The notes below the pieces were generated by a model that did not search any database, was not told the DNA's origin, and was given only the letters and a program-made list of their open reading frames with translations. A stretch of 48,207 nt of DNA, from contig JAGQPW010000020.1 in assembly GCA_020426515.1 (NCBI GenBank), forward strand, positions 1 through 48,207, given 5' to 3'. The position numbers were made by a program, and so were the translations under genes. The number at the start of each line of letters is the position of its first letter. Within the stretch, counting starts at the first letter, position 1. Below are positions 1 through 48,207 of this stretch, one piece after another. This DNA is from Planctomycetaceae bacterium (lineage in GTDB: Bacteria > Planctomycetota > Planctomycetia > Planctomycetales > Planctomycetaceae).

Positions 1-21
1 TCCGACTCTGAGATCGCCGGT

Positions 22-83
22 GAATGGACGAGGTTGCTCGGCGTCACTCTGAAATAGTCCGCGACCAACGTGTGAGGCCCCTC
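22..83 (+). repeat. dispersed repeat, left copy flanking the DUF1559 pair
   Basis: Shares the words aatggacgaggtt, then agtccgcgacc or ggtccgcgacc, then gaggcccctc, in the same order with 2242-2292. The segments between the words differ. Both copies are in the same orientation and bracket the lipoprotein/DUF1559 pair at 452-1949. Confidence 0.55.
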
Positions 84-90
84 ACCCCGA

Positions 91-147
91 CCCTCTCCCC
101 CACAATCCGCCACGCTTTGACAACTGCCCTGCGCGTGGGGGAGAGGG
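91..147. repeat. 13-bp perfect inverted repeat
   Basis: ccctctcccccac (91-103) pairs exactly with gtgggggagaggg (135-147) around a 31-nt loop. It lies about 300 bp beyond the 3' end of the minus-strand lipoprotein gene. It has no T-tract, so it looks more like a dispersed palindromic element than an intrinsic terminator. Confidence 0.6.
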
Positions 148-451
148 AGCGAACTTCTTGTGCTGGCTGAGTCCCATCACCACCCCCTCTGCGTTCCTCC
201 GCGTCCTCTGCGGTGAACACTCCTCCGCACCTTCGCGCCGGGGGCCATCGAATGGCCCAGGTCGGTTGACGCTCGCCCCGGCCAATTCTGAGACACAGTG
301 AAGCCTCGCCAGCGACGGAGCTCCCTTCGACGAACGACCGTGTCGCGGCCAGGGCGACACAACTAACAACGCAAGCTGGTATAGCCGACAGGCGTCTCCC
401 AACTCGTCGGCTGCGTCACAATGGAACACGCTCACGCGATCCAGGCCTGCG

Positions 452-919
452 TCACTTCGAATCTAATGCGAAGTCAAACGACTGCGTGGTTTCGCCGGTC
501 AGCTGTGCAGTCAGGCCACTGGTCGAACCGTCATGGTAGCGGCCAGGAATTGGAGGCGGCTGCGGCCCCTGCGGTGTCCCGGCTCCATCCACGGCCCCTT
601 CTTCTGGGGCCGCGCCGCTGAAGAACACGTTGTAGCTCTCGCCGACGGCAGTGTCCTGAATCTGAACGGTGTACCTTCCTTCGTCATCCAACTCTGCGTT
701 GTAGCCGGCTCCTGTCTTGGGAGAGTTCAACCAGATCACTGCGTCTGAAAACGGTTGCCCATCCAAAGTCACCTGACCGGTGACTGTGACGGTCGGCCCG
801 AGAGCCTCACCTCCGCCACAGCCAGCCAGGACGACACAAAACAGGCTCACCATCACAGAATCGATCATCAATGGATGCAGTCTGAACACCGGATTCCTCT
901 CAAGTCGATCGTTTGTCAT
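452..919 (-). CDS. small lipoprotein paired with DUF1559 protein
   Basis: Predicted 155-residue lipoprotein. The start at 919 is preferred: it is an ATG with agaag about 6 nt upstream, 7 nt after the stop of the upstream DUF1559 gene, so the two are very likely co-transcribed. A hydrophobic segment ends in a canonical lipobox (LAG-C34). After it comes a beta-rich domain opening VTGQVTLDGQPFSDAVIWL, the pattern of carboxypeptidase-regulatory/transthyretin-like folds common in planctomycete lipoproteins, followed by a proline-rich segment (PQPPPIPG). The protein is probably anchored in a membrane facing the periplasm. Molecular role unknown. Pairing with DUF1559 proteins is typical of this phylum, and a second pair lies at 10165-11675 in the opposite gene order. 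Confidence 0.8.
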   Translation of the reverse strand: MTNDRLERNPVFRLHPLMIDSVMVSLFCVVLAGCGGGEALGPTVTVTGQVTLDGQPFSDAVIWLNSPKTGAGYNAELDDEGRYTVQIQDTAVGESYNVFFSGAAPEEGAVDGAGTPQGPQPPPIPGRYHDGSTSGLTAQLTGETTQSFDFALDSK

Positions 920-926
920 ATCACTT

Positions 927-1949
927 CTACCATTCCCCAATGACGGAACCGTCATTCATGCTGGCCAGCCGCCGGCAGACCAGTGCATCGGTGTTGTCGC
1001 CCAGGAAACGAACGGCTCCATCCCCCAGCAGAACATGGACGCCACCAACATGGAACGATGTCAAAGGAACGTGGTGGTGGGTATCGCTGGTCCCGTAACT
1101 GACCGATGCCCTCGGATTGGGGCTGCCGTTGACGACCGTCAGACTGGTGCGGATCGGCCAGTTGCAGCTGCTGTTGCATGAGTCGGTCGATCCATCGGTA
1201 TAGAGTGCATTCATTCTGGCCACGCTGTGAGCATTCGAATGCCCGCCAGACCAGCCTGACATATAGTCCGTCTTCACGGAAAACTTCGCGTTGCCGCCCT
1301 GTTCACCAATCGCAATCGAGTTGGATGTCCCGTCAACACAATCGCGAAGCCGCTTACTCTCGCCTCCGCTCAGCAGGCCGGTGTTGTAGGCATAACCGTA
1401 CGGGGTCAGCGGCGTGCGTACGACCGGGAAGCCACGGCCCGCCGGATCGGGGTGGGCTCCCATAATGCCAACGTAATCGTGTGTCTCCGACTTCCAGGGA
1501 GTTGCACCGGACGGGTACTGCGAGCTGGTTTTCGTATCCGGCAGAGTGCTTGACGGACACTGGTATGACGGAACGCGAAACGACTCCCACTTCACCAGGT
1601 TCGCATTGGACGGCTGAACATTCATTCGCCACGTCACGCCCGTCGTGTCAGTACTAAACATGGCAGCCTGATCCATGAACGGCAGGATGCGATACTTCCA
1701 GTTCCCGAGACCGTAATTCGAATCAACGCCGTAGGCCGGGCCGGTCGCCAATGGAAACCCCCGATGGACGTCGTGGTAGTTGTGAAGCGCCAACCCCATC
1801 TGCTTCATGTTGTTCTTGCATGTGCTGCGTCGAGCCGCCTCACGGGCCTGTTGCACAGCGGGTAACAACAGCGCGATCAAAATCGCAATAATCGCAATCA
1901 CTACCAGCAACTCGATTAACGTGAACCCACGGGATCGTGCATAATGCAT
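927..1949 (-). CDS. DUF1559 pseudopilin-like protein
   Basis: 340-residue protein of the planctomycete DUF1559 family. The N terminus is a type IV prepilin signal: a short basic leader, then G|FTLIE with Glu at +5 and a hydrophobic helix, followed by the family signature [11 protein letters not shown] and a conserved CKNN...LALHNYHD segment. The C terminus carries the H-x9-DG box ([16 protein letters not shown]). The start at 1949 gives a leader of normal length and has ggagag 6 nt upstream; a longer frame reaches 2015 but adds non-family residues. It is presumably processed by a prepilin peptidase and held in the membrane by its helix. Family function is not established. First gene of a two-gene unit with the lipoprotein at 452-919. 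Confidence 0.93.
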
Positions 1950-2241
1950 CAGATCTCTCCATGCGAAGTGAGAAGGGGAATCGAATACCTCTCGTCCAAA
2001 GGAACCTTCGGACAATTAACGCAAGACGGTACATCTTGCTTGAATAAGTCAATCTTGATATTCCGGCCCATCGAAGTCTTGTAGATTTGCCGCATTTTTT
2101 TGTACACACGCCGCACACTTCAACGAAGCGGCATTTTACTGACGTCCTGTTGCGGCATCGACTTGGCAGTCATGTTCTGTCTGTGCCGGGTCTCCTTGCT
2201 GACCAACCACCGAGGGGGCCACCGGTTGCTTCTCAGCCAGT

Positions 2242-2292
2242 CAATGGACGAGGTTCCCGAAAATGGTCCGCGACCTCGATACGAGGCCCCTC
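2242..2292 (+). repeat. dispersed repeat, right copy flanking the DUF1559 pair
   Basis: Same ordered words as 22-83 (aatggacgaggtt; gtccgcgacc; gaggcccctc), shortened by about 10 nt between the first two. The following bases (cctccgcgtcctcggcggtgaac) resemble 190-215 near the left copy, so the similarity extends beyond the core. Confidence 0.55.
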
Positions 2293-2569
2293 CGCGTCCT
2301 CGGCGGTGAACTCTTTTCCCCTGCGGAAACCCTCCCGGCGCCAGAGGCCTCACTTCGGGCGAACACTCAGCCAACGCTGTAGCAGCTGCAGGACAAGCTC
2401 CGCGAAATCATCGCAGAGCAGGGGGAGAACATCTCCGAACTCAAGCTCTGTCAGCTCAGGGGAATCGGCGAAGACACGACCGCCCCGGCTCGGGACACCT
2501 GGCAATCCACCACAGAGGGGCTGATGTCAACCGGCCAATTCATCGGGCGAAATCTCAGAAAGCCCTACG

Positions 2570-2602
2570 GGGGGCACTGCTGGACGAACCGGCAGTGCCC
2601 CC
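2570..2602. repeat. strong GC hairpin in spacer
   Basis: gggggcactgc (2570-2580) pairs perfectly with gcagtgccccc (2592-2602). Three further inner pairs, one of them a wobble, leave the loop acgaa. There is no T-tract on either side, so it is not a textbook terminator. It lies in the spacer beyond the 3' end of the minus-strand regulator gene ending at 2816. Confidence 0.7.
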
Positions 2603-2815
2603 AGCCCGCAGTGCCGTTAGCCCGCACTCGTGGTTGCTGTGAATCCGAATTCTTCGGGGCGGTAGGGAGACGAATCCAGACACAGGTACCGTAGTCGCAC
2701 CTTCCACGACACAACAGGGAGAGATGCGGAACGCAACCGGAACGGTCGAACATTCCGCAGGCCTTCGGAAGAGAACCGGTTTTCGGTGCAGCGGAACCGA
2801 TTCAAACAAAGCACC

Positions 2816-3475
2816 TCAATCGGCCTGACCGTTGTCCTTCAGGTTGGACTGGGCCTTCTCAATTGCGGTTGCCCCGCTGTGCGTGTCGTAATCATCACAC
2901 ATGCGAACGATCCGACCATCGCGGAATTCAAAGTACAGATTGATGCGAACGGGGTCACATGGAACCCCCTGCAGACTGCAGCGTTCCATCCAGCGTGCAA
3001 CAACGCTGTTCTCGCCGACGAAATACTCCACGTGCTCGGCTTTTTCTCGCACAAAGAACCCGAAGAACAGATCGAGCCACTGCTGCATTCCTTCGAGACC
3101 TCGCCAAGTCCCGACAAACGGAGTTGAACCAGGGTCACCGGGGCAGATCAATTCGAACTCGGGGGCGTAGAACGACTCGACCTTCGGCAGCATTTTCTCC
3201 TGCAGTTCTTCGAAACACTCCATCCACAGTCTGGCAATTGAGAGAATGTCCAGGGTGAGATCACGACACGAGACCGGCTCGCCCGTCATGGAAAGGGCTT
3301 CGGCGAGATCCTGAACAGTGGCAATATCGAGCGTGCCTCCTTTTTCGGCCTTCCGGACAAGTCGATCCGTGTAGCCCGCCAGCTTTCCGAGTCGATCCTG
3401 AGTCAGCCCGCGTGACAGTCGCTGCGCGCGAAGTTCCCTTCCATTCACCGCGACATATCGTGAGTTGTGCTGCAT
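2816..3475 (-). CDS. XRE-type HTH / SnoaL-like domain protein
   Basis: 219-residue two-domain protein. Residues about 8-60 are an XRE/Cro-type helix-turn-helix (GRELRAQRLSRGLTQDRLG followed by LVRKAEKGGTLDIATVQDLA). The rest, from about residue 75, looks like a SnoaL/NTF2-like alpha+beta cone: a helical start, FYAPEFELICPGDPGSTPFVG, WRGLEGMQQWLDLFF and a closing strand FEFRDGRIVRMCDDYD. SnoaL-like folds bind small ligands or act as cyclases, so a ligand-sensing repressor is a reasonable inference. The ATG at 3475 is preferred over a TTG 33 nt upstream because it places the helix-turn-helix at the N terminus; the ribosome binding site is weak. No adjacent co-directional gene suggests a target. 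Confidence 0.8.
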   Translation of the reverse strand: MQHNSRYVAVNGRELRAQRLSRGLTQDRLGKLAGYTDRLVRKAEKGGTLDIATVQDLAEALSMTGEPVSCRDLTLDILSIARLWMECFEELQEKMLPKVESFYAPEFELICPGDPGSTPFVGTWRGLEGMQQWLDLFFGFFVREKAEHVEYFVGENSVVARWMERCSLQGVPCDPVRINLYFEFRDGRIVRMCDDYDTHSGATAIEKAQSNLKDNGQAD

Positions 3476-3677
3476 TTCCCGGTCCGTTGAGGAGACGGCA
3501 TCTCCCAATCAATCCTGGCATCGCCACATTCAGCGACTCGTCCAGCTGGGCCAACGCCCGGCCAGTCCAGTCGATAACATGTTAGCAGGGATCTTCGGAA
3601 CGGAGAACCGGACTTGCGTCTCCACGAACAGGCCCTCCGAAACCGGAGAGAAAAGACAAAACGTCTCCTCTCCGTAA

Positions 3678-3719
3678 ACAAAAAAACAGGCGACGCCACG
3701 GAGGGGGCATCGCCTGTTT
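3678..3719 (-). terminator. intrinsic terminator of the Flp-like pilin gene
   Basis: Read on the minus strand, a 14-bp stem (3706-3719 with 3684-3697, one mismatch) is followed by an uninterrupted run of seven T. It begins 33 nt after the stop codon of the pilin-like gene, so that gene is probably transcribed alone. Confidence 0.85.
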
Positions 3720-3752
3720 GTCAATTCACCGTATCAGGTCAAGTCAGAGACC

Positions 3753-4082
3753 TTATGGATTAACCTTTGGGCCTTCGACAACGGCGGCGTCGCAAGCGAT
3801 GGCGCACTGGTTGTTGTCGCAGTCATCGACGCCATCGACGAACAAACTGCCGCGAGTATAGGCATGGAGTTGGCCACTCTGATCGAGCTTGTGGAAGCCG
3901 CTGAAGGCGTACGACTGGTTCAGAGAACCAATGGCATCGGCAACGTCGTTCAGTTCGGTGTTGATGGCGTGCTGAACTTCGCTCAGGCCTACAACGAGAC
4001 CGATCACAAGAATCGTGGCGACCAGCACCAACTCAGCAGAGATGATGAAACCGGCTTCATCGTTCAGAAATTGATTCAACAT
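3753..4082 (-). CDS. Flp-like type IVb pilin candidate
   Basis: 109-residue protein: a short N terminus (MLNQFLNDEAG), a 20-residue hydrophobic helix with an embedded Glu (SAELVLVATILVIGLVVGL), an amphipathic segment with NTELNDVADAIGSLNQSY, and a variable C-terminal part with four Cys (DDCDNNQCAIAC). This matches the architecture of Flp/Fap pilins and TadE-type pseudopilins. If cleaved after Gly11, the Glu sits at +6 rather than the usual +5. aaagga stands about 8 nt before the ATG. Monocistronic, with its own terminator. It is the best candidate in the window for the major pilin of the Tad system at 30.1-37.0 kb. Identity as a pilin is inferred from architecture, not from clear sequence identity. 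Confidence 0.65.
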   Translation of the reverse strand: MLNQFLNDEAGFIISAELVLVATILVIGLVVGLSEVQHAINTELNDVADAIGSLNQSYAFSGFHKLDQSGQLHAYTRGSLFVDGVDDCDNNQCAIACDAAVVEGPKVNP

Positions 4083-4186
4083 GGCATGTCCTTTTTGTGT
4101 TTCCCCAATCGATTAAATGACGGCCTTCGACTTGAAAGAGGTTACTCGCCAAGGTTTGAGACCAGAGTAACCGGACCGCCGTGCAA

Positions 4187-4215
4187 CAACGCTGCCATGG
4201 GGTGATGCAGCGTTG
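4187..4215. promoter_or_regulatory. hairpin upstream of the pilin-like gene
   Basis: caacgctgc (4187-4195) pairs perfectly with gcagcgttg (4207-4215) around an 11-nt loop, 105 nt before the pilin-like start at 4082. If transcription begins further upstream it would form in the leader. Role unknown. Confidence 0.4.
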
Positions 4216-4230
4216 CGTTTCCCCCCGGAG

Positions 4231-4516
4231 CAAGCTGCAACTTGCCCGGGGCTGTTTCCGTTGAGCTTTCGCTCATATGTCAACCAGCAGCACCGCACGC
4301 GGAGGCTGGTGAGTCTTCAACAGGACGACTCCGAAGTGCCGTCCCACACACACACTGGAGAGCAGTTGAGTCGGCACCGACAGAGGCCGTCACACGAGAG
4401 GCTGTCACACACACAGCCAACCTCTCGATACCTCTGCGGTCGGAAATTCGATCAGTGCGTCACGACTGACCAAATCCCCTCACAACTCACTGCGTTGCGT
4501 CCGTCAGAACGCCTGC
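4231..4516. repeat. 286-bp duplicated non-coding element, copy 1
   Basis: Aligns almost end to end with 4581-4867, about 350 nt further on and in the same orientation. The start (caagctgcaacttgcc against caagtaacaacttgcc) and the end (ccgtcagaacgcctgc in both) are shared. A ~50-bp core around 4390-4430 (cgagaggctgtcacacacac and flanks) is identical and can fold back on itself. Both copies keep one frame open, but with low-complexity peptides and no start signal. It lies upstream of the pilin-like gene. Confidence 0.85.
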
Positions 4517-4580
4517 GACTCCAAAACACACTTCATGCGGCGTCGCCAGTTCTTAACCCGGCGTCGCCAGCTTCCCCGAA

Positions 4581-4867
4581 CAAGTAACAACTTGCCCGAG
4601 GCAGTCTCTGTTGAGCTTTCGCTCATATGTCATCCAGCAGCACCGCACACGGAGGCTGGTGAGTCTTCAACAGGACGGCCCCGAAGGGCCGTCCCGCACA
4701 CACACAGGAGAGCAGTTGAGTCGGCACCAACGGAGGCCGTCACACGAGAGGCTGTCACACACACAGCCAACCTCTCGATACCTCCGGGGTCGGATATTCG
4801 GTCAGTGCGTCACGACCAACCAAATCCCCACACAACTCACTGCTGTTGCGTCCGTCAGAACGCCTGC
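4581..4867. repeat. 286-bp duplicated non-coding element, copy 2
   Basis: Second copy of the element at 4231-4516, with scattered substitutions and one 1-nt insertion near the end. It contains a perfect 9-bp hairpin with a cgaa loop (4673-4694); the matching position in copy 1 has two mismatches. Between the copies, cggcgtcgccag occurs twice (near 4539 and 4559). Confidence 0.85.
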
Positions 4868-5423
4868 TGCCCGTTTGTCCGGGAGCATCAGGACAGAAAG
4901 CAAAGTCGATGCCAGTGGCACAACCGGCACAACCACCAAACAACACGTATCTCAATACAAAAACAGCAGTTACAAAAACTAAAAACTCACAGGCACACCC
5001 TCTGGACCGGCCCGACTTGTAAGGAAACCCAATCACTTGTGTTCACGTTGTGACGATTCTTCTGAGCACGCTGAACACAACGGTTCCCCCGTTCGTCGGA
5101 GAGGCGTCAGTTGCCGCGATTGCAGCAAGTTCCCGGAAGATGCCCGCAATCGGACATGGTCCGATCAATCTCAAGGCGACGACTGCAACAGTCGCTGGAC
5201 CTCTGTGGGTCAGGACGGCACAACCACTCCAGCCGACGCAGTCACAACGGGCACTGCCGCCGAGAATGTTCGGACTGATTACGGGACCACTCTCGGCGGA
5301 AACACGGCGTCAGGAGCGGAGTGCGGGCGGACCAAATGCGAGCCGGATATGGAGCAAGGAGGCGGTCGACGATTTGTCCGACAGAGAGAGGCTGACTCAA
5401 AACTTGAATTGAGCAGCGGTCGG
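4868..5423. other. spacer with no recognisable gene
   Basis: Two overlapping plus-strand frames cover about 5037-5423. Neither has a ribosome binding site or resembles a known family, and one runs on as antisense through the cyclase gene. A short ACAACC-rich phrase (ggcacaaccggcacaaccac) occurs at 4917-4936. I see nothing else I can support. Confidence 0.5.
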
Positions 5424-6218
5424 TCAGGCTACATCCCACTCTCGCGGCACGAGGGCCACAGCGCGGCACCAGCCGGCACTGGCCGCTTTGATCTTGATCG
5501 GCAGGCACGAGACGAGAAAGCCGTGTGGCCGGGGAATCTGGTCGAGATTGGCGAGCTTCTCAATCTGACAATACTCGCTGGTGATACCCGCGAAGTGAGC
5601 CGGCCAGATGTGTCGACCATCGCCGGTCCGCTGGAAGTCCGACACCATCGACGGAAACGGACGGTCCAGCGTGTAGGCATCGATGCCGATCACCTTCACG
5701 CCCTGGTCCACCAGCCACAGCACCCCCTCACGCCCCAGTCCGGGCTGCGCGAAATAGGACTTCGAATCGATCCGTTTGTCAGCCCCCGTCTGCAGCAGCA
5801 CGATGTCCAGCGGCTGGAGTTGATACTCGATCCGATCGAGAATGCGCCGCAAATCGTCCACCGTGATCTCTTCACCCGCCGCCTTGTCACGGACATCGAT
5901 CACCACCCCTGGCGCGAAGCACCATTCGAGCGGAATCTCGTCAATCCGCTTCGCCGGTTCACCGCCAGATGTGGCGCCGTAGTGGTACGGGGCATCCACG
6001 TGTGTTCCGGTGTGGGTGATCATGTGAACGTCTTCAATCGCCCAGCCCTGACCACTGGACCAGACGAGATCCTCCGGCGTCACACCAAAGAACTGCTGCA
6101 TCTGAGCAAGCCCTTCGCCGCCATGCTCCACGTAGTGAATCGTGCCGGGCAGGGGCTCGCTGATGGCCTCGTTCTCCAGCGGCACACTGAGATCAATCAG
6201 CCGCATTCCATTCAACAT
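5424..6218 (-). CDS. cyclase-family hydrolase (kynurenine formamidase-like)
   Basis: 264-residue protein of the cyclase family (PF04199), metal-dependent hydrolases that include bacterial kynurenine formamidase. The family metal site is present as HTGTHVDAPYH (His69, His73, Asp75, His79), along with LIDLSVPL at the N terminus and IGIDAYTLDRP in the C-terminal half. The ATG at 6218 has ggagg 7 nt upstream. It starts 35 nt after the stop of the molybdopterin oxidoreductase, so the two probably form an operon. No kynurenine-pathway gene lies nearby, so the substrate is open. Length is normal and all the usual metal ligands are visible. Confidence 0.85.
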   Translation of the reverse strand: MLNGMRLIDLSVPLENEAISEPLPGTIHYVEHGGEGLAQMQQFFGVTPEDLVWSSGQGWAIEDVHMITHTGTHVDAPYHYGATSGGEPAKRIDEIPLEWCFAPGVVIDVRDKAAGEEITVDDLRRILDRIEYQLQPLDIVLLQTGADKRIDSKSYFAQPGLGREGVLWLVDQGVKVIGIDAYTLDRPFPSMVSDFQRTGDGRHIWPAHFAGITSEYCQIEKLANLDQIPRPHGFLVSCLPIKIKAASAGWCRAVALVPREWDVA

Positions 6219-6253
6219 CGCTGCCTCCGTGCAGTTTTCAATTCAACCGGATG

Positions 6254-8449
6254 TCATGCACCAGCGGAAACACCATCCTCCGCCTCAATTTCAATATCAA
6301 CAGCCTTAAACGCGGGGGTCTTCGAGAGTGGATCCACAAGATGCGGGACCAGCACGTTCGCTTCGGGGTAATACATCGCCGCATTCCCGGAACGAATGTC
6401 GAACGGACGAACAAGGATGTACCGCATTTCGCCAGCCGAACTGCGAATCCGCACGCGCTGATCAGCCTTGAGTCCGAGCCGATCAATGTCCTTCTGATTG
6501 AGCAGAATCACATCGCGGCGTTCCTGACCGCGATACAGATCTTCCTCATCGTAGACCACGCTGTTGAATTGCCCTTCGGACCGCAACGTCATCAGGCGAA
6601 TGCCCGAGGGGCTTGGTTCGCGCTGGGGCAGGGGAACTGCATGAAATTTTGCTTTGCCAGACGGAGTCGGGAACTTGTACTCTCGGACGGCGCGGCCCTC
6701 CACATGAAACTCCTTCCGAGTCTTGTCCATCCCATTCAGGCCACGGTAGCCAGGCACGAGATCGGCCATCAGTTCGCGCAAGGTCTGATGACTTTCGAAC
6801 TGCGACCAGTCGACCCGCGAATCCTCGGCAAACAGTCCCGAGCCAATGGCGTGCAGAATGGCGACTTCGCTGCGTGGACCGGGCACATGTTTCGCGCCAC
6901 CGTCACTCATGCGGACGTAGCTGAACATCGACTCCTGCGTCGTTGGCTGCGTTTCTTCATCGCGGGCCAGCACGGGCAGAATCAACGTCTCTTCGCCCAC
7001 GCCCCACGCGTGCCCCGTGTTAAGCGTGGTAGAGAGATAGACCACCGACTTCACCTTCTCAAACGCTTCGCGGGCATAATCCGCAGCCGGGTTGCTGCCG
7101 TACAGATTGCCTCCCAGATTGAACGCCACATCCATCTCGCCGCGATGAGCTGCCGCCATACAGGCCATCGTGTCGTATCCCGGCGTCCTGGGCATTTCCA
7201 GGCCGAACCGCTGTTCAATCTGCTCCAGCATCGACTGCTTCAGCGCGGGCGTCACCCCGACCGAACCCAGCCCCTGTACATTGCTGTGCCCACGAATCGG
7301 CATCAGCCCCGCATGTTCGCGGCCCACCATTCCCCGCAGCAGGGCAAGGTTCGCAATGGCCTGCACGTTATTCGTTCCATGCAGGTGATGGGTAATCCCC
7401 ATGCACCACGCAATCACGGCATTTTTGGACTGCAGGTACTGCCGGGCCATCTCCTCAATTGTTGCCCGATCCACGCCGCTCTGCGCGACAATATCATCCC
7501 AGCTGATCGACTCCGCCGAACGCACAAACTCGTCAAAGCCTTCGGTGTGCGCGGCAATGAACTCTTCATCATGCCCACGCTGTTCAAGGACATGCTTGGC
7601 CATTCCGGTCAGCAGTGCCAGATCGCCACCAATATGAGGCTGCACGTAAGTGCTGGCAATCTCGGTCCCGAACAGCAGACTCCAGACATCGCTGGGGACA
7701 CGGAAATTTGTCAGCCCCAACTCCTTCAGCGTGTTGACCACTATCACCTTGCCACCACGCCGCCGAATCTGCATCAGCGTCCGCATCAACCGGGGATGGT
7801 TGGAACTCGGATTCGCCCCAATCAGGATGTACAGGTCACAATGATCAAGATCCTCCAGCCGAATCGTCCCGGCCCCGGTCCCCAGACTCGATCCCAAACC
7901 GACACCGCTCGCCTGATGGCAATAGTACGAGCAGTTATTGACGTAGTTCGTGCCGAACAGTCGCGACAGGAACTGCAACAGAAACCCCGCTTCGTTCGAA
8001 GCCCGCCCACTGGCGTAGAAGAAGCTTCGCTCGGGGCCAGCGGCCTTGAGCCGCTGCACAATCCGTTCGATCGCATCGTCCCACGAAATGGGCTGATAAT
8101 GCTGCTCACCCCGCTTAAGGATGACCGGCTGCGTCAGTCGACCCGAGAACTCCAGTTGTCGAGGCGTCATTGCCCGCATCTGGGCAATGGTCGTTGAGGC
8201 GAAGAAATCTTTATTGATGCCGCCCTGCAGGTCGGAAGCCATCGCCTGGAACGACTTCTTGCAAACCTCCGGGAAGTGGCCCCCTTCGTTGACCATTCCT
8301 CCCAGCTGGCCCCCCATCCCGACCGCACAGGTCTTGCAGGTGTTCCTGCCGCTGGCCGCCTTCCACAGTTTCCACCAGCCTACGCGATTCGCCAGCTTGA
8401 AGCTGTAACCAATCGCCTTCCACCCACCGCCGCTTCGGGGTCTCTTCAT
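6254..8449 (-). CDS. FdhF/YdeP-type molybdopterin oxidoreductase
   Basis: 731-residue protein of the formate dehydrogenase-like FdhF/YdeP branch of the molybdopterin oxidoreductases. The N terminus has GGW and a Cys pair (NTCKTC, Cys38 and Cys41) with Cys63 further on, fewer than a full four-Cys Fe-S motif. The Mo-ligand position is Cys177 (NNCSYYCHQAS), where E. coli FdhF has selenocysteine. Cofactor-binding segments follow (LIGANPSSNHPRLM, MRGHSN-like PIRGHSNVQGLG, a molydopterin-dinucleotide C-terminal domain ending near ALKAVDIEIE-like AFKAVDIEIE). No Tat signal is visible, so it is probably cytoplasmic. The ATG at 8449 matches the family N terminus; the frame extends to 8590 with unrelated residues. 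Electron partner and substrate are not identifiable here. Confidence 0.88.
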   Translation of the reverse strand: MKRPRSGGGWKAIGYSFKLANRVGWWKLWKAASGRNTCKTCAVGMGGQLGGMVNEGGHFPEVCKKSFQAMASDLQGGINKDFFASTTIAQMRAMTPRQLEFSGRLTQPVILKRGEQHYQPISWDDAIERIVQRLKAAGPERSFFYASGRASNEAGFLLQFLSRLFGTNYVNNCSYYCHQASGVGLGSSLGTGAGTIRLEDLDHCDLYILIGANPSSNHPRLMRTLMQIRRRGGKVIVVNTLKELGLTNFRVPSDVWSLLFGTEIASTYVQPHIGGDLALLTGMAKHVLEQRGHDEEFIAAHTEGFDEFVRSAESISWDDIVAQSGVDRATIEEMARQYLQSKNAVIAWCMGITHHLHGTNNVQAIANLALLRGMVGREHAGLMPIRGHSNVQGLGSVGVTPALKQSMLEQIEQRFGLEMPRTPGYDTMACMAAAHRGEMDVAFNLGGNLYGSNPAADYAREAFEKVKSVVYLSTTLNTGHAWGVGEETLILPVLARDEETQPTTQESMFSYVRMSDGGAKHVPGPRSEVAILHAIGSGLFAEDSRVDWSQFESHQTLRELMADLVPGYRGLNGMDKTRKEFHVEGRAVREYKFPTPSGKAKFHAVPLPQREPSPSGIRLMTLRSEGQFNSVVYDEEDLYRGQERRDVILLNQKDIDRLGLKADQRVRIRSSAGEMRYILVRPFDIRSGNAAMYYPEANVLVPHLVDPLSKTPAFKAVDIEIEAEDGVSAGA

Positions 8450-8761
8450 GGAATCGCCTGCCTGCTCAATCAACGTCTTGTGATGCCAGATTCCAATTCT
8501 GGAAGAAGCATCCAACAAGATCAATGCGAGACGCTTGGGCAGGGGAGATCGACCGTCCAATTCCGACGACGGACTCATCGTTTTCGTCAAGAGCCGATCA
8601 CAAGTTGCCTGCTGAGCAGACCGGTCGCGTCGAACAACCCAGATTGGAAGAAGTCATCACCATTCCTCCGCCGGGCACCGAACAAGCGTCCGATGCCCGC
8701 CCTACAGGCTGCGACTCAACGATGCCCGCGCAAGTCCATTTGGCCAGGACTGCTGAAACGT
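8450..8761. other. spacer between two minus-strand genes
   Basis: 312 nt between the oxidoreductase start and the stop of the next minus-strand gene. No gene and no clear terminator. It should hold the promoter of the oxidoreductase/cyclase pair, but I cannot place boxes with confidence. Confidence 0.4.
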
Positions 8762-9982
8762 CTAGCGGGACGCCGCAGCAGTATTATTCAATGGCTCAGC
8801 CAGATCTCCAATCGCAAAGACATACACGACACTCGGATGATCTGCTTCGAAATCGTTGTCCGACCCCACCAGCAGGGTCTGGCGCCCATCCGCCAGAGTC
8901 GGACCGAATGTCAGCCCTTCCAGCTTCTCCGGAAAGTTCGCGCTGGCCAATCCGTAAGCTGGATCCAGCAGATCGAGAAAGACTTCCTTCTGCACAGGCA
9001 CAATCGAGTCCGGCAATGCACCATGAGGCAACGAGTCGAGATGCTGAACCTCTGTCGCATTGGCCAGATTGATTCGCATGATCTTCTTGAACCGCGCCTG
9101 GTCCCCCGGCTCACCATCCCGTTCGATCACGAGGAATTCCGAGTCGCTGACCGCCAGAATTTCATTGAGTCCGTTGTCATCTGAATCGAGCCGATACACA
9201 AACTCCTTCACGTTTCCGGACGCAATGTCCACACACACCAGCCGGCAGTTTCGCCCAACGGGCTTTCCGTTGTCTTCGCGTTCCCCATCCTGCAGCAACA
9301 CGTGCTGCATGAGTCCGACGAGCATCGAGCCATCGGGTGTGATTGCCAGTCCTTCCATCCCCTTGTTGGATGAACGACCAGACTGATTGAGCGCGTTCTC
9401 CGCCTTCTTGGAATCCGCCGGGTGAAGAATCTGCAGGTGTTTGGGAAGTGCAATGGAACGAATCGCACGGCCAGTGGCATCAAACTCGATCAGGCTGGGA
9501 CCATATTCATCGGAAATCCAGCAGTGGCCATTGCCTGTGAGACGCACTCCTTCCGGGTCAAACCGCTGCGACCGATCCGCGGTTGCTTCAAACTGCCGCG
9601 AATCTCCCGTGAAGGGACGCCCCTGCACATCCGAAAGCTGCTGCGTTTTGAGCACCTTCAGTTGCACCGGCTGTGGCGTCCCAGGCTGAATATCAATTTC
9701 GATCAGCTGATAGCGACAGATGTAACCTGTCGCCCCATCGTCCGGCCCGCGATCGGGCAGGGCAATATAGCGATTCGCCTCGCCAGTGTACTCCAGCGCC
9801 GAGAAGCCCCCCAGGCGATTGTGCGGTTCTCCATTCGTCAGCAGTTCGGTCAGCGGCGACAAGTCAGTCGCCGTGCCGGAGAACTCACCGACCCCAAGCA
9901 GTTCCGGAACCTGTGCCCAAACGGGAAGTGTTGTGCAAAGGCTCAAGACCATCGCAAACGAGAGACGAAACGCAGCATGCAT
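8762..9982 (-). CDS. secreted esterase-like/phytase-like propeller protein
   Basis: 406-residue exported protein resembling the 'esterase-like activity of phytase' family (PF13449). A signal peptide (AFRLSFAMVLSLCTTLPVWAQ) is followed by blocks typical of that family: GGFSALEY, ALPDRGPDDGATGY, FDPEGVRL, WISDEYGPSLIEFD, NKGMEGLAITPDG and a closing KLEGLTFGP. The blocks suggest a beta-propeller in the periplasm or outside the cell. Reaction not established. The start at 9982 is set by the signal peptide; the frame extends to 10204 only through the terminator of the neighbouring gene, which argues against the longer version. Confidence 0.82.
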   Translation of the reverse strand: MHAAFRLSFAMVLSLCTTLPVWAQVPELLGVGEFSGTATDLSPLTELLTNGEPHNRLGGFSALEYTGEANRYIALPDRGPDDGATGYICRYQLIEIDIQPGTPQPVQLKVLKTQQLSDVQGRPFTGDSRQFEATADRSQRFDPEGVRLTGNGHCWISDEYGPSLIEFDATGRAIRSIALPKHLQILHPADSKKAENALNQSGRSSNKGMEGLAITPDGSMLVGLMQHVLLQDGEREDNGKPVGRNCRLVCVDIASGNVKEFVYRLDSDDNGLNEILAVSDSEFLVIERDGEPGDQARFKKIMRINLANATEVQHLDSLPHGALPDSIVPVQKEVFLDLLDPAYGLASANFPEKLEGLTFGPTLADGRQTLLVGSDNDFEADHPSVVYVFAIGDLAEPLNNTAAASR

Positions 9983-10072
9983 CAGACGACCATTTCCACT
10001 AGAGAACTTTGAGGCAAGATTCACGCAGGATGCTCCGGCGGAGCCCCCAGGCGCAGACCTGAACGAACACGC

Positions 10073-10113
10073 AAAAAGAAGGGACGTTCCCGGGGAAATT
10101 GCCCCGGGAACGT
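10073..10113 (-). terminator. intrinsic terminator of the second DUF1559 gene
   Basis: A perfect 12-bp stem (acgttcccgggg 10084-10095 with ccccgggaacgt 10102-10113) is followed on the minus strand by ccc-tt-c-ttttt. It lies 52 nt after the DUF1559 stop. Confidence 0.85.
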
Positions 10114-10164
10114 GACCAGATGGATTTAATCTATGACGGCCAGATGGCAGTCCATCGCGATCAA

Positions 10165-11142
10165 CTAGAACTCGCCGACCACTTCCCCATTCGCGCGGGT
10201 GCAAAGGGCCACGAACAGCTTGGTGTCGATATTCTCAGAAAGGAATCGCACCGATCCATCGGCCAGCACGACCTGAGCGCCGCCGGTATGGAAGCTGTAC
10301 ACTTCGCTCACGTTGATCCGATTGACCATGTACGGGCCATAGACATCCAAACCGTCAGCCGTCGCTCCGTTGATGCTGAACCCGCAATCCGGGTCGGCCC
10401 ATCCGGTCCCATCCTGTGCGGCATACGTTCCGCCCACGCTTGCCACTTTATCATCCTGGTAAGCGGCAAATGTGGTCGCATTCATCTTTCCCCGGGCCGT
10501 GTACACCTCAGGCTGCCCGGCAGCTTCCGCCAGCATGATCGTGTTGGACGTCCCATCGGTAATGTCGCGAATCTTGTTCTTGGACTCCTTTGCAAGCACA
10601 CCAGCGCGTCCGGAATCACCGGGATCAGCCAACCCCAAAACGTTGGTGTAGACCTTCTTCTTGACCTCGTTGATCGAGCCATAATCGCCCGAAGCAGCAC
10701 CTTTCACCCAATGCGGGTCGTTCCGGTTCGATCCTGGTGCTGATGGACAGATGAAAGCCAGCAGCTGAGTGGACACGGCAGTCCGATTTGCCGCGCTGCT
10801 CCAGGCCTGCTCATAGTTAATCGCATTGCCGAGATTCCCCTGGTCGATGTATGGCAGCAGCATCGTCGTCCACGACTGGTAGGCACTGTCGTTACCGGTG
10901 TTGTCGTAGATTTCCACATCGGGGCCGATGCGGCTGGGAGGAAACACGGTGTGGCTGCTCTCGTAGTTGTGCAGCGCCAGTCCAAGCTGTTTGAGATTGT
11001 TCTTGCATTGAGTCCGACGTGCTGCTTCGCGAGCCTGCTGAACTGCGGGCAGCAGCAGCGAAATGAGAATCGCAATAATGGCGATCACCACCAGCAGTTC
11101 GATGAGCGTGAAACCTCGACGGCTTCGGACGGAATGGTTCAT
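10165..11142 (-). CDS. DUF1559 pseudopilin-like protein
   Basis: 325-residue DUF1559 protein. Leader MNHSVRSRRG, then [16 protein letters not shown] with Glu at +5 of the presumed mature protein, [11 protein letters not shown] and CKNNLKQLGLALHNYE. The closing H-x9-DG box reads HTGGAQVVLADGSVRF and the end is GEVVGEF. The start at 11142 gives a normal prepilin leader; the frame extends 36 nt further upstream without adding family sequence. It lies 95 nt downstream of the lipoprotein gene at 11238-11675, so the two are probably one unit ending at the hairpin near 10.1 kb. Function of the family is unknown. Confidence 0.93.
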   Translation of the reverse strand: MNHSVRSRRGFTLIELLVVIAIIAILISLLLPAVQQAREAARRTQCKNNLKQLGLALHNYESSHTVFPPSRIGPDVEIYDNTGNDSAYQSWTTMLLPYIDQGNLGNAINYEQAWSSAANRTAVSTQLLAFICPSAPGSNRNDPHWVKGAASGDYGSINEVKKKVYTNVLGLADPGDSGRAGVLAKESKNKIRDITDGTSNTIMLAEAAGQPEVYTARGKMNATTFAAYQDDKVASVGGTYAAQDGTGWADPDCGFSINGATADGLDVYGPYMVNRINVSEVYSFHTGGAQVVLADGSVRFLSENIDTKLFVALCTRANGEVVGEF

Positions 11143-11237
11143 GATTTGGCAACCTGTTTTGTGTCGCAACAGCGACAAGAGTGAAAATTTCGAGTCGACT
11201 CCAGCGAACTCGAAACAAGAAGTTCAACCCGCCGGCG

Positions 11238-11675
11238 TCAGTTCAGTTCGACGGGAGGAATCAAGTTTTCGGGAATCTCCGAAACAACGCAGTACAGCCC
11301 CGAGGTTTCCGGGTTCCGATACTTTCGGGGAATCAATTCCGGCAGAAGATCTTCCTCATCTTCGTCGACCCCTTCGAGCGGGCCCTGCCAGGAGATGGAC
11401 AGACGGTACTCACCAGCCGGAGCGCCATCGCCTGTGCCATATGTCGAGACGATCATGTTGCCCTCTTCATCCACTACGCCACGCGGCAGGATGAAGGGTT
11501 TCCCATCATCGAACTCTTTGACCGGATGAAAGCGAACAACCCCATCGCAGATCGGCCTTCCCTGATACGTAATCGTTCCGGCCACCGGATAAACATCGCG
11601 AGCTTGCGGATCAACCGCGGCACGACCACAGCCCAATGCCAACACGGGCAACAAGTAAATCAGAGAACGCATCAT
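11238..11675 (-). CDS. small lipoprotein paired with DUF1559 protein
   Basis: 145-residue predicted lipoprotein. A short hydrophobic signal (RSLIYLLPVLALG) ends in C16; then come VAGTITYQGRPICDGVVRFHP, VDEEGNMIV and GEYRLSISW. This strand pattern is typical of the carboxypeptidase-regulatory-like/transthyretin-like lipoproteins of planctomycetes. An acidic loop (EGVDEDEEDLLPE) precedes a C-terminal segment with PRKYRNPETSGL, a phrase often seen in this group. Two consecutive ATGs at 11675 and 11672; aagga lies 9 nt before the first. It is upstream of the DUF1559 gene here, the reverse of the order in the 452-1949 pair. Confidence 0.82.
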   Translation of the reverse strand: MMRSLIYLLPVLALGCGRAAVDPQARDVYPVAGTITYQGRPICDGVVRFHPVKEFDDGKPFILPRGVVDEEGNMIVSTYGTGDGAPAGEYRLSISWQGPLEGVDEDEEDLLPELIPRKYRNPETSGLYCVVSEIPENLIPPVELN

Positions 11676-11999
11676 CCCAAGGTTCCTTTCAGCCCACATG
11701 CCCGAGCAAGACATCAGACAGACAGTCAGTCAACCACTTTGATGGACGACTTTTAGGCCGGAAGTTTGAGAACAACGCAAACGTTCTGTTAATGCCACGT
11801 AAAGACCAACAATGAGAACCATTTTACTATTTCAGTTGCTCCCAAAATCTCGAATCACAGCAGAACCGCCACCACAATCACCCAAAATCGATAGACAGAA
11901 ACACACAGCGAGAGTCTTACCGGCGGCGGGGCGAGTCCGGGCAACGACTTCGGAGACATTGGAAGATCTGCTACTATCTCCGCGTTTTGGCCATTTCAG

Positions 12000-12821
12000 G
12001 TGTGGAGAACAGAGTTGCTGCTTCGCTGGCTCAAGGATCGTCGTCGTCGACAGTTGCGCGCTGCTCCGTTTCCCGAGGCGTGGCAGCAGATCCTGCTCAG
12101 CAATGTGGCCATGTCCACCCGACTGACCGATGCCGAGCAAGACAGGCTGTGCGGCGATATTCAGGTGCTGGTCGCCGAAAAGAACTGGGAAGGTTGCAAC
12201 GGCGTCGTCATGACCGACGAAATCAAGGTCACCATCGCCGCCCAGATCAGCCTGCTGGTGCTCGCGTTTGAAGAGCAGTTCTTCGACAACGTCCTGTCGA
12301 TTCTCGTCTACCCTCACAGCTACACAACGCGAGGGGCCATGGAAGCCCCGGGAGGTTTGATCGTTCAGGGAGAATCACTGGTGATTGGCCAGGCGGTGTA
12401 CCGCGGGCCGGTAATCCTGTCGTGGCCCGACGTCATTGACGGAGCGCGCGGACCAAACTGGGGTCGGAACGTCGTGTTTCACGAGTTTGCTCACCAGCTC
12501 GACATGCTGAATGGTCGCAACGTCGACGGCAATCCGCCGCTCGAAACCCGGGAGCAGTTTGACCGCTGGCAACAAGTCAACGACGCCGAATACGCTCGCC
12601 TGACGCATGCCTGCCGACTCGGACATCCCACGCTGCTGGACTGCTACGGAGCCACCAACCGCGCTGAGTTCTTTGCCGTCGCCACAGAATGCTTCTTCCA
12701 GCTCCCGCACGAATTCGCGGAAATCCATCCCGAGCTCTACGACGTCCTGCGCACGTTCTACAAGCAAGACCCCGGCCTGCGAGTGACGCACCAACGCGAA
12801 GTCACACCTTCCGGCCAATGA
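12000..12821 (+). CDS. MtfA-like zinc peptidase
   Basis: About 273 residues, resembling the MtfA/glucose-regulated metallopeptidase family (PF06167). The zinc site is visible as HEFAH (His161, Glu162, His165), followed by QLDMLNG. A downstream Glu-rich stretch (NRAEFFAVATECFF) should supply the third ligand. The early part (PFPEAWQQIL, LSPAEQ-like LTDAEQDRL) also fits. In enterobacteria MtfA acts on the glucose PTS repressor Mlc. No Mlc or PTS gene is seen here, so the target is unknown. The GTG at 12000 has no clear ribosome binding site; the true start may be a few codons away. Its last 20 nt overlap, tail to tail, the methyltransferase gene on the other strand. Confidence 0.85.
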   Translation: MWRTELLLRWLKDRRRRQLRAAPFPEAWQQILLSNVAMSTRLTDAEQDRLCGDIQVLVAEKNWEGCNGVVMTDEIKVTIAAQISLLVLAFEEQFFDNVLSILVYPHSYTTRGAMEAPGGLIVQGESLVIGQAVYRGPVILSWPDVIDGARGPNWGRNVVFHEFAHQLDMLNGRNVDGNPPLETREQFDRWQQVNDAEYARLTHACRLGHPTLLDCYGATNRAEFFAVATECFFQLPHEFAEIHPELYDVLRTFYKQDPGLRVTHQREVTPSGQ

Positions 12822-13386
12822 ACTGGACCACCGACGACAGCCCGGCGTGGTAGCTCCCTTCCTGGACCTCGCGATCTATTTCTCTCAGTAGGACCGTTTC
12901 CAGATTCGGAAACTCGCGTTCGATCTTGCTGCGTGTCAGCAGCATGTCGGCGTCCTTCGGACCGCCCGTCTCCCGAGCCAGCTGATCGACGGTGTACGCT
13001 TCAAGCAGAATGATTCCGCCCGGCTTCAGACTGCGTTCCAGCAGCGGATACAGGCGACTGCGAATGCGGCTGGGCAGGTGAGCCCAGATCGAAACAACCG
13101 CCCCATACGCATTCTCCGCAGGCTCGAACGTTTCCAGATCGGCCACTTCAGTCCGAATCGTCACCCCCCGCGAATCAGCCAGTGCCTGTGCTTTGGCCAG
13201 CCCCACATCCGAAGAGTCGACACCAAGCACATCCAATCCCAGCGAAGCCAGATAAACGGCATTTCGCCCTTCGCCTTCCGCCAGCGACAGCACCGGACCA
13301 GTCAGTCGCCCTGCATGCTCTACCAGAAACGAATTCGGCTCCGTGCCGTAGACAAACTCATCCCCCGCATAACGTTGATTCCACAT
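12802..13386 (-). CDS. class I SAM-dependent methyltransferase
   Basis: 194-residue Rossmann-fold methyltransferase. It opens with MWNQRYAGDEFVYGTEPN, as in TehB-like and thiopurine-methyltransferase-like enzymes. Motif I is degenerate (VLSLAEGEGRNAVYLA), as in that subgroup, followed by the acidic strand end LGVDSSDVGL, ADLETFEP and LKPGGIILLEAY. Substrate unknown. The ATG at 13386 has gggag 6 nt upstream. Convergent with, and overlapping by 20 nt, the peptidase gene ending at 12821. Confidence 0.85.
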   Translation of the reverse strand: MWNQRYAGDEFVYGTEPNSFLVEHAGRLTGPVLSLAEGEGRNAVYLASLGLDVLGVDSSDVGLAKAQALADSRGVTIRTEVADLETFEPAENAYGAVVSIWAHLPSRIRSRLYPLLERSLKPGGIILLEAYTVDQLARETGGPKDADMLLTRSKIEREFPNLETVLLREIDREVQEGSYHAGLSSVVQFIGRKV

Positions 13387-13933
13387 CGGAACTCCCTGCG
13401 TTGACCAACAGCCTCACCATCCCCAACACAAAGGGGTCAACGCATTCTGACCACCTCCCGCGCATTCGGCGAGTGCAACACGGCGGGGAATGTAATGAAG
13501 TCACGTGCTTCGAAGCGGTCAGTCGCGAAGCAACATTCTTTGTCCCCTTTGTGTCCTTCGTAATCTTCGTGGCTCGATCATCAGCCACAAAGAGCACCGG
13601 CAGGGCCAGCTCCACTGGCCAGGCGACAGGGGGTGCTCCGCGTTGGCGGAAATCCCTGTGTTCGTTGTCGGCAACGGGATAGTGTTGAGCGAAGTGCCCT
13701 TCACGTACAATGCGTTCGCTCAGTTGATCACCGAGTTCCGGCCCAATCGGAGGAGCGTAACCACGTTCTCGTTGGATGGGGCAGGCTGGTTTTCAACCTG
13801 CGTCGACGGAGCCGATTGGAAGTTAAAACTGTGCCAGCCTCCATGGCCTGCCCGACTCCATCGACTGCAGAGCGATCCCAGACCAAACAGCGCTCGCCTT
13901 GCGGGCATCGTCGCCAGCAGAGAAGGTAGAGTA
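13387..13933. other. spacer with dispersed repeat, upstream of the beta-helix gene
   Basis: 547 nt without a convincing gene. A frame in phase with the beta-helix gene runs back to 13505, but it crosses the repeat at 13548-13597 and has no signal for translation. A short palindrome (ggccag/ctggcc) lies at 13604-13620. The promoter of the beta-helix gene should be in the last 200 nt. Confidence 0.5.
13548..13597 (+). repeat. dispersed repeat, copy before the beta-helix gene
   Basis: The pattern tttgtgtccttcg ... atcttcgtggctc ... tcagccacaaagagcac matches 15306-15370 in the same orientation. Part of it is self-complementary (gtggct/agccac, ctttgtg/cacaaag), so it can fold. Confidence 0.7.
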
Positions 13934-15250
13934 ATGAATACTACGCATCCCCGAATCACGCTTCTGCAGCTGACCCTGGCCCAATTAGTGTTCTCCGGGC
14001 TGTGTTGCGTGAATTCGCTTGCGGCGGGAGAGGTGTCTGTTTCCGACTACGTATCGATTCAGACGGCAATCGACGCGAATCCTGGACGCGTGCTCTATGT
14101 GCCTGCCGGTGACTATGAGATTCACGAGAAGATTCGAATTCGTGGTGATCGGACCGGGCTCATTGGAACAGGGCGGATCATTCAGAATGATCCCAGCCAG
14201 CCGATCATCGAAATTGAGAACTCCAATGCGGTATTGATTCGAGGGCTAACGCTCACGCGTCCGGAAGGCAAGATGGAGTCCAACAACGAAGGGCTCCTCG
14301 CCATCAAGTGCAAAGATCTCGTCGTCGAGGGTGTCAGCGTCATCGACAACAGAACCCGTTCGGCTGCGATTGCATTAAGAGAGTGTTCAGGGGCTCGAAT
14401 TTCTCACTGTCTGGTTCGGAACTACATGCGAGTGACGGTGGATGATCGCACTTCCAGCCCCGAGTGGGGCTACGCCTTCAACTGCACAGATGGGACGGGC
14501 ATCAGTGTCAGCTATTCCACCGGCACCTTGATCGACAGCAATCGCGTGGTCGAAGACAACTTTGTCCCGACCCCCGAGGTGAAGGCGAAATTCGGCCTTG
14601 GGGATTTCGTCAAGAAGAACGCGGAGAAAGGGACGATTGTCAATCAACAGATTTGGGATGCAGGCTACACAGACAACTGGCAACAAGGATCAGGGATCAT
14701 CGTCACTGCTCCCGAGGTCAGCGATCTCACGCGAATTGTCGCAAACCACATCGAAAACGCAGCGCAAGGCATTGATCTGCATGCGGATCATGTGATTGTG
14801 GCGAACAACATTGTCACCAATTCCTTTATCGGAATGAAGGCGATGCATGGCTCTCGAAACGTGTCGATTGTTGGGAACCAGTTCAGCCGCAATAGCCTGT
14901 GGGCGATTGGTCTGATGCCCGGGGCCGCTGCCCATGCAGCCAACGCAGATGGTGGCTCCATCATCGCCAACAACATTATTTCCGACTTCGGACACGGCGA
15001 CGGCAACTGGATCTGGGGCAACGAACGCGCTCCAATTCGATTTGACACAGGCCAGCAGGCCGACGACCCTCCGCTCGCGGATGTTGTCATCCAAGGCAAC
15101 ATCGTCCACTGCATCGGTCCACCGCGTTACCAATACGCCGTCCTGATTCCCAGCGGACCAAACGCGCCCGTTCGGCTTCGATTTGCAAACAACCTGCTGC
15201 ATCCCGGAACCGGGGGCATTTCCAATCACGACGAAGTCCTGGACCGCTAA
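13934..15250 (+). CDS. secreted right-handed parallel beta-helix protein
   Basis: 438-residue exported protein. An N-terminal signal sequence (LLQLTLAQLVFSGLCCVNSLAAG) precedes regular ~22-residue rungs typical of pectate-lyase-like beta-helices: ILIRG-type VLIRGLTLTRPEG, LVVEGVSVIDN, ARISHCLVRN, GTLIDSNRVVEDN, TRIVANHIENAAQGIDL, VIVANNIVTNSFIG, VSIVGNQFSRN, IIANNIISDFG and VVIQGNIVHC. Such proteins often bind or cleave polysaccharides, but no catalytic set can be named. The ATG at 13934 has gaaggtagag just upstream and is where the signal peptide begins. A dispersed repeat stands on each side of the gene. Confidence 0.85.
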   Translation: MNTTHPRITLLQLTLAQLVFSGLCCVNSLAAGEVSVSDYVSIQTAIDANPGRVLYVPAGDYEIHEKIRIRGDRTGLIGTGRIIQNDPSQPIIEIENSNAVLIRGLTLTRPEGKMESNNEGLLAIKCKDLVVEGVSVIDNRTRSAAIALRECSGARISHCLVRNYMRVTVDDRTSSPEWGYAFNCTDGTGISVSYSTGTLIDSNRVVEDNFVPTPEVKAKFGLGDFVKKNAEKGTIVNQQIWDAGYTDNWQQGSGIIVTAPEVSDLTRIVANHIENAAQGIDLHADHVIVANNIVTNSFIGMKAMHGSRNVSIVGNQFSRNSLWAIGLMPGAAAHAANADGGSIIANNIISDFGHGDGNWIWGNERAPIRFDTGQQADDPPLADVVIQGNIVHCIGPPRYQYAVLIPSGPNAPVRLRFANNLLHPGTGGISNHDEVLDR

Positions 15251-15305
15251 CGACGGTCCATCTTTCAGCCAGCATTCTCTGGTCAACAGCGACGCAGGAA
15301 CAATT

Positions 15306-15370
15306 CCTTGTGTCCTGCGAGATCTTCGCGGCTCAATCACCAGCCACTAAGAACGCGAAGAGCACAAAGG
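15306..15370 (+). repeat. dispersed repeat, copy after the beta-helix gene
   Basis: Second copy of the 13548 element (ccttgtgtcctgcga, gatcttcgcggctc, ccagccac, gcgaagagcacaaagg), about 15 nt longer at its right half. It starts 56 nt after the beta-helix stop. Confidence 0.7.
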
Positions 15371-15386
15371 GGGTCGTATTGCCGCT

Positions 15387-15818
15387 TCATGCAGTCTCGT
15401 CAGGCGGCCCGCTGTTGGAGTTCTCAGCCGAGTCTCCCCAGCGCTGACCGGCCAGGCTTCCCAGCCCACCTGCCAACGCTCCGGCCAGCCCCATCTCCAG
15501 CGCGTACACCAGTGATTTGAGGAAGAAGTCTGCCTGCAACTGGTTGTCTCCATTCACCGAGCCAAACAGACCGAGCAGGGAGATGCAGGGGAGCATGAAC
15601 AGTTCGAACACAACAGCCGACAACACGGCCCCCACAATCGCCCCCGTCCACGGCGACTTCATCGCCCCGGCGATCAACCCGACGAACACTCCAATCGCGG
15701 CCGACGGGACCACAAACACGGGCAGGATGTTTGGCCCCAGATTGACCACAACAACCGCCCCCCGCGCCAAAGCCCCAACGGCTGCCCCCACCAATGCTCC
15801 AGTGACTGAGATCTTCAC
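15387..15818 (-). CDS. small polytopic membrane protein, function unknown
   Basis: About 143 residues with three to four hydrophobic, glycine/alanine-rich segments: VTGALVGAAVGALARGAVVV, FVVPSAAIGVFVGLIAGA, WTGAIVGAVLSAVVFELFML, and LEMGLAGALAGGLGSLAG near the C terminus. The tail is polar (SAENSNSGPPDE). I favour the GTG at 15818, which has gggag 8 nt upstream and places the first membrane segment at the N terminus. An ATG at 15905 would add an uncharacteristic Arg/Cys-rich leader. Not assigned to a named family. It lies 292 nt downstream of the lipoprotein gene at 16111-16596, same strand. Confidence 0.6.
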   Translation of the reverse strand: MKISVTGALVGAAVGALARGAVVVVNLGPNILPVFVVPSAAIGVFVGLIAGAMKSPWTGAIVGAVLSAVVFELFMLPCISLLGLFGSVNGDNQLQADFFLKSLVYALEMGLAGALAGGLGSLAGQRWGDSAENSNSGPPDETA

Positions 15819-16110
15819 CGGCGGAACTCCCAAAGACTTGCGAGGTATTGAACAACAGCAGCGAACAGCCAAGCCCCCCTGCCAACCTTCAGGGCGAGAT
15901 TCCATCCAAGATATCACGCAGGAATCCGTCTGTCGGCCAGACAACGCAAGAATCACCGCCCCTCCCATACGGAAATCAACCGCCAACGACCGCGCCAGCC
16001 GGTCAGCTGGGATAGCCGACAAGCACTTCGCGGCTTGCGAACTTCCGCGGACGCCTGACAGAGAAAGTGCACACGAAACAAACCGCTGGAACTCGTCCCA
16101 GCCTACGGCC

Positions 16111-16596
16111 CTATTCCTTGAAACGGATATTTTCCATCTCGCAGGTCATCCCAACGACCTTGGTCTTGTCACTGACGTCAATAATCGCGTCTTCTTCGAC
16201 GGACGCCCCCGGGGCAAGCCCGCCTTTTTGGCTCTGAATCAGATAGGTGCTCTTCGAGCCCAACGCATTGCCATCCGCATCCAAGGCAGTGACCAGCGCC
16301 TTTGCGCGGACGATATCCCGCTTGGACACGTTCGTCACCTTCAGCATGAGCCGGACCTTTTCCCCTGAGAACGGCGGAATCGAAACGAGTTCCACTGTAA
16401 CGACGCCATTCCGCTCGCCGGAAGCCTGTTCGTCAGACGGCGCCGTCATCGACTGGCCACAGCCGCACAGCGTCAACGTGACCAGGCATGCGAACACAAT
16501 CCATCCATCACCCCGGCGGGAACCTCGCCGCGACAGACACTCGCTCGGCACAGCCCTCCACACACCAGAAAAACATGCGAGTACAGCAGCTTTCAT
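16111..16596 (-). CDS. predicted lipoprotein with FxLyD-like beta domain
   Basis: About 161 residues. A hydrophobic stretch (WIVFACLVTLTLCG) ends in a lipobox at Cys46, unusually far from the chosen ATG at 16596 (ggga 8 nt upstream). Starting at a GTG inside that stretch would give a short, conventional signal, so the start is uncertain. The mature part has VELVSIPPFSGEKVRLMLKV, NVSKRDIVRAKALVTALDADG and LAPGASVEEDAIIDVS. This is the pattern of immunoglobulin-like domains that describe 'interaction' or stability in lipoproteins, such as FxLyD. Function unknown. Divergent from the DUF1559 gene at 17134. Confidence 0.65.
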   Translation of the reverse strand: MKAAVLACFSGVWRAVPSECLSRRGSRRGDGWIVFACLVTLTLCGCGQSMTAPSDEQASGERNGVVTVELVSIPPFSGEKVRLMLKVTNVSKRDIVRAKALVTALDADGNALGSKSTYLIQSQKGGLAPGASVEEDAIIDVSDKTKVVGMTCEMENIRFKE

Positions 16597-17133
16597 CGTT
16601 CGTTTCCCATATTTGAATTCAGAATGTGCCCCCCACCAAAGATGCTGCGCCGGGTGCTGCCCCCTGATCTGACCAGATCGGGCATTGCCGAGCAAGATCG
16701 GAGCCGAAGGTTGCCCCAGCCGGTCGGCTGGGTGCCGCAGGCACAAGATGACTCACCTTCAGGTCCCAATTCCTTCGAAGGTGAGCCCAGTTGCTCCGCA
16801 ACCGTTGCGGGCAATCAGGCCATGAAGCCCCTGTTGATAACCAGCCTCCATGCGACTGGATCGCCCCAAGTCGAAAACCAACTTGGCCCCCCCTGCACAA
16901 AACGCGAAAACAAAACTGATATCAAAATGGAGTGGAACAGCAATGCCACATAACGTATCATCAATACTAGAAGACGCCATGAGTTGCCACATCCACTTCG
17001 TCTTCAATCGAATCTCACGTCTCTTCAGTCTCACATTGGCGTCTTCATGTAGCAGATCTGCTTTTCGGTTATCTGCTTACCAACTCAGCCTTTCCAGTCT
17101 CATTCAACATTTCCAGGTCTAGAGGAGTTCCAA
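16597..17133. other. hairpin-rich divergent spacer
   Basis: 537 nt between a minus-strand lipoprotein gene and a plus-strand DUF1559 gene. It contains several short inverted repeats: gatctg/cagatc near 16665-16680, ccagcc/ggctgg near 16718-16733, ctcaccttc/gaaggtgag (16752-16760 with 16777-16785), and agcagat/atctgct (17051-17057 with 17071-17077) in the likely leader of the DUF1559 gene. No gene is supported. Confidence 0.5.
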
Positions 17134-18072
17134 ATGCATTTCCGTCGTCGCGGTTTTACGCTCATTGAACTGTTGGTCGTCATCGCGATCATTGCCATCT
17201 TGATTGCCTTGTTGCTTCCGGCGGTCCAACAGGCACGCGAAGCGGCCCGCCGTTCGCAATGCAAGAACAATCTCAAGCAGATTGGGCTCGCGCTGCACAA
17301 CTACCACGATACGCATCGAGGCTTTCCGCCGGGGTCAGTGGCTCTCACGCTCACCGCTGTCTGGGACGAAGCCAACAATTCCAACTCCCCTCCAGCCAGA
17401 CGACAGGGCACCAGTTGGATGCTGCAGATCCTTCCATTCATTGATCAGGCTCCGCTGTACAACCAGTGGAACTTTCAAACCAACGTGCAGGGCAACAAGA
17501 CTCAGGCCAATCGCGACATTTCGGCGTTCTATTGTCCATCGCGCCGCGACAGTCATCGGTCCGGTAAGGACGGAACGATGTTGACCGGGTTCACCAAGGG
17601 GGGAAATGATTATGGAGGCTGTGGCGGTGCAGGCAACGTGTTCAGCGATGGCGGTACGCACCCGTTCTTGAGCCAGAGCGACTCTGCGAATCATGCATTC
17701 GGCCCTCACACCTATAGTGAACTGGGGCTCTTCCGCCCTAATGGCAACATGAAGTTCCGAAACATCACCGATGGGTCCTCCAACTCGATTGCCACTGGAG
17801 AGATGCAACGTCTGAACAGCTCAAGCCAGGATGGTTGGGCCGCTGGCGGAGTCGCCACGATATTCGACACCGATGGCCCGGACACTGGTGACTCCGGCAA
17901 CAGCAGGGGCATCAACGGCGGCTTCTTCCAAGGTCCCGGAAGTTCCCACGTCGGTGGCGCTCACTTCGGCATGGCTGACGGAGCCGTCCGATTCATCAGC
18001 GAGAACATCGACTCGGAGCTGTTCGAGAACCTCGGTGGCATCGAGGACGGACAGGTTGTCGGTGAATTCTAG
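17134..18072 (+). CDS. DUF1559 pseudopilin-like protein
   Basis: 312-residue DUF1559 protein with a very short leader (MHFRRRG), then [27 protein letters not shown] and [25 protein letters not shown]. The H-x9-DG box is [16 protein letters not shown] and the end is GQVVGEF. A strong ribosome binding site (gaggag) lies 8 nt before the ATG at 17134. Unlike the other two copies it has no co-directional lipoprotein neighbour, but a lipoprotein gene stands divergently upstream. It is followed 24 nt later by an intrinsic terminator, so it is monocistronic. Confidence 0.95.
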
Positions 18073-18096
18073 TTCCCCGGTTCACACCACAGTCAG

Positions 18097-18135
18097 AAGC
18101 CCGTCCCTCTCCGGAGTGGCGGGCTTTTTCTTTTT
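18097..18135 (+). terminator. intrinsic terminator of the third DUF1559 gene
   Basis: aagcccg (18097-18103) pairs with cgggctt (18120-18126), and the stem runs into tttttcttttt on the plus strand. The stretch from here to 18339 contains no gene; gcaggggag and ctcccctgc near 18229 and 18268 form a loose inverted repeat. Confidence 0.85.
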
Positions 18136-18336
18136 GACCAAACATCGATTCGCGACTGCGACCGGACCAGGCTTCTTGCGGAGCAGTGGCCCTCGAATGT
18201 GACGGTCCCGGGCTCGCCGCCAGTAGAGGGCAGGGGAGGTTCTGGGGGATTCCCTCACCTCGGTACTCTCCCCTGCAATGGGCCTCCGTGGGCGTGGATG
18301 TCGATTCCGGGGGAGCGGCGGAATCGTGCCTCGCGC

Positions 18337-18373
18337 AATAAAACAACCGCCAGGGATCAACTCCCTGGCGGTT
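18337..18373 (-). terminator. intrinsic terminator of ppdK
   Basis: A perfect 12-bp stem (aaccgccaggga 18345-18356 with tccctggcggtt 18362-18373) has a 5-nt loop and is followed on the minus strand by gttttatt. It starts 37 nt after the ppdK stop. Confidence 0.88.
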
Positions 18374-18410
18374 GCGGTTCTCAAATTCATCTCAGGCGGG
18401 ATCGCCTGAT

Positions 18411-21152
<2,742 letters not shown>

Positions 21153-21549
21153 GAGTGAACCCTTCCTCACCGTCGGTCAGACGGTCTTCGTCGGGAGGTC
21201 AAAAATGGGGCAGTCGGATGGCAGGGCGAACGTTCATCCCCAGCGCAGACCCCGACCGCAGTTGAGTCTCTAACTCGTGAAGGGCGGAAGCTAACAGCCT
21301 CGGAATGGATGTTCAAGCGAGCACTCCCCCACATCAACAGCCACTGATGGTCCGGGCCAGACAGGCAAGCAGGGCAAACCAATCCCAGTTGACCGTTGCC
21401 TCAATTCCACCCCGCAAAGGACATCGCACGCTGGATTCCCAGCCGTGATAACGGCCACTCCGCCGCACTGGCGGATGACAGTCCGGACGGCACGCGGTAG
21501 ACTGTCGATCAGCCCCCGCTGATGCTTCCTCCCTCCCCGGAATCTGCAT
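21153..21549. other. divergent promoter region of ppdK and the TPR-redoxin gene
   Basis: 397 nt between two divergent starts. No gene and no strong palindrome is visible. It must hold both promoters, but I cannot assign boxes reliably. Confidence 0.4.
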
Positions 21550-24153
21550 ATGCCCGCCTCCTCACGTTCATTCTCTCCCTGGATTCTCCTGCCCGCTTTG
21601 CTCCTCGGTTCGACTCTCTGGGCCGCTGCCGCAGACACAACGCCTGCGAGCGATCCGGCAGAAAAGCCAGACACCACCGGCACAGCCGCCGGGAAATCGG
21701 ACGCAGCAGCGACTACTCCCGGTTCCGTCGAGGAAGGGCATTCGGCTCACGGAGAAGTCTTCAACGAAGGCCCCCGGCAGGCAGCCTATCTGATGGCAGG
21801 GACTGGGAACGTCCATTTCCCGGCCACCTGCAAGACCCCGGAAGTGCAGCAGTTCATCGATCAGGGCGTCGGACAACTGCACGGCTTCTGGTACTTCGAA
21901 TCCGAACGCTCCTTCCGTCAGGCCGCCGCCCTCGATCCCGAGTGCGCCATCGCCTACTGGGGGATGGCCATGTCCAACCGCGACAACGAAAAGCGGGCGC
22001 GGGGCTTCATGGACGAAGCAGTGAAACGCAAAGGCAAGGCGACAACCCGCGAGCAACGTTACATCGATGCCTGGGCGACCTTCTTCAAGGAACCGGACAA
22101 GGCAAAGAAGGAAGACAAAGACCGCGAGAAGAATCGTCGGCAAGCCCTCGTCAAAGCGTACGAAAACATTCTGCACGAGTTCCCCGATGACCTCGAAGCC
22201 AAGGCATTCCTCTCACTGGCCATTTACGAAAACAAAGCCAAGGGTATTCCCATCAGCAGTTACTTCGCGACCGATGCCCTGATGCGCGATGTGCTGGATG
22301 TGAACCCGATGCATCCGGTCCATCATTTTCGCATTCACCTGTGGGACTACGAGAAGCCCGAACGCGCTCTGGACTCGGCTGCCCTGTGCGGAACCTCCGC
22401 TCCAGCCATCGCCCACATGTGGCATATGCCCGGACACACCTACTCCCGCCTGCATCGTTATCACGACGCCGTCTGGCAGCAGGAAGCTTCCGCCCGCGTG
22501 GACCATGCTCACATGATGCGGGACCGCGTGCTGCCCGATCAAATTCACAACTTCGCCCACAACAACGAGTGGCTGATCCGCAATCTCATTCACATCGGCG
22601 ACTCGCAGCGGGCCATGGATCTCGCTCAAAACATGTGCGATCTCCCCCGGCACCCGAAATACAACACCGGAGAAAAGAAGGGGAGTGCTTACTACGGTCG
22701 GCTGAGACTGTTCGAAGTCCTCGAAGAATTTGAACTGTGGAAAGACGCACTGCGGCTCGTCGAGACGCGATACCTCGAACCAACCGAAAAAGTTGACGAG
22801 CAGCGCAAGCGAACGAGGCTGCAAGCCCTCGCCAATTTCCGGCTGGGCCGTATCGACGAAGGAACCGCATTACTGAATGAGGTTCGCGAGCAACTCGCCA
22901 AGGTCACGGCCGATGAACTCGCCGCAGTCACTGAAGCCGAAGAGAAAGTCCGCCAGAAACACCAGCCCGGCAAAGAGGCAAAGGACGCATCCCCTCCGGC
23001 AGTGCCCGTAGCAGAAGCATCCGACAAAAAAGAAGGCTGCGAGGACAACAAGCCAGCCGACGATGCAGAGCCCGCCGACAAGCCCGACTCAGTTGAGGCC
23101 GACACCAAGAGCGAAGAGAAAAAGGACAACAAGCCGGAAGACGATCCTCTCAAGAAAGAACTGAAGGCAGCCGCTGACAAAGCCCGCAAGACGTTCGCCA
23201 CCGACAAGCGTCAACTGGAACAGCTGCAGCACGAACTTGAAGGTCATGCGGCCATGGCAAAGGAGGATTACCCAGCGGCGCTGGAGCAATTCAAGAAAGT
23301 CAGCCGCCTCCCGAAATGGATGCTCGCCGAAGCCCAGTGGCTGGCCGGGGAGAAAGACAAAGCCCTGACCACCCTCCGCAACGACCTCAAGGACGGCAAA
23401 GGCGAAGTCCTGCCGCTCGCCCGGTTGATCCCCAGACTCTGGGAATCGGACAAGCAAGACGAAGCCAAAGCGAAGTTCGAAGAACTGCGTGCCATCTCTG
23501 CAAAAGCCACGCTCTCCCAACGCCCCTTCCAACCTCTCGCTCCCATTGCTCAGGCGATGGAGTACCCGGAAGACTGGCGTTTGCCTTTCACCCATCCCGC
23601 TGACTTCGGCGAACGTCCCGCACTCGATGAGCTCGGCCCGTTCCGCTGGTCCCCTTCAACAGCCCCGGAATGGGAACTCCTCGACCACCTCGGGAAGCCG
23701 CATCGCCTCGCCGATTACAAGGGGCGACCTGTTGTTGTCATCTTTTACCTGGGCTACGGCTGCCTGCATTGCGCTCAGCAGTTGCAGGCCTTCGGCCCCA
23801 TGACGGAAGAGTTCCGCAAAGCAGGCATCGACCTGATCGCCATCAGCACCGATCCGATGGTCGACTTGAATTCATCCCACGAAAACTACGACAAAGGTGA
23901 GTTTCCGTTCCCGCTCGTTTCCAATGCCGATCTCGACATCTTCAAGAAGTACCGCTGCTACGACGACTTCGAAAAGGACACGCTGCACGGCACGTTCGTC
24001 ATTGATCCTCAAGGCAAGATTCGCTGGCAGGACATCAGCTACGAGCCCTTCATGGATGCCAAATTCGTGCTAGGCGAAGCCCAGCGGCTCCTGCAACTCG
24101 ATGCCGCCACCACCGCAGAACAGCCCGCCGCAGTCTCCAGCCGTACGCCATAA
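21550..24153 (+). CDS. exported TPR protein with C-terminal redoxin domain
   Basis: 867-residue exported protein. A signal peptide (about 1-28, SPWILLPALLLGSTLWAAAA) and a Thr/Asp-rich linker lead to a large helical TPR-like region from about 95 to 440 (SERSFRQAAALDPECAIAYW, ALVKAYENILHEFPDDLEAK, WHMPGHTYSRLHRYHDAVWQ). A charged Lys/Glu/Asp/Pro-rich segment (about 470-540) and another helical repeat follow. The C terminus, from about 700, is an AhpC/TSA-type thioredoxin fold (PVVVIFYLGYGCLHC, Cys738 and Cys741; AISTDP; GTFVIDPQGKIRWQDI). The Cys pair, spaced as CxxC, suggests thiol-disulfide or peroxide chemistry in the periplasm; the TPR part probably recognises a protein partner. ATG at 21550, weak ribosome binding site. 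Monocistronic by context. Confidence 0.85.
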   Translation: MPASSRSFSPWILLPALLLGSTLWAAAADTTPASDPAEKPDTTGTAAGKSDAAATTPGSVEEGHSAHGEVFNEGPRQAAYLMAGTGNVHFPATCKTPEVQQFIDQGVGQLHGFWYFESERSFRQAAALDPECAIAYWGMAMSNRDNEKRARGFMDEAVKRKGKATTREQRYIDAWATFFKEPDKAKKEDKDREKNRRQALVKAYENILHEFPDDLEAKAFLSLAIYENKAKGIPISSYFATDALMRDVLDVNPMHPVHHFRIHLWDYEKPERALDSAALCGTSAPAIAHMWHMPGHTYSRLHRYHDAVWQQEASARVDHAHMMRDRVLPDQIHNFAHNNEWLIRNLIHIGDSQRAMDLAQNMCDLPRHPKYNTGEKKGSAYYGRLRLFEVLEEFELWKDALRLVETRYLEPTEKVDEQRKRTRLQALANFRLGRIDEGTALLNEVREQLAKVTADELAAVTEAEEKVRQKHQPGKEAKDASPPAVPVAEASDKKEGCEDNKPADDAEPADKPDSVEADTKSEEKKDNKPEDDPLKKELKAAADKARKTFATDKRQLEQLQHELEGHAAMAKEDYPAALEQFKKVSRLPKWMLAEAQWLAGEKDKALTTLRNDLKDGKGEVLPLARLIPRLWESDKQDEAKAKFEELRAISAKATLSQRPFQPLAPIAQAMEYPEDWRLPFTHPADFGERPALDELGPFRWSPSTAPEWELLDHLGKPHRLADYKGRPVVVIFYLGYGCLHCAQQLQAFGPMTEEFRKAGIDLIAISTDPMVDLNSSHENYDKGEFPFPLVSNADLDIFKKYRCYDDFEKDTLHGTFVIDPQGKIRWQDISYEPFMDAKFVLGEAQRLLQLDAATTAEQPAAVSSRTP

Positions 24154-24213
24154 CCACGTGCAGCGAGCGGAGCGGCATCGGCCTTTCCGTTGGAGCACTG
24201 ATCCTGCCGTCAC

Positions 24214-24843
24214 TTACCCGCCGCGTTGCTGTGAATAAACCTGCTGCAGCAGGTCTTCGACCGTTTTGAATTTGCCTTTGGCTTTGACAGCCTGCTCGAT
24301 CTTGTCGCGGGCATCGGACTGCGAGTGCCCCAGCGCCATCAGGGCTTCGTAGCCTTCGTTAAGGACATCGCGGTCCGTTCGCTTCTCGCTCGGAACAGCA
24401 TCTTCGATCAGCAGGGCGAACTTCGCCATTTTACGACGCAGCTTGGCCACAATCCGCTCGGCCACGGCAGGTCCGATGCCGGGCAGGGTCGCAAGCATTT
24501 TGTTGTCCTGCTCTTCAATGGCCGTCGCCACTTCGTGCACCGGGCGAACCATCGCCTGCAGGGCCTTCTTGACGCCCACACCGTCGACCTGGCAGATCAG
24601 TTCAAAGAACTCGCGTTCCGCCTGATGCAGGAACCCCACCAGTCGGGGAACCATGCGGCCCCCTTTCTGCGGATTCCCGTCGATGTACTCAATCGTCATC
24701 AGGGTGACGTTCTGATCCGCCTTCGATTGCAACTGCCGCCGAACAAAGTCCGGAATCAACACCTGATACTCAAACGCCCCCACTTCGAGGTACGCCTCAG
24801 TCACATCAAGGCGACGCAGAATCCCGGTAATCTTGGTGATCAT
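24214..24843 (-). CDS. ruvA: Holliday junction DNA helicase subunit RuvA
   Basis: 209 residues, normal for RuvA, which binds Holliday junctions as a tetramer and loads the RuvB motor for branch migration. An N-terminal OB fold ([24 protein letters not shown]), two helix-hairpin-helix motifs ([10 protein letters not shown] and [12 protein letters not shown]), and a C-terminal UBA-like RuvB-binding domain ([20 protein letters not shown]) are all visible. The ATG at 24843 begins exactly at the family N terminus and has cggag 6 nt upstream; the frame extends 63 nt further without family sequence. ruvB and ruvC are not adjacent. Convergent with the TPR-redoxin gene. Confidence 0.94.
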
Positions 24844-24941
24844 CTCGGCTCCGTCCGAACTGACCCGGCGAATGGGCAGGCCAGTCAGCCCGCCACGATC
24901 ATTCACGTGGGATTCTAGTGCTCTGTCAAAGATGAAACGTT

Positions 24942-25050
24942 GGGTGCCACGGCTCTGTGAGCCGTGCCGGTGCCTGAACTCGCGACGTCTTTCCGCAATT
25001 GAAAACCATTCTGCGTGTCACACTGGTCACAGACCAGCGGCACGCACCCC
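24942..25050. repeat. palindromic intergenic element with inverted ends
   Basis: The ends, gggtgccacgg (from 24942) and cggcacgcacccc (to 25050), are imperfect inverted repeats of about 28 bp. Each arm contains its own hairpin: cacggct/agccgtg around ctgtg (24948-24966), and ctggt/accag around cacag (25023-25037). The two 5-nt loops are complementary. It sits between ruvA and the 3' end of the acyltransferase gene, where it could also stop transcription. Confidence 0.65.
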
Positions 25051-25071
25051 GTACTCAACTGGTGAAACGCC

Positions 25072-26754
25072 CTAAACCGTGGTCATCAGCTGGAACGGAT
25101 CAGCCAGCAGGTTGCACAGGGTGGCGACGAAGCGGGCGGCGTCGGCTCCGTTGATCACGCGGTGATCATAGGAGAGGCTCAGCGGCAGCATCAGGCGTTC
25201 CACCACTTTGCCATCCACCAGCTTCAATTCCGTCTGACCGCGGCTCATCCCCAGAATGCAGACTTCCGGGTAATTGACGATCGGAGTAAAGCCGATCCCG
25301 CCAATTCCACCCAGGTTGGTCACGGTGCAGGTCGCTCCCTGCATATCATCCATGCCCAGCTTACGGTCGCGTGCCTTGGTCGCCAGTTCGGTGATGTCGG
25401 CCGCAATCTGCAGAATGCTCTTCTTGTCACAGCCTTTCACAACCGGAACCACAAGACCGTTGGGCGTGTCGACCGCACAGCCAATGTTGAAGAACTTCTT
25501 CAGCACGATTTCGTTGGTTTCGGGATCGAGGCTGGAATTAAACTTCGGGTAGGCCTGCAGACAGGTTGCCAGTGCTTTCATCACGATCGCGGTCATGGTG
25601 ACCTTGGGACCGTTCTTGCCAATTCCGGCGCCAAATCGCTTGCGGGCCGCTTCGAGATCGGTGATATCGGCGAGGTCGTACTGCGTGACATGCGGAATCA
25701 CATTCCAGCTGACCGTCAGGTTCTCAGCCGAGACGCGGGCAATCTTGTTCATCGCCTGACGTTCAACATCACCATACTTTGAGAAGTCCGGCAGTGGCGG
25801 GGCAGAAATTCCGCCACCCGAGACTGCAACGGCTGTGGGCCGGCTGGTCGTCGTCAAACCCTGCAGCCGTTCGCGTACAAAGGTCTGCACATCTTCGGCC
25901 GTGATCCGTCCGCCTCGACCAGAACCTCGCACCTGAGACAAGTCGACTCCCAATTCGCGAGCCATGCGGCGGGTCGAAGGGGCCGCTGGAACAGGAGCGC
26001 CGGATGAACTGCTGTCCGCACCACGCGATCCGTTGTTCGCAGCGGGAGCAGGCACAATCGTTCCTGTCTTCACATTGGAAGCAGCAGGAGCCGCACTGGC
26101 TGCCGGAGCCTGGGCAGGGGCTGCAGGAGCGGGAACGGCGGCGCCGGCACCAGCTTCGATTTCCAGAACCGGGGCCCCAATCTCGATGGTGTCACCTTCT
26201 TTGACCAGCACCTTCACCACTGTCCCGGCGATCGGGCAGGGGAGTTCCATCACGGCTTTTTCGGTTTCCAGTTCCATCACCACCTGCTCGGCGGTCAGAA
26301 CGTCACCTTCCTTCACGATGATTTCGGCCACATCAGCCGACTTCACTCCTTCACCCAGGGCAGGCAAATTGAACGTGACACGTCCACCACCACTTGCAGC
26401 TGCAGCAGGAGCCGCTGGTGCCGCAGCGGGAGCAGGTTCGGCTGGAGCAGGCCTGGTTTCGGGCGCAGCGGCCGCCGGGGCCAGAGCTTCACTGGGAGCC
26501 GCAGCCTTGGCCGCGCCAGCTGCTGCAACAAGAATCAGAGGCTGACCAACGGGCACCGACTGACCTTGAGAGACCAAGACCTTCTCGATGGTGCCGCCGA
26601 TGTCGATGGGCAACTCGATGACCGCTTTGTCGGTCTCCAGTTCCATCACAATCTGTCCCGGCTCAACGGTGTCACCAGCAGAGACAAGAATCTCCGCGAT
26701 GTCCGCCTCGTTGACACCTTCACCGATACTCGGAAGTTTGAATTCTTGACTCAT
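25072..26754 (-). CDS. dihydrolipoamide acyltransferase (E2), two lipoyl domains
   Basis: 560-residue E2 component of a 2-oxoacid dehydrogenase complex, most like pyruvate dehydrogenase E2 (AceF). Two lipoyl domains (about 1-77 and 124-200) carry the lipoylated lysines in ETDKAV (Lys43) and ETEKAV (Lys166). They are joined by Ala/Pro-rich linkers. A peripheral-subunit-binding domain (STRRMARELGVDLSQVRGSG, 260-279 and on to about 293) and the catalytic domain with SYDHRVINGA (His531) follow. It transfers the acetyl group from lipoate to CoA in the cytoplasm. No E1 or E3 gene is adjacent, so it stands alone here. The ATG at 26754 starts the first lipoyl domain directly. The ribosome binding site is weak. 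Confidence 0.93.
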   Translation of the reverse strand: MSQEFKLPSIGEGVNEADIAEILVSAGDTVEPGQIVMELETDKAVIELPIDIGGTIEKVLVSQGQSVPVGQPLILVAAAGAAKAAAPSEALAPAAAAPETRPAPAEPAPAAAPAAPAAAASGGGRVTFNLPALGEGVKSADVAEIIVKEGDVLTAEQVVMELETEKAVMELPCPIAGTVVKVLVKEGDTIEIGAPVLEIEAGAGAAVPAPAAPAQAPAASAAPAASNVKTGTIVPAPAANNGSRGADSSSSGAPVPAAPSTRRMARELGVDLSQVRGSGRGGRITAEDVQTFVRERLQGLTTTSRPTAVAVSGGGISAPPLPDFSKYGDVERQAMNKIARVSAENLTVSWNVIPHVTQYDLADITDLEAARKRFGAGIGKNGPKVTMTAIVMKALATCLQAYPKFNSSLDPETNEIVLKKFFNIGCAVDTPNGLVVPVVKGCDKKSILQIAADITELATKARDRKLGMDDMQGATCTVTNLGGIGGIGFTPIVNYPEVCILGMSRGQTELKLVDGKVVERLMLPLSLSYDHRVINGADAARFVATLCNLLADPFQLMTTV

Positions 26755-26999
26755 TGCTGGCTATGACTTTCTGCGGTTCCCTGCAATGTTCGACCCAGTC
26801 TGTCCGGGTCGCTGCTGGCGCCATGCTGTGGAAAACCGGATGATAGTAGACATTGGAAGCGGGGAGTAGCGACATTCCCCACGGAGACAGGTCAGCAAAC
26901 ATCGATCCGTTCGACAAGGCGTCAGGCGGAACAACCGCTCTTGGCCCACTTTCCCTGTCGGCATAACATCCCACTGGCGTTACTTTCAGGGAGGAATGA

Positions 27000-28358
27000 A
27001 TGATCCGTCAACTGGTTGCTGTCATCACGTTGTGTTGTGGACTATCGGCTGCACAAGGGGCACCGATTGAACTGTCCGAACCATTTACGCAGTCCCGTCC
27101 GCTCCTGACCCGGTCTGAAGTCCGAACAACTGGCAAGGTGTTCGCACTCAACGCCAAAGGGCAGTCCGAGCCTCTCGATCTTTCCGCCACCGCAGTATTG
27201 CAGTTCCGTTCACGCCGATTGGCGCCGTCCGGTCGCGATGCGGCCGCTCTCCGTGAAGCCCGCGAATTCGAAATCGCCCAACTGGACACCACCGTCGCCG
27301 GCCACCAGACACGGACGCAGCTGCCCGCGCAGCTCAAACGAGTCGTGACCACCGGGCAACGCGACGGACTCCTGAATTATTGTCCACAAGTCCTGATGAC
27401 GCGAGAAGCCCTGGACCTTCTCGATATGCCAGGCGATCCCCTCGCCTTGATCGCCATGCTGCCTCAGGATTCCGTAGAAACGGGGGCCACGTGGGCCGCT
27501 CCCGACTGGGCCGGACAGATGCTCGCAGGAATCGACACCGCAGACGCAGTGAAATGCGATTGCACATTAACATCCGCGAACGATCAACAGGTCGTCATTT
27601 CCATTCAGGCAACCGTCTCAGGACAACGACTCGGCTCGGCCTCCACAGTTACCGTTACGGGGACGATGCACTTCAGTCCTGTCGGGAAGTTCATCTCCGG
27701 GGCGTCGCTCACCTACGCCGTGAAATCCGAAGTCGGCACCATCAATCCAGGACTCGAGGCCCAGATCGTCGTCAACATCACGCGACAGATTGCCCCCGAA
27801 CCGGGCCTGTTGACGGACGAATACATTGCCAGCCTCCCTCTGGAGCCCAATCCGGCCGCTCTGGAACTGGTATTTGACGCAATCCCGTGGGGACTCCGAC
27901 TGCTCCACGATCGTTCCTGGCACCTGTTTCAGGCGGTCTACGAAGGCCAGCATCCTGTCGCCATTTTGCGGCTGATGAACTCCGGCAGCCTGATCTGCCA
28001 GTGCAACATTGCTCCCGTGACCGCCGCTCAGCCCGGCCAACGTACCCCACCCGAGCAGTTTGAACAGGACATTTCTCAGTCCCTTGGAAGTCGCCTGCAA
28101 AAACTCAGTGAACAGGAAGAAATCCCACTGGAAAACGGTCGGTTTCTGTACCGAGTTGTGGCCGAAGGAGAAGTCGAGCTGAAGGGGGACGACAAAACTC
28201 TCAAACTCCCCATGAACTGGATCTACTACCTCAGCACGAATGCGGATGGACGGCAGACCTCGTTTGTCTTCGCCGTTGAGCCACATCTCCGAGAGACACT
28301 CGCCGATCGCGACCGCCAGCTGATGATGCGACTGTCATACTTTGGCATTCCCAAATAG
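27000..28358 (+). CDS. exported protein of unknown function
   Basis: 452-residue protein with a signal peptide (MIRQLVAVITLCCGLSAAQG). I do not recognise a family. The mature part is beta-rich and contains TATAVLQFRSRRL-type strands, two close Cys (KCDCTL), SGASLTYAVKSEVGTINPG, and a C-terminal half from about 290 (WGLRLLHDRSWHLFQ, NWIYYLSTNADGRQTSFVFAVEP). That half looks like a separate alpha/beta domain. An excellent ribosome binding site (agggagg, 7 nt) fixes the ATG at 27000. Divergent from the acyltransferase gene. Probably periplasmic or surface-associated. Confidence 0.8.
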   Translation: MIRQLVAVITLCCGLSAAQGAPIELSEPFTQSRPLLTRSEVRTTGKVFALNAKGQSEPLDLSATAVLQFRSRRLAPSGRDAAALREAREFEIAQLDTTVAGHQTRTQLPAQLKRVVTTGQRDGLLNYCPQVLMTREALDLLDMPGDPLALIAMLPQDSVETGATWAAPDWAGQMLAGIDTADAVKCDCTLTSANDQQVVISIQATVSGQRLGSASTVTVTGTMHFSPVGKFISGASLTYAVKSEVGTINPGLEAQIVVNITRQIAPEPGLLTDEYIASLPLEPNPAALELVFDAIPWGLRLLHDRSWHLFQAVYEGQHPVAILRLMNSGSLICQCNIAPVTAAQPGQRTPPEQFEQDISQSLGSRLQKLSEQEEIPLENGRFLYRVVAEGEVELKGDDKTLKLPMNWIYYLSTNADGRQTSFVFAVEPHLRETLADRDRQLMMRLSYFGIPK

Positions 28359-28476
28359 CGAGACGCCGGGGCGCAGACATCCTGATCCCTACAGGCACAC
28401 TGACCGCTGCAAACGTTCATCGCGCTGCGCGGTCGAAACGGGCAGCCTTCCAGCCGCGTTTTTGATAGAGCATCAA

Positions 28477-28511
28477 CAAAAACAGCCCGCAATCAGAGAT
28501 TGCGGGCTGTT
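28477..28511 (-). terminator. terminator of tRNA-Glu
   Basis: A perfect 14-bp stem (28481-28494 with 28498-28511) with a 3-nt loop is followed on the minus strand by ttttt within the run ctgtttttgttg. It begins 12 nt after the tRNA 3' end. Confidence 0.88.
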
Positions 28512-28522
28512 TCGTTGGCAAG

Positions 28523-28595
28523 TGACCCCATGGGGATTCGAACCCCAGTTCGCGGACTGAAAATCCGCTGTCCTAGGCCTCTAGACGATGGGGCC
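28523..28595 (-). tRNA. tRNA-Glu (anticodon UUC)
   Basis: 73-nt cloverleaf on the minus strand. Acceptor stem GGCCCCA/TGGGGTC (one G-T wobble at 2:71); D-arm region GTCTAGAGGCCTAGGAC; anticodon stem GCGGA/TCCGC with loop TTTTCAG, giving anticodon TTC; T-arm TGGGG-TTCGAAT-CCCCA; discriminator A. The 3' CCA is not encoded. Sequence closely follows bacterial tRNA-Glu. Confidence 0.97.
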
Positions 28596-28728
28596 AACGA
28601 GTGCGTAGGGTATGTACTCATTCGGCATTGTCAAGTCGGTCAGCTGAGCAATTCCTCGATTCAGACAATGGCCAACGGTGAGTCGTTCGCCTCTATTTGT
28701 TCCGGCTTCGAAAGTCCCTTCCATTCCG

Positions 28729-29790
28729 ATGTCCCAACCACCAGACCAAGTGGACGCAGTGATTGTCGGGCAGGGGCTCGCCGGAACCTCGCTCGCATGG
28801 TGTTTTTTGCGGCGAGGAGCCCGCATCCTTGTCATCGATCGCGCTGAACCGTTCACCGCATCGCGAGTGGCTCCGGGGCTCATCACCCCCATCACCGGCA
28901 AGCGTCTCAAACGGTCCTGGCAGTGGACAGAATTCTGGCCCGCCGCCCGAGACTTTTATCGATCGCTGGAAATCACCACCGAAACACAATTTTTGCATCT
29001 TCGTCCTGCCCTTCGTCTGTTTCTCAGTGCCGCTGAGCGCGAACAGTTCCAGCAACAGCTCGAACAAGGAGAATTCGCCGGACTCGAAGTTCAGGACATT
29101 GCACCCAATTCGCTGCCAGGACTCGCTGCCCCCTGGGGAGGATTCGAGATGCAACCTGCTGGCAATCTTAATGTTGCCGCATTTCTCCAGGCCTCCGCCA
29201 AAGTCTTTTCTGCTGACGCTCACCGCTGGGAAGGGACGCTCGCGTATGACCAGATCGATCTGGAAACCCGCACCATTCGCATCGCCGGACACTCCGTCCA
29301 GACCACACACCTCATTTTCTGCGAGGGATGGAAGGGGAGTCAGAATCCATGGTTACGTCAGGTTCCCTTCCGCCCGGCGAAAGGGGAACTGCTGCGTGTG
29401 CACATCCCCGGGTGGAGTGAACAACGAACCGTCCACGCCGGAAAATGGCTCGCTCCCGTCACAACGGACCAGTACTGGGCCGGCTCCACGTACGAATGGA
29501 ATCAACTCGACTGCAGCCCCACTGAACAGGGACGCAGCGACATCCTGCATGGAATCGACCGGTTCCTTGTAAAGCCTGCTCAGATTCTTGAACACGTCGC
29601 CGGCGTGCGGCCCGCCGTCAGCGACAGCCACCCGGTGATCGGCCGGCATCCCGAAATCCCTTGGTTCGGATTCTTGAACGGACTGGGAACCAAGGGTGTG
29701 CTACACGCCCCCTTAATGGCGCAACGTCTTTGTGAATTGCTCCTTGAGGGCACTGAGCCTCCTCCCGAAGTGAGCTTGAGCCGCTGGTAA
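28729..29790 (+). CDS. FAD-dependent oxidoreductase (DAO family)
   Basis: 353 residues with an N-terminal dinucleotide-binding motif (AVIVGQGLAGTSLAW, Gly14/Gly16/Gly19) and the acidic end of the second strand (LVIDRAE). Late motifs GVRPAVSDSHPVIGRHPE and NGLGTKGVLHAPLMA are typical of D-amino-acid-oxidase-like flavoproteins and of the C-terminal part of MnmC. Substrate unknown; a role in modifying the tRNA wobble base, as for MnmC, is possible but unproven. The ATG at 28729 fits the Rossmann start; a GTG at 28678 would add 17 unrelated residues. It begins 134 nt from the divergent tRNA-Glu gene. Confidence 0.82.
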   Translation: MSQPPDQVDAVIVGQGLAGTSLAWCFLRRGARILVIDRAEPFTASRVAPGLITPITGKRLKRSWQWTEFWPAARDFYRSLEITTETQFLHLRPALRLFLSAAEREQFQQQLEQGEFAGLEVQDIAPNSLPGLAAPWGGFEMQPAGNLNVAAFLQASAKVFSADAHRWEGTLAYDQIDLETRTIRIAGHSVQTTHLIFCEGWKGSQNPWLRQVPFRPAKGELLRVHIPGWSEQRTVHAGKWLAPVTTDQYWAGSTYEWNQLDCSPTEQGRSDILHGIDRFLVKPAQILEHVAGVRPAVSDSHPVIGRHPEIPWFGFLNGLGTKGVLHAPLMAQRLCELLLEGTEPPPEVSLSRW

Positions 29791-30098
29791 ACGGCTCTGT
29801 GTCCCACCGCTCGCGGACTCTCCGGTTTCGCTGCGCTCGTGCGTCAGACGGCCACTGACTGGTAGTGCCGATCATGCAGCGCCGTTGAGATTCGACAACA
29901 CCCGCACAACCGGCATAACCGGTCCCACCAACCGGCTCTGATGCCATCATGTGGGCAAACTTAAGCGCTTCTTGCAGTTCCACGCATCTTTTCGGAAACG
30001 TGTGGTAGGGTTGCAACACAGCATGGGCAATATACACACATTGCGTGGCATAGGTATTGCTCATTCCGAATCGAGTTACCTCCATCAACAGTTGTCAC
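29791..30098. other. leader/promoter region of the tad operon
   Basis: 308 nt without a gene. Three aaccgg words occur within 28 nt (29908, 29917, 29930). A possible -10 box (tatacac, 30031) would give a leader of about 55-60 nt, but the -35 candidate (ttgcaa, 30011) is only 14 nt away, so the promoter is tentative. Confidence 0.35.
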
Positions 30099-30713
30099 AT
30101 GTTCGATCTGCATCCAGCGACGCTTGTTCTCATTCTGGCCGTGGGGCTGTTCACAGCCGTGGCAGCCGTGTGGGATACGCGCACCAGACGAATCCCCAAC
30201 TTTCTGACCCTACCTATGTTCGGTCTGGGCTGGGTATTCCAGATTGTGATGTCCGTGATGTACGGCTGGGAACACCTTGCATCGGCGTTCCTGGGCTTTC
30301 TCGTCGGCTTTGGAATTCTGTTTGTCCTCTGGTTCGTCGGTAGCGGCGGGGCCGGAGACGTGAAACTGATGGGGGCACTCAGCGTGTGGCTGGGCTTCCA
30401 GCTCACTCTGTACGTGCTGTTCATCAGCATTCTGGCCGTGCTGGCCGGAACCGTCGGCATCGTCATTTACTCGCTGATGACTCGCGGCGTGCGAGACACC
30501 AAGAAGCGATATGTCGGAACGGGAAAGACCCCCGCCGGACAGAAGCAGCAATCCGAAACTCAGCAGGCCAAGCAGGGTCGCCGGTTTATGGCATTCGCCA
30601 CTCCCGTGGCCCTCGCCACCTGGGCTGTGCTGCTGTGGAAGGCGCCGACCCTCAACGTCACGCCCGATGTGAAGGCTCCTGGAAACATTCCTGCTGCCGT
30701 TCAGCCTGAGTAA
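30099..30713 (+). CDS. A24 prepilin peptidase (TadV/CpaA-like)
   Basis: 204-residue polytopic membrane aspartyl protease that cleaves prepilin leaders. The two catalytic motifs are present: WDTRTRRIPN (Asp26) and GGAGDVKLMG (Asp87 in GxGD). It has about five to six membrane segments and lacks the N-terminal methylase domain of PilD, as in TadV/CpaA. A Lys/Gln-rich cytoplasmic loop (about 145-175) precedes the last membrane segment, and the C-terminal tail is Pro-rich. The ATG at 30099 is preferred over a TTG 42 nt upstream. First gene of the tad operon; the TadE gene follows 14 nt later. It could also process the DUF1559 proteins and the Flp-like pilin in this window. Confidence 0.88.
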   Translation: MFDLHPATLVLILAVGLFTAVAAVWDTRTRRIPNFLTLPMFGLGWVFQIVMSVMYGWEHLASAFLGFLVGFGILFVLWFVGSGGAGDVKLMGALSVWLGFQLTLYVLFISILAVLAGTVGIVIYSLMTRGVRDTKKRYVGTGKTPAGQKQQSETQQAKQGRRFMAFATPVALATWAVLLWKAPTLNVTPDVKAPGNIPAAVQPE

Positions 30714-30727
30714 TTGAAAAGCGGAAC

Positions 30728-31141
30728 ATGTACGTCCAACACACCACAACTCGACCTTCCCGAAAGCGACGCGGGCTCCTCACCATGGAGCTTGTGATGG
30801 TGCTTCCCATCCTGATGTTCATGCTGATGGGACTGTTCGAGTTTTCCTTCCTGTTCCTGGCGCAGGGCGAGTTGGAAGAAGCGGCACAGTCCGGTGCCCG
30901 CCTCGCAACTCTGCAAAGCGTGCAGGAAGAGGACGTGATCGCCGAAGTCCAGCGTTCATTGCCCGATCGGCTGGCACAGAGCGTTTCCGTTCGCGCGTTC
31001 CTGGGGGAGCACTCGGGCGACGAAGTCATTGTCATCGTCCGCGTCCCATCGCGAGCCGCAGCGCCGGATCTGCTGTGGGCCATCGGATATTCGCTCGAAG
31101 GACGTTCCGTCACCGCGGAAACAAGAATGGCCAAAGAGTAG
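30728..31141 (+). CDS. TadE-like pseudopilin
   Basis: 137 residues. A basic leader (TTRPSRKRRG) is followed by LLTMELVMVLPILMFMLMGL, with Glu at +5 after the presumed Gly cleavage site, then FEFSFLFLAQGELEEAAQSGARLAT, the TadE signature. The remainder is a small alpha/beta domain. TadE-type minor pilins are processed by the operon's prepilin peptidase and help assemble the Flp pilus. ATG at 30728 with a purine-rich upstream region; 14 nt after the peptidase stop. Confidence 0.88.
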   Translation: MYVQHTTTRPSRKRRGLLTMELVMVLPILMFMLMGLFEFSFLFLAQGELEEAAQSGARLATLQSVQEEDVIAEVQRSLPDRLAQSVSVRAFLGEHSGDEVIVIVRVPSRAAAPDLLWAIGYSLEGRSVTAETRMAKE

Positions 31142-31223
31142 CCACAACTGATCCACTGAACTTTGCACAGAGACATCACTACCCGGGGCACCACTGGAGC
31201 CCACAAGTCACTGGAGTTGAATC

Positions 31224-32261
31224 GTGAGACGCCTATCACCCGCCATGTTGACCATGCTGATGCTGGGAGCGATTGGATTGCTCGTGGCCATGTACTTTGG
31301 AAAAAAGCTGCTCTTCGCCAAGGTCGAAGTGCCACAGGAGCGCATTGAAAATGTGCCCATGGCCCTCTCGGATCTGAAGGCCGGCACGAAGATCACCGAT
31401 GCTCACATCGCCACCGGTCGTTCGCTCGCCTCCAAGCTCACTCGCGACACCGTGCGGACCAGCCGCATCGTCGTGGGCCGCGTCGTGAAGAACGACATCA
31501 AGGCTGCTGAACCCATCAGCACCTTCGACCTGTATCCCGCTGGCGAAGGACCTCCACCGGAAGTTTCGCCCGGTATGCGAGCCATCACGCTCAACCTTCC
31601 CGCTCCCATGGTACGTCCAGGCGGGTACGTGGACATTCACTTCACCCCCAGTCAGATGCCGGACCAGGCTCTTACCGGCGGAACGACACTCACCCTCCTC
31701 AAGGGCGTGAAGGTTCTGGAAGTCGATGGCAATCGAAACTCTGGCCTCAGCACCAATGGCGACAACGCACGCGTGAGCCTCGAAGTCAGCGTCGAACAGG
31801 CCAACATTCTCTTGCTCGTGAAAGACAAGGGAGAACTCAACCTGATTTACACTCCCGATGGTGCTGGTGATGGACTTGTCAGCCTTTCAGACGAAGACCG
31901 CGCCACACTGGACGAAATCCTCGGACTCAAGAAGCCCGATCGCGAAGAAGAAGCCAAGCCCTTTGTGACGGAAGTCTACAGCGGTGCCGGTCGTCGACTG
32001 CAGCAATTCCGGGACGGCAAGCGAGCAGACCTCTACGCCATCGAACGCCACGACTACTTCCTCCGCAACCAGTCCGCCACTCAAGGAATCTGGGGGGGCA
32101 ATGGATACGGTGGGTATGGCGGCTTTGGCTACGGAACCGTTGGCGATCGTCCCGCTCCACTCTCCAACTACGGCGGCTACTACTCCGTGCCCAGCAATGG
32201 GGGCGGAGCCTCTGGTCCCGCAGGAGGTCCCGGCATGGATCTCGGTGGCGACGGAAACTAG
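31224..32261 (+). CDS. cpaB: Flp pilus assembly protein CpaB/RcpC
   Basis: 345 residues. An N-terminal membrane anchor (LTMLMLGAIGLLVAMYFG), then a SAF domain (about 38-100: NVPMALSDLKAGTKITDAHI, RIVVGRVVKNDIKAAEPI) and the RcpC domain (GMRAITLNLPAP, VRPGGYVDIHFT, VSLEVSVEQANILLL). CpaB acts in the periplasm and normally works with the RcpA secretin. After about residue 280 an unusual tail rich in Gly, Tyr, Asn and Pro (GIWGGNGYGGYGGFGYG) is not part of the family fold. The GTG at 31224 has ggag 9 nt upstream. Confidence 0.92.
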   Translation: MRRLSPAMLTMLMLGAIGLLVAMYFGKKLLFAKVEVPQERIENVPMALSDLKAGTKITDAHIATGRSLASKLTRDTVRTSRIVVGRVVKNDIKAAEPISTFDLYPAGEGPPPEVSPGMRAITLNLPAPMVRPGGYVDIHFTPSQMPDQALTGGTTLTLLKGVKVLEVDGNRNSGLSTNGDNARVSLEVSVEQANILLLVKDKGELNLIYTPDGAGDGLVSLSDEDRATLDEILGLKKPDREEEAKPFVTEVYSGAGRRLQQFRDGKRADLYAIERHDYFLRNQSATQGIWGGNGYGGYGGFGYGTVGDRPAPLSNYGGYYSVPSNGGGASGPAGGPGMDLGGDGN

Positions 32262-32340
32262 GCGTCAAGGATTTTCTCGCTCCTCCGGCCACATGGCCGG
32301 GGAGCGTCTTTGTTAGCTCACTTTGTACAGGAATCATTCA

Positions 32341-33555
32341 GTGCTCGCGTTGCGACGACAACCTGATGCGTCTCGCTCGCTCCTTCGCCGGGGCAGCATG
32401 CTGCCTGCGCTGGCAATTTCCTTGCTGGTCGTCGGCAGTTGCCTCGCGCTCGTGCTGGACAGCCTCTGGCTGAAAATGGCTCGCCGAGAACTGCAAACCG
32501 CCGCCGATGCTGCTGTCCTGGCGGCCGCCGGAGAACTGGCCAGCGACGAACTCCTGAAAGTTGACCCCGACCGCGAATTGCTGGCCCTCAGAGCCCGCAA
32601 AGTGGCGGCAAATGTCGCAGCCCTGAATCGCGCTGCCGGAAAACAGGTTTTCGTCGACCCGCTCATTGGAGAAGACGTACGGTTGGGACGCATTACCCAG
32701 CACGAAAATGGAACAGCCGTGTTTCTGGAAACAGATCAGAATCCAACGGCTGTCGTCCTGCTCGCACATTGTGGCCGAGCCCAGGGAAATCCAGTCTCAC
32801 TGTTCTTTCCACATCTGACGGGCGAACCCACCGGCGATGTCACCTGCCGGGCCGAAGCGTCCATCAACAACCAGGTCTACGGAGTCCGCCCGCTGGACAA
32901 CGCACCCGTCCCCGCCTTGCCCCTGGCCATTCTGGAATCACATTCCGATCCACGTCGGCTGGAAACCTGGGCCCTGCAAATCGAAGCTCGCCGCGGACAG
33001 GATCGCTACCGCTTCAATGCCGAAACCGGAGAAGTCGAACGGGGCCAGGATGGCATCCCGGAAATCGTGCTGCACAGCACTCCTCCCGGGAGCGAAGAAG
33101 AAGAGGAACAGCGAGGAAACGTGCAGATTGTTGACCTGGGAACAAACCTGCAACTGCAGCAGGTGCAGCGACAGATCACTCACGGCTGGTCGTGGCGTGA
33201 CCTGCAGGACCTGGGCACCGAACTGCGACTGGACCAGGGGCCCGTTCAACTTCGCAGTTGCGAACGAATTGAGAACACCTTGAATCACAGCCTGCAGGAA
33301 ATGATCGGCAAGAGCCGCATCGTCCTCCTGTACTCCGCCACAGGTCCTGGTGGCCCGAATGGCGTGACATCCGCTGAGATTTCCCGGCTGGTTGCCGGAC
33401 GCATCATGGATGTGAAGTCCGGTCAGCAGACATTGGAAATGGTTCTGCAACCTACCGTCATTAATACTCGTCTGGCGTTGGTCAACGAAGATCCGTTCGC
33501 CAGCTCCACTCAATTTCAAAACCAATACATTCGTCGACTGTCGCTGACAAACTAG
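32341..33555 (+). CDS. TadG-like pilus assembly protein
   Basis: About 404 residues. The N terminus has a basic leader (RSLLRRGS), a membrane helix (ALAISLLVVGSCLALVL) and the signature RRELQTAADAAVLAAAGELA of the TadG-like N-terminal domain (PF13400). The large remainder is extracytoplasmic and unassigned. It contains a Glu-rich loop (GSEEEEEQRG) and a C-terminal strand-rich region (SRIVLLYSATGPGGPNG). A GTG at 32341 with aggaa 8 nt upstream is preferred; the frame reaches back 18 nt to a TTG. In the operon it occupies the position between CpaB and the ATPase where the RcpA secretin and TadZ are commonly found. Confidence 0.82.
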   Translation: MLALRRQPDASRSLLRRGSMLPALAISLLVVGSCLALVLDSLWLKMARRELQTAADAAVLAAAGELASDELLKVDPDRELLALRARKVAANVAALNRAAGKQVFVDPLIGEDVRLGRITQHENGTAVFLETDQNPTAVVLLAHCGRAQGNPVSLFFPHLTGEPTGDVTCRAEASINNQVYGVRPLDNAPVPALPLAILESHSDPRRLETWALQIEARRGQDRYRFNAETGEVERGQDGIPEIVLHSTPPGSEEEEEQRGNVQIVDLGTNLQLQQVQRQITHGWSWRDLQDLGTELRLDQGPVQLRSCERIENTLNHSLQEMIGKSRIVLLYSATGPGGPNGVTSAEISRLVAGRIMDVKSGQQTLEMVLQPTVINTRLALVNEDPFASSTQFQNQYIRRLSLTN

Positions 33556-33614
33556 GGAACGGCGAGTGCCCTCCCAGTTTCAGCACACCGAATTCAACCG
33601 TTGAGAACGCAGTT

Positions 33615-34940
33615 ATGGTCGCCTTCTCGGACACAATTGACCCACCTCGTCACTTTCAGCAGCTCAAGACTCGTCTGCACCGGCAGATCGTCGATGCGAT
33701 CGACATGTCGAAGGCCGGGGAAATCGGTGATCAGGAATTCCGGCGACAGCTGGAAGCACTGGCCGACCACCTTGTCTCCCGGCCAGAGAACGGAATGTCC
33801 GCCGAGGACCGTCCCCGCATGGTTCGGGAACTCCTCGACGAGATCTACGGATTCGGCCCCATTCAACACCTGATGGACGACCCGTCCGTGAGCGACGTGC
33901 TCGTCAACGGGGCCGACTCAGTGTTCGTTGAACGTCACGGGATTCTGGAACGTACCGACGTTCGATTCGCGGACAACGACCACCTGATGCACTTCATTCA
34001 GCGAATTGTCGGTCAGGCTGGTCGGCGTATCGACGAAGTCTCGCCGATGGTCGATGCCAAACTCGCCGATGGTTCTCGTCTGCACGCCGTGATTCCACCA
34101 CTGGCTCTGCGTGGTCCCACGTTGTCCATTCGCCGTTTCAAAACCGACATCGTCGAGTTTGAAGACATGGTGCAAATGGGAACGCTCGCCCCCGAGATGG
34201 CCGACTTCCTGATCCACGCTGTCCGTTCGCGAATGAACATTCTGCTTTCCGGCGGTACAGGTGCCGGTAAGACGACGATGCTCAACAACCTCGGCCGCTT
34301 CATCCCCGCCTCCGAACGTGTCATCACGATCGAGGAAACCGCGGAATTGCAGTTGCAGCAGGCCGACGTCGTGGGACTGGAAACACGTATGCCCAACGTC
34401 GAAGGGAAGGGAATCATCACGCAGCGCGATCTGCTGAGAAACTCGCTGCGTATGCGTCCCGACCGCATTATCGTCGGCGAAGCTCGTGGAACTGAAGTGC
34501 TCGACATGCTCCAGGCCATGAACACCGGTCACGACGGGTCGATGAGCACAGTCCACGCCAACGAAACACGCGATGCTCTGCATCGACTTGAACTGATGAT
34601 CGCGCTCTCCGGAGCCGAACTCCCCACCAGCGTGTCCCGACAGTACATCGCTTCGGCCATCCAGCTGTTCGTCCACGTCGCCCGTCTGAGCAGCGGGGAA
34701 CGTAAAGTGATGCGAATCTCCGAATTGACCGGCGTCACCAACGGCGAGTTCGATATCGAAGACATCTTCATCTTCCGTACCGCCGGAATCGACAGTCGAG
34801 GCAAAGTGCTGGGAGCGTTTTACGCTACCGGTTACGAACCTCAGTGCCTGCGACGCATGGCGTCCAAGGGCTTCGACCTCAACCCGCGTATGTTTGCCGC
34901 TCGTGAACTGAAAACCGGCAGCGGTTCCGTACACGATTAG
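33615..34940 (+). CDS. cpaF: Tad secretion ATPase CpaF/TadA
   Basis: 441-residue VirB11/GspE-type ATPase that powers Flp pilus assembly at the inner membrane. Visible: N-terminal domain with YGFGPIQHLMDDPSVSDVLV, Walker A GGTGAGKTT (213-221), the Asp/Glu box TIEETAELQL, Walker B RIIVGE (284-289), and the His box GHDGSMSTVHAN (305-316). The length and all nucleotide-binding motifs are normal. The ATG at 33615 has a purine-rich region upstream. It is followed by the platform genes tadB and tadC. Confidence 0.96.
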   Translation: MVAFSDTIDPPRHFQQLKTRLHRQIVDAIDMSKAGEIGDQEFRRQLEALADHLVSRPENGMSAEDRPRMVRELLDEIYGFGPIQHLMDDPSVSDVLVNGADSVFVERHGILERTDVRFADNDHLMHFIQRIVGQAGRRIDEVSPMVDAKLADGSRLHAVIPPLALRGPTLSIRRFKTDIVEFEDMVQMGTLAPEMADFLIHAVRSRMNILLSGGTGAGKTTMLNNLGRFIPASERVITIEETAELQLQQADVVGLETRMPNVEGKGIITQRDLLRNSLRMRPDRIIVGEARGTEVLDMLQAMNTGHDGSMSTVHANETRDALHRLELMIALSGAELPTSVSRQYIASAIQLFVHVARLSSGERKVMRISELTGVTNGEFDIEDIFIFRTAGIDSRGKVLGAFYATGYEPQCLRRMASKGFDLNPRMFAARELKTGSGSVHD

Positions 34941-35002
34941 TTTCACACGATCATCGCTGCCACACATTGATCCGTTGACAGGCTTCACCACTGAGTATCC
35001 CC

Positions 35003-35851
35003 ATGGACACGCCAGTAATTTCACAGCACACCGACTTTTCCGGGATCCTCCGGGAACGCGAATCCTACGCCAGTGAGAACGACGAGTCCGTCGGTAATCA
35101 GATCAACGGCTGGTTCGACCGACTGATGCTCCAGTGCGGCTGGGGAGTATCTCCCGAAATTGTGCTGCTGCTGTCGGTCTTCTTTGCAGTCATCGTCGGT
35201 GGACTCGTCTTCGTGATCCAGGAGGACCTGCTCGCCACATCGCTGGCCGGAATGCTGGGCTTTCTGGGCCCGTTCCTCGTCGCCATGTTTGCCCGCGGCC
35301 GCCGACAACAGAAGATGTCACAGCAGCTGCCTCCAATGATCGAAGAACTCGCCCGTGCCGCCAAGACCGGACGCAGTCTTGAGAACTGCCTCGCGCTGGT
35401 CGCCAACGATACACCCGCTCCACTGGGCCCCGAAATGCAGTTCTGCACCCGCAAGCTGAACCTTGGGCTCAACATTGAAGATGCCATGCTGGACCTGCCA
35501 CGCCGCACAGGGGTCGTGGCCACCAGCCTGCTGGCAACCGCACTGGGCGTTCACCGCCAGAACGGGGGAGACCTCGTGAAGGTGCTCGAACGACTGGCGG
35601 AAACCATGCGTGACCGTCTGCAGTTCCAGGGACGCCTGCGAGCAGCGACCGCCGCCAGTCGTGCGACGGCCGTGCTGATGATTCTGCTCCCTCCGGCAAT
35701 TCTGGCCTTCTTCATCTTCCGCGACCCCGAATATCTGACCAAGTTGTTGCAGTCCACCTGGGGCTGGCGAATGACGATCACGGCATTTTTCCTGGAGTTC
35801 ATCGGAGCCATCTTTGTCTGGCGCATCCTCAAGGGAAGTGAACAGTCATAA
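35003..35851 (+). CDS. tadB: Tad platform protein TadB (T2SSF domain)
   Basis: 282 residues. Two membrane segments (VLLLSVFFAVIVGGLVFVI and LAGMLGFLGPFLVAMFA), a cytoplasmic T2SSF domain (QQLPPMIEELARAAKTGRSLENCL, ATALGVHRQNGGDLVKVLERLA) and two closing membrane segments (AVLMILLPPAILAFFIF, ITAFFLEFIGAIFVW). TadB and TadC form the inner-membrane platform through which the ATPase drives pilus assembly. The first ~40 residues are a polar extension. Position directly after the ATPase gene supports TadB over a GspF homologue. Confidence 0.92.
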   Translation: MDTPVISQHTDFSGILRERESYASENDESVGNQINGWFDRLMLQCGWGVSPEIVLLLSVFFAVIVGGLVFVIQEDLLATSLAGMLGFLGPFLVAMFARGRRQQKMSQQLPPMIEELARAAKTGRSLENCLALVANDTPAPLGPEMQFCTRKLNLGLNIEDAMLDLPRRTGVVATSLLATALGVHRQNGGDLVKVLERLAETMRDRLQFQGRLRAATAASRATAVLMILLPPAILAFFIFRDPEYLTKLLQSTWGWRMTITAFFLEFIGAIFVWRILKGSEQS

Positions 35852-35914
35852 GTCTCGACCTGATCACTCTTGCCCGGCAGTCATGCTCCTTACGTTGAAT
35901 TCACGAGCTGAATC

Positions 35915-37036
<1,122 letters not shown>

Positions 37037-37085
37037 TCCCGGGCTGGCTTCAGCTGAAGAGTCCGTCCCGAGCTGAGGCCAAACC

Positions 37086-37134
37086 AAAAACAAGTCGAGC
37101 CGACAGGAGCAATCCCGTCGGCTCGACTTGTTTT
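37086..37134. terminator. bidirectional terminator between tad operon and TolC-like gene
   Basis: A perfect 14-bp stem (37091-37104 with 37117-37130) with a 12-nt loop has ttttc on the plus side and ttttt on the minus side (from aaaaa at 37086-37090). It can serve both convergent units: the tad operon and the TolC-family gene ending at 37219. Confidence 0.88.
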
Positions 37135-37218
37135 CATGACGTGTCACCGCATCGTCCATTGACGGGTGACGACAAGACGCAAGCGGCTTGTGCGGCTGTT
37201 ACGCCATGTTGCCTGAAG

Positions 37219-38859
37219 CTATTCCTTGTTCGCAGGTGCAGCCGGAACCAATGGAGCTTCAAGCGGTGCCTCGAGCGGGGCTTCCACAGGCTGCTGGGCG
37301 TGACCGACGATATCACTCATCGAGTACAAATCGTCCACCTGCAGCAACTCTGCAAGGTCGACAGTGGCCTGCCACTGGTCACCCAGCGCCGTCAGATATT
37401 CAGTCACAGCCGTCGCCAGCGTTTGCTGTGACACCACCACCTGCGCAAAGTCCACATCGCCACCCGCCTGTCGGAATCGCTCGTATACGCCGCGGTAGAC
37501 ACGCACCTGATCGTTGAGCACATCGCGACGGTAACTTTCAGCAACAACCTTGCTCGTCGCATAACGGTTGTGGGCATCCGCCAGCGAAGCCAACAGACCA
37601 TTGCGAACGTTTGTTAACGTCTGATTCGCCTGCGTCAGCTGAGCATGTGCCGACGAGATATTGCCTTCGTTTCGATTGTAAATCGGCAACGGAAAACCAA
37701 CCTGAATATTCGACGCGAAGTTGTTCAGTGGAGTCGTGTCATCGTGCTGGAACGTGCCGTACATCGTGATGTTCGGAATGGGCGTCACTTCCTGCAACTG
37801 GACGTTGTAACAGGCGCCGGAGATTCGAGCCCGTGCAGCAGACAGATCCGTATGCTGACTCAACAGAAACGCGGCGGCCGCATCATAGTCCACCTGCGGA
37901 ACAGCCATCTCCACAGAACCGCGAACCACATGACGCTGCATCTGCGGCAACCCGGTTGAGGCCGCCAATTTCCGCCAGGCCGCCTGCAACCCGTTCTCTG
38001 CCCGCACCACACCATTGCGAGCCTGAACCGCAAACACCCGCAGCTGCAATGGTTCATAAGGAGCCGCTTCACCGGCGGCGACCAGATCGATTTGAGCCTG
38101 ATACACCTCAGCCGAGAGCCGAGAAATCGCCTGGGCAAACTTTAACTGTTCCTGCGCGACCAGCACGCTGAAGTAGCCGCGTCGCACATCACTCGCCAAC
38201 GCCACCCGAGCCTTTCGCAAATCCTGCTCGGCGGCCCGCATGCTCATCAACGCAGAACTCTGCGCGAGCGACAGTTTCCCGGCGGTCACGAATTCCTGAG
38301 TCACGAACACACCGTTGTAACCAGCCGTGTTCGCCGTACCGAGTGAATCTCCTTCGTAGCCGACGGTCGGGTTCGGATACAGGCCCGCCTGAACCATGGC
38401 TCCCCGCCGGTTCTCAACCTCAGCCGCTGCCTGCTGCACCACCGGACTGTACTGCAAAGCCAGACTTTGAAGTTCACCCAGTCCAAACGACTCGCTGCTT
38501 TCCGATGTGCGAATGAAAACATCCGGCACTTCTGGGAACATCGCCTGCAGAGTCGAACGACGGGCTTCCGGCGTCTGGCTGGCATCAAACGGAGGCAACT
38601 TCAGCGGCGCAGCAGTTGCGCCCGGAAGTTCGGTGGGCACCGCAAAACGCTGGCCCTCGGGAGCAGCGGCCTGTTCCGCGGATTCCTCCGGCTTGGGCTC
38701 TTCGGTCGAAACCTCATGAGCAGCCGCTGTGATATCAGCAGGGTGCGAGGCTTGACCTAAAAACTGGTAGAAGCATGTCTGGGCACCCGACCGGCACCCC
38801 AGCATCATGCACAACGCGACAAGCGCACCCCATCCATGGTTGCGATGGCAACGAAACAT
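37219..38859 (-). CDS. TolC-family outer membrane lipoprotein
   Basis: 546-residue outer membrane efflux protein. The signal ends in MLG-C22, a lipobox with Met at -3, so it is probably lipidated. A Glu/Pro/Ala-rich linker (about 45-90) precedes two OEP repeats with the expected long coiled coils and strands (LQSLALQYSPVVQQAAAEVE, NPTVGYEGDS, FVTAGKLSLAQSSALM; then LSAARARISGA, NITMYGTFQHD, VGFPLPIYNRNEGNI). The ATG at 38859 has ggaggtg 5 nt upstream. The C-terminal tail contains three PLEA repeats. Likely outer-membrane channel for an efflux system; the RND pair at 43.7-48.2 kb is a candidate partner. Confidence 0.92.
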   Translation of the reverse strand: MFRCHRNHGWGALVALCMMLGCRSGAQTCFYQFLGQASHPADITAAAHEVSTEEPKPEESAEQAAAPEGQRFAVPTELPGATAAPLKLPPFDASQTPEARRSTLQAMFPEVPDVFIRTSESSESFGLGELQSLALQYSPVVQQAAAEVENRRGAMVQAGLYPNPTVGYEGDSLGTANTAGYNGVFVTQEFVTAGKLSLAQSSALMSMRAAEQDLRKARVALASDVRRGYFSVLVAQEQLKFAQAISRLSAEVYQAQIDLVAAGEAAPYEPLQLRVFAVQARNGVVRAENGLQAAWRKLAASTGLPQMQRHVVRGSVEMAVPQVDYDAAAAFLLSQHTDLSAARARISGACYNVQLQEVTPIPNITMYGTFQHDDTTPLNNFASNIQVGFPLPIYNRNEGNISSAHAQLTQANQTLTNVRNGLLASLADAHNRYATSKVVAESYRRDVLNDQVRVYRGVYERFRQAGGDVDFAQVVVSQQTLATAVTEYLTALGDQWQATVDLAELLQVDDLYSMSDIVGHAQQPVEAPLEAPLEAPLVPAAPANKE

Positions 38860-39140
38860 CTCTTCACCTCCGTGTGAGCGGACTGCTTCCTGGCGGTTCG
38901 CTGGAGATGGAATCGGTTGCACAAGCCGCACGAGTTAACCGCCGGCGCGACCGCCGCATTCGAATGCACAGTTCCACGAAGAACATTTCGTACGATCATT
39001 GCGGCATGACTCATGCATGCAATGAGAGGAACCGGACTAGTCGACACAACCGGACTCCCGGACTCCTCAGAACCACCGGCACCTCGAACAGTGCAGGGGA
39101 GCCGACCGGGGCGAGAGTGCAAGAACTCTCTACGGAAAAC

Positions 39141-39956
39141 TTAGCCGAACAGCTCCCGAAACTTCTCAATCGTCTGGCGTGCCGCAGCATCAGAGTCCGG
39201 CCAGGGGAATGCCTCGGCAGAAGCATACCCCTGATAGTTCATCTCCCGCAGTGCCTGAGCAATGGGCGCGTAATCCAGATGCCCGCAACCGGCGGGTCGG
39301 CGATTGGAATCCACAAAGTGCACATGCCCAATGTGCGCTCCACCTTCGCGCAGTGCAGCCGCCAAGTCCTGCTCCTCAATGTTCATGTGAAACAGGTCGG
39401 CCAGCAGCTTTACATTCGCCACGCCGGACGATTCCAGCAACTTCACGCCGGCGGCCACGGTCACACACAAATTGGTCTCATACCGATTGAGTGGCTCATA
39501 CAGCAGCGGTACCGCGTGTCGAGCCGCATGCCGCCCCAAGTCATGCAGAGCCTCCACGAGATAAGAGAGGGCCAGTTCCTGAGGAACCTGTTCTGAATAG
39601 CGTCCCTGCATGGAACCAATGATCGCCGGGGCACCAAACTCGCCCCCGAAATCGATCATCTCCCGGATGAACTGCCGAGCCCGTTCTCGCACTGCCGCGT
39701 CCTCGGCAGTCAGACTCAGCTTATGGATCACCATCCCGGCCCCAGTCCCCACCGCAGCCACGGGAATCCCAATCTCATCGACAAGCCGCCGCAGTTCGCT
39801 GCGATCGACAGCATCAGGCCCGGGAAAGAACAACTCAACGGCGTCGTAGCCAAGGTCCTTGGCACGCTGCATCGACCCAGCCAGATCATCCCAATAAACG
39901 AACGGACCACCACGGGCCTGGGTGACGAGTGAAATCGTGACGGCTGATTGAATCAT
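39141..39956 (-). CDS. sugar phosphate isomerase/epimerase-like TIM barrel
   Basis: 271 residues of the AP-endonuclease-2 superfamily (PF01261). Barrel strands and likely metal ligands are visible: LGYDAVELFFPG, LYEPLNRYETN (Glu154), LADLFHMN (Asp187, His190), GHVHFVDSNRR (His211/His213) and YASAEAF (Glu248). The pattern LLYEPLNRYE is typical of hydroxypyruvate isomerase and D-tagatose 3-epimerase-like enzymes. No signal peptide is visible, so it is cytoplasmic. Substrate unknown. The ATG at 39956 is preferred to a TTG 18 nt upstream; the ribosome binding site is weak. Confidence 0.85.
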   Translation of the reverse strand: MIQSAVTISLVTQARGGPFVYWDDLAGSMQRAKDLGYDAVELFFPGPDAVDRSELRRLVDEIGIPVAAVGTGAGMVIHKLSLTAEDAAVRERARQFIREMIDFGGEFGAPAIIGSMQGRYSEQVPQELALSYLVEALHDLGRHAARHAVPLLYEPLNRYETNLCVTVAAGVKLLESSGVANVKLLADLFHMNIEEQDLAAALREGGAHIGHVHFVDSNRRPAGCGHLDYAPIAQALREMNYQGYASAEAFPWPDSDAAARQTIEKFRELFG

Positions 39957-40049
39957 GTGTCGAGCGCTGCGCAAAGGTGATCATGGCTACGAAATCAGCC
40001 TTCACCATAATGCGAGGCTCAGGCTCTGAACAGCCTGCACGCATTCTGC

Positions 40050-40955
40050 CTAGCGAACCGTAACCTGATTGGGGGCCAACTCACCATCAGCGGCTGCAGC
40101 CTGACTGCTCAGATCCTTCAACAGAGCGGCATTGGCATCCATCGTCTGACGCAGTTGAACATACTGCAGGTTCAGCTCGTGCCGCAGCTGATCGACTTCG
40201 GCGAGTACAGCATCCCGCTGGAATTCCAGCCGTCGAACCGTTGCCACCAGTCCGTCAATCACTTCCTGAGAAGCCCCCGCAGGTGCGTCCGCGTCACCAT
40301 TCAGCTCAGCCAGCCGCTGATCCAGACTCTTCTGGGATTCGACGATCTGGTTGTTCAGAGTCTCCAGCAGTTCCTTTTGCCCTTCCAGCTTGCGGGTGGC
40401 AATGAGCATCTGGCCTTCGAGATCAGCAAACGTGTGCAACCAGCCCGATGGAATCGAATCGCGAACCCGGTAGGCTCCAGCCACCCACGCCTGTTCTTCA
40501 CCAGGGTAGGGCGTCCGGGCCAGTTGAGCCGTTGAGTTGTCCACATTCAGGGCCGCCAGCTTGAACTGCCCGACGAATTCTGAAGACTGTCCTCCGATCA
40601 GCGAGAACAAAAAGACTTCCGGAAGCGGCTTCTGCTGAGCCTGTTCCTTCTGCCCTAACCCTGATCCAGAGCCCACACTCAACTGAACCATTCCACTGCG
40701 ACCAGCAGGTTGAGAATTCTGCGACGTCCAGGCATCCCCCCAGGCGTGTTGCTCACGAGCAATCTCTTCTTCCAAAGTCAGAACCTTGCGCAGTTCCTTC
40801 GCCCGAGTCTCAGAACTTTCGGCGACCGAAGCCTGAGCAGTCTCCAGGGCCTTGCGCCACTTGCTGCGAACATCCAGCAGCATTGTGGTCAACACAAACG
40901 CAGCGACGATGACGGGGACGGCCAGCCACAAAAATGCTTTGCCGAGCTTGTGCAT
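40050..40955 (-). CDS. membrane-anchored coiled-coil protein, unknown function
   Basis: 301 residues. One N-terminal membrane helix (AFLWLAVPVIVAAFVLTTML), a first coiled coil (about 30-65, KALETAQASVAESSETRAKE), a central domain with LPEVFLFSLIGG and LAALNVDNSTAQL, and a long second coiled coil (about 180-290: LEGQMLIATRKLEGQKELLE, VRRLEFQRDAVLAEVDQLRH). Most of the protein is probably in the periplasm. I do not recognise a family. The ATG at 40955 has gggag 8 nt upstream. Confidence 0.8.
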   Translation of the reverse strand: MHKLGKAFLWLAVPVIVAAFVLTTMLLDVRSKWRKALETAQASVAESSETRAKELRKVLTLEEEIAREQHAWGDAWTSQNSQPAGRSGMVQLSVGSGSGLGQKEQAQQKPLPEVFLFSLIGGQSSEFVGQFKLAALNVDNSTAQLARTPYPGEEQAWVAGAYRVRDSIPSGWLHTFADLEGQMLIATRKLEGQKELLETLNNQIVESQKSLDQRLAELNGDADAPAGASQEVIDGLVATVRRLEFQRDAVLAEVDQLRHELNLQYVQLRQTMDANAALLKDLSSQAAAADGELAPNQVTVR

Positions 40956-41305
40956 CAGAAACTCCCGGGGGAACAGTCCGCAATAGCGTCAATGCCCCGA
41001 TGTGTGAGCGCATAGACAAACGTGAGTCACAAGAACTCCTCTTCTTTCGGATCGACGAAAACCGGGCACATCCTCAGTTTCGTTCCGCCAGCGCAATCGA
41101 CCTCTGGCAACTGGCCGTTAAGAAGATGGATTATGCCGATAGTACGATGGCCGCCGGGGCGGGTCAAGAATTGTCTATTGGGTCGTGATGCGAATTCCCG
41201 GGCCATTGGCGAAACCGTCCATGTGATTCGCACCTCCCGGATACGCAAAAGGGCGAGCCACACGCGTGACTCGCCCTCAATGTTCACATGCCTCACTGAC
41301 AACCG
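40956..41305. other. spacer holding a terminator
   Basis: 350 nt between two minus-strand genes. Apart from the terminator at 41247-41276 I see no gene or repeat. Confidence 0.45.
41245..41276 (-). terminator. intrinsic terminator of the HEAT-repeat gene
   Basis: gggcgag (41251-41257) pairs with ctcgccc (41270-41276), with further pairs inside. On the minus strand the stem is followed by tttt. It begins 30 nt after the stop codon of the gene ending at 41306. Confidence 0.82.
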
Positions 41306-43318
41306 TCAGTTGGCCAGGCAGTCCAGGGCGACGCGAGCCGCTTCTCGAACTTCAGGCACATCGTTCGCAGCAACCTGCTCCAGTGCCCCTCGAGCCGGAG
41401 CAGCGGCGGCACCCAGCCCCCCGAGACTCAAGGCCGCAACGGCCCGGACATTCAACGAGTCATCCTTGAGAGACTTCGTCAAAGCAGAGACAGCCAGATC
41501 CTGATGGGGTCCCACAGCAACGCCCAGGGCCGATACCGCAAAAGCTCGCTCTGCCGGATCCTGGCTCGTTGAGGCCGTGATCAGACACGCCACCGATTCC
41601 GCATCATGAGGTGTGATCTCAAGCAGAGCTTCGGCAGCATGCAAGCTCACGAGTCCTCGTTTGGAATCACGCAGTGTCCGCAGTTCTGGAGCCGCATCCA
41701 TTGCTTCGGGGCCAACGCCACGCAACAGGTAGCACACCAGCTTGGCAACTTCCGGATTCGGATGGAACACCAGCAGCCGCAACGTTTTGACCGAGTCCCA
41801 GGCATCGTGCTTGATCACCCGCAGTGTCGCTGCGGCATGAGCCCGCACCACCGGATCGGCATCATCCAGAAGAATTCGCACGGCAAGATCGGCCGTCGCA
41901 GCCGCTTCTCCTCGTTCCGCCAGTTCGGCCAGGGCCGCCAGCCGGGTTGCCGAATTCTCGTCACCCAACTGATCAACGATCGGATACAGCTCGGGGGCCA
42001 GTTCCGGACAAAGTCGCTCAATGGAAGTCCGCGTCCAGGTCACATCCGAAGTCGCCGATGCGGTTCGAACTCGGGAATCCGACTCCGCTGTCGCCGCCCA
42101 GGCTGGCAGATTCTCACCTGCGTCGACCGCTGGCGTCGAGGGTTCTGCAGATTGAGCGATCACCTGTGACCACACATTCGGTGCATCGGACTGCCCCACC
42201 TCTGTTTCCACGGGAGCCGCCGCCATCGCGAATGGCGAGCTCAGATCCACGGGAGATTCTTTTTCCATTGGAGGAGCGAACGGGGCGTCCTCAAACGAGT
42301 CATCCGCAAGTGCAGTGTCGGCAAACGCAGCGTCCGCCAGCACAGGGACCTCAAGCGGAGCATCCTCGCTCTGCGCCTCATCTTCCAGTCGAGCCCAAAG
42401 GGCTGTCTTGGGCGTCGCGGCCTTGTCAATGGCCTCCTCGGACTCGCTGGGCGAGGATTTCTCCTTGGCCCAGTTTCCCTTGCTGGCGAACGCTTTGTTC
42501 GCATCCTCGGGGAACACATCCGCATCAAATGGCGATGCAGCCTGCGGCTTTTCCGCGATGGACTTCGGGGCCGAGTGTTCTTCAGTGACCGCAACCGCAG
42601 CCTCGGTCGATTTTGAAGTCCCAGCCGGTACCACTTCGACAGTCCACTCAGCCTCTGCCGGAGCAGCAGGCGGGACTTTCGGAGCAGCAGCCGGGGCGGT
42701 CTTTGATGCAGAAGTGGCAGCAGCAGCCTTCCGCGGTTGTTCTGTCAACGACCATTCGGGCAACTCGGACTTCGCCTCCGCCACGGCAGATGCTTCAGGG
42801 GAATCCGAACCGTCTTTCGCAGGCGTCACTTCCGGCAACTCTGATTTTTCGGCCGTCGATGCTGATCGCACTGACTCATCCAGCAGCAGTTCCTTCCGCA
42901 ACTCTTCCCAGTTGCTCGGAAACTCCACCGGCTTTCCTGATGGCTCGATCGCTGTTCCTGGAGCCGGTGCCGTTGCAGTAGAGGCGATGGCGGGAGCCTT
43001 GGCTTCGACCGCATCCGTCTGCTGAGCCGGAGTCTTGACGACCGCTGGAGTCCCCTTCGTCTCCGGGACGCCCTTCGGCTTGCTCCTGGCCACTGCGTGT
43101 TGTCGGCTGAGATCACTGGGCTTGAGCGGCCGAGCCTTGGCAGCAGACGCAGCTTCCGACTCTTGATCGAAACCATCTGCCGCCTGCACCATCCGCTGAC
43201 TGGCATCGCCAGTCTGACCGTGTCGTGACGACGTAAACAGCCCCGGTCCGTTGGCACAGCCAGAAGCAAAGGCCAGAGGTGCTGCCACCCACAGAGCCAA
43301 GCGCTGATACTTTCGCAT
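41306..43318 (-). CDS. HEAT-repeat lipoprotein with long disordered region
   Basis: 670 residues. The signal ends in ASG-C21. Residues about 25-430 are low-complexity, rich in Ala, Glu, Ser, Pro and Lys, with recurring SELPE, ADAAFADTALADDSFEDAPF and EKESP-type phrases, and probably disordered. From about 450 to the end come HEAT-like repeats (TRLAALAELAERGEAA, PVVRAHAAATLRVIKHDAW, ERAFAVSALGVAVGP, LNVRAVAALSLGGLGAA, PEVREAARVALDCLA). Probably a lipid-anchored scaffold whose HEAT domain is held away from the membrane. The ATG at 43318 has a ggggggaaa run upstream and matches the lipoprotein signal; the frame reaches 43348. Confidence 0.88.
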   Translation of the reverse strand: MRKYQRLALWVAAPLAFASGCANGPGLFTSSRHGQTGDASQRMVQAADGFDQESEAASAAKARPLKPSDLSRQHAVARSKPKGVPETKGTPAVVKTPAQQTDAVEAKAPAIASTATAPAPGTAIEPSGKPVEFPSNWEELRKELLLDESVRSASTAEKSELPEVTPAKDGSDSPEASAVAEAKSELPEWSLTEQPRKAAAATSASKTAPAAAPKVPPAAPAEAEWTVEVVPAGTSKSTEAAVAVTEEHSAPKSIAEKPQAASPFDADVFPEDANKAFASKGNWAKEKSSPSESEEAIDKAATPKTALWARLEDEAQSEDAPLEVPVLADAAFADTALADDSFEDAPFAPPMEKESPVDLSSPFAMAAAPVETEVGQSDAPNVWSQVIAQSAEPSTPAVDAGENLPAWAATAESDSRVRTASATSDVTWTRTSIERLCPELAPELYPIVDQLGDENSATRLAALAELAERGEAAATADLAVRILLDDADPVVRAHAAATLRVIKHDAWDSVKTLRLLVFHPNPEVAKLVCYLLRGVGPEAMDAAPELRTLRDSKRGLVSLHAAEALLEITPHDAESVACLITASTSQDPAERAFAVSALGVAVGPHQDLAVSALTKSLKDDSLNVRAVAALSLGGLGAAAAPARGALEQVAANDVPEVREAARVALDCLAN

Positions 43319-43750
43319 TGATTTCCCCCCCAATGAGAATCTCCCCATTCCCCAATGGAAAGACTCTGCCAGACAACGTTCGTGAGAACCGACCGGCGTG
43401 AATATGTGCGCAACCGGAGCAAAGCATCGTTCACTCCGTCCCGGTTCTTATCGACGGGGGGGTTGCTCCATCTGTAAAGAATGCCCGGAAATCAGCGGTC
43501 CTGAGGTTCTTTCGGATGGTGCGAAGCTCCGCAATTTCGCTGACGGGCGTCAAATCTCGTGCAGTTTCCCCAAATTGCACAACGGGGGAGATCTCCGCAT
43601 CTGGCGGAACCTGACAAGAATTCCATGCTTGCCTGTTGATGCGTCAGGCGACCCGAAACTACAGTAGGACTTAAGCAACACCTGTTGTCTCGCCTCCGGC
43701 CGCTCCCAGCAGCCGAATGCCGTGCCCACTCTCCTTCCTCTGGTGCACAC
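43319..43750. other. divergent promoter region
   Basis: 432 nt between the HEAT-repeat gene (minus) and the RND adaptor gene (plus). gaaccgaccgg at 43386 and caaccgg at 43411 lie in the likely promoter of the HEAT-repeat gene. No gene is supported. Confidence 0.4.
43636..43665 (+). promoter_or_regulatory. candidate sigma-70-type promoter of the RND operon
   Basis: ttgatg (43636-43641) and tacagt (43660-43665) match four of six bases each of the -35 and -10 consensus, with an 18-nt spacer. The leader to the ATG at 43751 would be about 80 nt. Sequence match only. Confidence 0.3.
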
Positions 43751-44971
43751 ATGTTTCGGAACATCCTCAAGTTCGTACTTGGTCTTGTCGCCATCGGCGC
43801 CTGTTGGGGCGCGTGGTATGTCGTATACCGGGACTCCGTTGTTCGTTCCGCTGTTCCGGATGCCTCGCGGCCACTGGAAACGCTGGCTGTCGAAGTCATG
43901 CGGGCCAGAGAAGAGCCACTGGAGGAACGAATCACTCTCGTCGGCAGCCTGAATCCCATTGCCGAAACCGAAGTCCGTGCCCGCGTGAGTGGCTATCTGA
44001 TCGAGCAACCTCACGAAGTCGGGACTCGCGTTTCCGCCGGGGATGTCCTGATCCGCCTCGATGCCCGGGACCAGCAGGAAATGGTCTCCCGCTTCGAAGC
44101 CAGCCTCAAAGTGGCGCAGGCCCAATTGCGGTCACAACAGGCCGAACAGGATCAGGCGGAGAAGAATGTCGAACGTCAGCGTCGACTCGCTGACGAAGGG
44201 GCTGGAACGCTACAGCAACTGGAAGCAGCCCAGGCCGCTCTGACCATCGCCCTCGCTCAGGTTGAGTTGCAAAGCGCCCGCGTGTCAGAAGCCATGGCCA
44301 ATCTCGAACAGGCCCGCATCGCCCTGAAGGACTTTGAGCTCACCTCGCCAATTTCCGGCTTTGTCTCCGCCCGTTATGTTCAGGCTGGCGACCTCGCCAA
44401 ACCTGATGTCCCCTTGTTGCGGGTCATCAGTCTGGCCACAGTGCAGACGAACGCCCATGTTGTCGAAAAGGACTATCGCAAGATCCAGCTCGGCCAACAG
44501 GCCGATGTCACGATCGATGCCTATCCCGGGACGATCTTCAAGGGGATCGTGAAACAGATTGCCCCGGCACTCGATCCAAACACCCGCACAGCCGAGATTC
44601 GCCTCGACGTCGAAAATCCCAAGTACCTGCTCAAGCCCGGCATGTACGCGCGGGTCTCATTGCGGTCACAACTCTCTCACAGCAGTCTGGCTGTTCCGCT
44701 CTCCAGCGTTCTGGACGACGGAGAACGAACCAGCGTGATGACAGTGGAGGGGACTCCCCCCGTTGTCCGACGGCACCCCATCACGCTCGGCGTCACCGAT
44801 GGACATGCCGTTGAAGTCCTGGAAGGTCTCTGGGCCAACGCCAAGGTCATCACACTGGGCAACCGCATCGCCCGCGAAGGACAAGAGGTTAAGGTCATCG
44901 AAGTGGACTGGCCCGAACAACTCGCGTCGATCGACGAGTCCGAAGGCATCCCCTCCACATCGGATCCTTAA
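43751..44971 (+). CDS. RND efflux periplasmic adaptor (MFP/HlyD family)
   Basis: 406 residues. N-terminal membrane anchor (ILKFVLGLVAIGACWGAWYVV), split lipoyl domain (TEVRARVSGYLIEQPHEVG and DFELTSPISGFVSARYVQAG), an alpha-helical hairpin between them (about 110-190), a beta-barrel (VVEKDYRKIQLGQQADVTID) and a membrane-proximal domain (SSLAVPLSSVLDDGE). It bridges the RND pump to an outer-membrane channel. The ATG at 43751 is chosen because the membrane anchor begins there; no Shine-Dalgarno sequence is visible. The RND gene starts 102 nt downstream, so the two form an operon. Confidence 0.93.
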   Translation: MFRNILKFVLGLVAIGACWGAWYVVYRDSVVRSAVPDASRPLETLAVEVMRAREEPLEERITLVGSLNPIAETEVRARVSGYLIEQPHEVGTRVSAGDVLIRLDARDQQEMVSRFEASLKVAQAQLRSQQAEQDQAEKNVERQRRLADEGAGTLQQLEAAQAALTIALAQVELQSARVSEAMANLEQARIALKDFELTSPISGFVSARYVQAGDLAKPDVPLLRVISLATVQTNAHVVEKDYRKIQLGQQADVTIDAYPGTIFKGIVKQIAPALDPNTRTAEIRLDVENPKYLLKPGMYARVSLRSQLSHSSLAVPLSSVLDDGERTSVMTVEGTPPVVRRHPITLGVTDGHAVEVLEGLWANAKVITLGNRIAREGQEVKVIEVDWPEQLASIDESEGIPSTSDP

Positions 44972-45073
44972 GCCGCAACCAAGCCGGTCTCTGCCGGCCC
45001 CGGGAACGCTCCCCGGAGCAACGTACTCGCCAGAATTCCCTTACTGGGGGCGGCCAAGAGCCGTCAGGTCGCC

Positions 45074-48000
45074 ATGTCACTTCCCCGCCTCGCTGTGAGT
45101 CGCCCCGTGACCACCCTGATGGGGTGCATCATTGTCGCCCTGCTGGGATGGGTTTCGCTGACGGAATTGCCCGTCGACCTGATGCCCAGTCTCGAATTCC
45201 CCACGGTCACGGTCACCACACTCTATCCTGGCGCCGGTCCGGAAGAAGTGGAAACACTGATCACCCGTCCGCTCGAGCAGACACTCAGTTCGGTCAATGG
45301 CTTCGAACGCATCTCCAGTAACAGCTTCGAAGGGAGCTCGTCCGTCAGACTGCAGTTTCGCTGGGGCACCAATCTCGACAGTGCCGTCGACGAAATGCGA
45401 CAGGCCATCGACAAGGTCCGCAACGACTTTCCCAACGGTGTCGAAGCCCCCACGATGCGGCGTTACGACGCCAACGATTCGCCAATTCTCTACCTTGGCC
45501 TGAACAGCGACCTCCCGGTCACCCAACTCACCCGAATTGCCGAACGTGCCATCCTCCCGCGGCTCGAACGACTCGATGGCGTCGCCCGCGTCAGCATGCG
45601 AGGCGACATTCGCCGCGAAATCCAGGTCGACATCGACCGGGCACGGCTGGAATCGCTCGGCATGGGCATTAACGAAGTGGTCACCGCATTACAGCGGGGC
45701 AATGTCTCCCAACCGGCGGGAGACTTTGAAGAAGGCAACGTCCACCGGCTGATTCGCAGCCGCAGTGAATTTGTCGCCACCGAAGACATTCGCAACCTGG
45801 TCATTCGCACCAGCGGCGATGCCGTTGTTCGCGTGCGGGATGTCGCCCAGGTCATCGACGGGCACGAACGCATCACCCAGCGAACCCGCACCAACGGGCT
45901 GCCGGGCATCATGGTCTACATCTTCCAACAGGCAGGCGCCAACACGATTGATGTCAGCGATGCCGTCCAGCGCGAACTGGTCGATCTCAACAAAGAACTC
46001 CGCAATGCCGAACTGGTCATCCGGCTCGACAAGTCGATCTTCATTCGGCAGTCCATCCAGAACATCCGCGTTTCGGCCATTCTCGGAATGGGACTGGCCA
46101 TGCTCATTCTGGTGCTGTTCCTGCGCAGTTTCCGCAGCACCATCATCATTGGCATCTCCATGCCGCTCTCGGTCATGGCGGCGTTCGTGCTGATCTACTT
46201 CCGAGGCTACAGCCTCAATATGGTTTCGTTCGGCGGCCTCGCACTCGGGATCGGAATGCTGGTCGACAATTCAATTGTCGTTCTCGAAAGCATTTTCCGA
46301 AAACGCGAAGACGGGCGAAACGCAATCGATGCGGCCATCGAAGGGACCGAAGAAGTCTCCGGGGCCATCGTCGCCAGCACGTTGACCACGCTCATCGTGT
46401 TCCTGCCGCTGGCCTTCATCTCTGGCGTCACTGGAGTGCTGCTGCATCAGTTGGCGTTTGTCGTCTGCTGTTCCATGGTCTGCTCGCTGTTCGTCAGTCT
46501 GTCGCTCACTCCCGTGTTGGCAGCCTACTGGCTGGGACGGCATCAGGGCGAACAAACAAACATCCTGTTGCGAATCCCCGAATGGATCTTTGGCAAAGTC
46601 GAAGGCCTCTACAGCTATTGCCTGCGCGGCTTTCTGCGATTTCCCGAATTCGCCGGCTTCGCGGTTGTCTGTCTGTTCTGCGCCACACTGGGACTGATCC
46701 CCCGCGTCGGAACCGACTTTCTTCCCAAAACGGATGACGGCCGACTCGGCATCACCGGCGTCATGGCTCCCGGAATTCAGCTCAACACACTCGATCGGCA
46801 GACGAAGATCATCGAAGAGGCCATCGCCGAATACATTCCCGAACGGGAAACGCTCTCCGTCTTCATTGGCGACAAAGCCGAAGAAGGTGAAGACTGGAAC
46901 GAATGCCGGGCGATCCTGCAGCTCAAGCCACGGGCCGAACGAACCGCGACCACCGAAGAAATTCGCAAACGTTTCGCAAAACAGCTCGGCCCCATCGCCG
47001 GAATGCGCGTTCGCAGCCGCGTCTACAGCAGCCTGCCGCTGTTCCGCGCCTTCAGTTCCCAAGGCGACAACATTGCCGTCCTGATTCGCGGACATGATCG
47101 CACCACGGCCGAACAGCTGGCCATGGCCGTCACCGACGCCATGAACTCGATCCACGGATTGATCAACGTCGAACTCCAGGCCAACGAAAAACGCCCGGAA
47201 GTCATCACCCGAATCGACCGCGCTAAAGCCAGTCAGCTGGGCGTTACCGTGCAGGACATCACCCAAGCTCTCGAAACAACCTTTCGTGGAGCGCGGGCCA
47301 CCGTCTTTCGCGAAGACGGCGATGAATTCGAAGTCGTCGTGCGGCTGCAGGAAGTGGACCGTTCGCAGCAAAGCGACCTCGATCAGGTCGGCATTGCCAC
47401 AGCCGATGGCCGCCTGCTTCCCCTTGGCAACTTCGTTTCCTATCAATCCGGCGATGCTCCACTGGCCATCAATCGTCTGGACCGTCAGCGCGTCGTCGTT
47501 GTCACGGCGGCGTCGGAAGGGCGGGATCTGGGAGCAATCATTCAGGATCTCGAAGCGGCGTTGTCGCGGGTTCCTGTCCCGATGGGCTTCAGCATCGAAA
47601 TCGGCGGTGACTGGGAAGAACAGACCGAGAGCTTCGCCATGCTCGTCAAAGGATTCATCCTGGCCATCGTTCTGATGTACATGGTCATGGCTTCCCAGTT
47701 CGAATCCCTGCGCGACCCCCTGCTGATTCTTCTCACCCTCCCTATTGCCGCGGTCGGTGTGCTGCTGGTCCTCGTGTTCTGGGACACCACCCTGAACGTG
47801 CAATCCTTCATCGGCCTGATCGTCCTCGCGGGCGTGGTGGTCAACAACGCGATCGTGCTCGTCGATTACTTCAATCAACTCAAACGCGCGGAACCTCAAA
47901 CCGAACAGACCCTACTCATTCAGCGAGCCTCGGTCCGCCGCTTCCGTCCCATCGTGATGACCACACTCACCACCGTCCTGGGAATGCTCCCGGTCGCTTT

Positions 48001-48193
48001 GGCACTGGGTGAAGGAAGCGAACTCCAGGCCCCCATGGCCCGAGTTGTTATCGGCGGACTGGTCTCCGGCACGATCATCACACTCGTCGCCATCCCCGTC
48101 GTCCTCCGACTGCTCGCCCCTGCGCCAGCCTCTCCCCCGCCAGTCTCTCAACCGCAACATCCTGCGGCGATGACTCAGCCAGCCAAAACCTGA
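45074..48193 (+). CDS. RND-family efflux transporter (AcrB/HAE1-like)
   Basis: 1039-residue proton-driven inner-membrane pump. Canonical layout: first membrane helix (TTLMGCIIVALLGWVSL), PTVTVTTLYPGAGPEEVETL, periplasmic porter domain, membrane block with GMLVDNSIVVLES, a second porter domain and the closing membrane block (GVVVNNAIVLVDYFNQ, RFRPIVMTTLTTVLGMLPVA). In the TM4 relay motif Asp398 is present, but the second Asp of AcrB is Asn399, as in many environmental RND proteins. Complete, ending 14 nt before the window edge. Substrate unknown. Co-transcribed with the adaptor; no outer-membrane gene follows within the window. Confidence 0.95.
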   Translation: MSLPRLAVSRPVTTLMGCIIVALLGWVSLTELPVDLMPSLEFPTVTVTTLYPGAGPEEVETLITRPLEQTLSSVNGFERISSNSFEGSSSVRLQFRWGTNLDSAVDEMRQAIDKVRNDFPNGVEAPTMRRYDANDSPILYLGLNSDLPVTQLTRIAERAILPRLERLDGVARVSMRGDIRREIQVDIDRARLESLGMGINEVVTALQRGNVSQPAGDFEEGNVHRLIRSRSEFVATEDIRNLVIRTSGDAVVRVRDVAQVIDGHERITQRTRTNGLPGIMVYIFQQAGANTIDVSDAVQRELVDLNKELRNAELVIRLDKSIFIRQSIQNIRVSAILGMGLAMLILVLFLRSFRSTIIIGISMPLSVMAAFVLIYFRGYSLNMVSFGGLALGIGMLVDNSIVVLESIFRKREDGRNAIDAAIEGTEEVSGAIVASTLTTLIVFLPLAFISGVTGVLLHQLAFVVCCSMVCSLFVSLSLTPVLAAYWLGRHQGEQTNILLRIPEWIFGKVEGLYSYCLRGFLRFPEFAGFAVVCLFCATLGLIPRVGTDFLPKTDDGRLGITGVMAPGIQLNTLDRQTKIIEEAIAEYIPERETLSVFIGDKAEEGEDWNECRAILQLKPRAERTATTEEIRKRFAKQLGPIAGMRVRSRVYSSLPLFRAFSSQGDNIAVLIRGHDRTTAEQLAMAVTDAMNSIHGLINVELQANEKRPEVITRIDRAKASQLGVTVQDITQALETTFRGARATVFREDGDEFEVVVRLQEVDRSQQSDLDQVGIATADGRLLPLGNFVSYQSGDAPLAINRLDRQRVVVVTAASEGRDLGAIIQDLEAALSRVPVPMGFSIEIGGDWEEQTESFAMLVKGFILAIVLMYMVMASQFESLRDPLLILLTLPIAAVGVLLVLVFWDTTLNVQSFIGLIVLAGVVVNNAIVLVDYFNQLKRAEPQTEQTLLIQRASVRRFRPIVMTTLTTVLGMLPVALALGEGSELQAPMARVVIGGLVSGTIITLVAIPVVLRLLAPAPASPPPVSQPQHPAAMTQPAKT

Positions 48194-48207
48194 AGCCTGA
48201 GCCTTCA

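Follow-up and report, generated by a model that had tools for sequence, protein, structure and literature searches.

A predicted structured leader domain, tandem-duplicated ahead of a Flp-like pilin gene in a Planctomycetaceae bacterium

The flp locus and its duplicated element

The window, a stretch of 48,207 nucleotides from a Planctomycetaceae bacterium (contig JAGQPW010000020.1), carries on its minus strand a gene for a 109-aa protein that gave no significant match in Pfam or NCBIfam, and that we take to be a Flp-like pilin from its resemblance to such proteins. This naming is supported by the Tad assembly genes present in the same window. A Tad/Flp assembly cluster (30057-37036, plus strand), about 26 kb from flp, comprises genes for a prepilin peptidase, CpaB/RcpC, TadE/G-like and secretion ATPase proteins and two T2SSF proteins. 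The next gene upstream of flp encodes a putative cyclase, and both copies of a duplicated element sit in the 1.3-kb gap 5' of flp. The minus-strand orientation of the flp gene (3753-4082) puts both copies on its 5' side, upstream, where the initial annotation had placed them. The features of the locus are the following.

3684-3719, minus strand: intrinsic-terminator-like hairpin after flp, 14-bp stem with a T-rich tail
3753-4082, minus strand: Flp-like pilin gene, 109 aa, relatives in 35 loci
4083-4223, minus strand: unduplicated 3' leader, predicted stems P9-P12 and ribosome-binding region (alifold against the sister species)
4140-4172, minus strand: predicted stem P10, loop GGTCTCAA common to the sister species
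4187-4215, minus strand: predicted stem P9, loop with CACCCC, also in the sister species
4224-4516, minus strand: copy 1 of the predicted structured domain, stems P0-P8 (repeat and own-genome search)
4323-4344, minus strand: predicted stem P5 of copy 1, the hairpin of copy 2 with one mismatch and one G-U pair
4383-4434, minus strand: 52-nt core of copy 1, identical in both copies, predicted stems P3/P4 and GUGUGUG loop
4517-4573, minus strand: spacer between the copies, with two imperfect copies of a 19-nt repeat containing GGCGTCGCCAG
4574-4867, minus strand: copy 2 of the predicted structured domain, stems P0-P8, closest to the presumed 5' end (repeat and own-genome search)
4673-4694, minus strand: predicted stem P5 of copy 2, a perfect 9-bp hairpin with a 4-nt UUCG loop
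4733-4784, minus strand: the same 52-nt core in copy 2
4899-4915, minus strand: putative sigma-54-like promoter CTGGCATCGACTTTGCT, 11 of 13 consensus positions (consensus scan)

The two copies are in direct orientation and share 91% identity over 293/294 nt with one 1-nt indel. They align without gaps over 270 nt at 91% (4224-4493 and 4574-4843, spacing 350) and, after the indel, over 23 identical nt (4494-4516 and 4845-4867, spacing 351). The match of one copy with the other had an E-value of 6.4e-115 and the next match in the host genome (5.8 Mb, 92% complete) one of 1.48, which places the duplication far from chance. The description of near-identical, same-orientation copies about 350 nt apart was thus confirmed, with a true start at 4224, 7 nt before the position 4231 noted at first. 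The unchanged core of about 50 bp proved to be 52 nt long, and the 9-bp hairpin is perfect in copy 2 only, as had been stated. The copies had also been described as non-coding, and our data were in agreement with this: over the 270 ungapped nucleotides a single frame out of six stays open in the two copies, and 18 of its 23 changed codons are non-synonymous, five being synonymous, with codon position 2 changed most often. A coding sequence was rejected on these grounds. The motif GGCGTCGCCAG, found twice in the spacer, is complementary to one arm of the flp terminator (3682-3697), and these spacer repeats may be what is left of an earlier tandem arrangement.

Folding predictions for the minus strand give each copy about nine stems. 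The predicted energy was -139.4 kcal/mol for copy 2 (4572-4868; z -4.94, none of 200 shuffles as good) and -134 kcal/mol for copy 1 (4215-4517; z -3.05, none of 100 shuffles as good), with plus-strand z values of -2.56 and -1.49, respectively. When 240 stretches of the window were scanned (120 positions on each of the two strands), the minus-strand stretch 4401-4690, which straddles both copies, ranked second (z -4.29); the first-ranked one, at 28401, overlaps a tRNA identified by Rfam search (28523-28595). An unusually good fold was also seen on both strands (z -3.9 and -3.7) at 9601-9890, inside a predicted protein gene. The P5 loop letters are UUCG on the minus strand of both copies, the predicted fold of copy 1 opening the top of the stem.

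When RNAalifold was applied to the two copies it returned 95 pairs, of which none was broken and one changed on both sides, a less fair test because the structure is fitted to both copies. A fairer test consists of folding one copy and comparing the substitutions of the other with random substitutions. Copy 1 broke six pairs of the fold of copy 2 against 10.8 expected (p 0.013), and eight pairs of the fold of copy 1 were broken against 8.5 expected (p 0.48). Copy 2 also had a better fold than random mutants of copy 1 (p 0.003); with the roles exchanged the effect was weaker (p 0.07). On the opposite strand, the same test gave eight broken pairs against 12.1 (p 0.035) and p 0.70 in the other direction, with energy p values of 0.047 and 0.20. 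Evidence from the two copies alone is mixed.

Relatives of the element and conservation of pairing

A DNA search of 169 other genomes of the family yielded six matches at E <= 0.01, none longer than 36 nt. The 36-nt match (G003) lies within a protein gene, has only a short peptide in common with the window and was taken as chance; a 22-nt exact match (G017) falls near the end of a gene that is presumably sulfatase-like. Covariance models were built from the 5' half of the element (R1), its 3' half (R2) and the 3' leader (R3). Apart from the window copies in the host genome, R2 found in the same 169 genomes a match in genome G001 (C840:219-352, minus strand, 33.2 bits, E 1.2e-3); this search was run with stricter filters, and its repetition with laxer filters in 38 genomes gave the same match. 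G001 represents a sister species, the only other genome of the genus among those listed by the searches. Its element, present in one copy at about 50% identity, is located directly 5' of a flp start codon (L048:81) and on the same strand; the genome is 62% complete and the flp gene is interrupted by a contig end. The significant match covers the 3' half, R1 reaching the sister element at E 2.0 only; the MAFFT alignment of window and sister takes in the entire element and extends along the leader towards the start codon. The genes next upstream differ between the two species, the link with flp being kept in this one relative. A homologue elsewhere, as sought with a covariance model in genomes of the family, was therefore obtained once, 5' of flp.

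Other candidates were set aside: R1 in G131 (E 0.21) and R2 in G137 (E 0.015) and G144 (E 0.13) had no flp gene in the surrounding 2.3-3.1 kb of sequence. With filters off, R2 and R1 revealed no convincing further relative among 29 flp loci each (best E 0.068 and 0.044), and the single match of R3 in 21 loci, at E 0.6, adjoins the start of a paralogue in the host genome (L051). Relatives of the cyclase were found at E <= 1e-40 in 29 other family genomes, none of the 29 loci having a flp gene at E <= 1e-8 in flanks of up to 1.5 kb. A control search of the window against the sister, whose matches fell mostly in repeated genes, was discarded. Only these two species are known to carry the P0-P8 domain.

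Conservation of structure was evaluated by alifold z values computed on plain MAFFT alignments against column shuffles. The alignment of both copies with the sister element gave z -5.81 on the sense strand and -2.97 on the antisense strand. For copy 2 with the sister the values were -6.85 and -3.35, and for copy 1 with the sister -2.98 and -0.22. For 95 controls, copy 2 or the sister element was paired with another flp leader (70 cases) or with a segment of the window (25 cases). These had a mean z of -0.23 (sd 1.15, minimum -4.93), with two at or below -3; in this run copy 2 with the sister reached -5.58, and copy 1 with the sister -2.71, three of the 95 controls being lower than the latter. 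The lowest control, the L117 leader (z -4.93), showed no convincing common architecture and looks like chance.

The structure of the window copies was also evaluated out of sample. Of its 89 pairs, 49 were kept in the sister, against 33.7 (sd 4.4) expected from shuffled letters, a count that none of 2000 shuffles reached; slid partners kept 30-44. In 14 pairs both bases had changed with pairing retained, compared with 0-6 for slid partners, and of 64 pairs in which copy 2 and the sister differ, 24 still pair. A helix table made by hand, whose register was chosen by hand and which serves as illustration, contained 76 pairs, 33 of them unchanged, 34 altered at both positions with pairing kept, five altered at one position and four broken. 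Such counts depend on the register: for P12, five of five fell to one of four in the MAFFT register. Our claims rest on the alifold z values, the control pairings and the out-of-sample test. Much of the architecture, not every helix, is conserved across the two species. The covariation looked for in the copies thus exists as pairing that persists through sequence change, and it is stronger on the sense strand. At sites differing between the copies the sister agreed with copy 1 at nine and with copy 2 at eight (neither at seven, gap at two), so both copies appear to evolve alike and neither looks abandoned. Taken alone, the sister element folds unusually well on the flp strand (z -3.68) and on the other (z -3.79), and a single sequence therefore does not settle the strand.

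The 140 nt adjoining the start codon look structured too, with an alifold z against the sister of -4.13 sense and -0.89 antisense. Short loops persisting across both species are GUGACGC, GUGUGUG, CACCCC and GGUCUCAA. All six letters of CACCCC in the P9 loop are predicted to be unpaired with a probability of at least 0.90 in both species. Pairing of the CCCC of this loop with a GGGG about 24 nt 5' of the AUG is possible in both species and is given here as a lead only. What is constant in the element is its shape and a few short loops, not a long invariant core.

Promoter-like sites and flp leaders in planctomycetes

Sigma-54 promoters have a consensus with GG at -24 and GC at -12, scored here over 13 positions. 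The minus-strand site at 4915-4899 has 11 of these positions together with the GG/GC core, and fits a putative sigma-54 promoter; it precedes the start codon by 833 nt, lies a short way 5' of copy 2, and is one of five sites with at least 11/13 on both strands of the 48 kb. RpoN is encoded in the same genome. The first pair of P0 in copy 2 is 37 nt downstream of the -12 C. In the sister the best site, near -470, is weak (8/13) and is likewise 37 nt from P0.

The promoter scan was extended to 66 flp upstream regions of up to 900 nt (L046-L058, L103-L136, L048 and the window). Sites with at least 10/13 were found in 44 of the 66 regions on the sense strand and in three on the antisense strand, against 8.6 expected from shuffles, and sites with at least 11/13 in 22 regions against 1.5 expected; in these counts at least three sites were counted twice in tandem arrays (L056, L057, L122), the genes are related and some starts are extrapolated. 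These sites stand between about 75 and more than 800 nt from the flp genes. In related genomes, three and five flp genes occur as tandem arrays (L046, L056), separated by gaps of about 160 to 1000 nt.

Folding was evaluated for 34 of the 44 leaders, those of 60-480 nt, a set from which the leader of the window and nine others fell out. Their mean fold z was -1.81, versus -0.69 for 31 equal-length stretches upstream of the sites (paired Wilcoxon p 0.0016), and the antisense mean was -1.05 (p 0.0016). A z of -3 was reached by six of 34 sense, five of 34 antisense and one of 31 upstream sequences. Conservation of structure was also seen when leaders of other flp genes were compared with one another: alifold z values of -3.95 sense and -4.49 antisense were obtained for leaders L050/L052, -3.84 and -1.57 for L108/L114/L116, and weaker ones, -2.12 and -0.56, for L105/L106. 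At L115:1957, the stretch from 300 to 60 nt 5' of flp has a fold z of -6.8 and a perfect 13-bp hairpin, which may be the terminator of a preceding flp gene. CsrA binds at ANGGA motifs. A CsrA-controlled leader was rejected, this motif being no more frequent than expected (20 against 21.2 in the 34 leaders, three against 2.7 in the leader of the window).

Possible roles and comparison with known systems

We estimate at roughly 0.7 the probability that the element belongs to a structured, cis-acting and unusually long leader of the flp mRNA, the main domain of which has been tandem-duplicated. The leader is probably transcribed from the sigma-54-like site at 4915-4899. Since this site lies just 5' of copy 2, the order would be promoter, copy 2, spacer, copy 1, P9-P12, ribosome-binding site, flp and terminator, with a transcript start near 4888, about 20 nt before copy 2. 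That the leader acts in cis on flp expression appears quite probable. Two marks of a structured leader were observed, namely a position 5' of flp in a relative and a structure kept between two species. As for the role of the leader, the folded 5' end might shield the mRNA from decay and tune translation of an abundantly needed pilin, an effect that the second copy would extend; we hold this at somewhat less than even odds. The initial suggestion of a duplicated regulatory or RNA element is supported by the sister homologue, with its same position and strand and with pairing kept through sequence change.

A role in stability or translation is favored over a sensor or an RNA acting in trans because shape and short loops persist and other flp leaders differ. 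A ligand- or protein-sensing, riboswitch-like leader, in which the two copies would be tandem aptamers sharpening the flp response, is nevertheless conceivable, although unlikely. A whole, discrete domain was duplicated, and a distinct structured 3' part by the start codon follows it; tandem aptamers with a sharper response are an established arrangement according to the available part of PMC9481103, and both species retain the P9-loop CACCCC and the GGGG about 24 nt 5' of the AUG, which could base-pair. However, long unpaired stretches conserved between species are few, conservation being limited to short loops; there is no Rfam match, no minus-strand terminator-like site in the leader, and the comparison involves two species. 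We found no clear hairpin that would mask the start site, and no attenuator or switch hairpin linked to the copies. A small RNA that stands alone or is processed, encoded 5' of flp, acting in trans and duplicated as many sRNA genes are, is somewhat less probable still. Its compact predicted fold, with GAAA loops and the UUCG loop in copy 2, and the equal divergence of the copies from the sister would suit such an RNA, but the structure signal runs on to the flp start codon, the domain adjoins flp in both species, and no minus-strand terminator-like site follows either copy; one such site on the plus strand falls inside copy 2.

Activator sites upstream are a usual part of sigma-54 promoters. 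If the real flp promoter were the weaker site at 4198-4182 (10/13, at -116), the duplicated DNA, rich in palindromes, could bind a sigma-54 activator. This is improbable: that site has no sister counterpart, the only GG/GC-cored site of the sister within 900 nt being near -470, whereas the site at -833 has one at the same 37-nt distance from P0; moreover, the sense strand gives the stronger signal of conserved structure, and leaders 3' of flp sigma-54-like sites fold better on average than the DNA upstream. A neutral local duplication of spacer DNA would account for the presence of just two copies, 91% alike, with one in the sister, and for the mixed outcome of the two-copy substitution test, but it would leave unexplained a structure conserved across species and copies that drift equally, and we regard it as very improbable. 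Least probable of all is a mobile, MITE-like non-coding repeat, an option raised by the initial annotation and suggested by two direct-orientation copies with hairpins. It is disfavored by the presence of two copies only in the host genome, by DNA matches in the 169 other genomes of the family that do not exceed 36 nt (E <= 0.01), and by a sole convincing structural relative at the corresponding place, adjoining flp on its 5' side.

If the preferred reading, a structured leader acting in cis, is right, the locus holds a large leader RNA outside Rfam and a testable layer of control for Flp pilins of Planctomycetota, with sigma-54 at initiation and a folded leader afterwards. It would also be a natural experiment in the duplication of an RNA domain, with one copy in the sister and two here, both predicted to fold. 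More tentatively, and with less conviction than for the shielding role, the Tad/Flp pilin genes of Planctomycetaceae might form a sigma-54 regulon whose long folded leaders are under selection for shape and not for sequence, each paralogue having its own fast-evolving leader, which can be lengthened by tandem duplication of its domain as at this locus. Such a regulon would imply a lineage-specific class of leader RNAs missed by ordinary sequence-based RNA discovery. This wider pattern of sigma-54-like sites and folded flp leaders could be examined in relatives available in culture, for example Thalassoglobus neptunius, where flp homologues are present (L111, L122).

With regard to known families, the initial statement that no named family fits holds for the 4227 families of Rfam: at gathering score the whole window gave one tRNA elsewhere and nothing in the copies, and 20 flp loci gave no match. 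Among the titles and opening lines of abstracts listed from the open-licence literature, no structured flp leader in Planctomycetes was found. The flpD motif presumably belongs to an unrelated gene and not to the flp pilin. Both flpD, listed for Euryarchaeota, and Rhodopirellula-1, listed for Proteobacteria and Planctomycetes, are structured RNA candidates from comparative genomics in the available part of PMC2864571. Our Rfam search does not exclude Rhodopirellula-1, to which the table of that source gives no Rfam number, and its likeness to the flp leader is one of description, as a candidate structured RNA.

Tandem riboswitch or aptamer leaders, for instance those for glycine as presented in the available part of PMC9481103, resemble the present case in that a folded domain is repeated ahead of one gene. 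They differ from it in that the domain here is about 290 nt long, with fast sequence turnover and with no ligand, Rfam family or recognized expression platform. In E. coli, the ompA mRNA has a structured 5' leader that lengthens its life. The predicted fold here is similar in placing stable hairpins near the 5' end of the message for a surface protein made in quantity; the flp leader is much longer than that of ompA, has many stems and contains a duplication. The terms flp, tad and pilin are absent from the available part of PMC12316311, which treats sigma-54 regulons including those of Planctomycetia; in Proteobacteria, the same part describes the major pilin gene pilA behind a predicted -24/-12 promoter. 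By comparison with these PilA promoters, the gene considered here is of the Flp/Tad type, belongs to Planctomycetota, and would have long folded leaders between promoter and gene.
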